NCBI GenBank assembly: GCA_012719135.1
Contig: JAAYAW010000038.1
Span: 1 to 47,394 of the forward strand
Length of the DNA stretch: 47,394 nt
Direction of reading: 5' to 3'
Source of the DNA: Chloroflexota bacterium
GTDB lineage: Bacteria; Chloroflexota; Anaerolineae; UBA1429
Shown here: positions 1-47,394 of the stretch, piece after piece
Position numbering within the stretch: position 1 is the first letter of the stretch
Layout: each line of letters starts with the position of its first letter
Notes under the pieces: model-generated
What the model saw: the letters and a program-made list of their open reading frames with translations, nothing else
Databases searched by the model: none
Told to the model about the DNA's origin: nothing
Made by a program: the position numbers and the translations under genes

Positions 1-734
1 GCCATCCCCAGCGGATCCGACGGGTCTGGATCGGTTCGGTCCAGCCACCCTTGCTGGACAAAGTGCCCAATGCGGGAGACGGCCTCCTCCGGCGTGCGCA
101 GCGACATGCGGACCGGCCCCATCACAAACACACCCACCTGACGTTCCTGAGCCATCGGAAAGACGCGGTCCTCAGCGCCCTGGTTCAGTACACCATAGTG
201 CACCATGAAGGTGTCAAAGAGGTCCTCTTCCAGCGCCCTCTCAAGCATGACGTGGTGTGTATCGCTTCCCATCGTCTCCGTAATGCCGATGTGGCCGATC
301 TTGCCCTGTTCCTGCGCGCGCAGCGCCACGGGGTGGTACCTGTCAACGATCGTGCGATAGTCCTCCGGAGCGATGCCGTGATACTGAAGCACCTCGATGT
401 GATCCACCTGCAGCAGGAGCAGGCTCTGCTCCAACTGACTCATGAGCGCCTCGGGGCCGGAATCCGGAGGCACAAGCCCGGGGTTGAACTTGCTGGCCAG
501 CAGGTAGCGATCCCGAGGAACCCCCTGGAGCGCCTGGCCGAGCAACTCCTCGCTGGACCGGTAGGCCGGAGAGGTGTCCAGAATGTTGATGCCCAGATCC
601 AGGGCGGCGTGGACAACTCGATAGGACTCGGCGGCTGTCTTCCCGGTGGTCTGGCCCAACTGCGACGGCCCCCCCGTCCCCAGACCTACCAGAGAGACGG
701 CGTAACCTGTACGTCCGAGTGTTCTGTATTGCAT
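1..734 (-). CDS. Aldo/keto reductase, C-terminus cut by window edge
   Basis: This is a NAD(P)H-dependent oxidoreductase of the aldo/keto reductase superfamily; the substrate cannot be told. Translated from the complement, the protein starts MQYRTLGRTG and keeps the catalytic tetrad typical of the family: Asp53 and Tyr58 in LDTSPAY, Lys82 in ASKF, and His119 in LQYHG. The ATG at 734 has a GGAGGG ribosome site about 5 bases upstream. About 244 codons are visible, against roughly 300-330 for the family, so only the C-terminal part is missing beyond base 1. The gene is divergent from the branched-chain amino-acid operon and separated from it by a short gap. Nothing links it to that pathway. Confidence 0.85.
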   Translation of the reverse strand, partial: MQYRTLGRTGYAVSLVGLGTGGPSQLGQTTGKTAAESYRVVHAALDLGINILDTSPAYRSSEELLGQALQGVPRDRYLLASKFNPGLVPPDSGPEALMSQLEQSLLLLQVDHIEVLQYHGIAPEDYRTIVDRYHPVALRAQEQGKIGHIGITETMGSDTHHVMLERALEEDLFDTFMVHYGVLNQGAEDRVFPMAQERQVGVFVMGPVRMSLRTPEEAVSRIGHFVQQGWLDRTDPDPSDPLGM

Positions 735-882
735 TTGTACCCTCCAGACTACAAAGCGGAGCCTTGCTGGCAGTGAGTCTAGCTTCAGAGTAACACGGGT
801 AAGGGCTCGCCGCCACCACAGGCGCAGGCTTTCGATGAGGCGAGCATTCGGCCCGATGCTGCCGGCGGTCCACAGCAGCCGC

Positions 883-911
883 TTGACACGGTACCGATAG
901 TGTGATATGTT
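883..911 (+). promoter_or_regulatory. Sigma-70 type promoter of the ilv-leu operon
   Basis: A perfect -35 box TTGACA (883-888) lies exactly 17 bases from TATGTT (906-911). Transcription would start near 918, only about 14 bases before the leader-peptide ATG. It is the only good promoter seen ahead of ilvD. Confidence 0.8.
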
Positions 912-931
912 CATCCCAATCCGTACGTGAA

Positions 932-1045
932 ATGGGCGGTATGAGCGCGATCCTTCTCTCATCTGCAGCGATTATTCTCGTTCTAGTTGAGCTCCTCGTT
1001 ATTGAGGAGCCGCTGCTGGTTGGGGGAGGGTCAAGCGAACGCTAG
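932..1045 (+). CDS. Branched-chain amino-acid-rich leader peptide (attenuation)
   Basis: This is a 37-codon open frame directly behind the operon promoter. Sixteen of its 37 residues are Ile, Leu or Val, with the densest run AIILVLVELLVI at residues 13-24 and a second LLV at 28-30. Such a composition upstream of ilv/leu genes is the hallmark of ribosome-mediated transcription attenuation. No clear Shine-Dalgarno site precedes ATG 932; ATG 941 in the same frame is an alternative start. The stop codon (1043-1045) lies between the two arms of the candidate antiterminator, so the position of the ribosome would decide which RNA fold forms. It is too short for routine gene finding and has no enzymatic role. 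Confidence 0.75.
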   Translation: MGGMSAILLSSAAIILVLVELLVIEEPLLVGGGSSER

Positions 1046-1106
1046 CCGCCAAGCAAGACCAAGGAACTAGAGCCTCACCCAACCGGGTGAGGCTTTCGCG
1101 TTCCTT
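1018..1106 (+). promoter_or_regulatory. Attenuator: alternative antiterminator and terminator stems
   Basis: Terminator stem: 1071-1080 pairs perfectly with 1085-1094 (10 bp, loop AACC), and outer AAGGAA (1061-1066) can pair with TTCCTT (1101-1106). Antiterminator: 1018-1029 pairs with 1073-1084 at 11 of 12 positions, using the 5' arm and loop of the terminator. The first antiterminator arm lies inside leader codons 29-33, so it is covered when translation runs to the stop codon. It is free when a ribosome stalls in the Ile/Leu/Val run further upstream. The terminator has no strong U-tract, as is common in high-GC bacteria. A further perfect 7-bp hairpin (991-997 with 1004-1010) could act as a pause site. 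Confidence 0.72.
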
Positions 1107-1141
1107 ACTGGGGGGCTCAAAGAGGGGCCCCGTCGCGCAAA

Positions 1142-1186
1142 GACGCCATGTGCCTCCAGGGTGACCCTGGGAGGAAGCATGGCGTC
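1142..1186 (+). other. Strong RNA hairpin ahead of ilvD
   Basis: GACGCCATG (1142-1150) pairs perfectly with CATGGCGTC (1178-1186). Above a small internal loop, 1153-1161 pairs with 1165-1174 with one bulged base, giving 18 base pairs in all. It buries the GGGAGG and ATG at 1179 as well as the GTG at 1161, which supports starting ilvD downstream at 1215 or 1221. It may be a second attenuator stem, a stability element or an RNase site. No U-run follows. Confidence 0.6.
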
Positions 1187-1214
1187 GCACATTAAGGGCG
1201 AGGGGAGAGGAGCG

Positions 1215-2906
1215 ATGGCCATGAAAAGCGACGCCGTCAAACGAGGTCTTGAGCGTGCCCCACATCGCTCGCTGCTGTGGGCCCTGGGCAAGACCGATGA
1301 GGAGATTGAGCGTCCGTTCGTCGGTGTGATCAGCTCCTATAGCGAGATCGTGCCGGGACACACCAACTTGCGCGTGATCGCGGATGCGGCCAAGAGTGGC
1401 GTCTACATGGCCGGGGGCACCCCGTTTGAGGCGAATACCATCGCGGTCTGCGATGGGATCGCCATGAACCATGTGGGCATGAAGTACTCGCTGGCTTCGC
1501 GCGAACTGATCGCCGACTCGGTTGAGACAGTTGCCTTGGCGCATGCCTTTGACGCTCTGGTACTCATCCCCTCCTGTGACAAGATCATTCCCGGCATGGT
1601 CATGGCGGCCGCTCGTTTGAACCTCCCCACTGTAATCGTCACGGGCGGGCCGATGCTGGCCGGGCGGCACGGAACCGACGTGCTGGATCTCAACAGCGCC
1701 TTTATGGCCGTGGGTGCCGCCGCCGCGGGTGATATGACACCGGAGCAAGTCCGTCAGATCGAGCAGAACTGCTGCCCTGGATGCGGATCCTGTTCGGGCA
1801 TGTACACCGCCAACACGATGGCGTGCCTGTGCGAGGCGCTGGGCATCGCGCTGCCAGGCAACGGCACCACGCCGGCCGTCAGTTCGCGACGGGTGGCTCT
1901 GGCGCGGCAGGCCGGCATGCAGGCGATGGAGCTCTTCCGAAAGGGCGTATGCGCGCGCGACATACTCACGCCCGCCGCGCTGGAGAACGCCTTCACCACC
2001 GACATGGCCATGGGCGGATCCAGCAACTCTGTGCTTCACCTCCTCGCCATCGCCCACGAAGCCGGCGTGGATATCCCGCTGCCCAGCCTGAATCAGTACT
2101 CGGAGCGCACGCCACACCTCGTCAAGCTCTCCCCCGCCGGACCGCAGCATATCGAGGATCTGTATTACTCAGGCGGCATCGGGGCGGTCATGCGCGAGCT
2201 TCAGACACTGGATCTGCTGAATGACGGGGTGATGACGGCCACGGGAGAGACTCTGGCGCAGAACCTGAAGCCGGGCTCACGCTGGGCGCCGGACTATACC
2301 ACCGTGAACCGGGCGGTGTTGCGCAGCGGCAAGGACCCGTATTCGCAAACGGGAGGTCTCACGATCCTGTTCGGGAATCTGGCGCCAGAAGGGGCTGTGG
2401 TCAAGAGCGCCGCGGTATCGCCGCGTATGCTCGTGCACACGGGCCCGGCGCGTGTGTTCGACGACGAAGAATCCGCCACACAAGCCATCATGGCCAGGGA
2501 CTTTGACGAGGGCGATGTGCTGGTGATCCGGGGCGAGGGTCCCAAGGGAGGTCCCGGGATGCGCGAGATGCTCACCCCAACATCGCTCCTCTCCGGGATG
2601 GGCCTGGATGACCGGGTCGCCTTGATCACAGACGGGAGGTTCTCCGGAGCCTCGCGCGGCTCTGCCATTGGCCACGTCTCACCGGAGGCGGCCGCAGGCG
2701 GGCCCATCGCCGCGGTTCAAGATGGTGACCTGATCAGCATCGATATCCCCAACCAGCGGCTGGAGTTGAAGGTGCCTGCGGATGAAATCGCGCGCCGGCT
2801 TGCTGCCGTTCCCCCCTTTGAGCCCCGAGTCACCGCCGGATACCTCCGCCGGTATGCGCGCCTCGTGACCTCGGCCAGCACGGGCGCCATCCTGGACGAG
2901 TCCTAG
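1215..2906 (+). CDS. ilvD: Dihydroxy-acid dehydratase
   Basis: IlvD dehydrates 2,3-dihydroxy-isovalerate and 2,3-dihydroxy-3-methylvalerate to the keto acids that precede valine, leucine and isoleucine. It is a cytoplasmic Fe-S and Mg enzyme. The protein (563 aa, normal length) begins with the family pattern [18 protein letters not shown]. It keeps the cluster cysteines: Cys79 in VCDGIAM, Cys121 in PSCDKI, and the CCPGCGSC cluster at 186-193. ATG 1215 follows AGGGGAG; ATG 1221, six bases on, has better spacing from AGGAG and is an equal choice. The longer frame back to GTG 1161 lies in a hairpin. It is the first structural gene of the operon, immediately under the attenuator. Confidence 0.95.
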
Positions 2907-2953
2907 GTGGGAGCCAACCGCCGCCGCCAGCCAATCGCTGAGGAGCACTCAAT

Positions 2954-4648
2954 ATGAGGATGAACGGAGCGCAGATCATCTGGGAATGCCTGGTCCGTGA
3001 GGGCGTAGACACGGTCTTTGGAATCACCGGAGGCAAGGTCATCCCCCTGTATCATGAGCTGCCCGGCTTTCCGATTCACCACGTAACGATGCGGCACGAG
3101 CAGGCAGCCGCACATGCCGCCGATGGATATGCCAGGGCCACGGGCAAGGTGGGCGTGTGCGTCGCCACGTCGGGACCCGGTGCCACGAACCTGGTAACCG
3201 GCATCGCTACCGCTCAGATGGACTCTTCACCGATCGTCGCGATCACCGGGCAGGTTGCATCAGCGGACCTCGGAACGGATGCTTTCCAGGAGGTCGACAT
3301 CACCGGCATCACGATGCCGATTACCAAGCACAACTACCTGGTCACCAACGTGACCGATCTAGCTCAGGCTCTCCGTGAGGCCTTTCACATCGCGCGCAGC
3401 GGGCATCCCGGTGCCGTCCTCGTGGACGTGACGGTAGATGCACAGATGGGTGTGACCGAGTTCGTATACCCCGAGGATGTGAACCTCCCCGGCTACAAGC
3501 CCCACACAACAGGGAATCCGCGGCAGATCGCGCAGGCGGCGGAGATGATCAATGCCGCCAGTCGCCCCATCATCATGGCCGGCAGAGGAGTCGTCGTAGC
3601 CGGCGCCGGGCAGGAACTGACCGCCCTCGCCGAAAAAGCCCGGATTCCTGTGGTGACCACGCTCCTGGGCAAGAGCGCGATCGCGGAATCCAACCCGCTG
3701 TACCTGGGCATGGGCGGCATGCATGGGGAAGGCTACACCAATATGGCCCTTCAATCCGCCGACCTGATCGTCAACTTTGGGGCACGCTTTGACGATCGCT
3801 TTACGAGCACGGCGCAAACCTTTGCCCCCCGTGCGCGCGTGATTCACGTGGATATCGATCCCGCCGAGATCGCCAAGCGCATTCGGGTAGATATGCCCAT
3901 CGTGGGAGATGCCCTCAACGTGCTCCGGCAGTTGCTTCCCCTGGTCCAGGAGGCGGATCGCGGCGAATGGATGAGCACCATCGATCATTGGCGTCAGGAG
4001 ACCGGCGAGCGTAGCCAGCGCTGGGAACAGAGCGAAGAACTGGTACCTCAGCACATAATCCGCAGCCTCAGTGAGATCACTCACGGAGAAGCGATCATGG
4101 TCTCGGATGTTGGCCAGAACCAGATGTGGGAGGCCCAGTACTATACCCACAATCGGTTCCGCGGGCTCATCTCCTCGGGCGGATTGGGCACCATGGGCTT
4201 TGGCTTGCCAGCGTCGATTGGCGCCAAGATGGGCTGCCGCGACGTGCCAGTGTGGCTTGTGGTGGGCGACGGAGGCATCCAGATGACCATCCAGGAGCTG
4301 GCTACCATCCGGCAGGAAGGGCTGCCGATCAAGATCGCGCTCCTGAATAACGGATACCTCGGCATGGTGCGCCAGTGGCAGGAGTTGTTCTATGACAAGA
4401 ACTACTGCGGCACGCCTCTGCTTGGACCGGAGTTTGCTCGTCTGGCTGAGGCCTATGGCATTGCAGGCATCACGGTGCATTCCAAAGACGACGTCGTACC
4501 GGCTCTGAAGCATGCCGCGGAGGTCGATGGCCCCGTCCTGATCGATTTCCGCATAGAGCAGGAACACAACGTGTTCCCGATCGTGCCGGTGGGACGCGCC
4601 ATCGACGATATGATCCGCAGGCCTCGGACAGACGAACAGCCGCGATAG
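2954..4648 (+). CDS. ilvB: Acetolactate synthase, catalytic subunit
   Basis: This is the thiamine-diphosphate enzyme that joins pyruvate with a second pyruvate or with 2-oxobutyrate, the first common step of branched-chain synthesis. The 564-aa protein shows the catalytic Glu49 in the HEQAAAHAADGYARATG region, the FAD-linked RFDDRFT motif in the middle domain, and the thiamine-binding GDG (438-440) ending in NN at 465-466. A GAGGAG site precedes the ATG. The regulatory subunit ilvN follows 13 bases downstream, so the two are probably translated together. The biosynthetic role is supported by the surrounding ilv genes, which argues against a related oxo-acid decarboxylase. Confidence 0.96.
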   Translation: MRMNGAQIIWECLVREGVDTVFGITGGKVIPLYHELPGFPIHHVTMRHEQAAAHAADGYARATGKVGVCVATSGPGATNLVTGIATAQMDSSPIVAITGQVASADLGTDAFQEVDITGITMPITKHNYLVTNVTDLAQALREAFHIARSGHPGAVLVDVTVDAQMGVTEFVYPEDVNLPGYKPHTTGNPRQIAQAAEMINAASRPIIMAGRGVVVAGAGQELTALAEKARIPVVTTLLGKSAIAESNPLYLGMGGMHGEGYTNMALQSADLIVNFGARFDDRFTSTAQTFAPRARVIHVDIDPAEIAKRIRVDMPIVGDALNVLRQLLPLVQEADRGEWMSTIDHWRQETGERSQRWEQSEELVPQHIIRSLSEITHGEAIMVSDVGQNQMWEAQYYTHNRFRGLISSGGLGTMGFGLPASIGAKMGCRDVPVWLVVGDGGIQMTIQELATIRQEGLPIKIALLNNGYLGMVRQWQELFYDKNYCGTPLLGPEFARLAEAYGIAGITVHSKDDVVPALKHAAEVDGPVLIDFRIEQEHNVFPIVPVGRAIDDMIRRPRTDEQPR

Positions 4649-4661
4649 AGGAGGTAGAGGT

Positions 4662-5189
4662 ATGTCCCTGGCACAGAACCATGACAACTATTCGCGGCGG
4701 ACGCTGGTGGTCCTGATGGAGGACCGCCCAGGCGTGCTCAGCAACGTTTCAAACCTGTTCAGGCGCCGCAACTATAATATCGAGAGCCTTACCGTCGGGC
4801 ACAGCGAGACACCGGACATCTCCCGGATGACGGTCGTGGTCTACGCCAGCGATGCCGTGCTGGAGCAGGTGTCCAAGCAACTCTACAAACTGATTAACGT
4901 CACCAAGGTGATCGACATCACCGATGATGACGCGGTGATCCGAGAGCTAGCCCTGATCCGCGTGCACGCCGTTTCGGCAAGCCGAGCCGAGATCAAGCAA
5001 CTGGTGGACATCTTCCGGGCGCAGATCATCGATGTGGCTCACGACTCGATGACCATCGAGATCACGGGAACAGAGGACAAGGTCGACTCACTCATCGAAA
5101 TCCTGCGTCCTTTTGGGATCAAGGAGCTGACGCGCACCGGGCGCGTTGCGATGGTGCGCGGCGCGCTGCAGGGCGCGAGCCGGCGCTGA
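4662..5189 (+). CDS. ilvN: Acetolactate synthase, regulatory (small) subunit
   Basis: This subunit binds IlvB, raises its activity and confers feedback inhibition by valine. The 175-aa protein has an N-terminal ACT domain (about residues 14-85) with the family signature RRTLVVLMEDRPGVLSNV and the RRNYNIESLTVG segment. A C-terminal ALS small-subunit domain with FRAQIIDV completes it. Length is normal for the long form of the family (often called ilvH in other genera). GAGGAGG lies about 6 bases ahead of the ATG. Valine control here would act on enzyme activity, in addition to the transcriptional attenuator upstream. Confidence 0.95.
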   Translation: MSLAQNHDNYSRRTLVVLMEDRPGVLSNVSNLFRRRNYNIESLTVGHSETPDISRMTVVVYASDAVLEQVSKQLYKLINVTKVIDITDDDAVIRELALIRVHAVSASRAEIKQLVDIFRAQIIDVAHDSMTIEITGTEDKVDSLIEILRPFGIKELTRTGRVAMVRGALQGASRR

Positions 5190-6245
<1,056 letters not shown>

Positions 6246-6265
6246 ATATCGCCGTTTTCCCGAAG

Positions 6266-6292
6266 CAGGGTGGGGGCTCTGCCCCCACCCTG
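6266..6292 (+). other. Intercistronic 12-bp hairpin between ilvC and cimA
   Basis: CAGGGTGGGGGC (6266-6277) pairs perfectly with GCCCCCACCCTG (6281-6292) around a TCT loop. No U-tract follows. It may protect the 3' end of the upstream message, serve as a processing site, or reduce read-through into cimA, whose ribosome site is weak. Confidence 0.55.
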
Positions 6293-6334
6293 AGGCCAGG
6301 GGCCCTCGAGCCCAGTGAGGTACGCCACCAGACT

Positions 6335-7909
6335 ATGGTAAACCGTGTGACCGTCCTGGATACGACGCTGCGCGACGGGGCGCAAATGGAGGGCATCTCC
6401 TTCTCAGTCGACGACAAGTTGCGCATCGTCAGCAAGCTGGACGAGCTGGGAGTTGCGTACATTGAGGGGGGGTGGCCCGGCTCGAACGCCAAAGATGCTG
6501 AGTTCTTTATGCGCGCGCGTCAGCTCAAGCTAAAGCACTCGCGCGTGGCCACGTTTAGCAGCACGCGCCGGGTGGGTCTGCCGGTGGAGCAGGATCCGAG
6601 CATCGCGTCTCTGCTCGATGCGGGCATGCCGGTCGCGGTCATCGTCGGCAAGTCCTCTTCCATGCACGTCACAGACGTGCTTGGCACCACGCTGGAGGAG
6701 AACCTGGCCATGGTCCAAGATACCGTGGCTTATCTGGTACGCCACGGTATCGAGGTCCTCTACGATGCCGAGCACTACTTTGACGGGTACCTTCTGAACC
6801 CCGAATATGCCATCTCTACGCTGCGGGCCGCGCAGGATGCCGGAGCCAGCACGCTCGTGCTGTGCGACACCAACGGCGGCACGATGCCCTCCCAGGTGCA
6901 GCGCATCGTACAAGAGACCCAGGAACTGCTGCCTCAGGCAGCGCTGGGCATTCACGCCCACAACGATACCGGCGTGGCGGTCGCTAACACGCTCGCAGGG
7001 GTGGAGGCGGGCTGCGTGCACGTACAGGGGACCATGAACGGATACGGTGAGCGCTGCGGAAACGCCGATCTCTGTACCGTCGTCCCCAACCTAGAGATCA
7101 AGATGGGCTGCAAGGCGCTGGCGAACGGGGATCTCTCTGTGCTCACCGAGGCATCCGTCTATGTGAGCGAGATCGCGAATCTACGCCCCAGCAATCAGGC
7201 TCCCTATGTGGGATTGAGCGCCTTTGCGCACAAGGCCGGGCTGCATGCCAGTGCACTGCTTCGCAACGGGGAGAGCTACCAACACATTGACCCGGCGAGG
7301 GTGGGAAACCGGATGCGCGTGCTCGTCTCCGAGCTGGCCGGCCGGGGCAATATCGTCCACAAGCTGAGCGAGATGCACCTGGGGGTGACCCTGTCCGCAG
7401 AACAGACACGCGCGGTCGCGGAGCGGATCAAGGAACTGGAGAGCCGCGGCTTTCAGTTCGAAGGGGCCGAAGGATCCTTTGAACTCATCATTCGCCGCGC
7501 TCTGCCGGGTTACCGAGCACCTTTTGAGATGCTGGACTTTATCGTGCTGGTAGAGAAACGATCCGACAACGAAATCCTCGCCGAAGCCACGGTCAAAGCG
7601 CGAGTGGATGGGCAGATCATGCACACAGCCGCCGAGGGGGATGGCCCGGTGAACGCGCTGGACAGGGCCATGCGCAAGGCGCTCCTGCCCTTTTACCCGG
7701 AGCTCTCCGAGACGCAACTGACGGACTTTAAGGTGCGCATCATCGACCCGCGCACCGCCACGGGCGCCGTCACGCGGGTAGCCATAGACGCGAGCGACGG
7801 CGACACCACGTGGACGACAGTGGGGTGCTCGGCCAATATCATCGAGGCGAGTTTCCAGGCACTGCTCGACAGCCTCGAACTACCGCTACTCAGGCGGGCC
7901 TCTGCCTAA
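6335..7909 (+). CDS. cimA: (R)-citramalate synthase
   Basis: CimA condenses pyruvate with acetyl-CoA to citramalate and so opens a threonine-independent route to 2-oxobutyrate and isoleucine. The protein (524 aa) has the DTTLRDG motif at 9-15, the metal-binding HAHNDTG near 207, and a C-terminal LeuA-type allosteric domain. It differs from the 2-isopropylmalate synthase next door by DGAQMEGISFSVDDK at the N-terminus, typical of the longer citramalate synthase family rather than LeuA. The ribosome site is poor (GAGG 13 bases away), so expression may rely on read-through from ilvC. The later steps would use LeuC, LeuD and LeuB from the same operon. Confidence 0.88.
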   Translation: MVNRVTVLDTTLRDGAQMEGISFSVDDKLRIVSKLDELGVAYIEGGWPGSNAKDAEFFMRARQLKLKHSRVATFSSTRRVGLPVEQDPSIASLLDAGMPVAVIVGKSSSMHVTDVLGTTLEENLAMVQDTVAYLVRHGIEVLYDAEHYFDGYLLNPEYAISTLRAAQDAGASTLVLCDTNGGTMPSQVQRIVQETQELLPQAALGIHAHNDTGVAVANTLAGVEAGCVHVQGTMNGYGERCGNADLCTVVPNLEIKMGCKALANGDLSVLTEASVYVSEIANLRPSNQAPYVGLSAFAHKAGLHASALLRNGESYQHIDPARVGNRMRVLVSELAGRGNIVHKLSEMHLGVTLSAEQTRAVAERIKELESRGFQFEGAEGSFELIIRRALPGYRAPFEMLDFIVLVEKRSDNEILAEATVKARVDGQIMHTAAEGDGPVNALDRAMRKALLPFYPELSETQLTDFKVRIIDPRTATGAVTRVAIDASDGDTTWTTVGCSANIIEASFQALLDSLELPLLRRASA

Positions 7910-7913
7910 AGGA

Positions 7914-7939
7914 CCGAACGGCCACAGGCAACCGTTCGG
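7914..7939 (+). other. Intercistronic hairpin between cimA and leuA
   Basis: CCGAACGG (7914-7921) pairs perfectly with CCGTTCGG (7932-7939) over a 10-base loop. There is no U-run. With the hairpin at 6266-6292 it brackets cimA. Confidence 0.45.
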
Positions 7940-8002
7940 GACCAGGGGCCCGCAGGACGTTATGGAGCCAGTCGCCCATTCCGTCACTGAAGGAGCAGCA
8001 TA

Positions 8003-9601
8003 ATGGACACCGATCACGTTATCATCTTTGACACCACCCTGCGCGACGGAGAGCAATCGCCCGGCGCCACCCTCAACACCGACGAAAAGCTGGAGATTGC
8101 GCGTCAGCTGGCGCGCCTTGGGGTGGACGTCATCGAGGCTGGGTTCCCCGCATCGTCCCCCGGGGATCTGGACGCCGTTCAACGGGTTGCGCGGGAAATT
8201 CAGGGGCCCACGATCTGCGGTCTGGCGCGGTGCATCAAGGGGGATATCGATGCCGCCTGGGAAGGGGTGCGGGACGCGCAGAAACGGCGCATCCACACTT
8301 TCATCGCCACGTCGGACATCCATATGGAGCACCAGTTGCGTATGACGCGCCAGCAGGTGCTCGAACGGGCTCGGGAGATGGTGTCGTACGCGCGCTCCCT
8401 GTGCGAGGACATCGAGTTCTCGCCGATGGACGCCTCACGCTCCGACCCGGAGTTCCTGTATGAGGTGCTCGGCTCCGCGATCGCGGCCGGCGCAACGACG
8501 CTCAATATCCCGGATACCGTGGGGTACAGCACCCCAGCCGAGTTCGCTGCCCTTATCCGCGATATTCGGCGGCATACACCGGGCATCGAGAAGGCGATCA
8601 TCTCCGTCCATTGCCATAACGACCTCGGCATGGCGACTGCCAACAGCCTGGCGGCGGTGATGGAGGGCGCCCGGCAGATCGAGTGCACCATCAACGGGCT
8701 CGGAGAGCGCGCCGGAAACGCCGCGCTGGAGGAGATCGTCATGGCGCTCCACACCAGACGGGCCTTCTACGGCGTGAACACCCATATCGTCACTCAGGAG
8801 CTCTACCCCAGCAGCCGCATGGTGACCGGCTTCACAGGCCTCTCGGTTCAAGCCAACAAGGCGATCGTCGGTGCGAATGCCTTCTCGCACGAATCGGGCA
8901 TCCATCAGGATGGAATCCTAAAGTACCGGCAGACTTACGAGATCATGGACGCCAAAATGGTGGGGCTGGGCGAGAGCAACCTGGTTCTGGGGAAGCACTC
9001 CGGCCGGCATGCCTTTGCTGGTAAACTCGAGCAGTTGGGCTATCATCTGGAGCCAGCGGACCTGAATCGGGCCTTTGCTCGGTTCAAGGAACTGGCGGAC
9101 AAGAAAAAGACCATCGTCGATCGCGATCTTGAGGCCATCGTAGCCGACGAGGTGTTCCAGCCAGAGGAGGTCTATCACCTCCTTCAGGTCCAGGTTTCCG
9201 CCGGCGACCGGGCCATTCCTACGGCCACGGTGCAGCTGGAAGGGCCCGGTGGGCAGACGTATACCGATGCCGCCCACGGTACAGGTCCGGTCGACGCTGT
9301 CTATAAGGCGATCAACCGGATCGTCCAGGTTCAGAACGAACTGATCGAGTTCTCAATCAATGCGGTGACAGAAGGAATCGACGCCGTGGGCGAGGTGACC
9401 ATCCGCATCCAGGCCGAGGCCGACGGAGAAGGAAACCTGCCGGTGAATCCTCAGACAGGCCAGCGTACGTACCTGTTCAGCGGACACGGCGCCAGTACCG
9501 ACATCATCGTCGCCAGTGGGCGCGCCTACATGAGTGCCCTGAACAAGCTGATCTCGGTACGCGGCCACACCGCGCCGGCCCGCGAGGCCGAGAACGAGTA
9601 G
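8003..9601 (+). CDS. leuA: 2-isopropylmalate synthase
   Basis: LeuA condenses 2-oxoisovalerate with acetyl-CoA, the committed step to leucine. The 532-aa protein has the catalytic DTTLRDG at 10-16, the metal-binding HCHNDLG at about 203-209 and [10 protein letters not shown] just after, which is the classic LeuA pattern. The C-terminal regulatory domain that senses leucine is present from about residue 385. Within it, the stretch around [18 protein letters not shown] before SGHGAS is longer than in many homologues. AAGGAG precedes ATG 8003. Having both LeuA and CimA in one operon separates the leucine and isoleucine entry steps. Confidence 0.95.
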
Positions 9602-9659
9602 CGTCGGGGGAAGTGGTCTTTCGGGACCCCCCATCCGTACGAAATGAGGGGAGGCTACG

Positions 9660-10937
9660 TTGGCACAGAGAAAACCGATGACGATGGCGCAAAAGATACT
9701 CGCTGCCCACACCGGCCGAGAACATCTCTCGGTCGGGGAACTCGTCGATGTACCGGTGGATATGGTCCTGGCGAACGACATCACCGCGCCCATCGCCATC
9801 AACGAGTTTGCCCGTCTCGGAGTCGACGAGGTCTTTGACCGGGAACGCATTGCCCTCGTGCCGGATCATTTTGCACCGAACAAGGATATCAAATCCGCCG
9901 AGCAGTGTAAGCAGATGCGAGAGTTCGCTCAGCGGTACGGAATCGTCCATTACTTTGAAGTGGGGCGCATGGGGATCGAGCATGCGCTGCTGCCTCAGGA
10001 AGGCCTCGTGCTTCCTGGCGACGTGGTCGTAGGGGCGGACTCGCACACGTGCACCTACGGCGCCGTGGGCGCCTTTGCCACCGGCATGGGCTCCACCGAC
10101 ATCGCCGTCGCGATGGCCACAGGCAGCATCTGGATGCGCGTGCCCTCCACGATCAAGATCGTCTACAGCGGCGAGCGACGTCCCTGGGTGGGCGGGAAGG
10201 ACCTCATACTCCACACCATAGGGTTGATCGGCGTCGACGGCGCCCGTTACCAGGCCATCGAGTTCTGCGGGCCCGCCATAGAGACGCTTTCGATGGATAA
10301 TCGCCTGACCATGTCCAACATGGCCATCGAGGCGGGGGCCAAGGCCGGGATGTTCGCTCCGGACGCGATCACAGAAGCCTACGTATCCAGCCGGGCCAAG
10401 AGGTCCTGCCGGCCGACCTGTGCGGATGCGGATGCCGAGTACGAGAGGGTGATCGAGATCGACGTCAGCGCGATCGAGCCCACCGTATCATTTCCACACC
10501 TGCCCAGCAACGCCCGCCCGCTGAGCCAGGTGGGCCAGGTCAAGATCGATCAGGCGGTCATCGGTTCCTGCACCAATGGCCGATGGGAGGATCTGGTACA
10601 GGCCGCGGAGATCCTCAAGGGACGCCAGGTGCATCCTGATGTGCGCTGCATCGTCATCCCGGGCACGCAGGAGATCTATCTGGAGGCGGTGCGGGGAGGC
10701 CTTGCAGAGACCTTTGTGCGTGCTGGAGCGGTGTTCAGCACACCCACATGCGGCCCCTGCCTCGGGGGCTACATGGGGGTACTAGCCGCCGGGGAGCGGT
10801 GCATATCCACCACAAACAGAAACTTTGTGGGGCGTATGGGTCATGTCGATAGCGAGGTGTATCTGGCAGGTCCGGCCATCGCCGCGGCGAGCGCCGTCCT
10901 GGGCTACATTGGCGGCCCTGAGCAGTTGGGCCGCTGA
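9660..10937 (+). CDS. leuC: 3-isopropylmalate dehydratase, large subunit
   Basis: This aconitase-family subunit isomerises 2- to 3-isopropylmalate with LeuD, and can act on citramalate as well. The 425-aa protein carries the three [4Fe-4S] cysteines in GSCTNGR and PTCGPCLGG, and the substrate motif [11 protein letters not shown]. Its length is that of the archaeal/short bacterial type. The chosen start is TTG 9660, which has GAGGGGAGG six bases upstream; ATG 9678 is an alternative that would drop six residues. Its partner leuD is not adjacent: thrC lies between them. Confidence 0.93.
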
Positions 10938-10954
10938 CCATCCGGGAGACAGAA

Positions 10955-12292
10955 ATGGCATACGATTGCTGGCTGCAGTGTGTCCGTGATTGCTCCGGCC
11001 GGTTCCCGGTCACCGACGTGATCTACCGATGCCCGGCATGCGGCGGACTGCTCGAGGTCCAGCACGACATGGCTGCCCTGAGCGAGCGAAGCGGGGAGCA
11101 GTGGCGAGCGCTGTTTGACGGGCGCACCCGCACAAACGACTGGCCGTACGGCAGCGGCGTGTGGGGCAAAAAGGAGTGGGTGCTCCCGCTGGTGGATGAC
11201 GAGCACATCGTCTCGATGTACGAGGGCCACACCAACCTCTTCTGGGCGCGGCGACTGGGCGCCGAGGTTGGTGTCGAGGACCTGTGGGTCAAGCTGTGCG
11301 GGAACAGCCACACCGGCTCCTTCAAGGATCTCGGTATGACGGTCCTGGTGAGCGTCGTGAACCAGATGATCGCAAGCGGCTCACCGGTAAGGGCTCTGGC
11401 CTGCGCAAGCACTGGAGACACATCGGCAGCCCTGGCGGCCTACGGGGCCGCGGCGGGCATTCCCACGATTGTGTTTCTGCCCAAGAACAAGGTGTCTGAT
11501 GCACAGCTGATTCAGCCGATCGCGAACGGCGCTCTGGTGCTCGCGCTGGACACCGATTTCGACGGTTGCATGGCGCTCGTGCGGGAAGTCACCAAGGACA
11601 AGTCTCTCTACCTGGCCAACTCGATGAACTCCCTTCGCATAGAAGGCCAAAAGACCGTGGGGATCGAGATTGTGCAGCAGTTCGACTGGCAGGTGCCGGA
11701 TTGGATCGTGATTCCGGTCGGGAACCTCGGCAACATCTCCGCGCTGGGCAAGGGATTTCTGATGATGCGAGAACTGGGCCTAATCGATCGGTTGCCCAAG
11801 CTCGTGGCCGCGCAGGCCGAACAGGCGAACCCCTTCTACAGAAGCTTCCAGAGAGGCTTTGAGAAGCTGGAGCCGATGCATGCCGGAGAGACGATCGCCA
11901 CCGCCATCCAGATCGGGAATCCCGTGAGTTACGAAAAGGCCGTCCAAGTGATGAGTCGTTTCGAGGGCTGCGTGGAGCAGGCCAGCGAGGATGAGATCGC
12001 CGATGCCTCGGCGCGTGCCGATCTCACAGGGATGTACGCGTGCCCGCATACTGGCGTGGCGCTCGCCGCGCTGTTCAAGCTGATCAACCGCGGTGTCGTT
12101 CGCCCACAGGATCGGGTGGTCGTCATCTCTACGGCGCACGGACTCAAGTTCAGCACGTTCAAGACGGCCTATCACCGGGACGCGCTCTCGGGGATCAAGG
12201 CGAGCCGCCAGAACCCGCCGGTGGAACTCGCCGCCGACGCACAGGCCGTGCGGCACACCATCCAGCGGTTTCTGGATGGCCAAAGCCAGTGA
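10955..12292 (+). CDS. thrC: Threonine synthase
   Basis: ThrC converts O-phosphohomoserine to threonine using pyridoxal phosphate. The 445-aa protein starts with a putative zinc ribbon (Cys5, Cys9, Cys13, Cys26, Cys29), seen in the short plant/archaeal-like class. It has the cofactor lysine Lys124 in GSFKDLGM, and the phosphate-binding region is IPVGNLGN. Threonine is the classical isoleucine precursor, but no threonine deaminase lies in this window. The gene sits between leuC and leuD with only 17 and 20 bases on either side. Closely related fold-type II enzymes exist; the N-terminal ribbon and SHTGSFKD favour threonine synthase. Confidence 0.9.
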
Positions 12293-12312
12293 TAGACAAG
12301 GAGCAGCTACGT

Positions 12313-12816
12313 ATGACACTCGAGGGTCGCGTGTGGAAGTACGGTGACAACATCGATACCGATGCCATCATCCCGGCCAGATATCTCAATACCTCGTCAG
12401 AGGCCGAGTTGGCGGCCCACTGCATGGAGGACTGGGATACCTCCTTTGTGGCGAACGTCCAGCCTGGTGATATCGTCGTGGCCGGCAAGAACTTTGGATG
12501 TGGCTCTTCGCGCGAGCACGCACCCGTGGCGCTCAAGGCCAGCGGCATCGCGTGCGTGGTGGCGGAGACCTTTGCGCGGATCTTTTACCGGAACGCCCTG
12601 AACATCGGGCTGCCTATCCTCGAATGCCCGGAGGCCGCACAGGCCACTCTGGCGGGACATACGCTGGAGATCGATCTGAGCGCCGGGCGCATACGGAACG
12701 TGGATACCGGCCAGACGTACCAATCGACGCCCTACCCGGAGTTCATGCTCGCTCTCATCGAAGCCGGTGGTCTGGTGGAATACACGCGCAGAAAGCTCGC
12801 CGAGGACCACGGATGA
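12313..12816 (+). CDS. leuD: 3-isopropylmalate dehydratase, small subunit
   Basis: LeuD provides the swivelling domain that completes the isopropylmalate isomerase active site with LeuC. The 167-aa protein has the family motifs [14 protein letters not shown] near the start and [19 protein letters not shown] in the middle. Length fits the short form that pairs with a 420-residue LeuC. AAGGAG lies ten bases upstream of ATG 12313. Its stop codon overlaps the next start as ATGA, so pheA is translationally coupled to it. Confidence 0.94.
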
Positions 12817-13667
12817 CACCGCGACTAGGCGTGGGCTACCAGGGTGAACCGGGCGCTTACAGCGAGGAAGCGTGCCTATCGCTATTCGGCAGTGAGATTC
12901 AGCCGGTTCCTTGTGATAGCTTTGATGCTGTCTTCGAGGGCGTGGAAGCAGGCCGGCTCGACTATGGCGTCGTACCGGTGGAGAACTCCCTTGCCGGGAG
13001 TATCCATCGCAACTATGACCTGCTGCTACAGCACGCGTTGCACATCATCGCTGAACACAATCTACGCGTTTCGCACTGCCTGATCGCCCACCCCGGCGCA
13101 ACCCTTGAGACTATCGAGCGGGTCTTTTCCCATCCGCAAGCGCTGGCACAATGCGAGCAATCGCTGAGCGCGCTCTCTGACGTAGAGATCCACGCCACAT
13201 ACGACACGGCCGGCAGCGTCAAGATGGTCAAGGAGAGCGGGGATCCGCACGCAGCGGCGATCGCGAGCGCCCGTGCCGCAGAGATATATGGTATGCAGGT
13301 GCTGGTGCACGAGTTCGAGGATGAAAAGGCCAACTTTACACGGTTCGTCGCCATATCACGTGACCCGGTCGTGCCGGCAGAAGAGATCGAGGCCAAGACG
13401 TCGATCGCGTTCGCTGGCATCAACCGTCCGGGGCTGCTCTGGCGTTGCCTGAGCGCCTTTGCGCTACGGGACATCGACCTGTCCAAGATCGAATCCCGCC
13501 CACTCAAGGGAGTGCCCTGGCAGTATGTCTTTTACGTGGATTTCGCTGGTGGTCCACATCAGGAGCCGTGCCGCAGGGCGCTGGATCACCTGCGCGAGAT
13601 GACCACCTTTGTTCGCGTGTTTGGATCATACCCGCGCGCCAGTAACGCGCCCCTCGATAGCGACTAG
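12813..13667 (+). CDS. pheA: Prephenate dehydratase with ACT domain
   Basis: PheA converts prephenate to phenylpyruvate, the last dedicated step before phenylalanine. The 284-aa protein has a catalytic domain (residues 1-180) with [22 protein letters not shown] and the TRF motif in [11 protein letters not shown]-terminal ACT domain with ESRP in KIESRPLKG fits allosteric inhibition by phenylalanine. No chorismate mutase domain is fused. ATG 12813 overlaps the leuD stop by four bases, and GAGGA inside leuD serves as ribosome site. Its place inside a branched-chain operon is unusual and would put phenylalanine synthesis under the same attenuator. Confidence 0.93.
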
Positions 13668-13682
13668 AAAGGAACGCGGCTC

Positions 13683-14744
13683 ATGGTGTTCAGAATTGCT
13701 GTGCTGGGAGGCGACGGCATCGGACCGGAGGTGGCCGCCGAGGCAGCACGGGTGCTTGAGGCCGTCAGTTCGGCCTATGGTCATACAATGACCTTCGAGA
13801 CGGGCCTTATTGGAGGGATTGCCATCGACGAGACCGGGAGTCCCCTCCCGCAGGAGACGGTGTCTCTCTGTCGCCGGTCGGACGCGATTCTGTTTGGTGC
13901 AGTCGGTGGCCCGAAATGGGACGACCCGTCGGCGTCCGTGAGGCCCGAGCAGGGGCTATTGGGCATTCGGAAGGCGCTGGGGCTCTTTGCCAACCTGCGA
14001 CCCGTCCGGCTGAACGCGGCCCTCGCGAACGCCTCGACCATCAAGCCGGGCGTGCTCGAGGACACCGACCTGGTGGTGGTTCGCGAGCTTACGGGAGGCA
14101 TCTACTTTGGCGAGCGCGGGCGTCGCGATGGTGGACGTACGGCGTATGACACGATGATCTACACCGAAGCGGAAATCGAGCGCGTTCTGAGAGTCGCGTT
14201 CGAGCTCGCGCGGGGACGCCGCCGCAAGGTGACCTCGGTGGACAAGGCCAATGTGCTGGAGAGCTCCAGGCTGTGGCGTGAGACAGCGTTGCGCGTGGCC
14301 CAGGAATATCCCGATATCACCTGCGAGCATCTGCTGGTGGATGCCTGCGCCATGCATCTCATTCGTCGCCCGGCATCGTTCGACGTCATTGTCACGGAGA
14401 ACCTGTTCGGTGATATCCTCACCGATGAAGCCTCGATGTTGTCCGGATCCATGGGTATGCTGCCTTCTGCCTCGCTGGCCGAGGGAACGCTCGGTCTGTA
14501 TGAGCCCATCCATGGCTCCGCCCCGGACATCGCGGGCAAGGGCATTGCCAATCCGATCGGCGCCATCCTGAGCGCTGCGCTCCTGCTGCGACACTCGCTC
14601 AAGTTGGAGCAAGAGGCCGCCGCCGTCGAGGGCGCCGTGGAGAGCGTTCTGGCCGATGGATACCGGACGGGAGACATCGCCCAGCCGGGAGGGGAAACCG
14701 TATCGACCACCGTCATGGGCGAGATGATCGCCGGACGGATCTAG
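13683..14744 (+). CDS. leuB: 3-isopropylmalate dehydrogenase
   Basis: LeuB oxidises and decarboxylates 3-isopropylmalate with NAD, giving the leucine keto acid; it can also serve the citramalate route. The 353-aa protein shows [10 protein letters not shown] at the start, the substrate-binding arginines in the RPVRLN and [15 protein letters not shown] segments, the metal-binding aspartates in [14 protein letters not shown], and [14 protein letters not shown] near the end. The [10 protein letters not shown]-like region is typical of isopropylmalate dehydrogenase rather than isocitrate dehydrogenase. A GGAA site precedes the ATG; the gap to pheA is 15 bases. Confidence 0.95.
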
Positions 14745-14769
14745 CCTGCGCAATAAAGGAGCCAAGACC

Positions 14770-15696
14770 ATGCCGATCCCCGAGTCCGAGTATATCTGGT
14801 TCGATGGCGAGCTGATTCCCTGGCGCGATGCCCAGGTTCACGTGCTCTCCCACGTGCTCCACTACGGTTCGAGCGTTTTCGAGGGCATACGGTGCTACAG
14901 CACGCCCAAGGGGCCTGCCATTTTCCGGCTCCAGCCGCATCTCCGCCGGATGTACGACTCCTGCCGGGTGTACCGGATGGAGATCCCCTACACCCCCGAG
15001 CAGATCTCTCAGGCCATCATGGCCACGGTGAGCAAGAACGGGCTGGAGTCCTGCTATGTGCGTCCGCTCGTGTTCCGCGGCTATGGGCAACTGGGGGTTG
15101 AGCCGCGCACCTGCCCTGTGCAGGTGGCCATTGCCGCCTGGAGCTGGGGTGCATATCTCGGAGCGGATGCTCTGGAGGAAGGTGTGGACGTGGGGGTTAG
15201 TTCGTGGCGGCGCATGGCGCCCGATACCAACCCGGCGGGCATCAAGGCCGGTGGGCACTATACCAACTCCCAGTTGATCCGCATGGAGGCGGCCGATCAC
15301 GGCTACTCGGAGGGCATCGCGCTGGACGTATACGGCTACGTCAGCGAGGGTAGTGGCGAGAACATATTCGTGGTGCGGGATGGTGTGCTGTACACGCCCT
15401 CAGCCGGCAACTCTATCCTCGGAGGCATCACGCGTGATTCCGTGATCACGCTGGCCGGCGAGCTCGGATACCGCGTGGTCGAGGCGCAAATCGCGCGGGA
15501 GCAGCTCTACTCGGCAGATGAGCTGTTTTTCGCTGGCACCGCAGCCGAGATCTCGCCGATCCGATCGGTGGATCATATCACCATCGGTGCTGGTCGCCGG
15601 GGTCCTGTAACGGCCGCCCTGCAAGAGGCGTTCTTTGACATCGTCGAGGGCCGCGCACCCGATCGCTTTGGCTGGCTCAGCCTCGTCGAGGGCTAG
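14770..15696 (+). CDS. ilvE: Branched-chain amino-acid aminotransferase
   Basis: IlvE transfers the amino group from glutamate to the three branched-chain keto acids, the final step of the pathway. The 308-aa fold-type IV protein has [18 protein letters not shown] near the start, the cofactor lysine Lys159 in [12 protein letters not shown], and the phosphate-binding [11 protein letters not shown] and GGITRDSV segments. AAGGAG precedes the ATG. It is the last gene of the operon and is followed by a strong terminator. A D-amino-acid transaminase or lyase of the same fold is unlikely given the context. Confidence 0.95.
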
Positions 15697-15714
15697 CGCA
15701 GAGGGCACGGCGTC

Positions 15715-15752
15715 AACCGGGCCGCATCGCTGTATCGTGATGCGGCCCGGTT
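15715..15752 (+). terminator. Terminator after ilvE
   Basis: A perfect 14-bp stem pairs 15715-15728 with 15739-15752, with a 10-base loop. Only a short T-containing tail follows, as in other GC-rich terminators here. It closes the 12-gene operon. Confidence 0.8.
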
Positions 15753-15806
15753 CTGATTGATCGGTGCACACGTTCCCTGAATGCCAGATGGCGCTGGCAG
15801 GAGGCG

Positions 15807-15835
15807 TTTTGCTGCTCTGTGACTTGGAGTAGAAT
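15807..15835 (+). promoter_or_regulatory. Possible promoter of nadCAB
   Basis: TAGAAT (15830-15835) lies 17 bases after a weak -35 TTTTGC (15807-15812), just downstream of the operon terminator. The -10 box recurs at other promoters in this window. Confidence 0.45.
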
Positions 15836-15869
15836 CAGGCAAGGCGTGAACACCAGGGGGATAAGCCTG

Positions 15870-16724
15870 ATGACTATTGAGAGCGAGATCCGAGAGATCG
15901 TCGAGCGGGCGCTGAAAGAAGATGTGGGCTCGGGCGATGTCACCAGCGTCCCGATCATCCGACCTGCTACCCGCCTCTACGGGGAGTTCCTGGCCAAGGA
16001 GAGCGGCGTGCTGGCAGGAATCGAGGTGGTTCGGGAAGTCTTCCATCAGGTGGACGAGTCCATTTCCTTCACCCCCCGCTTGGAGGATGGCCAGGCTTTT
16101 CGGGCTGGTGATGTGCTTGCCACTGTCTCCGGTTTGGGTCCCAGTATCTTGATTGGTGAGCGGGTTGCGCTGAATTTCCTGCAGCGCATGTCCGGTATCG
16201 CCAGTATGACGCGACAGTTTGTGGAGGCAGCGGCGGGCACCCGTGCGCGCGTACTGGATACGCGCAAGACGATGCCTGGCCTGCGCGCACTAGACAAGCT
16301 TGCAGTTCGCCTGGGGGGCGGTACCAATCATCGCACCGGGCTGTACGATATGGTGCTCATCAAGGACAACCATATTGAGGCGGCAGGCAGCATCACGGCC
16401 GCCGTATCTCGGGTCAGAGAGCACGGAATCACACTTCCCATCGAGGTCGAGATCGACTCGCTCGAGCAACTCGATGAAGCCCTGGCCGCGAACGTCCAGC
16501 GCATCATGCTCGATAACATGGACTGCGCTTCCATGAAGATCGCCGTAGAGCGCGTAGCGGGCCGGGTCGAACTGGAAGCTTCCGGGAATATCACGCTGGA
16601 ACGCGTGTCCCAGGTCGCAGCCACGGGAGTAGACTATCTGTCCGTGGGAGCTCTGACGCATTCGGTCAGGGCGCTGGACATCAGTCTCGACCTTCGCATG
16701 GGTCTGGCGCACCAGGAGGTCTGA
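15870..16724 (+). CDS. nadC: Nicotinate-nucleotide pyrophosphorylase (carboxylating)
   Basis: NadC joins quinolinate with phosphoribosyl pyrophosphate and releases CO2, giving nicotinate mononucleotide for NAD. The 284-aa protein has LKEDVGSGDVTS near the start, TRKTMPGLRALDKLAVRLGG with the substrate-binding basic residues, and IEVEIDSLEQLDEAL with LDNM in the barrel, all family signatures. An upstream start at 15819 is possible in frame, but ATG 15870 follows a GGGGG site and matches the family N-terminus. The stop is one base before the nadA start, so nadC and nadA are tightly coupled. Confidence 0.95.
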   Translation: MTIESEIREIVERALKEDVGSGDVTSVPIIRPATRLYGEFLAKESGVLAGIEVVREVFHQVDESISFTPRLEDGQAFRAGDVLATVSGLGPSILIGERVALNFLQRMSGIASMTRQFVEAAAGTRARVLDTRKTMPGLRALDKLAVRLGGGTNHRTGLYDMVLIKDNHIEAAGSITAAVSRVREHGITLPIEVEIDSLEQLDEALAANVQRIMLDNMDCASMKIAVERVAGRVELEASGNITLERVSQVAATGVDYLSVGALTHSVRALDISLDLRMGLAHQEV

Positions 16725-16725
16725 C

Positions 16726-17799
16726 ATGTCTGTTGAGCGAGGTATTGGAAAGGTGCCGGAACGCTACCGTCACATGCGTATGGAGGACCTGGTTCGTGAG
16801 ACGGAGCGAGTGCGCGCCCGGCTCGGCGACCAGGTGGCGATTCTCGGGCACCACTATCAGAGGGACGAGATCATCCGCTTTGCCGACCATACCGGGGACT
16901 CGCTCGAGCTCTCGCGGAAGGCGGCAAGCGTAGAGGCGCCGTACATCGTGTTTTGTGGGGTCTACTTCATGGCCGAGACGGCGGCTATCCTGTGCTCGCC
17001 GGAGCAGAGAGTCATTCAGCCCGTCATCGAGGCGCTCTGCCCGATGGCCGAGATGGCCAGTCGCAAGCAGGTATCCGCAGCCTGGGACGCTCTCTCCACG
17101 GTGTGGGACGAGCCGATCATCCCGATCACCTATCAGAACTCGAACGCTGACGTGAAGGCCTTTGTAGGCGAGCGCGGAGGCGCCGTCTGCACCTCATCCA
17201 ACGCGAGGCGGATACTGGACTGGGCATTCAGCCGGGGCGGGCGGGTTCTCTTTACCCCCGACGAGCATCTTGGCACCAACACGGCGCTGGAGATGGGCCT
17301 CTCTGAATCAGAGGTAGGTGTCTGGAATCCGTTGGCGCCCGCGAGCCCTGAGACATTCAGCGAATGCCGTATGGTGGTCTGGAAGGGTTTCTGCTCCGTG
17401 CACACAGGCTTTACGCTGGAGGATGTAGCCCGTGCCCGTGCAGAGCATCCTGGGGCCCGCATCGTGGTGCACCCTGAGTGCCCCAGGCCCATCGTGCTGG
17501 CATCGGACGCCTCCGGTTCGACGTCCCAGATCATCGATGTGGTCGCCAAAGCCCCGGCGGGGTCCACGATCGTCGTCGGTACAGAGTGCCACATGGTTGA
17601 CCGGCTCGCGCGGCAGTATGCCGACAAAGAGATCATTCCCCTGGCCAGGCGTGAGTGCGGTTCCATGGGATTGACGAGATTGGAACATCTTCTGTTCGCC
17701 CTGGAGGGACTGGCATCGGGCAAGGCCCACAATATCGTTGCCGTGGATCCGGATACGGCCGCGGGTGCCCGTTTGGCGCTCGAGAGAATGCTGCAGTAA
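16726..17799 (+). CDS. nadA: Quinolinate synthase
   Basis: NadA condenses iminoaspartate with dihydroxyacetone phosphate to quinolinate using a [4Fe-4S] cluster. The 357-aa protein has LGHHYQRDEI near residue 39 and FCGVYFMAETAAILC. The later cysteines are in WKGFCSVHTGFT and RRECGSMG, spaced as in long-form NadA. AGGAGG lies inside the end of nadC, about seven bases from ATG 16726. It is the middle gene of nadC-nadA-nadB, and the iminoaspartate it needs is unstable and comes from the NadB encoded next. Confidence 0.95.
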   Translation: MSVERGIGKVPERYRHMRMEDLVRETERVRARLGDQVAILGHHYQRDEIIRFADHTGDSLELSRKAASVEAPYIVFCGVYFMAETAAILCSPEQRVIQPVIEALCPMAEMASRKQVSAAWDALSTVWDEPIIPITYQNSNADVKAFVGERGGAVCTSSNARRILDWAFSRGGRVLFTPDEHLGTNTALEMGLSESEVGVWNPLAPASPETFSECRMVVWKGFCSVHTGFTLEDVARARAEHPGARIVVHPECPRPIVLASDASGSTSQIIDVVAKAPAGSTIVVGTECHMVDRLARQYADKEIIPLARRECGSMGLTRLEHLLFALEGLASGKAHNIVAVDPDTAAGARLALERMLQ

Positions 17800-17822
17800 G
17801 GCCAGCAGCAAGACAGGAAGAT

Positions 17823-19403
17823 ATGGCGACCACCGAAGCGTTACAGTGTGATGTACTGATAATCGGCAGCGGCATCGCCGGAGCGATCGCCGCGCTGAAC
17901 CTGGCCGAGAACGAAAACCTCCGGATCATCATGCTGACCAAGTATGCTGACCCCCTTGAGTCCAACACCTATTATGCGCAAGGGGGCATCATCTACACGG
18001 GCGAGGAGGACTCGCCCGAGCAACTGGCAGAGGATCTCACTCGAGCGGGGGATGATCTCAACAGCCGTGAGGCTGTCGCCATTCTCTCGCATGAAGGCCC
18101 CCGCCTGGTGCGCGAGCTCCTGGTAGACAAGTACCAGGTGCCCTTTACGCTTACGCCTCAGAACGAGCTCGAGCGCACCCGCGAGGCCGCGCATTCCACG
18201 AGCCGGATTCTGCACGTGAACGATGCCACTGGCCGGGCCATTCAGCAGAAACTGGTGGAGGCGCTTCTCCAGCAGTCGAATATCCAGATCATGACGCAAT
18301 ACACGGCAATAGATCTGCTCACGCCGGCCCACCACTCACTCAACCGCCTGGCCATTTATGAGCCGCTCTCATGCGTGGGTGCCTATGTGTACGACCATGA
18401 TACAGGGCAGGTCGTCACGGTACTCTCCAAGGCGACCGTACTGGCCACCGGGGGCCTGGGGCAGATCTTTTTGCATACGACGAACCCGGAAGGGGCCACC
18501 GGTGACGGCCTGGCCATGGCCTACCGCGCCGGGGCGCGGATCATCAACGCCGAGTATGTCCAGTTCCACCCCACGACCTTTTACCACCAGGGCGGCGCTC
18601 GGTTCCTCATCAGCGAGGCTCTGCGCGGCGAGGGTGGCAGACTGCTGAACATCGATGGCGAACGCTTTATGGCGCGTTACGAACCGGAGTGGCAGGAGTT
18701 GGCTCCCCGCGACGTGGTGGCGAGGAGTATCCACCGAGAGATGCTTCGCACGGGAGCGGACCATGTGTACCTCGACGTCGCTTCTGTGATGTCCGCTGAG
18801 ACGATACGCGATCGCTTCCCGAACATCTACGAGAGCTGCCTGCAGTACGATATCGATCCGACGGTGGAACCGATACCGGTGGTTCCGGCGGCCCACTATT
18901 TCTGCGGCGGGGTATGGGTAGATTCCTGGGGAAGAACGAGCCTGCAGCGGCTCTATGCCGTTGGGGAGGTCACGTGCACAGGCGTGCACGGTGCCAACAG
19001 GCTTGGAAGCTCCTCTCTACTGGAGGGCCTCGTATGGGGCACCCGCGCAGCGCGCGATATCCGCTGGCAGGTCAACGGCATGGACGCACCCAATCCGGCC
19101 ATGATCCCCCCCTGGCAATCCACCGGCACTGATCCGGCAGACCCGGCACTGGTGCGTCACGATATGCAGACCATCAAGCACTCGATGTGGTACTATGTCG
19201 GGCTCGTTCGTAGCCGGCAACGACTGGAGCGGGCTCTTCGCGATCTCAACACGCTTAGCCAGGACATCGACGCCTTCTACCGGACCACGCGCCTTGAGCC
19301 GCAGATGATCAGCCTGCGGAACGCGTCACTGGCGGCGATCATCGTGGCACGGGCTGCCTGGGAAAATCGAGAAAGCCACGGCTGCCACTACCGTGAGGAC
19401 TAG
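17823..19403 (+). CDS. nadB: L-aspartate oxidase
   Basis: NadB is a flavoprotein that oxidises aspartate to iminoaspartate, the first step of NAD synthesis. The 526-aa protein has the FAD-binding VLIIGSGIAGA at the N-terminus and QGGI in the flavin region. Active-site motifs are EYVQFHPTTF and HGANRLGSSSLLEG, typical of NadB rather than of succinate dehydrogenase or fumarate reductase. ATG 17823 was chosen over the longer frame from 17655, which would overlap nadA by 145 bases. Its 3' end overlaps the stop codon of the convergent hydrolase gene by four bases, leaving no room for a separate terminator. Confidence 0.95.
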   Translation: MATTEALQCDVLIIGSGIAGAIAALNLAENENLRIIMLTKYADPLESNTYYAQGGIIYTGEEDSPEQLAEDLTRAGDDLNSREAVAILSHEGPRLVRELLVDKYQVPFTLTPQNELERTREAAHSTSRILHVNDATGRAIQQKLVEALLQQSNIQIMTQYTAIDLLTPAHHSLNRLAIYEPLSCVGAYVYDHDTGQVVTVLSKATVLATGGLGQIFLHTTNPEGATGDGLAMAYRAGARIINAEYVQFHPTTFYHQGGARFLISEALRGEGGRLLNIDGERFMARYEPEWQELAPRDVVARSIHREMLRTGADHVYLDVASVMSAETIRDRFPNIYESCLQYDIDPTVEPIPVVPAAHYFCGGVWVDSWGRTSLQRLYAVGEVTCTGVHGANRLGSSSLLEGLVWGTRAARDIRWQVNGMDAPNPAMIPPWQSTGTDPADPALVRHDMQTIKHSMWYYVGLVRSRQRLERALRDLNTLSQDIDAFYRTTRLEPQMISLRNASLAAIIVARAAWENRESHGCHYRED

Positions 19404-20389
19404 GGCAGGAGGCTCGCGTCAGTTCCTGGAGAGCCGGCGATGGCTTCGACCACTGCCGCGGGCTGGTCTATCTGAGCCAAATGGCCCGCTCCGGGCAGCA
19501 TCTGCACACTGGCATCGATGAACTGCGATGCCAGGGCCTCTGCCTCCCGCTGGGAAAGCGTCCTGTCCTGATCACCCAGAAGAACACTCACGGGCACCGA
19601 AATCCCCGGAATGGCCTCAGGCAGGTTGTCATCGGGAAGGGAGAGCACCCTCATTCTTGCAGCCTCGGCAGAACCCCGGATCCGGCCGAGTACCTCGGCG
19701 ATGCGCCAGTAGCGCTCCGGGAAGGCCTCGGTGGAGGCCACCATCCCCGTGCGCAGCGATTTCCACAGAGGTCCCCCGCTACGCAGGGCCCAGGCGGCGG
19801 CTTGGCCCACATAGGGGATGCCCGCAACGGTACGCCACGCGAGAGGCTCACCATCCGCCAAACACGGCGACACGAGCACGATGCGCTCGATGAACTGAGG
19901 CTGCTCCACGGCCAACTGAAGGGCCGTCGCGGCGCCTCTACCGTGAGCCACGACCGTAGCGTCCTGTATGCCGTATTCATTGAGCACATGGGCCAGCATT
20001 CGCGTCTGGATGCGCTGAGAATAGACCGGCTCTGCAACGCGGGAGGAGCGGCCGTAGCCCAGGAGATCGACGGCAACCACGTGCGTACCGGCATCCGCCA
20101 GCAGCGAAGGGACTCTGCCCCAGGAGAGTGAGCCCTCTATCATGTCGCCGTGGATCAGAACGACCGGTCGATCCTGCCGCGCACCCCAGGTGGTATAGTG
20201 GATGGCCTGGTCGTCCACCCACAACCACTCTCCCTCGTCCGTTCCCTGGCCAAGAGGCTCTGTCTCCCACATGGGAAGATAGACCGATGCAAAGCCCGAG
20301 AACAGGACCACACAGGCGACAAACACCAGGAGAACGGCCAGAGAGAGATTGAGCACCAGGCGCAGAGCGGCAGCCATCGCTTTCACCAT
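19400..20389 (-). CDS. Membrane-anchored alpha/beta-hydrolase fold protein, nucleophile replaced by Gly
   Basis: The 329-aa protein begins with one membrane segment (about residues 9-35) followed by an alpha/beta-hydrolase domain. VVLIHGDM carries the oxyanion HG motif and VVAVDLLGYGRS matches the family. At the nucleophile elbow, where G-x-S-x-G is expected, the sequence is A148-H149-G150-R151-G152, so the serine is replaced by glycine. The acid (LLGDQD, near 272) and the histidine (GAGHLAQ, near 300) remain. It may therefore be a non-hydrolytic binding protein or use different chemistry. It is divergent from nnr and convergent with nadB. The role is unknown. Confidence 0.8.
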   Translation of the reverse strand: MVKAMAAALRLVLNLSLAVLLVFVACVVLFSGFASVYLPMWETEPLGQGTDEGEWLWVDDQAIHYTTWGARQDRPVVLIHGDMIEGSLSWGRVPSLLADAGTHVVAVDLLGYGRSSRVAEPVYSQRIQTRMLAHVLNEYGIQDATVVAHGRGAATALQLAVEQPQFIERIVLVSPCLADGEPLAWRTVAGIPYVGQAAAWALRSGGPLWKSLRTGMVASTEAFPERYWRIAEVLGRIRGSAEAARMRVLSLPDDNLPEAIPGISVPVSVLLGDQDRTLSQREAEALASQFIDASVQMLPGAGHLAQIDQPAAVVEAIAGSPGTDASLLP

Positions 20390-20482
20390 AGCAACACCCT
20401 CTTCTACGCCCCGTCGTTGTCGACCAACAGCGCCGATACGCGGGGTACAATCTATAGTTGGTGGCCCGTTGGACCGGTGTAC

Positions 20483-20511
20483 ATTCTATCATGGCGATCC
20501 AGCCCCGGCAA
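20483..20511 (-). promoter_or_regulatory. Promoter of the alpha/beta-hydrolase gene
   Basis: On the complement, TTGCCG (20506-20511) and TAGAAT (20483-20488) are separated by 17 bases, about 95 bases upstream of the start codon. Confidence 0.55.
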
Positions 20512-20603
20512 TCACAGTCCGAGCCAGTGAGAGCCCGGCGGGCGCAGGGCACAACCGGCCACAGAAGCGCCGGCCAGTGTCAGGACTCGCTCCCGTGGAA
20601 TCG

Positions 20604-20632
20604 TTGACAGGGTCGAGCGCCCCCTCTAGAAT
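20604..20632 (+). promoter_or_regulatory. Promoter of nnr
   Basis: TTGACA (20604-20609) and TAGAAT (20627-20632) are 17 bases apart. The start codon lies 22 bases further on. Confidence 0.75.
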
Positions 20633-20654
20633 GCCCGCACTCGAGGAGACGAAC

Positions 20655-22319
20655 ATGAAGCTTGTTACTGTTCAGGAGATGAGAGCGATCGAGAAGGCCA
20701 GCGACGCGGCCGGGCATCACTATGGCACCATGATGGATCGAGCCGGCGGGGCGGTGGCACAGGTGGTTACCGGCCGCATCGGTTCGCGGCGCGCCCGTGT
20801 TCTGGTGCTGGTTGGCCCTGGGAACAACGGGGGCGATGGCCTCGTCGCCGCCAAGGTGCTGGCACAGGCTGGGCACAAGGTAACCCTCTATCTCTGGAAG
20901 CGGCAAGCCGCGCCCGATGCTCTCCTCACGGAAGCCATCTCCGCCGGTTCGGCAGCGTACCATTGCGCTTCTGATCCCGATCTCTCGGCGCTCGCGACGG
21001 CGGCTGAGCGCTGTGACGTGGTGGTGGATGCATTGTTGGGCACGGGAGCACGCGGCGTGCTGCGGGATGGAGCCGAGGCAATCCTCGCGACTGTGGGAAA
21101 GATGATCGGGCTGCGTCGGGCTGCCCCAGAGACGGCGTTGCTCCCACTGGGACAGGGAGACTGCAGCGGAGCCCCGCATGCCGGGCCGCTCATCGTCGCG
21201 GTGGATGTTCCCTCGGGGATGGACGCCGACACAGGCGCCGTGGACCCGAGTACACTGGTCGCCGATCTGTGTGTCACCTTCGCTTACCCCAAACGCGGAC
21301 ACTTCCGCTATCCTGGCGCATCCCGCGTCGGAGAACTCATCGTCGCCGACATTGGCATATCCCCCGCGCTCTCCGAAGGCATCGCTGCCTCGGTGGTCAC
21401 CCGCCAACGAGTAGCCCAAAAGCTACCCGGTCGCGAGCCCAATGCGCACAAGGGGACCTTTGGCCGCGTGCTAGTGATTGCCGGGTCGGCCAACTACCTG
21501 GGCGCGCCCGCGCTCGCAGGACGGGCGGCGTACCGTATCGGAGCCGGGCTGGTGACTCTGGCGATCCCCGCCCCCATCCAGATGGCTGTGGCGAGCCAAC
21601 TCCCTGAGGCCACGTACCTCGCGCTACCCAATGACATGGGCGTCATCACGCCGCAGGCCATGCCTGTGATCTGCGAGACCGTTGACAAGTACCAGGCGTT
21701 GCTGGTCGGGCCCGGCCTCAGCCAGGAGCGAGCGGCACGCGATCTCGTGCGCGCTCTAGTTGAGAGGGGCAGACGACCTCGGCAGGCGATTGGCTTTATC
21801 GCGCCACGGGAAGAGGCTCAGGGGGCGATCATACTGCCGCCGATGGTCATCGATGCCGATGGGCTGAACGCCCTCGCGCGGATGGAAGGGTGGTGGCGTC
21901 TACTACCTGAAGGAACGATCCTGACGCCGCATCCGGTGGAGATGGCGAGGCTGATGGGGATTGAAAGAATTCCTCAAGATGCGGACCGGCTCGCGATCGC
22001 GCGTGAGGCGGCTGAGCGTTGGGGATGCACGGTGGTTCTCAAAGGCGCGTACACGGCCGTTACGTCGCCCGGGGGAAAAGTCGAGGTGATACCCTTTGCA
22101 GAGCCAGCGCTGGCCACGGCCGGATCGGGCGACGTCCTGGCAGGCACTATCGCAGGTCTGCTGGCTCAGGGCCTGGCGCCCCATGAAGCGGGGGTGAGTG
22201 GCGCGTACATTCATGCCCTGGCGGGAGTCCTCTGGGCCACTGATCGGGGCCATGCAGGATTGCTGGCCGGTGAGTTGGCAGATCAACTGCCTGCCGCCCT
22301 CCGCACGTTGCGGCCCTGA
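20655..22319 (+). CDS. nnr: Bifunctional NAD(P)HX epimerase/dehydratase
   Basis: This metabolite-repair enzyme restores NADH and NADPH from their hydrated forms. The N-terminal epimerase domain (YjeF_N, about residues 1-220) has VGPGNNGGDGLVAA and VDVPSGMDADTG. The C-terminal ADP-dependent dehydratase domain (about 235-545) has HKGTFGRVLVIAGS, TPHPVEMARL and GSGDVLAGTIAGLL. At 554 aa it is longer than the usual 500; extra segments lie near 150-175 and before IDADGLNAL. ATG 20655 has GAGGAGAC just upstream and a consensus promoter; the longer frame from 20349 is ignored. It is close to the NAD genes but on its own promoter. Confidence 0.93.
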   Translation: MKLVTVQEMRAIEKASDAAGHHYGTMMDRAGGAVAQVVTGRIGSRRARVLVLVGPGNNGGDGLVAAKVLAQAGHKVTLYLWKRQAAPDALLTEAISAGSAAYHCASDPDLSALATAAERCDVVVDALLGTGARGVLRDGAEAILATVGKMIGLRRAAPETALLPLGQGDCSGAPHAGPLIVAVDVPSGMDADTGAVDPSTLVADLCVTFAYPKRGHFRYPGASRVGELIVADIGISPALSEGIAASVVTRQRVAQKLPGREPNAHKGTFGRVLVIAGSANYLGAPALAGRAAYRIGAGLVTLAIPAPIQMAVASQLPEATYLALPNDMGVITPQAMPVICETVDKYQALLVGPGLSQERAARDLVRALVERGRRPRQAIGFIAPREEAQGAIILPPMVIDADGLNALARMEGWWRLLPEGTILTPHPVEMARLMGIERIPQDADRLAIAREAAERWGCTVVLKGAYTAVTSPGGKVEVIPFAEPALATAGSGDVLAGTIAGLLAQGLAPHEAGVSGAYIHALAGVLWATDRGHAGLLAGELADQLPAALRTLRP

Positions 22320-22337
22320 GAAGAGGAAGAGAGGGAG

Positions 22338-22370
22338 GCCCGGGCCCGTGTATGGGCCCGGGCTTTGCGT
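22338..22370. terminator. Bidirectional terminator between nnr and the ytxH-like gene
   Basis: GCCCGGGCCC (22338-22347) pairs perfectly with GGGCCCGGGC (22354-22363) around GTGTAT, followed by TTTGCGTT. It lies between two convergent genes and could serve both. Confidence 0.75.
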
Positions 22371-22380
22371 TCGAAACGCT

Positions 22381-22749
22381 CTAGCTGGCCTCGCCCTCGC
22401 CAGCCGGCGTGAGATCGATGCTATCGTCTTTCGGAGCAGGCGCCTGAAACTGCGCGAGCAGTTCCTCCTTGCGACGCTCTGCCGCAAGGCGTCCTTCCTG
22501 AACGGCCTCCATAAAGCGCGTGCGCTGCTGCTCCAGCAGTTCCTCGCCACGAACTTTAAGCTCGCCCAGCTTTTCGCGATCAACTCCCATCTCAGTGGCG
22601 CGCTCCTTGAGCTCGATACCTCTCTCCCTGATCTGCTCGCGCATCTCCTCGCCCGTTGAGGGAGCAAAGAGCAGGGCAAAAGCAGCGCCCACCAGGGTTC
22701 CTACAAAGAACCCGGCCAGAAAGTCACCAGCTCCGGAATCACTGCTCAT
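22381..22749 (-). CDS. YtxH-like membrane protein
   Basis: This is a small protein (122 aa) of the YtxH family, often annotated as general-stress or gas-vesicle-like. A single membrane segment (about residues 9-30, FLAGFFVGTLVGAAFALLF) is followed by the typical APSTGEEMREQIRERG and a long charged helix predicted to form a coiled coil up to about residue 100. ATG 22749 has GGAGG seven bases upstream; the longer frame is unlikely. The start overlaps the end of the preceding gene by 11 bases, so the two are co-translated. The biochemical role is unknown. Confidence 0.75.
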   Translation of the reverse strand: MSSDSGAGDFLAGFFVGTLVGAAFALLFAPSTGEEMREQIRERGIELKERATEMGVDREKLGELKVRGEELLEQQRTRFMEAVQEGRLAAERRKEELLAQFQAPAPKDDSIDLTPAGEGEAS

Positions 22750-23107
22750 GGTCTGCCTCCTTATTGAGCACTCTATGCAGGGTAACAGGTGTTGAAGAGC
22801 CGCCAGCGGTTGCCCTGCTGGACCGGCGGCGCGGCCCCCGAAGAGTCCCGAGCGCCTGGCGCACGCCCGCAGCATAGCTGTTCACTTTGATCAAGGGCGA
22901 TACCACCGTATCGCTCACGAGGTGCACGGTGCCGTCCAGACGCGAAGCCGTCGTCTGCGTGGTCTTGAGGATGGGCGCGACCTCCTCACGTAGGGTTCGA
23001 ACGAGGTTCCGGATCTGCACAAGCAAGAGAACCAGCAGCACACCTATGACGATGGAGATCAGGGCCAATAGCACGATGGCTACATCACGTACCGCCGCCA
23101 GGACCAT
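22739..23107 (-). CDS. Small membrane protein resembling DUF948
   Basis: This 122-aa protein has one N-terminal membrane helix (about residues 9-31) and a helical tail of heptad-like pattern (TLREEVAPILKTTQTTASRLDGTVHLV), as in DUF948 proteins. The C-terminus is rich in Arg and Ser. It overlaps the YtxH-like gene and this pairing is common in other bacteria, where the two are inferred to act together at the membrane. A GGAGGGGG site precedes ATG 23107. The function is not known. Confidence 0.65.
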   Translation of the reverse strand: MVLAAVRDVAIVLLALISIVIGVLLVLLLVQIRNLVRTLREEVAPILKTTQTTASRLDGTVHLVSDTVVSPLIKVNSYAAGVRQALGTLRGPRRRSSRATAGGSSTPVTLHRVLNKEADHEQ

Positions 23108-23147
23108 CGTTACCCCCTCCCCCGTCGTGCTATCCGCTCACCGGGAC

Positions 23148-23176
23148 ATTCTAGCATAGCTTCAGGCCCCTCGCAA
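23148..23176 (-). promoter_or_regulatory. Promoter of the DUF948-like/ytxH-like pair
   Basis: On the complement, TTGCGA (23171-23176) and TAGAAT (23148-23153) are 17 bases apart, overlapping the end of the upstream membrane-protein gene. Confidence 0.55.
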
Positions 23177-23408
23177 CGAGCATCGCAAGGCAGGAGAACA
23201 TAACGGCAGGCACGATGGATACCTGGCCGATCGTTGGCCAGGAAGAGAGGAAAACACTGCCAATCAGCTGCCCGACGAAAAAGCCAATGGCTGACGTGAA
23301 CCAGTAGAGGATCGCCTGCTTGGCACCATTGCCGACCAGCAGATGAAAGAATGCGGCGAGCAGCGTAGCCATCGACATCCCCAATAACCAGACCGGTGAA
23401 GCGAACAT
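23151..23408 (-). CDS. Small integral membrane protein, unknown function
   Basis: The 85-aa product is almost entirely hydrophobic, with about three membrane segments (near residues 5-25, 32-53 and 60-80). I do not recognise a family. AGGAG lies six bases ahead of ATG 23408, and the gene starts nine bases after the mnmA stop, so it is probably co-transcribed with it. The coding frame is supported by its spacing, ribosome site and strong hydrophobic pattern rather than by homology. Confidence 0.6.
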   Translation of the reverse strand: MFASPVWLLGMSMATLLAAFFHLLVGNGAKQAILYWFTSAIGFFVGQLIGSVFLSSWPTIGQVSIVPAVMFSCLAMLVARGLKLC

Positions 23409-23417
23409 GCCGTACTC

Positions 23418-24509
23418 CTAGGGCTCGATCACGGACTCGACTTGATCGATGAGGCCTCCCCCCACGACCCGACACCCCTCGTACAGCACGATAGCCTGTC
23501 CGGGGGCCGCACCGCGCACGGGTTGTTCAAAGTAGATGGCTGCCTCGCTGCTGCCTGACGGTTCCACGCGAACCTCTACCGCCTGAGCACGGTAGCGGAT
23601 CTGCGCTTGAAGGTATCGCGTGCACTCGGGAGCCTCTCCGGATACATAGTGCATCTCTCTGGCAACCAGTGAGTGGCAGTCGAGTTCCTCCGCATAGCCA
23701 ACGATCAGAGCGTTTCGACACCTATCCATTCGCAAGACATAGAGAGGCCTATCCGCGGACACTCCCAGTCCGCTGCGCTGCCCCACAGTGTACAGCGGAA
23801 GCCCCAGGTGTTGGCCCAGAATCCTGCCCTGCCGGTTGAGAATGGGTCCAGGCCGGAGCGCCTCGGGGACTCGTTGCCGTAGCAGATCTGCGTAGGATCC
23901 TGCTCCCACGAAACACGCGTCCTGACTCTCCTGTTGCTGTGCCACTGAAAGCCCCCGTTCTGCCGCCATGGCTCGCAGGACGTCCTTTGTGTAGGTGCCC
24001 ACAGGAAAACAGACCTGGCTCAGAACGCGCTGGGACAGCGTGTACAGAAAGTAGGATTGGTCCTTTGCGGCATCCACACCTCGGCACAGGGTGTAGCCCC
24101 CTCCGGAGCGGCCTACCTGCGCATGGTGTCCCGTCGCCAGGCCCGTGGCACCAAGCCCCTTGACAGCCTCCAGAAGCGCCCCAAACTTGACCCTTTCGTT
24201 ACAGCGCACGCAGGGGTTCGGAGTTCGGGCTTGAGCATACTCGCGCACAAACGAGTTGACCACTGCCTCTGCGAACGTCTCGCGTAGATCGATCAGGGTG
24301 TGCTGAACGCCCAACTGAGAACAGAGATCCCGGGCAGCCTGGGCAGCCTCGGGGAGGGGAGCCGTCTCGCCTCCTTGCGGGGGCCAGAGAAGCATGGTCA
24401 CACCCTGAACGTTGTGGCCAGCCTCGCGTAACAGGATGAGTGCCATGGCGCTATCGAGTCCACCACTGAGGGCGACAGCGAGGCGAGATGCAGCCGGCAC
24501 AGAATCCAT
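23418..24509 (-). CDS. mnmA: tRNA-specific 2-thiouridylase
   Basis: MnmA makes 2-thiouridine at position 34 of tRNAs for Lys, Glu and Gln, using ATP and a persulfide sulfur. The 363-aa protein has the PP-loop SGGLDSA (15-21), where most relatives have SGGVDSS. Its catalytic cysteine pair is in NPCVRCNERVKF (about residue 100) and QDACFVGAG (about 198). A C-terminal barrel ends with GQAIVLYEGCRVVGGG. It begins 18 bases after the cysteine desulfurase gene, whose product probably provides the sulfur. Confidence 0.94.
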   Translation of the reverse strand: MDSVPAASRLAVALSGGLDSAMALILLREAGHNVQGVTMLLWPPQGGETAPLPEAAQAARDLCSQLGVQHTLIDLRETFAEAVVNSFVREYAQARTPNPCVRCNERVKFGALLEAVKGLGATGLATGHHAQVGRSGGGYTLCRGVDAAKDQSYFLYTLSQRVLSQVCFPVGTYTKDVLRAMAAERGLSVAQQQESQDACFVGAGSYADLLRQRVPEALRPGPILNRQGRILGQHLGLPLYTVGQRSGLGVSADRPLYVLRMDRCRNALIVGYAEELDCHSLVAREMHYVSGEAPECTRYLQAQIRYRAQAVEVRVEPSGSSEAAIYFEQPVRGAAPGQAIVLYEGCRVVGGGLIDQVESVIEP

Positions 24510-24527
24510 GGGACGAAAAGCCCCTCT

Positions 24528-25715
24528 CTAGGCGTCGAGCGGTGCGGAGGCATAGCTCGGAGCGAGGGCTCGAAGGCGACTGATCGCGCTACACAGAACG
24601 TCGAGAGTTCGATCGATCTCTTGCGCCGTCGTTTGGCGGCTCAGAGAGAGCCGCAGGCTGCCGTGGATCCAGGGTTCGGGAATCGCCATGGCCTCGAGAA
24701 CATGTGAAGCCCCCGCCTCCCCGGCCGAACAGGCCGATCCTGTGCTGGCCTCGACGCCACTTATGGTCAGCTGAACCACGAGGCTCTCGCCTTCAACGCC
24801 AGCAAAGGCAAAACTGGCGTTGTGCGGGGTCCGCAAGTCAGGGTGCCCCGTCAGAAGCACATCAGGGATGCGTTCCAGAACGCCAGCAATCAGCCGATCG
24901 CGGAGGGCTCGAACGCAGGCCACGTGTTCCTCAAGGTTATCGGAGGCTAAACTCACAGCCTTTGCCAGCCCCACGATGTAGGGCAAGTTCTCCGTCCCGG
25001 AACGCCTGCCCGCCTCCTGGCCGCCTCCCGTCTGCATGGGCAGCAGAGGCGTTCCGTTGCGCACATAGAGAGCGCCTACCCCCTTGGGGGCATGCAGCTT
25101 GTGCCCGGAAAACGAGAGCAGATCGACACCCAGGGCGTTCACGTCTACGGGAAGATGCCCCACGGCCTGAACCGCGTCGGTGTGAAAGACCGCCCCGCGA
25201 GCGTGAACGAGCCGGGCCATCTCCGCTACCGGCTCTACGGTTCCGACCTCGTTGTTGGCCAGGATGATCGAAACCAACGTCGTGTCAGAGCGGAGGGCAC
25301 GCTCGAGATCTCCCGGATCTACCAGCCCGGAGCGATCTACCGGCAAGTAGGTCACCTCAAAGCCAAAGTGGTCCGCGAGTTGGGCCATGGTGCGGATGAT
25401 GGCATGGTGTTCGACGGCACTGGTGATCAGGTGACGTCCCTCGGATTGGCGGGCAAAGGCAACGCCACGAAGCGCCAGATTGTTGCTTTCCGTGCCGCAG
25501 CTCGTAAAGACGATCTCCTCGCCGGAAGCCCCGACGCCCTCGGCAACCTCCATACGCGCCTTGTCCAGAGCCGCGCGAGCGGCCAATCCCGTCCGGTGCA
25601 CGCTGGAGGGGTTCCCATACCCGTGGGATAAGAAAGGTAGCATCGCCTCCAGCACGCGGGGATCCACCGCCGTAGTCGCCGCATTGTCGAGATATATCGT
25701 ATCGGGGTTGACCAT
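24528..25715 (-). CDS. Cysteine desulfurase (IscS/NifS family)
   Basis: This pyridoxal-phosphate enzyme removes sulfur from cysteine as a persulfide for Fe-S clusters and thio-tRNA. The 395-aa protein starts DTIYLDNAATTAVDPRV. The cofactor lysine is Lys206 in FSGHKLHAPKG and the persulfide cysteine Cys329 is in TGSACSAGEAG. Loop length around this cysteine fits the group I (NifS/IscS) class. The same frame is open upstream to 26057 but overlaps cysE; ATG 25715 has AGGAG seven bases ahead and begins one base after the cysE stop. No IscU-like scaffold gene is in the window. Confidence 0.93.
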   Translation of the reverse strand: MVNPDTIYLDNAATTAVDPRVLEAMLPFLSHGYGNPSSVHRTGLAARAALDKARMEVAEGVGASGEEIVFTSCGTESNNLALRGVAFARQSEGRHLITSAVEHHAIIRTMAQLADHFGFEVTYLPVDRSGLVDPGDLERALRSDTTLVSIILANNEVGTVEPVAEMARLVHARGAVFHTDAVQAVGHLPVDVNALGVDLLSFSGHKLHAPKGVGALYVRNGTPLLPMQTGGGQEAGRRSGTENLPYIVGLAKAVSLASDNLEEHVACVRALRDRLIAGVLERIPDVLLTGHPDLRTPHNASFAFAGVEGESLVVQLTISGVEASTGSACSAGEAGASHVLEAMAIPEPWIHGSLRLSLSRQTTAQEIDRTLDVLCSAISRLRALAPSYASAPLDA

Positions 25716-25716
25716 T

Positions 25717-26472
25717 TCAGCGCTCCTGCCCATTGTGGACCATCGCCACATTCTTGGGGCGGTCCTCGTCTCTAGGGTCGGACCCATTCTGAGAGGCCAC
25801 CAAGGACTCCCTCGCCAGCTGCCCCATGGAGGTCCGCACAGCCTCGAGGCTCTTCTCCAGAGACTGAACCTCCTCGGTGAGACGTCGATACTGCTCCGCG
25901 AAGGGATCCGGAAGCTCGGCGTGAGACAGGCTGGCCGCCGGCCCCCGCTCCAGATGGGGCCCGCGAACAATGCGAGCCGGCACGCCGACAGCGGTGGAAT
26001 CCTCCGGCACGGACTTGACAACAACGGCGCCCGAGCCGATCCGCGCGTCATGCCCAATCTCTACCGGGCCCAGAATGGTGGCGTTCGAACCGATCACAAC
26101 GCGATCGCCAATGGTGGGGTGGCGCTTGCCCTTGGTCAACGACACCCCTCCCAACACAGCTCCCTTGTAGATCAGGACGTCATCGCCTATGACCGCCGTC
26201 TCGCCGATGACGATGCCCATTCCATGGTCGATGAACACACGCCTGCCGATCATCGCGCCCGGGTGAATCTCGATGCCTGTGAGAAAACGTGCGAGATGCG
26301 AGATGAAGCGTGCGAACCAGTAGCGCCGGTGCCGCCAAAGCCAGTGCGACAGACGATAGAGCCACAGCGCATGCAGACCGGGATAGCAGGTCAGCACCTC
26401 GAACGCTGTTCTTGCGGCGGGGTCCTTGCGGAAAACCGTCTCGACATCTTCACGCAGCCTAGAGAAGAGCAT
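25717..26472 (-). CDS. cysE: Serine O-acetyltransferase
   Basis: CysE makes O-acetylserine from serine and acetyl-CoA, the first step to cysteine. The 251-aa protein has an N-terminal helical part followed by left-handed beta-helix hexapeptide repeats (about residues 65-170), with the catalytic histidine in [16 protein letters not shown] and the motif [13 protein letters not shown] charged, helical extension of about 60 residues follows PARIVRGP, with no known role. It sits between the Rrf2 regulator and the cysteine desulfurase, so cysteine production and use are co-expressed. Confidence 0.93.
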
Positions 26473-26488
26473 TCCCCAGATCCCTCCG

Positions 26489-26902
26489 TCATGGCCTGGA
26501 TGAAAGCATGACGTCGGCCAGCGTCATCTCACTCAGCGTGTCTTGCAGGCAGTCCCGAACGCGCAGCCATACGCCGCGCGCCGGGCACCCGCTCTCGCGC
26601 TCGCACTCGGGGATCCCAGGATCCAGGCAATCGAGGCTGAGCACACTTCCTTCCAGAGCCTCGAGAACGTCACGCACGGAGATCTGAGACGGCTCCCGGG
26701 AGAGAGAGTATCCGCCACGGGCACCCCGGACACTTTCGAGGAGGCCAGCCCGCCGCAAGACCGCCGCCACCTGCTCCAGGTAGGGCAGCGGGAGATCCTG
26801 GCTGAGCGCCACCTGAGACAGGGCGGTAGGCCCCTCTCCATAGAACGGAGCCAGGGCGATCATCGCGCGGAGACCGGTCTGCTCTCTAGCGGAAAGTCGC
26901 AT
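26489..26902 (-). CDS. Rrf2-family regulator with three cluster-type cysteines
   Basis: This 137-aa winged-helix repressor resembles IscR. The N-terminus [14 protein letters not shown] and the wing GARGGYSL (61-68) are family signatures. Cys92, Cys100 and Cys106 lie where IscR holds a [2Fe-2S] cluster (IscR uses Cys92, 98 and 104), so Fe-S sensing is plausible; the first gap is two residues longer. ATG 26902 matches the family start; an in-frame TTG at 26911 is the alternative. It heads the run cysE, cysteine desulfurase, mnmA with a 16-base gap, and probably controls that run and itself through the dyad at 26910-26933. Confidence 0.85.
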
Positions 26903-26909
26903 CGCATCC

Positions 26910-26933
26910 AATCCCTAGTTACTGATCAGGATT
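26910..26933 (-). promoter_or_regulatory. Candidate Rrf2 operator
   Basis: A 24-base imperfect dyad has arms AATCC and GGATT with a further matching pair inside. It lies directly downstream of the -10 box, across the expected transcription start of the rrf2-cysE operon. Its position suits repression by the regulator it precedes. Confidence 0.45.
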
Positions 26934-26934
26934 A

Positions 26935-26963
26935 ATGGTAACACGCGGGCACCGTGATGTCAA
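26935..26963 (-). promoter_or_regulatory. Promoter of the rrf2-cysE-desulfurase-mnmA run
   Basis: On the complement, TTGACA (26958-26963) and TACCAT (26935-26940) are exactly 17 bases apart. It starts directly after the terminator of the previous gene. Confidence 0.7.
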
Positions 26964-26996
26964 AAGCCGCGCTGAGGCAAGCATCCTCAGCGCGGC
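26962..26996 (-). terminator. Terminator after the P-loop/DRTGG gene
   Basis: A perfect 12-bp stem (26985-26996 with 26966-26977, 7-base loop) is followed on the minus strand by TTTT. The T-run merges into the -35 box of the next promoter. Confidence 0.85.
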
Positions 26997-27015
26997 CGAT
27001 CCGACCCGGAGCGCC

Positions 27016-28254
27016 CTACAAGTCGGGCCAGAAGGAAACCGCCTCGCGATAGGCCTGCGCAATCAGGTCACGCTTGTAGGTATCATAGGGCTGCAGTTTG
27101 ACGGACATGTTGTCGATACGCTGGAGGAGATCCGCCGTGTCATAGTCGACCGCGATCGCGGGCAGGTCCTCCACCCGAGTCAGCTCACTGCGGACCTGCT
27201 GGGATAGGCCGCCGACCTGGCGGCAGGACAGGATCAAGCCAGAGAGACCTTTGCCATGCTGGCTGAGGAGGCGTTCATGGTGCAGGACCACCGAGAGAAC
27301 GCTGTCGTTGGCGTTGATGCCGACAACCACGGCGTCGCCTGCATCCACATAGCGCTCATAGCCGTAGCGCAAGTTGATGACCTTCATGCGCTGTATCAGG
27401 CGGCTGCCGTGCTCATCAAAAGCCTCGGGAGAGATGATCTCCAGTGAGCTCTTGGGATCGGTCCCGAACTGCTGAGCGATGAGCCGCATGGTAGGGAGTG
27501 ACAGCTCGCTGATGGACGGGACAAAGCCGAGTATCGGCGGAAAAGGTTGGTGCAGATAGGGGCCATAGATCGGTAGAAAGATCCGATCATAGTAGCCCTC
27601 CAGACTCTCTCGGATCTTGTCGATCTTGCTCCGGAAGACGCCGTTGATGATCAGCCCGTCAATGCGGGTGCCCAGGTGGTCCAGGCTCATAAAGTAGGGG
27701 AAGACCTCATCGATGGTTGCTCCGATTCCCCCTCTGGTGACCATCGCCACGAATACGGGTACCCCCATCTCCCGGAGCATGTTGATGACGTCCCCATTGC
27801 TGACGCCCGCCACAGAGCCCACCCCTGGTTGGCCGGTGCCCTCCACGATAACGACCTTGCGATCACGAGCAACGAGATCGTAGGACTCGCGGATGCGCTC
27901 CATGAAGGCGTGCCGCCCTTCGAGGGGATCGCCACGTATGCTATCGGAGATGAACGAAGCCGTAAGGCCGCCCTGCCAGATCACGGGGCTGAGGTGTCGA
28001 TAACCGACATTGCGGACATTGAGGAGAGAGGTAACGACCACGGCGTCTTTGTCCGCATCGATTGGCGAGCCGTCGTCATCGATCACCGTCAACACCTGCT
28101 GACCGACGGGCTTGATGTACCCTACCTCGTCGAGATGGTAACCATGCTCCGGAGAGAGCAGTTTCCCGATGATGCCGACGGAGGTGACCGTCTTGCCAAC
28201 GTCTCGCGCTGTGCCGAGGATAAAGATCGTGCGAGGATAGGTGGATCCACTCAT
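27016..28254 (-). CDS. P-loop NTPase (BioD-like) with DRTGG-type domain
   Basis: This 412-aa protein resembles the regulatory N-terminal part of long phosphotransacetylases but lacks the acetyltransferase domain. The N-terminal dethiobiotin-synthetase-like domain has the P-loop GTARDVGKT (14-22) and VIVEGTGQPGVGSVAGVSNGD. A DRTGG-like domain spans about residues 215-320, and the C-terminal part includes GLILSCRQVGGLS. Such stand-alone proteins are taken to be regulators or sensors of acetyl-CoA metabolism, though the ligand is not known. AAGGAG precedes ATG 28254. It follows the CoA-transferase gene by 61 bases and is probably co-transcribed with it. Confidence 0.75.
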   Translation of the reverse strand: MSGSTYPRTIFILGTARDVGKTVTSVGIIGKLLSPEHGYHLDEVGYIKPVGQQVLTVIDDDGSPIDADKDAVVVTSLLNVRNVGYRHLSPVIWQGGLTASFISDSIRGDPLEGRHAFMERIRESYDLVARDRKVVIVEGTGQPGVGSVAGVSNGDVINMLREMGVPVFVAMVTRGGIGATIDEVFPYFMSLDHLGTRIDGLIINGVFRSKIDKIRESLEGYYDRIFLPIYGPYLHQPFPPILGFVPSISELSLPTMRLIAQQFGTDPKSSLEIISPEAFDEHGSRLIQRMKVINLRYGYERYVDAGDAVVVGINANDSVLSVVLHHERLLSQHGKGLSGLILSCRQVGGLSQQVRSELTRVEDLPAIAVDYDTADLLQRIDNMSVKLQPYDTYKRDLIAQAYREAVSFWPDL

Positions 28255-28315
28255 TAAGATGCTCCTTCGGATGGCCAGCGACGGTCACCGACGGGGATAT
28301 AGTCCCGCTGCTGCT

Positions 28316-30205
28316 CTAGCCTCGCCGGACCGCCTCTACGGGCTCATCGAACCGGAACCAGATCGTTATTACGCCGGACTCGTAGGCGGTATGCAGGACA
28401 TACCCGCTATCCTCAAAGATGCGCCTCATCCCGAGGTTCTGTGCAATGACCGTCGCCTTAAAGCCACGGATGCCGCGTTCACGCGCCAGCCGCACCAGGA
28501 GCCGGAACAGATGGCTGCCGATGCCGCGGCGCTGGAACCGATCGGCCACCGAAAAGGCCACTTCTGCCATATTCTCGTTGGTATCCAGCATCCAGTGTGC
28601 GGCGGCCACGATCGGATCCGTATCGGATGTGCCCAGCGTACCAACGATCCCGAGATTCTCCGAGTAGTCCACCGCGACCATGGATTGTGCCAGTTCCCGC
28701 GGGAAAGCCTTGCGCCGTTCAAAGAACCGCAGGTAGGCGGAGCGCTCAGAGAGATCGTACAGGTATTCCTGGAAAAGCCTCTCATCGCTGGCCTTGACGG
28801 GGCGCATGAACAACTCGAGTCCGTCGAACTTGGCCGTGTGCTCCAACTCGACAGGATAGACCCCCTCGACGACGCCAACCTGGTCCGCGGGCAAGTAGCG
28901 GTTCTCCTTGGCCTGTTGCGTGAGCCACTCGCGGAACTTGGGATGGGCGATCTGGATGAGCGCCGTGGCTCGTTCACGCAGGCTCTTGCCGTGCAGGTAG
29001 GCGACGCCGTATTCCGTCACCACATAGTGGACATCCCCTCTTGTGGTAACAACCCCAGCGCCCTCATCCAGATGCGGCACAATGCGCGAGACGGACCCGC
29101 CGCGGGCGGTGGAGGGCAGCGCGATGATCGGACGGCCACCGGGAGCCATGGCCGCGCCACGCATAAAATCCGCCTGCCCCCCGATCCCGCTATAGATCCG
29201 GTAGCCCAGCGAATCGGCGCATACCTGACCCGTCATGTCCACCTGAATGGCCGTGTTGATCGCCACCATACGGTAGTTGCGCGCGATGTTGATGGGGGAC
29301 GAGTTGTAGTCCACTGGCCGAAACTCAAACATCGGGTTGTTGTCCACATAATCGTACAGTCGGCGTGTACCCACACAGAATGTGGCGAGCACCTTGCCGG
29401 CATGAAACGTCTTGCGGGAGTTGTTGACCACGCCGGATTCGATCAAATCGATCAGGCCATCCGAGAACATCTCGGTGTGCACGCCCAGATCCCTTTTTTC
29501 GGCAAGACCGTAGAGAACAGCATTCGGGATCTTGCCGATGCCCACCTGGATCGTCGAACCATTCTCGATCAGCCGGGTGACGTGGCGCGCAATTGCGAGG
29601 GAAATCTCGTCTGGCTCCGAAACAGGCAACTCCAGCAGAGGCTCCTCGTGCTCGACGATCACATCGATATCCTCGACGTGGATGAAGCTGTCGCCCAACG
29701 TGCGCGGCATCTGCGGGTTGATCTGGGCAATCACCAGGTCGGCGGCCTCGGCCGCGGCGCGAACCGCCTCCACAGAGACCCCCAGCGAGCAAAAGCCAAA
29801 GCGATCCGGAGGAGTCACCTGGATGAGGGCCACATCGAGAGGCATACGTCCGCTGCGAAATAGCGCGGGGATCTCTGACAGAAAGATCGGCGTGTAATCA
29901 GCGAGGCCTTCGTACACCGCGGACCGAACGCCAGGCCCCACAAAGAGCGAGTTGTGCCGGAAGTGCTGGTCGTAACGCTTGCTCGCATGTGGCGCTGAGC
30001 CGATCGTGAGCATGTGAACGATCTCGACATCGTTCAGCAGCCTCTCCTTGCCCCCCATCTCAACCAATGTCTCAAGAAGGTGCTGAGGCTCCGCACAGCC
30101 CGGGCTCAGGAACACCCGGCTGCCACTACGAATCTGGCCGAGTGCCTCACGTGCGCCCATGCGCCGCGTGGAGTAGGTCTTGATCCAGTTGCTAACGACT
30201 GGCAT
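28316..30205 (-). CDS. Acetyl-CoA hydrolase/transferase fused to a GNAT acetyltransferase domain
   Basis: The first 430 residues or so form a CoA-transferase of the acetyl-CoA hydrolase/4-hydroxybutyrate CoA-transferase family, with FLSPGCAEPQHLL near the start and the signature GIGGQADFMRGA. From about residue 460 to 629 a GNAT domain follows, with the acetyl-CoA-binding QRRGIGSHLFRLLV near 560. The protein probably exchanges CoA between acetate and other short acids and may also acetylate a protein or small molecule. ATG 30205 has AAGGAG upstream; the frame is open slightly further to 30232. Neighbours (Acs, ADP-forming synthetase, OFA transporter) fit acetate metabolism. Known as a fusion in other bacteria; the GNAT target is not known. 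Confidence 0.85.
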   Translation of the reverse strand: MPVVSNWIKTYSTRRMGAREALGQIRSGSRVFLSPGCAEPQHLLETLVEMGGKERLLNDVEIVHMLTIGSAPHASKRYDQHFRHNSLFVGPGVRSAVYEGLADYTPIFLSEIPALFRSGRMPLDVALIQVTPPDRFGFCSLGVSVEAVRAAAEAADLVIAQINPQMPRTLGDSFIHVEDIDVIVEHEEPLLELPVSEPDEISLAIARHVTRLIENGSTIQVGIGKIPNAVLYGLAEKRDLGVHTEMFSDGLIDLIESGVVNNSRKTFHAGKVLATFCVGTRRLYDYVDNNPMFEFRPVDYNSSPINIARNYRMVAINTAIQVDMTGQVCADSLGYRIYSGIGGQADFMRGAAMAPGGRPIIALPSTARGGSVSRIVPHLDEGAGVVTTRGDVHYVVTEYGVAYLHGKSLRERATALIQIAHPKFREWLTQQAKENRYLPADQVGVVEGVYPVELEHTAKFDGLELFMRPVKASDERLFQEYLYDLSERSAYLRFFERRKAFPRELAQSMVAVDYSENLGIVGTLGTSDTDPIVAAAHWMLDTNENMAEVAFSVADRFQRRGIGSHLFRLLVRLARERGIRGFKATVIAQNLGMRRIFEDSGYVLHTAYESGVITIWFRFDEPVEAVRRG

Positions 30206-30244
30206 TAGTCTGTCTCCTTCCCGAATCCGCACCGGATCCGGGTG

Positions 30245-30390
30245 CTATGCACGCTCCCATGGCCACAAAGGGGCCACATATGACACTCTCCCACTCTACC
30301 AGTGCCAGAGCAGGGGGCCTTCTGGCTCTAGTTTATCAGAGTGGGAGAGTGCCCGCAATGGACAGAGCGAGCCATGGGACCCGTGCATAG
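30245..30390. repeat. Nested inverted repeat of 146 bp
   Basis: Outer arms: 30245-30263 and 30371-30390 pair over 9 + 9 bases with a small internal mismatch. Middle arms: 30284-30297 and 30338-30351 pair perfectly over 14 bases. Inner hairpin: GCCAGA (30304-30309) with TCTGGC (30321-30326). It fills the gap between the OFA transporter gene and the CoA-transferase gene. It could be a terminator, an mRNA processing element or a palindromic mobile element; it contains no open frame. Confidence 0.75.
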
Positions 30391-30392
30391 AG

Positions 30393-31682
30393 TCAGAGAG
30401 CCATCGCCTCGATCCTCGGCTTGCGCAGCCTCAACCCGATGACGGCCGCCACAAGGCAGGCCACGCCTGCGATGACAAAGCCGGCCTGCCAGCTACCAAA
30501 GGCATCCCGGAAGCCAGCCGCCATGATGGGTCCAAGGATTCCTCCTACGCCATAGGCGGTAAAGACCCAGCCATAGTTCTCGCCCACGTGCTGCGAGCCA
30601 AAGAGGTCGCCGGTCTCGGTGGGGAACAGGGCAAAGTTGCCCCCAAAGTTGAACCCGATGATTGTGGTGCCTACGTAAAAGAGCAAGGGCGTCGAACCCA
30701 TCCAGTAGAACAAGATCATCATGAGGCCCTGCAACAGGCACATGGCAGTGAGCGAGGGCTTGCGCCCGATCCGGTCAGAGATCGTTCCCCAGGCGATGCG
30801 CCCGAGGCCGTTGGCCAGAGAGTAAAAGACCGACATCGCGATTCCCGCGATCACACTGGCCTGCTCGGCCGTTCGCCCCGTAGTCTGCAGTTGCTCAATG
30901 CCGAAATTCTTGATGTTGCCGATCACCAGCAACCCTGCCATGGCGCTAAAGACAAACATCACCCAGATCCCGTAGAACTGGGGTGTGCGCAGCATCTCGC
31001 CCGGCCGCATGGCAACCGTATCGCCGGTGCTTTTCCCAGGGGTCGTCGCTGGCGTCCAGCCTTCCGGCGCCCAGCCGGCGGGAGGATTCACCATCCATAC
31101 AGAGCCGATGCTCACAGCTATCGCAAAGATCGCGCCATATAGCGTGAACACGCCGGATACGCCCATAGACTGGAGCAGGCCACCAAGTTTGTCTGCCAGT
31201 TGCACCCAGACCAGCGCACCAAAGCCAAAGCCGGCAACCGCCAGGCCGGTGATCAGCCCCTTCTTGTCAGGGAACCAGCGCATACCCACGGCGATGGGGC
31301 AGACATAAGCCAACCCGATGCCTATGCCACCCACGAGCCCGATAAAGAGTATTTGGTTCACATAGTTTCCAAACAACCCGTCCTTGAGCAAGCCGGCCAG
31401 CAGATAGCCCGCTCCCAACACGAGACCGCCTGTGAAAGCAACGACGCGCGGCCCAGACTTGGCCTGCCAGCGCCCCGCTAGGATCATGGTGATGGCAAAG
31501 CTGGCCAGCGAAACCGAAAAGATGACCTGCGTCTGCACTTTGGTAAAGTTAAAGGGCGCCTTTTGCAGTTCAGGAGTAAACACACTCCAGGCATAGATGG
31601 CACCCAGACAGAGCTGTATGACTACGGCGCCGAGGACCACGAGCCACCGATTGCGGACTTGAGGGTTAGAGCTCAACGACAT
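30393..31682 (-). CDS. OFA-family MFS transporter (oxalate/formate antiporter-like)
   Basis: This major-facilitator permease of 429 aa has about twelve membrane segments. It has the OFA-type opening NRWLVVLGAVVIQLCLGAIYAWSVF (split over residues 11-35), an RWFPDKKG loop after helix four and GRIAWGTISDRIGRK in the central loop, close to the MFS signature. Substrates in this family are small mono- or dicarboxylates such as formate, oxalate or acetate; the exact one cannot be read here. ATG 31682 has GAGGAGG six bases ahead. It lies between acs and the CoA-transferase, so uptake of a short organic acid is a reasonable inference. Confidence 0.85.
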   Translation of the reverse strand: MSLSSNPQVRNRWLVVLGAVVIQLCLGAIYAWSVFTPELQKAPFNFTKVQTQVIFSVSLASFAITMILAGRWQAKSGPRVVAFTGGLVLGAGYLLAGLLKDGLFGNYVNQILFIGLVGGIGIGLAYVCPIAVGMRWFPDKKGLITGLAVAGFGFGALVWVQLADKLGGLLQSMGVSGVFTLYGAIFAIAVSIGSVWMVNPPAGWAPEGWTPATTPGKSTGDTVAMRPGEMLRTPQFYGIWVMFVFSAMAGLLVIGNIKNFGIEQLQTTGRTAEQASVIAGIAMSVFYSLANGLGRIAWGTISDRIGRKPSLTAMCLLQGLMMILFYWMGSTPLLFYVGTTIIGFNFGGNFALFPTETGDLFGSQHVGENYGWVFTAYGVGGILGPIMAAGFRDAFGSWQAGFVIAGVACLVAAVIGLRLRKPRIEAMAL

Positions 31683-31720
31683 CGTATCCTCCTCGGAACA
31701 GCGGGGCCGGTATGACAACA

Positions 31721-31755
31721 GGGCGCACCCGTGCCGCAAAAACACGGGTGCGCCC
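31721..31755 (-). terminator. Terminator after acs
   Basis: GGGCGCACCCGTG (31721-31733) pairs perfectly with CACGGGTGCGCCC (31743-31755) across a 9-base loop. It follows the acs stop codon by 11 bases; only a short T-containing tail follows. Partial read-through into the transporter gene is possible. Confidence 0.7.
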
Positions 31756-31766
31756 CGGGTGAACCG

Positions 31767-33728
<1,962 letters not shown>

Positions 33729-33756
33729 TCTGGACTCCTTTGTGGAAACAGCTGTG

Positions 33757-33771
33757 TAGGCATTGCCTACC
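33757..33771. promoter_or_regulatory. 15-base palindrome in the acs leader
   Basis: GTAGGC-ATT-GCCTAC is a perfect dyad with a 3-base centre, 28 bases ahead of the acs start codon. It may be an operator or a short hairpin close to the ribosome site. The rest of the 342-base gap between acs and the ADP-forming synthetase holds the two divergent promoters and no gene. Confidence 0.4.
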
Positions 33772-33905
33772 CGAGACGAATGCGAGCGTGTACGCCGGCG
33801 CCGTAGATTGGCCTGACAGCCCGTGTGTCCGGGCCTGGCGCCCCTTTCGATTATCTTGTCTATTCAACAAGCCTATACGAGTAACACGCCCACGAAGATA
33901 AGGAT

Positions 33906-33934
33906 ACTGTAACCACTACGAAATCAGGTGTCAA
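33906..33934 (-). promoter_or_regulatory. Promoter of acs
   Basis: On the complement, TTGACA (33929-33934) and TACAGT (33906-33911) are 17 bases apart. The predicted leader is about 170 bases. Confidence 0.7.
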
Positions 33935-34008
33935 GCCAGCGACCTCCTCCCGTTCGGCACGGTACGGTCGCGGGTCCTGTAGGGATAGCATCTCTATGCC
34001 CGCGGATT

Positions 34009-34037
34009 TTGGCGCGCTCAGGACAAGGGAGTATGAT
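34009..34037 (+). promoter_or_regulatory. Promoter of the ADP-forming acyl-CoA synthetase gene
   Basis: TTGGCG (34009-34014) and TATGAT (34032-34037) are 17 bases apart, 33 bases ahead of the start codon. Confidence 0.65.
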
Positions 34038-34070
34038 TGCCAGAGAACGATGGAGCAAGGGGGCTGAATC

Positions 34071-36167
34071 ATGCTGGATATGTTCTTTGACCCAAAGTCG
34101 ATCGCCGTGATTGGCGCGTCGGCCGATTCCACCAAGCTGGGATATCAGGTGCTCTCCAACCTGGTCTCCAGTGGTTTCCCCGGGGCGATATACCCCATCA
34201 ATCCGACGGCCACCGAGATCCTTGGCCTGAAGGTGTTCAAGTCCGTGCTCGATGTGCCCGGGCCGATCGACATGGTCGTGATTCTCATCCCCAGCCGTGC
34301 TGTGGTGAGTGTGATGCGCGAGTGCGGCCAAAAAGGCGTCCAAGGAGCGGTGATCATCACCGCTGGATTCCGCGAGGCCGGACCGGGTGGCGTGGCCCTT
34401 GAGAAGGAGCTTCTTGAGGTCGCCGACGAGTACGGCATTCGCGTGATCGGGCCGAACTGCCTGGGAATCATCGATACGTTCGTCCCCATGAACGTCTCCT
34501 TCGCCGCCGGCACGCCCAAGTCCGGCTCCATCGCGTTCATGTCCCAATCCGGCGCCCTCTGCACGGCCATTCTGGACTATGCGTTGGCAGAGACCATCGG
34601 CTTTTCGCACTTTGTCAGCCTGGGCAACAAAGCCGACGTAGATGAGGTCTCCCTGCTAGAGGCCTGGGGCGATGACGACCGGACGAACGTCATCATTGCC
34701 TACATCGAGGGACTGAAGGATGGCGCTCAGTTCATCAAACAGGCTCGAGCCACGGCCGGGAGAATGCCCATCATCGCCGTGAAATCCGGACGAACGGCAT
34801 CCGGCTCTCGTGCGGTCTCTTCGCACACGGGCAGCCTGGCCGGCGCCGATGCGGCCTACAGCGCTGGCTTTAAGCAGGCGGGAGTTCTCCGCGCAGAGAC
34901 GGTGGAAGAGCTGTTCGATTTCTCGACGGCCTTTGCCTACCAGCCTCTCCTCAAGGGGAACCGAATCGCCATTGTGACCAATGCCGGAGGGCCTGGCGTG
35001 ATGGCCACAGATGCCCTGGAGATGAACGGCCTGGTGTTGGCCTCTCTCTCCCCCGAAACACAGGAGGCCCTCAAGAGCGAACTGCCTGCTGCCGCCAGTG
35101 CCCACAACCCGGTGGACGTACTGGGTGATGCGCGCAGTGATCGATACATGAAGGCCCTGGAGGTCGTACTCGCCGACGCGAACGTGGATGGCGTTCTGGT
35201 GATCGTGACCCCACAGACCTCAACCGAGATTGTTGAGACGGCGCGCGGAGTGGTGGACGTTTGCACCCGTGCCAAGAAGCCGATCCTGGGGTGCTGGATG
35301 GGAAAGCAGGAGGCCATGGCCGGCATCGATATCCTGGCCAAGAACAGGGTCCCCAACTACCACTTTCCGGAGCGTGCGGTCAAGGCCTTTGGCGCCATGT
35401 ACACCTACAGGCAGTGGCTTGCCGAGCCGCACACCGAGGGTGAAAGCTTTACAGTCGACCGCGAAGCCGTGGCCAAGGTGTTTGCGCAAGCTCGCAATGA
35501 AGGGCGTACCGGCATCGGTGACGCTGAGGCCCAAGACATCCTCAAGGCTTACGGAATTCCAACACCCAAGTCTGACGTCTTTGCCACGGCTGATGAGGCC
35601 GTCGCCTTCTGCGAAGAGATCGGCTACCCGGTGGTCATGAAGATCGCTTCGCCGGATATCCTGCACAAGTCCGACGTTGGCGGCATCATCGTCGGCGTCT
35701 CCGATGAGGCCCAGGTTCGAGAGGCCTTTGACACACTCATCGCCCGTGCGCGGGAGCATGTGCCCAACGCCACCATCTGGGGAGCACAGGTGCAGGAGAT
35801 GGTGACGAACGCGCGTGAGGTGATCATCGGCATGAACCGCGATCCGCAGTTCGGCCCATTGGTGATGTTTGGCCTGGGCGGCATTTATGTCGAGGTGCTT
35901 CGCGATGTGACGTTCCGGGTGGCCCCGATGACTCGTGTTCAGGCCAGGGCGATGATCGAGGAGATCCGCTCCTACAAGCTATTGGCCGGCGCGAGAGGAC
36001 AAGCCCCGGCTGATCTCGATGCCATCGTGGACACCCTGCTGCGGATCTCGCAGCTGGTAAGCGACTGGCCCGAGATCGCCGAGATGGACATCAATCCCTT
36101 GCTCGTGCGCGAGCAGGGGGCGGGCGCTGTGGCCGTGGACATGCGACTGATTCTGAATCCCGCCTGA
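34071..36167 (+). CDS. Acetyl/acyl-CoA synthetase, ADP-forming (fused alpha-beta)
   Basis: This enzyme interconverts acetyl-CoA (or another acyl-CoA), ADP and phosphate with the free acid, CoA and ATP, so it can conserve energy during acid production. The 698-aa protein joins the alpha part (CoA-binding, FFDPKSIAVIGASADSTKLG; succinyl-CoA-ligase-like domains) and the beta part (ATP-grasp, from about residue 480, with GYPVVMKIASPDILHKSDVGG). The phospho-accepting His252 lies in SSHTGSLAG. No GNAT domain is attached, unlike the Pat protein of enterics. AAGGGGG precedes the ATG. It is divergent from acs. Confidence 0.9.
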   Translation: MLDMFFDPKSIAVIGASADSTKLGYQVLSNLVSSGFPGAIYPINPTATEILGLKVFKSVLDVPGPIDMVVILIPSRAVVSVMRECGQKGVQGAVIITAGFREAGPGGVALEKELLEVADEYGIRVIGPNCLGIIDTFVPMNVSFAAGTPKSGSIAFMSQSGALCTAILDYALAETIGFSHFVSLGNKADVDEVSLLEAWGDDDRTNVIIAYIEGLKDGAQFIKQARATAGRMPIIAVKSGRTASGSRAVSSHTGSLAGADAAYSAGFKQAGVLRAETVEELFDFSTAFAYQPLLKGNRIAIVTNAGGPGVMATDALEMNGLVLASLSPETQEALKSELPAAASAHNPVDVLGDARSDRYMKALEVVLADANVDGVLVIVTPQTSTEIVETARGVVDVCTRAKKPILGCWMGKQEAMAGIDILAKNRVPNYHFPERAVKAFGAMYTYRQWLAEPHTEGESFTVDREAVAKVFAQARNEGRTGIGDAEAQDILKAYGIPTPKSDVFATADEAVAFCEEIGYPVVMKIASPDILHKSDVGGIIVGVSDEAQVREAFDTLIARAREHVPNATIWGAQVQEMVTNAREVIIGMNRDPQFGPLVMFGLGGIYVEVLRDVTFRVAPMTRVQARAMIEEIRSYKLLAGARGQAPADLDAIVDTLLRISQLVSDWPEIAEMDINPLLVREQGAGAVAVDMRLILNPA

Positions 36168-36189
36168 AGTTGAAGACGAGCCTCGAATG

Positions 36190-36208
36190 GCGTGCCTAAA
36201 GAGCACGC
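36190..36208 (+). other. Small hairpin between the ADP-forming synthetase and eno
   Basis: GCGTGC (36190-36195) pairs with GCACGC (36203-36208) over a 7-base loop. It lacks a T-run and may be a weak terminator or part of the eno leader. Confidence 0.35.
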
Positions 36209-36215
36209 GGCGTAG

Positions 36216-37514
<1,299 letters not shown>

Positions 37515-37531
37515 TACACAGAGTACCTTTG

Positions 37532-37564
37532 GCAGCGGCGCGCAAAAGCGCGCCGCTGCTTTTT
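37532..37564 (+). terminator. Terminator after eno
   Basis: A perfect 12-bp stem (37532-37543 with 37548-37559, loop AAAA) is followed by five T residues. It is a textbook intrinsic terminator. Confidence 0.93.
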
Positions 37565-37590
37565 ATTCCCCGGGCACCCAAAGCGGTGAG

Positions 37591-37619
37591 TTGACGGGTC
37601 GTTACGCGAAACCTATAAT
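37591..37619 (+). promoter_or_regulatory. Strong promoter of rpsU-yqeY
   Basis: TTGACG (37591-37596) and TATAAT (37614-37619) are 17 bases apart. Transcription would start near 37626. Confidence 0.85.
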
Positions 37620-37625
37620 GAGAGA

Positions 37626-37671
37626 TGCCCTTTGGGGCAGTGCTCACGTGCCGGCAGGCACAGTCCGAGCA
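37626..37671 (+). promoter_or_regulatory. Structured 5' leader of rpsU
   Basis: From the predicted first transcribed base, TGCCC (37626-37630) pairs with GGGCA (37635-37639). A two-level hairpin follows: TGCTC (37641-37645) with GAGCA (37667-37671), and GTGCC (37648-37652) with GGCAC (37657-37661). An A-run and GGGGG ribosome site come next. It may be an autogenous control element for S21. Confidence 0.5.
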
Positions 37672-37688
37672 AAAAGGGGGTTGAGAGC

Positions 37689-37895
37689 GTGGCCCGTATC
37701 GTTGTAGAGCAAGGCGAATCGTTCGAAGGCGTGCTGCGTCGCTTTAAGAAAGCGGTTCAGGAAGATCGCATCCTTTCCGAGGTGCGGCGTCGGCGTTTCT
37801 ATGAGAAGCCGAGCCAGATCGCCAAGAGGAAGAAGGCGGCAAAGAGGCGCAAGAGCCGTCGGACGACCCTTAAGGACCAGATGAGGAACTACTAG
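37689..37895 (+). CDS. rpsU: 30S ribosomal protein S21
   Basis: S21 is a small, basic protein of the 30S subunit that helps start translation. The 68-aa product begins ARIVVEQGESFEGVLRRFKKAVQ (shown only in part) and ends in a lysine/arginine-rich tail, KRKKAAKRRKSRR, matching the family in length and layout. The start codon is GTG 37689, which aligns with family N-termini; the frame upstream has no homology. The strong promoter and folded leader suit a ribosomal gene. It is followed by yqeY, a common pairing in many bacteria. Confidence 0.93.
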   Translation: MARIVVEQGESFEGVLRRFKKAVQEDRILSEVRRRRFYEKPSQIAKRKKAAKRRKSRRTTLKDQMRNY

Positions 37896-37941
37896 AGGTC
37901 CTTGGCTGCTCGCAGGGCACGACTCCTAGAGGGGGTAGGCG

Positions 37942-38388
37942 ATGTCGATCAAGGAACGGCTGATGGCGGACCTGCAAAAGGCAATGCGCGAGCATGATCA
38001 AGTTCGCCGTGATACCATCCGCATGGCCCGTGCCGCGATCCAGAACGCCGAGAAAGCCCTCTTGCGCGAGGCGACTGAGGATGAGGTCATCGAGATTCTC
38101 AATCGCCAGGTCAAACAGCGAAACGAGTCGATCGAGATGTTCCGGCAAGGTCACCGCGAGGATCTGGTGGCCGAGGAACAAGCTCAACTGGAGATACTCC
38201 AAGAGTACCTCCCCCAACAGCTCGGGAGACCGGAGATCGAGGCCGCACTGGAGGCCATCATCGCCGAGTTGGGGGCCACCAGTCCCCAGCAACTCGGTAC
38301 CGTAATGCGAGAGGCGATGACCAGGCTAAAGGGCCAGGCCGATGGTCGGCACGTGAACGAGATAGCCCGAGCCCTACTCAGCCGGTGA
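37942..38388 (+). CDS. yqeY: GatB/YqeY domain protein
   Basis: The 148-aa protein consists of the YqeY domain, also found at the C-terminus of the GatB/GatE amidotransferase subunits, where it contacts tRNA. The N-terminus SIKERLMADLQKAMREHDQVRRDTIRM and the later EYLPQQLGRPEIE and LGTVMREAM segments are typical. The cellular role of the stand-alone form is not established; a tRNA-linked one is inferred from the domain. GAGGGGG precedes ATG 37942. The stop codon touches the following terminator palindrome. Confidence 0.9.
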   Translation: MSIKERLMADLQKAMREHDQVRRDTIRMARAAIQNAEKALLREATEDEVIEILNRQVKQRNESIEMFRQGHREDLVAEEQAQLEILQEYLPQQLGRPEIEAALEAIIAELGATSPQQLGTVMREAMTRLKGQADGRHVNEIARALLSR

Positions 38389-38422
38389 GATGCAGGAGAG
38401 CGATCGCTCTCCTGCATCTTTC
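38388..38422 (+). terminator. Terminator palindrome after yqeY
   Basis: Bases 38388-38419 form a perfect 32-base palindrome, starting with the last base of the yqeY stop codon, and a T-rich TTTCT tail overlaps its end. The next gene's -10 box lies only a few bases on. Confidence 0.8.
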
Positions 38423-38425
38423 TGC

Positions 38426-38431
38426 TAATAT
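38426..38431 (+). promoter_or_regulatory. Possible -10 box giving a leaderless transcript
   Basis: TAATAT ends six bases before ATG 38438, so transcription would begin at or next to the start codon. No clear -35 is seen (it would fall in the terminator palindrome) and no Shine-Dalgarno site precedes the ATG. Confidence 0.4.
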
Positions 38432-38437
38432 GTTCGT

Positions 38438-40585
38438 ATGATGACGCAGTCAGCTACACCTTCTCCCTCAGACACAAAGACACCCCCAGATCGTCAGGCC
38501 GCACGGCCGCCAACTCCCCGCAGGGGCGTGCGGGCGCCGCGCTTTCGCCGCATATCTCAGGCCATCGGTATGGCCGCCGTGCTATGGGCAGCATGGGCTT
38601 TGGCTGTGCTCTTGCCCGATCAGCAGGCCGCCGGCCTCGCCGTCGGCCGGGCCTCGCCGCGGGATATCAAGGCTTCCAGCCAGGTGACGTACGTCAGCGA
38701 TGTCGAGACGAGGCTGGCCCGTGACGAGGCGGCTTTGCTCGTTCCTGTCGTGTACACCTTGCCGGACCCAAGCGTCGGTCGTGCGCAGCTCGAACGGCTT
38801 GCGGAGATACAGGAGACCGTTAGCGAAGCGCGCGAACGAGCCGATCTGACCTCTGAAGCCCGCATAGCCTTACTGATGGAACTGCCCGAGTTCGACGCGG
38901 ACGACCCTGCCTGGGAGAGCATGCTGACGCTCAGCGCCTCGACCTGGGAGATGCTTTGTGAGGAGAGCGTTCGCGTTCTCAGCCTGATCCTGGGCAGCGA
39001 AGTGCGACCGACGGATCTATCCCGGGCCCGGCTCGATATCCAGCGCCTGATGGCCTACACGCTGACGTTGCGTGATCGGAATGTGATCACGGCGATGCTC
39101 TTCGATCTCGTTGTTCCCAACACGTTCCTCGACACCGAGGCTACAGAGGCCAAGCGGAGTCAGGCTCGCGAGCAGGTCCAGCCCGTTGTGCGCACCATCG
39201 TGACGGGCGAAGCCATCGTCCGTGAAGGTGAGATCATCACCGACGAGATCTACGAGCAACTTCACGTCCTCGGCCTGGCGAATGTCCAAGTCCGCTGGCA
39301 GAAACAGGTAGCCAATCTCGGGATCGGCCTGTTGATAGTTCTCGTGATGGTGTTCTACACAACCAAAGTACACCCCGAGTTGATCGATCATCCCAGGCAG
39401 CAACTACTGCTGGTGCTCACACTGGCGGCGGTTACGCTCGCCGCTCGTTTGCTTGTCCCAGGGCACCTGATACTGCCGTACATAGTGCCCAGCGCCGCAG
39501 CAGCCATGCTGATTGCCCTGTTCCTAAACATCCAGTATGCCACTCTCGTTTCCATGGTAGCCGCGGTGACGATCAGCTTTATTGGCAATGGATCGCTGGA
39601 TCTCACCGTGTACGTCCTTCTGGGGAGCCTGGTCGGTTCGCTAGCTCTGATGCGCACTGAGCAGCTCAATGCCTTCTTCCGTGCGGCAGTCGCCCTGACG
39701 ATCGCCAATGTCGCCGTTCTCTTGTTGAGCAGCATCCGGGGCGAGAGTTATGATACGCTCGGTCTGCTGCAGTTGGCCGGAACCGGGGCGCTCAGCGCCG
39801 TGCTCGCCAGCATGGTATGCCTGGTGGCCTATGTATTCACCGGACGGCTCTTTGGGGTGACGACGGCCCTTCATCTGATGGAGCTGGCCCGCCCGACCCA
39901 TCCGCTATTCCGCCAACTTCTGATCAAGGCCCCGGGCACATACCATCACTCTATTCTGATCTCGAACATGGCGGAGCGCGCCGCGGAAGCAATCGGCGCC
40001 GATTCCCTGCTCACAAGGGTCGGATCCTACTACCACGATGTGGGCAAGACGTTGCGCCCGTACTTTTTCACAGAGAACCAGACGGACGGGCAGAACCCCC
40101 ACGATAGCCTGGATCCCCAGACGAGCGCCGAGATCATCATCGGCCACACCAGCGAAGGGATGGAACTGGCCAAACGCTATCGCTTGCCGGAAAAGGTCGC
40201 TGCATTCATACCGGAGCATCACGGGACCACGCTCGCAGCCTACTTTTACCGTCGTGCAGCGCAGGCGTACGACGGCGATGGTGAGATGGATGACAGCGCC
40301 TTTCGCTATCCGGGCCCCAAGCCACAGAGCAAGGAGACGGCCATCGTCATGTTGGCCGATGCCGTAGAGGCCTGGTCTCGCGCAAACAGACCAAGCACGC
40401 AGGCAGAGATGGACCGGTTGATCCGGCAGGTCATAACTGACCGGCTCATCAGCGGGCAACTCGATGAGACGGACCTGACTCTTCGGGATCTGGACCGCAT
40501 CCGTCAGGCCTTTGCGAGTATTCTGACTGGCGTGTACCATCCCCGTATCCAGTACCCTGAGCGTATGCAGACTCGGGGAGGGTGA
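38438..40585 (+). CDS. 7TM-HD family membrane phosphodiesterase (PgpH-like)
   Basis: Family members such as PgpH hydrolyse cyclic di-AMP. The 715-aa protein has a short cytoplasmic N-terminus rich in Pro and Arg, a membrane helix near residues 42-62, an extracellular 7TMR-HDED domain (about 65-285) and a bundle of membrane helices (about 290-480). A cytoplasmic HD domain (about 500-690) shows KAPGTYHHS, the metal-binding YYHDVGKTLRPYFF and PEHHGTTL. No ribosome site precedes the ATG; ATG 38441 is also possible. It is followed by dgkA, but the ybeY gene that often separates the two is missing. Binding of c-di-AMP itself is inferred from the family. Confidence 0.88.
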   Translation: MMTQSATPSPSDTKTPPDRQAARPPTPRRGVRAPRFRRISQAIGMAAVLWAAWALAVLLPDQQAAGLAVGRASPRDIKASSQVTYVSDVETRLARDEAALLVPVVYTLPDPSVGRAQLERLAEIQETVSEARERADLTSEARIALLMELPEFDADDPAWESMLTLSASTWEMLCEESVRVLSLILGSEVRPTDLSRARLDIQRLMAYTLTLRDRNVITAMLFDLVVPNTFLDTEATEAKRSQAREQVQPVVRTIVTGEAIVREGEIITDEIYEQLHVLGLANVQVRWQKQVANLGIGLLIVLVMVFYTTKVHPELIDHPRQQLLLVLTLAAVTLAARLLVPGHLILPYIVPSAAAAMLIALFLNIQYATLVSMVAAVTISFIGNGSLDLTVYVLLGSLVGSLALMRTEQLNAFFRAAVALTIANVAVLLLSSIRGESYDTLGLLQLAGTGALSAVLASMVCLVAYVFTGRLFGVTTALHLMELARPTHPLFRQLLIKAPGTYHHSILISNMAERAAEAIGADSLLTRVGSYYHDVGKTLRPYFFTENQTDGQNPHDSLDPQTSAEIIIGHTSEGMELAKRYRLPEKVAAFIPEHHGTTLAAYFYRRAAQAYDGDGEMDDSAFRYPGPKPQSKETAIVMLADAVEAWSRANRPSTQAEMDRLIRQVITDRLISGQLDETDLTLRDLDRIRQAFASILTGVYHPRIQYPERMQTRGG

Positions 40586-40628
40586 GCGTTCGCGAGCTTA
40601 CTGATTTCCAGCAGCCCGAGGTGTCTTC

Positions 40629-41009
40629 ATGAGGAGACGCGAGAAGCAGAGCCTGATAGAAAGCTTCCGCCATGCCTTTGATGGTATCCGCTATGTCGTG
40701 CTTTCTGAGCGCAACGCACGTATCCACGTGGCGGCCGCATGCGCCGTGATCATCTTGAGCCTTTGGCTGCGGCTTGCCTGGCTACAGTGGGCTCTCATTC
40801 TGATCGCAATCGGCCTGGTTTTCGCTGGTGAGATGCTCAATACGGTGGTGGAGTTGACAATCGATCTCGTGATGCCGGAGCAGCATGAGTTAGCTAAGGA
40901 CGCCAAGGACGTTGCCGCCGGTGCTATCCTGATCTTTTCTCTGACGGCCGCAGGCATCGGGCTCCTGGTCCTAGGCCCGCCGCTGCTGGACAAGCTTGGT
41001 TCTATATGA
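40629..41009 (+). CDS. dgkA: Diacylglycerol/undecaprenol kinase
   Basis: This small membrane kinase of 126 aa belongs to the prokaryotic DgkA family; Gram-positive-type members phosphorylate undecaprenol for cell-wall synthesis. It has three membrane helices (about residues 32-50, 53-72 and 97-117) and the active-site segment AGEMLNTVVELTIDLV followed by AKDVAAGAILI. The N-terminus ESFRHAFDGIRYVVLSERNARIH is typical. GAGGTG precedes the ATG. It lies 43 bases after the 7TM-HD gene and probably shares its transcript. Confidence 0.92.
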   Translation: MRRREKQSLIESFRHAFDGIRYVVLSERNARIHVAAACAVIILSLWLRLAWLQWALILIAIGLVFAGEMLNTVVELTIDLVMPEQHELAKDAKDVAAGAILIFSLTAAGIGLLVLGPPLLDKLGSI

Positions 41010-41040
41010 CGGCGATACCGGGGATGGAGAGGGCGTTCTC

Positions 41041-41751
41041 ATGGAACTGAGGCAGTATTGGGCCATCATCGCGCGCAGGGCCTGGATCATCGTGGTATTG
41101 CTCGCCGCCGTTCTGTTCTCCTATCTAGCTCTAGCGCCCGAGCCGACGCCTGCCTACAGTGCTGGGATGCGCTTCGTGGTAGGAGTCCGGCCTGAACGCC
41201 AGGGTGACTATTACGCCTACGATCGGTACTATACCTGGCTGACTGCCGAGTATCTCGTCGATGACCTTTCAGAGATCGTCAAGAGTCGTGCCTTTGCGGA
41301 GGACGTGGCCAACCTTGCCGGCGTACCGGTGCCTGCGGGAGCCATTCAGGGCGCCACCTCGGCCGGCAAACTGCATCGTATCCTATCGGTGAGCCTGACG
41401 TGGCCCAACGATCAGGAACTGACTCGCATCGCTGATGCGGTGGTATCGCTGCTTACTACTAGCGCCGACCGCTATTTCGCCCAGATGTCGACCGAATCCG
41501 CCGTCGTCTCGCTCATCGACGCGCCCGTCGTATCACCCGTTGGGCGCTCCCTGCGCGAGCGCATCGATCTTCCCTTGAGGCTGCTGCTGGCTTTGGCTGT
41601 CGGGATTGGTATCGCCTTTCTGCTGGACTATGTAGACGTTTCGGTTCGACACCGCCAGGATCTTCTCAGCCTGGGCTTGCCTGTACTCGGCGAGATTCCG
41701 GCGGGGAGAGGCTGGCGTGCCTGGCTGCCCCTGCGCCGGCCTATCCCATAG
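41041..41751 (+). CDS. Wzz/chain-length-determinant type membrane protein
   Basis: This 236-aa protein has the two-helix layout of polysaccharide co-polymerases: an N-terminal helix (about residues 14-35) after LRQYWAIIARRAWII, an extracytoplasmic part, and a C-terminal helix (about 184-205) followed by DYVDVSVRHRQDLLSLGLPVLGEIP. The periplasmic part is short. The start ATG 41041 is supported by GGAGAGGG upstream and by alignment of the first helix; an earlier in-frame codon at 40996 overlaps dgkA. Together with the next two genes it resembles an exopolysaccharide export control set. No glycosyltransferase is nearby. Confidence 0.75.
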   Translation: MELRQYWAIIARRAWIIVVLLAAVLFSYLALAPEPTPAYSAGMRFVVGVRPERQGDYYAYDRYYTWLTAEYLVDDLSEIVKSRAFAEDVANLAGVPVPAGAIQGATSAGKLHRILSVSLTWPNDQELTRIADAVVSLLTTSADRYFAQMSTESAVVSLIDAPVVSPVGRSLRERIDLPLRLLLALAVGIGIAFLLDYVDVSVRHRQDLLSLGLPVLGEIPAGRGWRAWLPLRRPIP

Positions 41752-41758
41752 CTCGGAG

Positions 41759-41788
41759 TTGGGATGGCCGTGTCGCCTGCGGTATAAT
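41759..41788 (+). promoter_or_regulatory. Internal promoter ahead of the second Wzz gene
   Basis: TTGGGA (41759-41764) and a perfect TATAAT (41783-41788) are 18 bases apart, 25 bases ahead of the GTG start. Confidence 0.65.
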
Positions 41789-41813
41789 GCCCCATCGACA
41801 ATCGGAGGGTACT

Positions 41814-42509
41814 GTGGAACTTGGAGATTACGTCCGCATCATCACCAAGCGAGCGTGGATCATCGTCCTGACCACGGTATTCGCGATGATGGCCGCGTTT
41901 GTCGCCAGCCGGCTACAGACACCGGTGTTTCGCTCAACTGTGTATCTCAACGTCGTCCCCGGCCGGCTCGATTGGGGCCTCCAACAGGTGATTGTGGGCG
42001 TGATGCGGAACTATGCCGGTAACATCACCTCCCGCACCACCGCTCAGAAGGTCGTCACTCGCCTCCAGCTGGATATCACGCCCGAGCAGCTGATCGACAA
42101 GCTCACCGTCAAACCCGTGGAATCGGATCTGTTGATCCAGATCGACGCAGATGACTACGACCCCCTCATCGCCCGCGATATCGCGCAGACGGCCGCGGAG
42201 GTCTTTGTGGAGGACACGGTCGTTCAGATGCAGGACCAAGATGCCAATGAACGCGTGGAGGTCAGCATTCGAGACTATGCTCTGCCGGGCGTACTGCACA
42301 AGCCCAAGTGGAAAGTCAACGTCGTCGCCGGAGCAGTCCTGGGAGCCCTCGCGGGCGTTGTGATCGTCTTTGTGCTGCGCTTTCTGGAGGCCGACATTAT
42401 CCACAATGCGCGAGAGCTGGAAGAGTACACCGGGATCGCCGTTCTTGGATTGGTGCCCTCCTCGGGTTCTTCCACAGCCAGGCGTTCGAGCAGCCGGAAG
42501 CGCGGCTGA
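41814..42509 (+). CDS. Wzz-like capsular polysaccharide co-polymerase subunit
   Basis: The 231-aa protein again has helices at both ends (about residues 14-33 and 170-192) around an extracytoplasmic domain. It opens with ELGDYVRIITKRAWIIVL and ends with an EYTGIAVLGLVP segment and a basic Ser/Arg-rich tail. Start codon is GTG 41814 behind GGAGGG. In comparable systems such a protein activates a separate BY-kinase, which is indeed the next gene, 15 bases downstream. It differs in sequence from the Wzz-like gene before it, so it is a paralogue rather than a fragment. Confidence 0.8.
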   Translation: MELGDYVRIITKRAWIIVLTTVFAMMAAFVASRLQTPVFRSTVYLNVVPGRLDWGLQQVIVGVMRNYAGNITSRTTAQKVVTRLQLDITPEQLIDKLTVKPVESDLLIQIDADDYDPLIARDIAQTAAEVFVEDTVVQMQDQDANERVEVSIRDYALPGVLHKPKWKVNVVAGAVLGALAGVVIVFVLRFLEADIIHNARELEEYTGIAVLGLVPSSGSSTARRSSSRKRG

Positions 42510-42524
42510 GGAAGGGAGTTCGAC

Positions 42525-43187
42525 ATGTCCAACGCTATCGATCTGGTGACACTGCGGGAACCTTCGTCGACGCTCAGCGAGGCATACCGGACACTCCGCA
42601 TGAACCTGCAGTACGCGACGCTGGATCGTTCGCTGCATTCGCTGGTGCTCACTTCTCCCGGTCCGGACGAAGGCAAGTCCACCACGCTCTCGAACCTCGC
42701 CGTGACGATGGCCCAGGTAGAGCGCCGGATCCTCATGGTGGATTGCGATCTCCGGAGGCCACGTCTCCACGAGATCTTTGGGCTGGAGAATAGCGTCGGG
42801 TTCACCACCATGATGCTCGACGATGCGATGCTGGATTCGCCACCGATCGTCGAGACGGGAGTGGAGAACCTTGCCTTGCTTCCCAGCGGCCCATTACCGC
42901 CCAGGCCTGCGGACTTGCTTGGCTCTCTGCGCATGGATGCAGTCGTTGAGCGTCTACTCAAAGAGTACGACATGCTGCTCTTTGATGCGCCGCCCGTCGT
43001 GGGTGTAACGGATGCGATCGTACTGGCGACAAAGGTGGATGCAGTTCTTCTTGTGGTGAGCGCGGGGGAGACCAAGAGAGAACAAGCGCAAAGTGCCATC
43101 GAACGACTTCGCGCCGTGAACGCCCACATTGTCGGATCCGTGCTGAACAACGCACCGATCACGGCGTCGCTCAGTTCGTACTATTAG
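42525..43187 (+). CDS. BY-kinase (tyrosine autokinase, CpsD/CapB-like)
   Basis: This 220-aa cytoplasmic P-loop protein controls polysaccharide synthesis in homologous systems through tyrosine phosphorylation. It has Walker A GPDEGKSTT (Lys51), Walker A' MVDCDLRRP, Walker B LLFDAPPV and the family segment EAYRTLRMNLQYA. The C-terminal tyrosine cluster is minimal (LSSYY), shorter than usual. A strong AGGAAGGGAG site precedes the ATG. The partner activator is the Wzz-like gene upstream. Alternatively it could be a ParA/MinD-like ATPase, but context favours a BY-kinase. Confidence 0.87.
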   Translation: MSNAIDLVTLREPSSTLSEAYRTLRMNLQYATLDRSLHSLVLTSPGPDEGKSTTLSNLAVTMAQVERRILMVDCDLRRPRLHEIFGLENSVGFTTMMLDDAMLDSPPIVETGVENLALLPSGPLPPRPADLLGSLRMDAVVERLLKEYDMLLFDAPPVVGVTDAIVLATKVDAVLLVVSAGETKREQAQSAIERLRAVNAHIVGSVLNNAPITASLSSYY

Positions 43188-43208
43188 GTTTGTTGGTGAG
43201 ATCTCTGA

Positions 43209-43249
43209 GGCTTCCCAGCCCGACCGTCAGAAGGTCAGGCTGGGGAGCC
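43209..43249 (+). terminator. Terminator after the BY-kinase gene
   Basis: A 17-position stem (43209-43225 with 43233-43249) has one mismatch and one G-T pair, closing the exopolysaccharide transcript just before the DnaA-box region. Confidence 0.7.
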
Positions 43250-43274
43250 CTTGTGTTAGCTAGCCCACAATGCC

Positions 43275-43617
43275 TGTGGAAAACCCCTTGATTACCTGTG
43301 GATAACTGTGGATAAGCACCCCCGTGATCCCAGGCTCCTTACCGCCCACAGAGAGGGCCCTCAGCACGCAAACACTCTATATAGTAGCCACGCGCTCCCT
43401 CTATACTAGATGTACGTCAGTGTGCCGGTTCAGCTCCTGTTTGCAGAGAATAGTTGTCCACCGCGTTTCCCACAGATACTGTGGATAAAAAAGCACCTCT
43501 AGTGGGCGCCGTCCCTCCCCCTCAGCCCACATCTTGTGCTTCCCGGTGTCTTTTCCACATATCCACAGGGCCTACTACTACGACTACAATACATATAGAG
43601 ATGGAGATAAAGATCTA
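43275..43617. other. Candidate replication origin (oriC-like): DnaA boxes plus DnaA-trio/unwinding module
   Basis: Three exact DnaA boxes TGTGGATAA occur at 43297-43305, 43307-43315 (10 bases apart) and 43480-43488, with variants at 43275-43283 (TGTGGAAAA), 43551-43559 (TTTTCCACA) and 43559-43567 (ATATCCACA). Directly after the last box come GGGCC and then CTA CTA CTA CGA CTA CAA (43572-43589), i.e. GAT-type DnaA-trios on the other strand, followed by AT-richer sequence. This order (box, GC-rich, trios, AT-rich) is that of the basal unwinding system known from Bacillus. No gene is seen in this gap. It is not next to dnaA or dnaN within the window. A DnaA-controlled site is the alternative. 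Confidence 0.72.
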
Positions 43618-46491
43618 CTAACTCTGAACACTCTCGGAACGGTCTCGGTCAAAACGCTGTGGATCGAGCCAGCGTTGCGCAAGCGTGGGCAAAGAGGCGA
43701 CGGGCCCCATGCGGGCTGTGCAGGGAGGAAGCGCGCGGAGGATCGTCTTGCCATAGTTCTTGGTGATCAACCTCTTGTCGAGAACGGCCACCACTCCATA
43801 GTCCTCCTGGCTGCGGATCAGGCGTCCGAAACCCTGGCGGAAGCGGAGAATCGTTTCCGGAAGATAGTACTGGTTAAAGGCGTCATCGAACGTCTCTGAG
43901 CGTGCGGTAAGGATTGGGTCATCGGGTACCGCGAATGGCAGGCGCACGATAATCAGGCAACTCAGTGAGGGCCCCACGACATCAACGCCTTCCCAAAAGC
44001 TCCGAGTGCCCATGAGGACCGACTTGGGCGTCGTTCGAAAGCTCTCCAGGATCTGCCTTCTGGATCCATCGATCCCCTGCCCGAGAAGGATGAGACCTTC
44101 TCTCTCAAGAGCCTGTCGAACGGAACGATAGGTCGTGTTAAGTTGGCTATTGGAGGTGAACAGCACCAGGGCACGACCTTCTGTCGCCTGTACCAGGTCC
44201 ACGATGGCCTGCTCTACGCCCTTTTGGTAGTACGGCTCGTTTGGCTCTGGGATGTCCTTTGGGACGTACAACAGCACGGCGGACTGAAAATCAAAGGGTG
44301 AATCGATAGAAACGTGCGCGGGCTGTTCGAGCCCCAACCTGCCTTCGATATAGCGGAACTCTTGGTCCGTTCGCAAGGTTGCGCTGGTGAGGATGACACA
44401 CTCTTTCTCACTGAACAGCCGCTCATTGAGCAGGTCGCCCACGTGGATCGGCGCGCTGTGCAGGGCGATCTCCTGGTTGTACTGCGAGACGGAGACCCAG
44501 TACACGTACGTATCGGTGGGATCCACGAGGATCTGGGCGATGCCGTGGCACATCTCTGACCCGCGCTGTAGCGCCGTCTTGACCTCAAGGAGCAGATCGG
44601 TTCGCAACTGGTCATCGTCATCGGGAAGACGCGATATCCAGGATGACAAGGAGTCGAGTTCCTGTACGATCCTCCTGAGCGGCGTCACGAGGTTATCGGA
44701 TGCAATCTCTATGTCAGACCAGCCCGGTTGGATCCGCAAGCCAGGAGTGATTCGAATGGTTCGATCGTAGGCCCTCTGAGATGCCTTGGCCGATTCCTGA
44801 AACTCGTCGAGGAACTGTGTCAGGGTTCTGAACAGCCCGTCCAGATGTGCCATGGCGCTATCGATGAAGTTGCGCAGTCGCTCTATCTGATCCGCCACCG
44901 GCTGCCTCGTCGCATCGCTCAGTTCGTAGGCATCAAACAGTGCCGGGATCTGTCCGAGTAGGCCAGAGGGGCCGCTTACGCCCGGTTGGCTCAGGGTTCC
45001 CAGGAACGCGGCCACGTCCTGCCGAGCGATCTCCAGGCCGAACTGGTTCGTCGCCTGTTCTTCAAGGTGGTGCGCCTCGTCGACTATGACATAGTCGTAA
45101 TCTGGCAGAATCCGACTCTCTAGAACCAGATCTGAGAGCAGCAGGGCGTGGTTCACAACGACGAGATGCGCGCGCTCCGCTCGGCTTCGCGCACGATGGA
45201 AGAAGCAGCGGCCGCCCGAGTGATAGGGGCAGCGGTCCCCCAGGCAGGTCTCGGGTGTCGCTTGCAGTTCTCTCCATACTTCGTGCTCAGAGTTGATCAG
45301 CAGCAACTCGCTCTGATCGCCCGTCCGGGTCTTGGGGAGCCAGGACATCACCTTCGCCAACACTCGTACCCCTTCTACGGAGAGCTGGCGACTGCGCCGG
45401 AAGGTCGACAACCTGCGCAGACAGAGGTAGTTGCCGCGACCCTTGAGTAAGGCTGCGCGAAAGGGCTGGATCAATATCTGTTGGATGCCAGGGATATCCT
45501 TTGTATAGAGTTGGTCCTGCAAGTTTATGGTATTGGAGGAGACGATGACGCGACGCTCGTTCTGGATGGCGAACTGTATGGCGGGCAGCAGGTAGGCGAG
45601 CGACTTGCCTGTGCCCGTCCCTGCCTCGACCAGGAGATGCTCGGGTGTGTTGAACGCGTCCACAACAGCCCGAAGCATCTCGATCTGTTGCGGGCGATGC
45701 TCATATCCGGGGAAGGTGCGAGCCCACACCCCACCTGGAGAAATGGCTGAAACAAGCGGCTCTGGATCGATCGGAATGGTCTCCGTAGAGGGAGAGAGAG
45801 GAACGGAATCATCGGACTCACGAGGAAGATGGGCGAACTCGCTGTCTCGCGTAGCACGAACTGGTCGAGAGCCGGAGAGCATGCCTTCTCCAGCCCGCGC
45901 CATTCGATCCTGGAGTACGTCCTGCAGCAGCGGCCATAGAGACCAGCCGGCCGCCTGCCCCATGGTCAGGATCTCGCGCAGTAAGGCAACATCCCAATCA
46001 TCAAAGCGCCGAACCATAGCGCTGAACAACTTGTGTGTGGCGAGCGCGTCCGGGAGGGCGCGGTGCGCATGAGGCAGGTCGATCCCCATCACTTCCGAGA
46101 GCGCAACCAGACTGTAGGTGTTGGCCTCCGGAACAAGGATTGAGGCCAGCTCAAAGGTATCCAGCGCAACGTTCTGCAGGGGAAGGCCCTGCCGTTGCAG
46201 GAACTGAAGATCCGTGTCGATGCTGTGAGCGACAAGGGGATGGTTCGACACGAACCGGAGCAACTCACCGCGGAGTTGCTCCAGCCTGGGAGCATCTGCG
46301 AGCGCCTCACCGGACAAACCGGTCAGTTGATGAATGCGAGGCGTTACCGGGCGCTTCGTATGCACCAGGCTGGTGAAGGTCTCCAGCACCTCGTCGCCAC
46401 GGAACCTCACCAGAGCAATCTCGATGATCTCATCGCGCTGCCGGTCCAGTCCGGTCATTTCCAGGTCCAGCGCTACATAGATTCGCGGCAT
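43618..46491 (-). CDS. dinG: DnaQ-like exonuclease fused to DinG-family DNA helicase
   Basis: The 957-aa protein starts with a DEDDh 3'-5' exonuclease domain (residues 1-165; LDLEMTGL, HSIDTDLQF, HRALPDALATH). It continues with a superfamily 2 XPD-like helicase: Walker A GTGTGKS (Lys296), DEAH at 471-474 and WEGVDVVG with GFGRLIRS near the end. Cys357, Cys416, Cys421 and Cys429 lie where XPD/DinG enzymes hold a [4Fe-4S] cluster. This exonuclease-helicase arrangement is known from other bacteria. It probably unwinds and trims DNA during repair or replication. Its stop codon lies directly next to the origin-like region, and transcription runs toward it. Confidence 0.9.
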   Translation of the reverse strand: MPRIYVALDLEMTGLDRQRDEIIEIALVRFRGDEVLETFTSLVHTKRPVTPRIHQLTGLSGEALADAPRLEQLRGELLRFVSNHPLVAHSIDTDLQFLQRQGLPLQNVALDTFELASILVPEANTYSLVALSEVMGIDLPHAHRALPDALATHKLFSAMVRRFDDWDVALLREILTMGQAAGWSLWPLLQDVLQDRMARAGEGMLSGSRPVRATRDSEFAHLPRESDDSVPLSPSTETIPIDPEPLVSAISPGGVWARTFPGYEHRPQQIEMLRAVVDAFNTPEHLLVEAGTGTGKSLAYLLPAIQFAIQNERRVIVSSNTINLQDQLYTKDIPGIQQILIQPFRAALLKGRGNYLCLRRLSTFRRSRQLSVEGVRVLAKVMSWLPKTRTGDQSELLLINSEHEVWRELQATPETCLGDRCPYHSGGRCFFHRARSRAERAHLVVVNHALLLSDLVLESRILPDYDYVIVDEAHHLEEQATNQFGLEIARQDVAAFLGTLSQPGVSGPSGLLGQIPALFDAYELSDATRQPVADQIERLRNFIDSAMAHLDGLFRTLTQFLDEFQESAKASQRAYDRTIRITPGLRIQPGWSDIEIASDNLVTPLRRIVQELDSLSSWISRLPDDDDQLRTDLLLEVKTALQRGSEMCHGIAQILVDPTDTYVYWVSVSQYNQEIALHSAPIHVGDLLNERLFSEKECVILTSATLRTDQEFRYIEGRLGLEQPAHVSIDSPFDFQSAVLLYVPKDIPEPNEPYYQKGVEQAIVDLVQATEGRALVLFTSNSQLNTTYRSVRQALEREGLILLGQGIDGSRRQILESFRTTPKSVLMGTRSFWEGVDVVGPSLSCLIIVRLPFAVPDDPILTARSETFDDAFNQYYLPETILRFRQGFGRLIRSQEDYGVVAVLDKRLITKNYGKTILRALPPCTARMGPVASLPTLAQRWLDPQRFDRDRSESVQS

Positions 46492-46527
46492 GTCCTCTCC
46501 CTCGGCGATGATCGACGGCGGAACCGC

Positions 46528-46556
46528 ATTATACCGTCAAGTGGGAGGCTCACCAA
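46528..46556 (-). promoter_or_regulatory. Promoter of the exonuclease-helicase gene
   Basis: On the complement, TTGGTG (46551-46556) and a perfect TATAAT (46528-46533) are 17 bases apart, 37 bases ahead of the start codon. Confidence 0.75.
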
Positions 46557-46606
46557 GGCATCTCTTGCCGGAGGTCCGGATAGGGATGAGGCGGATATGT
46601 TGCGCG

Positions 46607-46635
46607 TTGACAGGATTGGGCGGCGGTGAAATACT
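46607..46635 (+). promoter_or_regulatory. Promoter of the HAD phosphatase gene
   Basis: TTGACA (46607-46612) and AATACT (46630-46635) are 17 bases apart, 24 bases ahead of the start codon. Confidence 0.6.
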
Positions 46636-46659
46636 GCGAGAGTTCTACAGGAGGACGTG

Positions 46660-47394
46660 ATGGAACAGAGCAACAGTAGAGGATTGATCACCCCGCTGAT
46701 CATCCTGGATAAAGACGGCACTCTGATCGCTTTTGAGAGCATGTGGCACACCTGGTTTCGCCGATTTCTCAGGCACTTGCTGGACCAGGGGTGCCTGTCA
46801 TTACAGGCCAGGATGGGCTTGGCGGGGACTTTGGGGTTTGACCCGGTCGATTTGGATGATTGGGATCCCGACGGGCCGTTGACGCTGGCTTCCACGGGAG
46901 AAGTGCTCTTGTTGGCGGCCAGCCAGTTGTACGCCTGCCAGGGAATGAGCTGGGAGCAGGCGCTTTCGCGGGTGCAGGCAGCGGAGGTACACGCGCGGGC
47001 AACGCTCGATGATCCCGAACTCCTCACCACCGTGGGCGACGTTGCAGCGACGCTACAGCTCCTCCGTGATGGCGGGCACGTCCTGGCGCTGGCCACCACG
47101 GACACCCGCGCCTCCACTACACGACATCTCGAGATACTGGGACTGGCCAGCTATTTCTCCGCTGTGGTGTGCGGTGATGATGGTATCCCTCTCAAGCCGG
47201 CCCCAGATATGGCGCTGGAGATCTGCCGGCGGCTTGGCTTTGCGCCTGAACAGGCAGTGATGGTCGGCGACAGTTCCTTTGATATGCTCATGGCGCATCG
47301 CGCTGGCCTGGCCAGGGCGATAGGAGTCTCGTCAGGATCGATGCCTGCCGAGAGACTGGCGCCGTTCGCCGATCTGGTGATCGCTGATATCCAC
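46660..47394 (+). CDS. HAD-family phosphatase, cut at window end
   Basis: This is a haloacid-dehalogenase-type hydrolase, closest in layout to phosphoglycolate phosphatases and related sugar-phosphate phosphatases. Motif I is ILDKDGTL (nucleophile Asp17, acid Asp19), motif II ALATTD, motif III lysine in LKPAPD, and motif IV GDSSFDMLMA. A helical cap of moderate size lies between motifs I and II. ATG 46660 has AGGAGGA at good spacing. All 245 visible codons are open and the frame runs off the window, so only the C-terminal end is missing. The substrate cannot be predicted safely. Confidence 0.85.
   Translation, partial: MEQSNSRGLITPLIILDKDGTLIAFESMWHTWFRRFLRHLLDQGCLSLQARMGLAGTLGFDPVDLDDWDPDGPLTLASTGEVLLLAASQLYACQGMSWEQALSRVQAAEVHARATLDDPELLTTVGDVAATLQLLRDGGHVLALATTDTRASTTRHLEILGLASYFSAVVCGDDGIPLKPAPDMALEICRRLGFAPEQAVMVGDSSFDMLMAHRAGLARAIGVSSGSMPAERLAPFADLVIADIH

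Follow-up and report, generated by a model that had tools for sequence, protein, structure and literature searches.

A candidate chromosomal replication origin with a DnaA-trio unwinding module and a second conserved motif in an Anaerolineae bacterium

In E. coli, oriC lies away from dnaA, its DNA unwinding element (DUE) adjoins the DnaA boxes, and sites for IHF and Fis are found between the boxes. For the basal unwinding system (BUS), a rule has been formulated: a DnaA box with up to two mismatches and, within 16 bp of it, an unbroken series of three or more trios whose middle base is A (PMC8287927). As for origins separated from both dnaA and dnaN, the oriC of Synechococcus lividus PCC 6715 in DoriC 10 is a DnaA-box cluster far from either gene (PMC6323995). 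A search of the literature returned no characterised origin from the class Anaerolineae (Chloroflexota). Here, we describe an intergenic spacer at positions 43,188–43,617 of a contig from a member of this class and, judging from comparative sequence analysis, we are highly confident that it represents the chromosomal replication origin (oriC) of the host. Throughout, the window is this entire contig of 47,394 nucleotides, belonging to an assembly of 101 contigs and 2.64 Mb.

The spacer separates two convergent genes. Its left neighbour, reading towards the putative origin, encodes a BY-kinase-type P-loop ATPase (42,525–43,187, forward strand; Pfam AAA_31/CbiA) and is preceded by a gene for a Wzz-domain protein, while the right neighbour encodes a DnaQ-type exonuclease/DinG-type helicase (43,618–46,491, reverse strand; Pfam RNase_T, DEAD and Helicase_C_2). 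Gene positions and Pfam domains agree with the initial annotation of this DNA, which had named a BY-kinase and a helicase as neighbours. Database comparison of the helicase gave its best matches in Chloroflexota and Anaerolineae genomes. Between the BY-kinase stop codon and the first DnaA box there is a strong stem-loop (43,209–43,249); the RNA fold of 43,195–43,262 reaches −36 kcal/mol with a z-score of −4.4. A T tail was searched for at this stem-loop and not found, and the predicted structure is probably a terminator shielding the origin from read-through. No Rfam family matched the spacer.

We called DnaA boxes at no more than one mismatch to TTATCCACA and weak boxes at two mismatches. The left group consists of a one-mismatch box (TTTTCCACA, 43,275–43,283) and two exact boxes (43,297–43,305 and 43,307–43,315), all on the reverse strand; a pair of boxes spaced by approximately 22 bp at the 43,297 site recurs in relatives. 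Two weak boxes on the forward strand (TTGTCCACC, 43,454–43,462, and TTTCCCACA, 43,466–43,474) are followed by a third exact box on the reverse strand (43,480–43,488). Finally, a tandem pair on the forward strand, reading TTTTCCACATATCCACA, is formed by the boxes TTTTCCACA (43,551–43,559) and ATATCCACA (43,559–43,567). Our recount at 43,275–43,567 gives the same six boxes, three of them exact, in 293 bp as had been reported initially. Such intergenic clustering is far beyond chance: the maximum of six boxes per 300 bp compares with at most three in 200 first-order Markov sequences of the window's length, and 5000 shuffles of the spacer yielded no more than two. Only 13 exact boxes exist in the 2.64-Mb genome, three of which belong to the spacer, and the pattern TCCACA-N(0-8)-TACTA, describing a box joined to CTA repeats, occurs once in the genome, namely in the spacer.

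Directly after the second tandem box comes a GC spacer, GGGC (43,568–43,571, forward strand), and then the putative DnaA-trio repeats CTA CTA CTA CGA CTA (43,572–43,586, forward strand), the trio strand being the complement, 3'-GAT-5'. Past the repeats, the DNA has a G+C content of 33–35%. The predicted DUE (43,572–43,621), which reaches the end of the helicase gene, is the least stable 50-mer of the window, with −55.4 kcal/mol as compared to −61.5 kcal/mol for the next region when all window 50-mers are ranked. The succession noticed earlier, in which the last box is followed by GGGC(C), CTA units and AT-richer DNA in the Bacillus order, is therefore borne out by the sequence, and the arrangement described by the BUS rule is present in the window as box ATATCCACA, 4 bp, and CTA CTA CTA. 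Among relatives, an unbroken series of three or more strict trios is seen in G005, G010 and G011; elsewhere NGA units interrupt the series, with the period of three kept. Of the 60 repeat units counted across the 12 genomes, 59 end in A; at the central position, 41 units have T and 19 have G. The latter are CGA or TGA, so that on the trio strand C often takes the place of the central A. The trio strand would consequently read 3'-[GA][AC]T-5' rather than strictly NAN, and we regard this variation, as read from the alignment, as a small departure of the family from the published rule (PMC8287927).

We infer that binding, melting and initiation at the spacer follow the homologous Bacillus system (PMC6669920, PMC8287927). 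DnaA would bind the left box group (43,275–43,315), the middle box (43,480) and the tandem pair (43,551–43,567), the distant boxes raising local DnaA. From the tandem pair, DnaA would load as a filament across GGGC onto the trios of one strand (43,572–43,586), and this filament would stretch the trio strand and melt the adjoining AT-rich DNA (approximately 43,572–43,621), where the helicase would be loaded to start bidirectional replication. The DnaA protein of the organism has domains I, III and IV and the box-binding signature RDHTTVLYG, which matches consensus boxes. On contig C65 of the same genome, a DnaD-like gene (PF07261; L018, 9045–9740, forward strand) stands directly before a gene for a DnaI/DnaC-like ATPase (9771–11,099, forward strand); the latter protein, 442 aa long, carries two tandem AAA+ domains, each with a Walker A motif, which is an unusual architecture for a helicase loader. 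We would only suggest that this pair could supply helicase loading.

The same boxes might be read as a DnaA-titration or reactivation site of the datA/DARS type, which merely sequesters or recharges DnaA. Box clusters devoid of an unwinding module do exist in these genomes, for example a conserved pair with 21-bp spacing beside an ADP-ribosylglycohydrolase gene; yet the spacer holds the genome's only box+CTA module together with the weakest DNA of the window, a skew switch coincides with the module in relatives (see below), and elsewhere in the genome no exact box has more than one further box (up to one mismatch) within approximately 500 bp. With the unwinding module, the least stable DNA and the skew minimum all in one place, pure titration, one of the options considered initially, seems very unlikely, and the origin reading is preferred. 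The box pair just mentioned deserves a comment of its own. On contig C23 of our organism (L019, 3009–3040), and also at L202, L182 and L181, a conserved group of DnaA boxes approximately 21 bp apart, with a promoter-like TTGACA alongside, precedes an ADP-ribosylglycohydrolase gene, a mandelate-racemase-like gene or both; four family genomes have such a group. They could represent a DnaA-regulated promoter or a titration site.

Conservation of the spacer in relatives had been proposed as a check of the origin reading. The module is shared by 12 of the 15 family genomes (G000, G002, G004–G011, G013 and G014), the other three (G001, G003 and G012) being uninformative, with the module locus absent or broken in the assembly. 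Its usual position in the family is between the BY-kinase gene and DinG, and in nine genomes it comes directly after the BY-kinase gene. The two are approximately 1 kb apart on one contig in G014; the G006 contig with the BY-kinase gene terminates at a box; and in G009, the left neighbour differs, while DinG keeps its place on the right, with a PCMT gene in between. An alignment of the 12 loci demonstrates that the tandem box pair, a GC spacer of 3–4 bp, the period-3 CTA/CGA/TGA repeat and the AT-rich DNA are all kept, and that the spacer outside the module is strongly diverged. Some family origins are up to 6 kb from DinG, and a scan of 1.5 kb downstream of DinG misses several of them; likewise, an exact pattern made of the box pair and CTAC proved overly stringent across the family, matching three relatives only. 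In the other Anaerolineae genomes examined, the surroundings of DinG yielded no box cluster, hence the BY-kinase/DinG position looks family-specific. As a side observation, the end of contig C33 and the start of contig C6 of G009 overlap by approximately 116 bp inside the origin, so the assembly break at oriC in this genome can be joined.

Another proposed check, the GC skew, also speaks for the origin. Each of the nine contigs on which it was measured shows a change of sign at the module, from negative on the left to positive on the right, and the right-minus-left difference over 5 kb is positive throughout (mean +0.096, background sd 0.036). Having genes in common, these contigs do not count as independent observations. 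The coding-strand bias of the convergent flanking genes would be expected to push the skew in the direction opposite to the observed step. The cumulative minimum lies 0.2 kb from the module on the 157-kb contig of G010 and 1.2 kb from it on the 126-kb contig of G009; for G007, G008 and G011, whose contigs are shorter, the distance is approximately 0.5 kb or less, which brings the contigs with a nearby minimum to five, and G000, G002, G004 and G013 show a local skew minimum at the module. For a same-type origin from another family (G047), the skew is −0.032 versus +0.057 over 200 kb on each side, and 16 kb separate the minimum from the module. Within the window, the minimum at the module is local only: the 43 kb to the left are mixed, with a net skew of +0.011, and just 3.9 kb extend to the right, making the skew within the window alone uninformative. 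This want of a net negative skew on the left is the weakest point of the origin case. Together with conservation, the switch in relatives nevertheless supports the first option of the initial annotation, i.e., the chromosomal origin of this lineage.

Neither dnaA nor dnaN is on the contig of the window: dnaA is found on contig C46, where infC and a gene for a SpoU methylase are its neighbours, while dnaN and recF are on contig C52, with a perfect parS 1 kb from dnaN. The initial annotation had remarked that origins usually flank dnaA or dnaN, but a separate location is in itself not unusual, as the case of E. coli illustrates. S. lividus is a second such case (PMC6323995). The distribution of the three loci over different contigs, as well as the ParA-like fold of the BY-kinase, might be taken to mean that the spacer is the origin of a second replicon, a chromid or a plasmid, holding this contig. 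We consider this extremely unlikely. The genes of the window include ilvD, ilvB, leuA, leuB, thrC, pheA, nadA and enolase, among them genes for making branched-chain amino acids, threonine, phenylalanine and NAD, and those window proteins that were searched included no plasmid initiator. In G010, moreover, the module shares its 157-kb contig (C12) with parS, dnaN and recF, which are found together at 61.5–64.8 kb, 83 kb from the module; EF-P adjoins the origin there, and dnaA is absent from the contig.

A parS site is normally located near an origin. The perfect parS on C52 may hence suggest that the true origin resides at an ancestral dnaN-recF-rsmG-parS locus, or else beside dnaA on C46, and that the spacer is an old or secondary site. 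However, the C52 stretch contains only two isolated one-mismatch boxes and the dnaA stretch of C46 two boxes 4.6 kb apart, none of them exact, and in G010 the dnaN/recF/parS group is 83 kb inside the negative-skew arm that ends at the module. We find this scenario hardly credible and keep to the spacer as the chromosomal origin.

How dnaA and the origin came to be apart is hinted at by G038. Its contig C36 carries EF-P, DinG, SpoU, rplT, infC, thrS and dnaA; the origin comes immediately after dnaA and is approximately 9 kb from DinG (gene names were read from translations, and DinG and dnaA were located by tblastn). In the family of our organism, dnaA retained infC and SpoU, whereas the origin retained DinG, along with EF-P in G010. 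Comparison of the single block of G038 with the two parts seen in the family induces us to suppose that an ancestral block was split and dnaA parted from oriC; such a rearrangement, deduced from few genomes, probably separated dnaA from the origin in this family.

Finally, we would like to draw attention to a second element of the spacer. A constrained motif search without a prior pattern, run on box-masked spacers (11 from the family plus G017) after a similar pattern had been spotted by eye, returned GCACAAGATATGGG with a log-likelihood of 114.8, as compared to no more than 72 on random contig pieces. The motif is present in 11–12 of the 12 origins and, depending on the variant, is 45–90 times denser there than in the flanking contigs. 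Scored with a PWM that rests on few sites, the window has its highest value of 21.1 at the best copy (GCACAAGATGTGGG, 43,526–43,539, reverse strand), followed by a copy at 43,403–43,416 (ATACTAGATGTACG, forward strand; 13.8) and a weak one at 43,374–43,387 (reverse strand; 10.4). When 150 genomes of the class were scanned for ACAAGATATRGGG, the exact core, 24 matches resulted, five of which were inside DnaA-box clusters of G017, G038, G047, G079 and G099 from three other families, G017 having been used in both the search and the scan. These clusters also display a box followed by CTA repeats, and further motif copies, not used to find the loci, were present within them (L234, L235, L243, L249 and L256). 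An exact ACAAGATATRGGG match on contig C27 of our organism was set aside as chance, since it falls in a coding stretch without boxes, and an enrichment of CTAG in the spacers was rejected as a separate signal because it overlaps the second motif. Judging from these occurrences, the element is a previously undescribed motif, distinct from DnaA boxes and common to predicted Anaerolineae origins. We also put forward, as an evenly balanced proposal, that this class-wide element (approximately GCACAAGATATGGG, one to four copies between boxes) serves as the target of a hitherto undescribed protein, regulatory or architectural, that binds origins and has an IHF/Fis-, CtrA- or Spo0A-like role.

The place of this origin is unusual but not unprecedented; the accessory motif is the more novel part and offers a concrete handle on a putative origin-binding factor. 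Origin-prediction tools that rely on proximity to dnaA or dnaN could overlook the spacer. The locus provides an anchor for metagenomic ori/ter growth-rate estimates and for contig ordering in the group, and it allows the DnaA-trio model to be tested in a deep, uncultured phylum. Besides, the contrast between families with the origin by dnaA, by tsaD or by BY-kinase/DinG makes the relative movement of dnaA and oriC traceable.

Returning to the known systems, no consensus-box cluster was found in G024, the one relative with a closed genome. The other Anaerolineae origins, beside dnaA (G038 and G099), beside tsaD (G047 and G079) and in G017, share with the spacer the box clusters, the succession of box and trios, and the second motif, and differ from it in the neighbouring genes. 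E. coli oriC has different neighbours and different DUE repeats, and the second motif described here is unlike the IHF consensus. The origin of S. lividus, in turn, is cyanobacterial and uses the species-specific box TTTTCCACA; our spacer is likewise far from dnaA and dnaN. The closest likeness is to the BUS of Bacillus subtilis oriC (boxes #6/#7 and trios; PMC6669920, PMC8287927): tandem boxes, a short GC spacer, CTA repeats and an AT-rich element follow one another in the same order and polarity, and an additional box group is located upstream in both. Unlike in B. subtilis, the spacer is not beside dnaA, its family has CGA and TGA units among the trios, and an extra conserved motif stands between the boxes.
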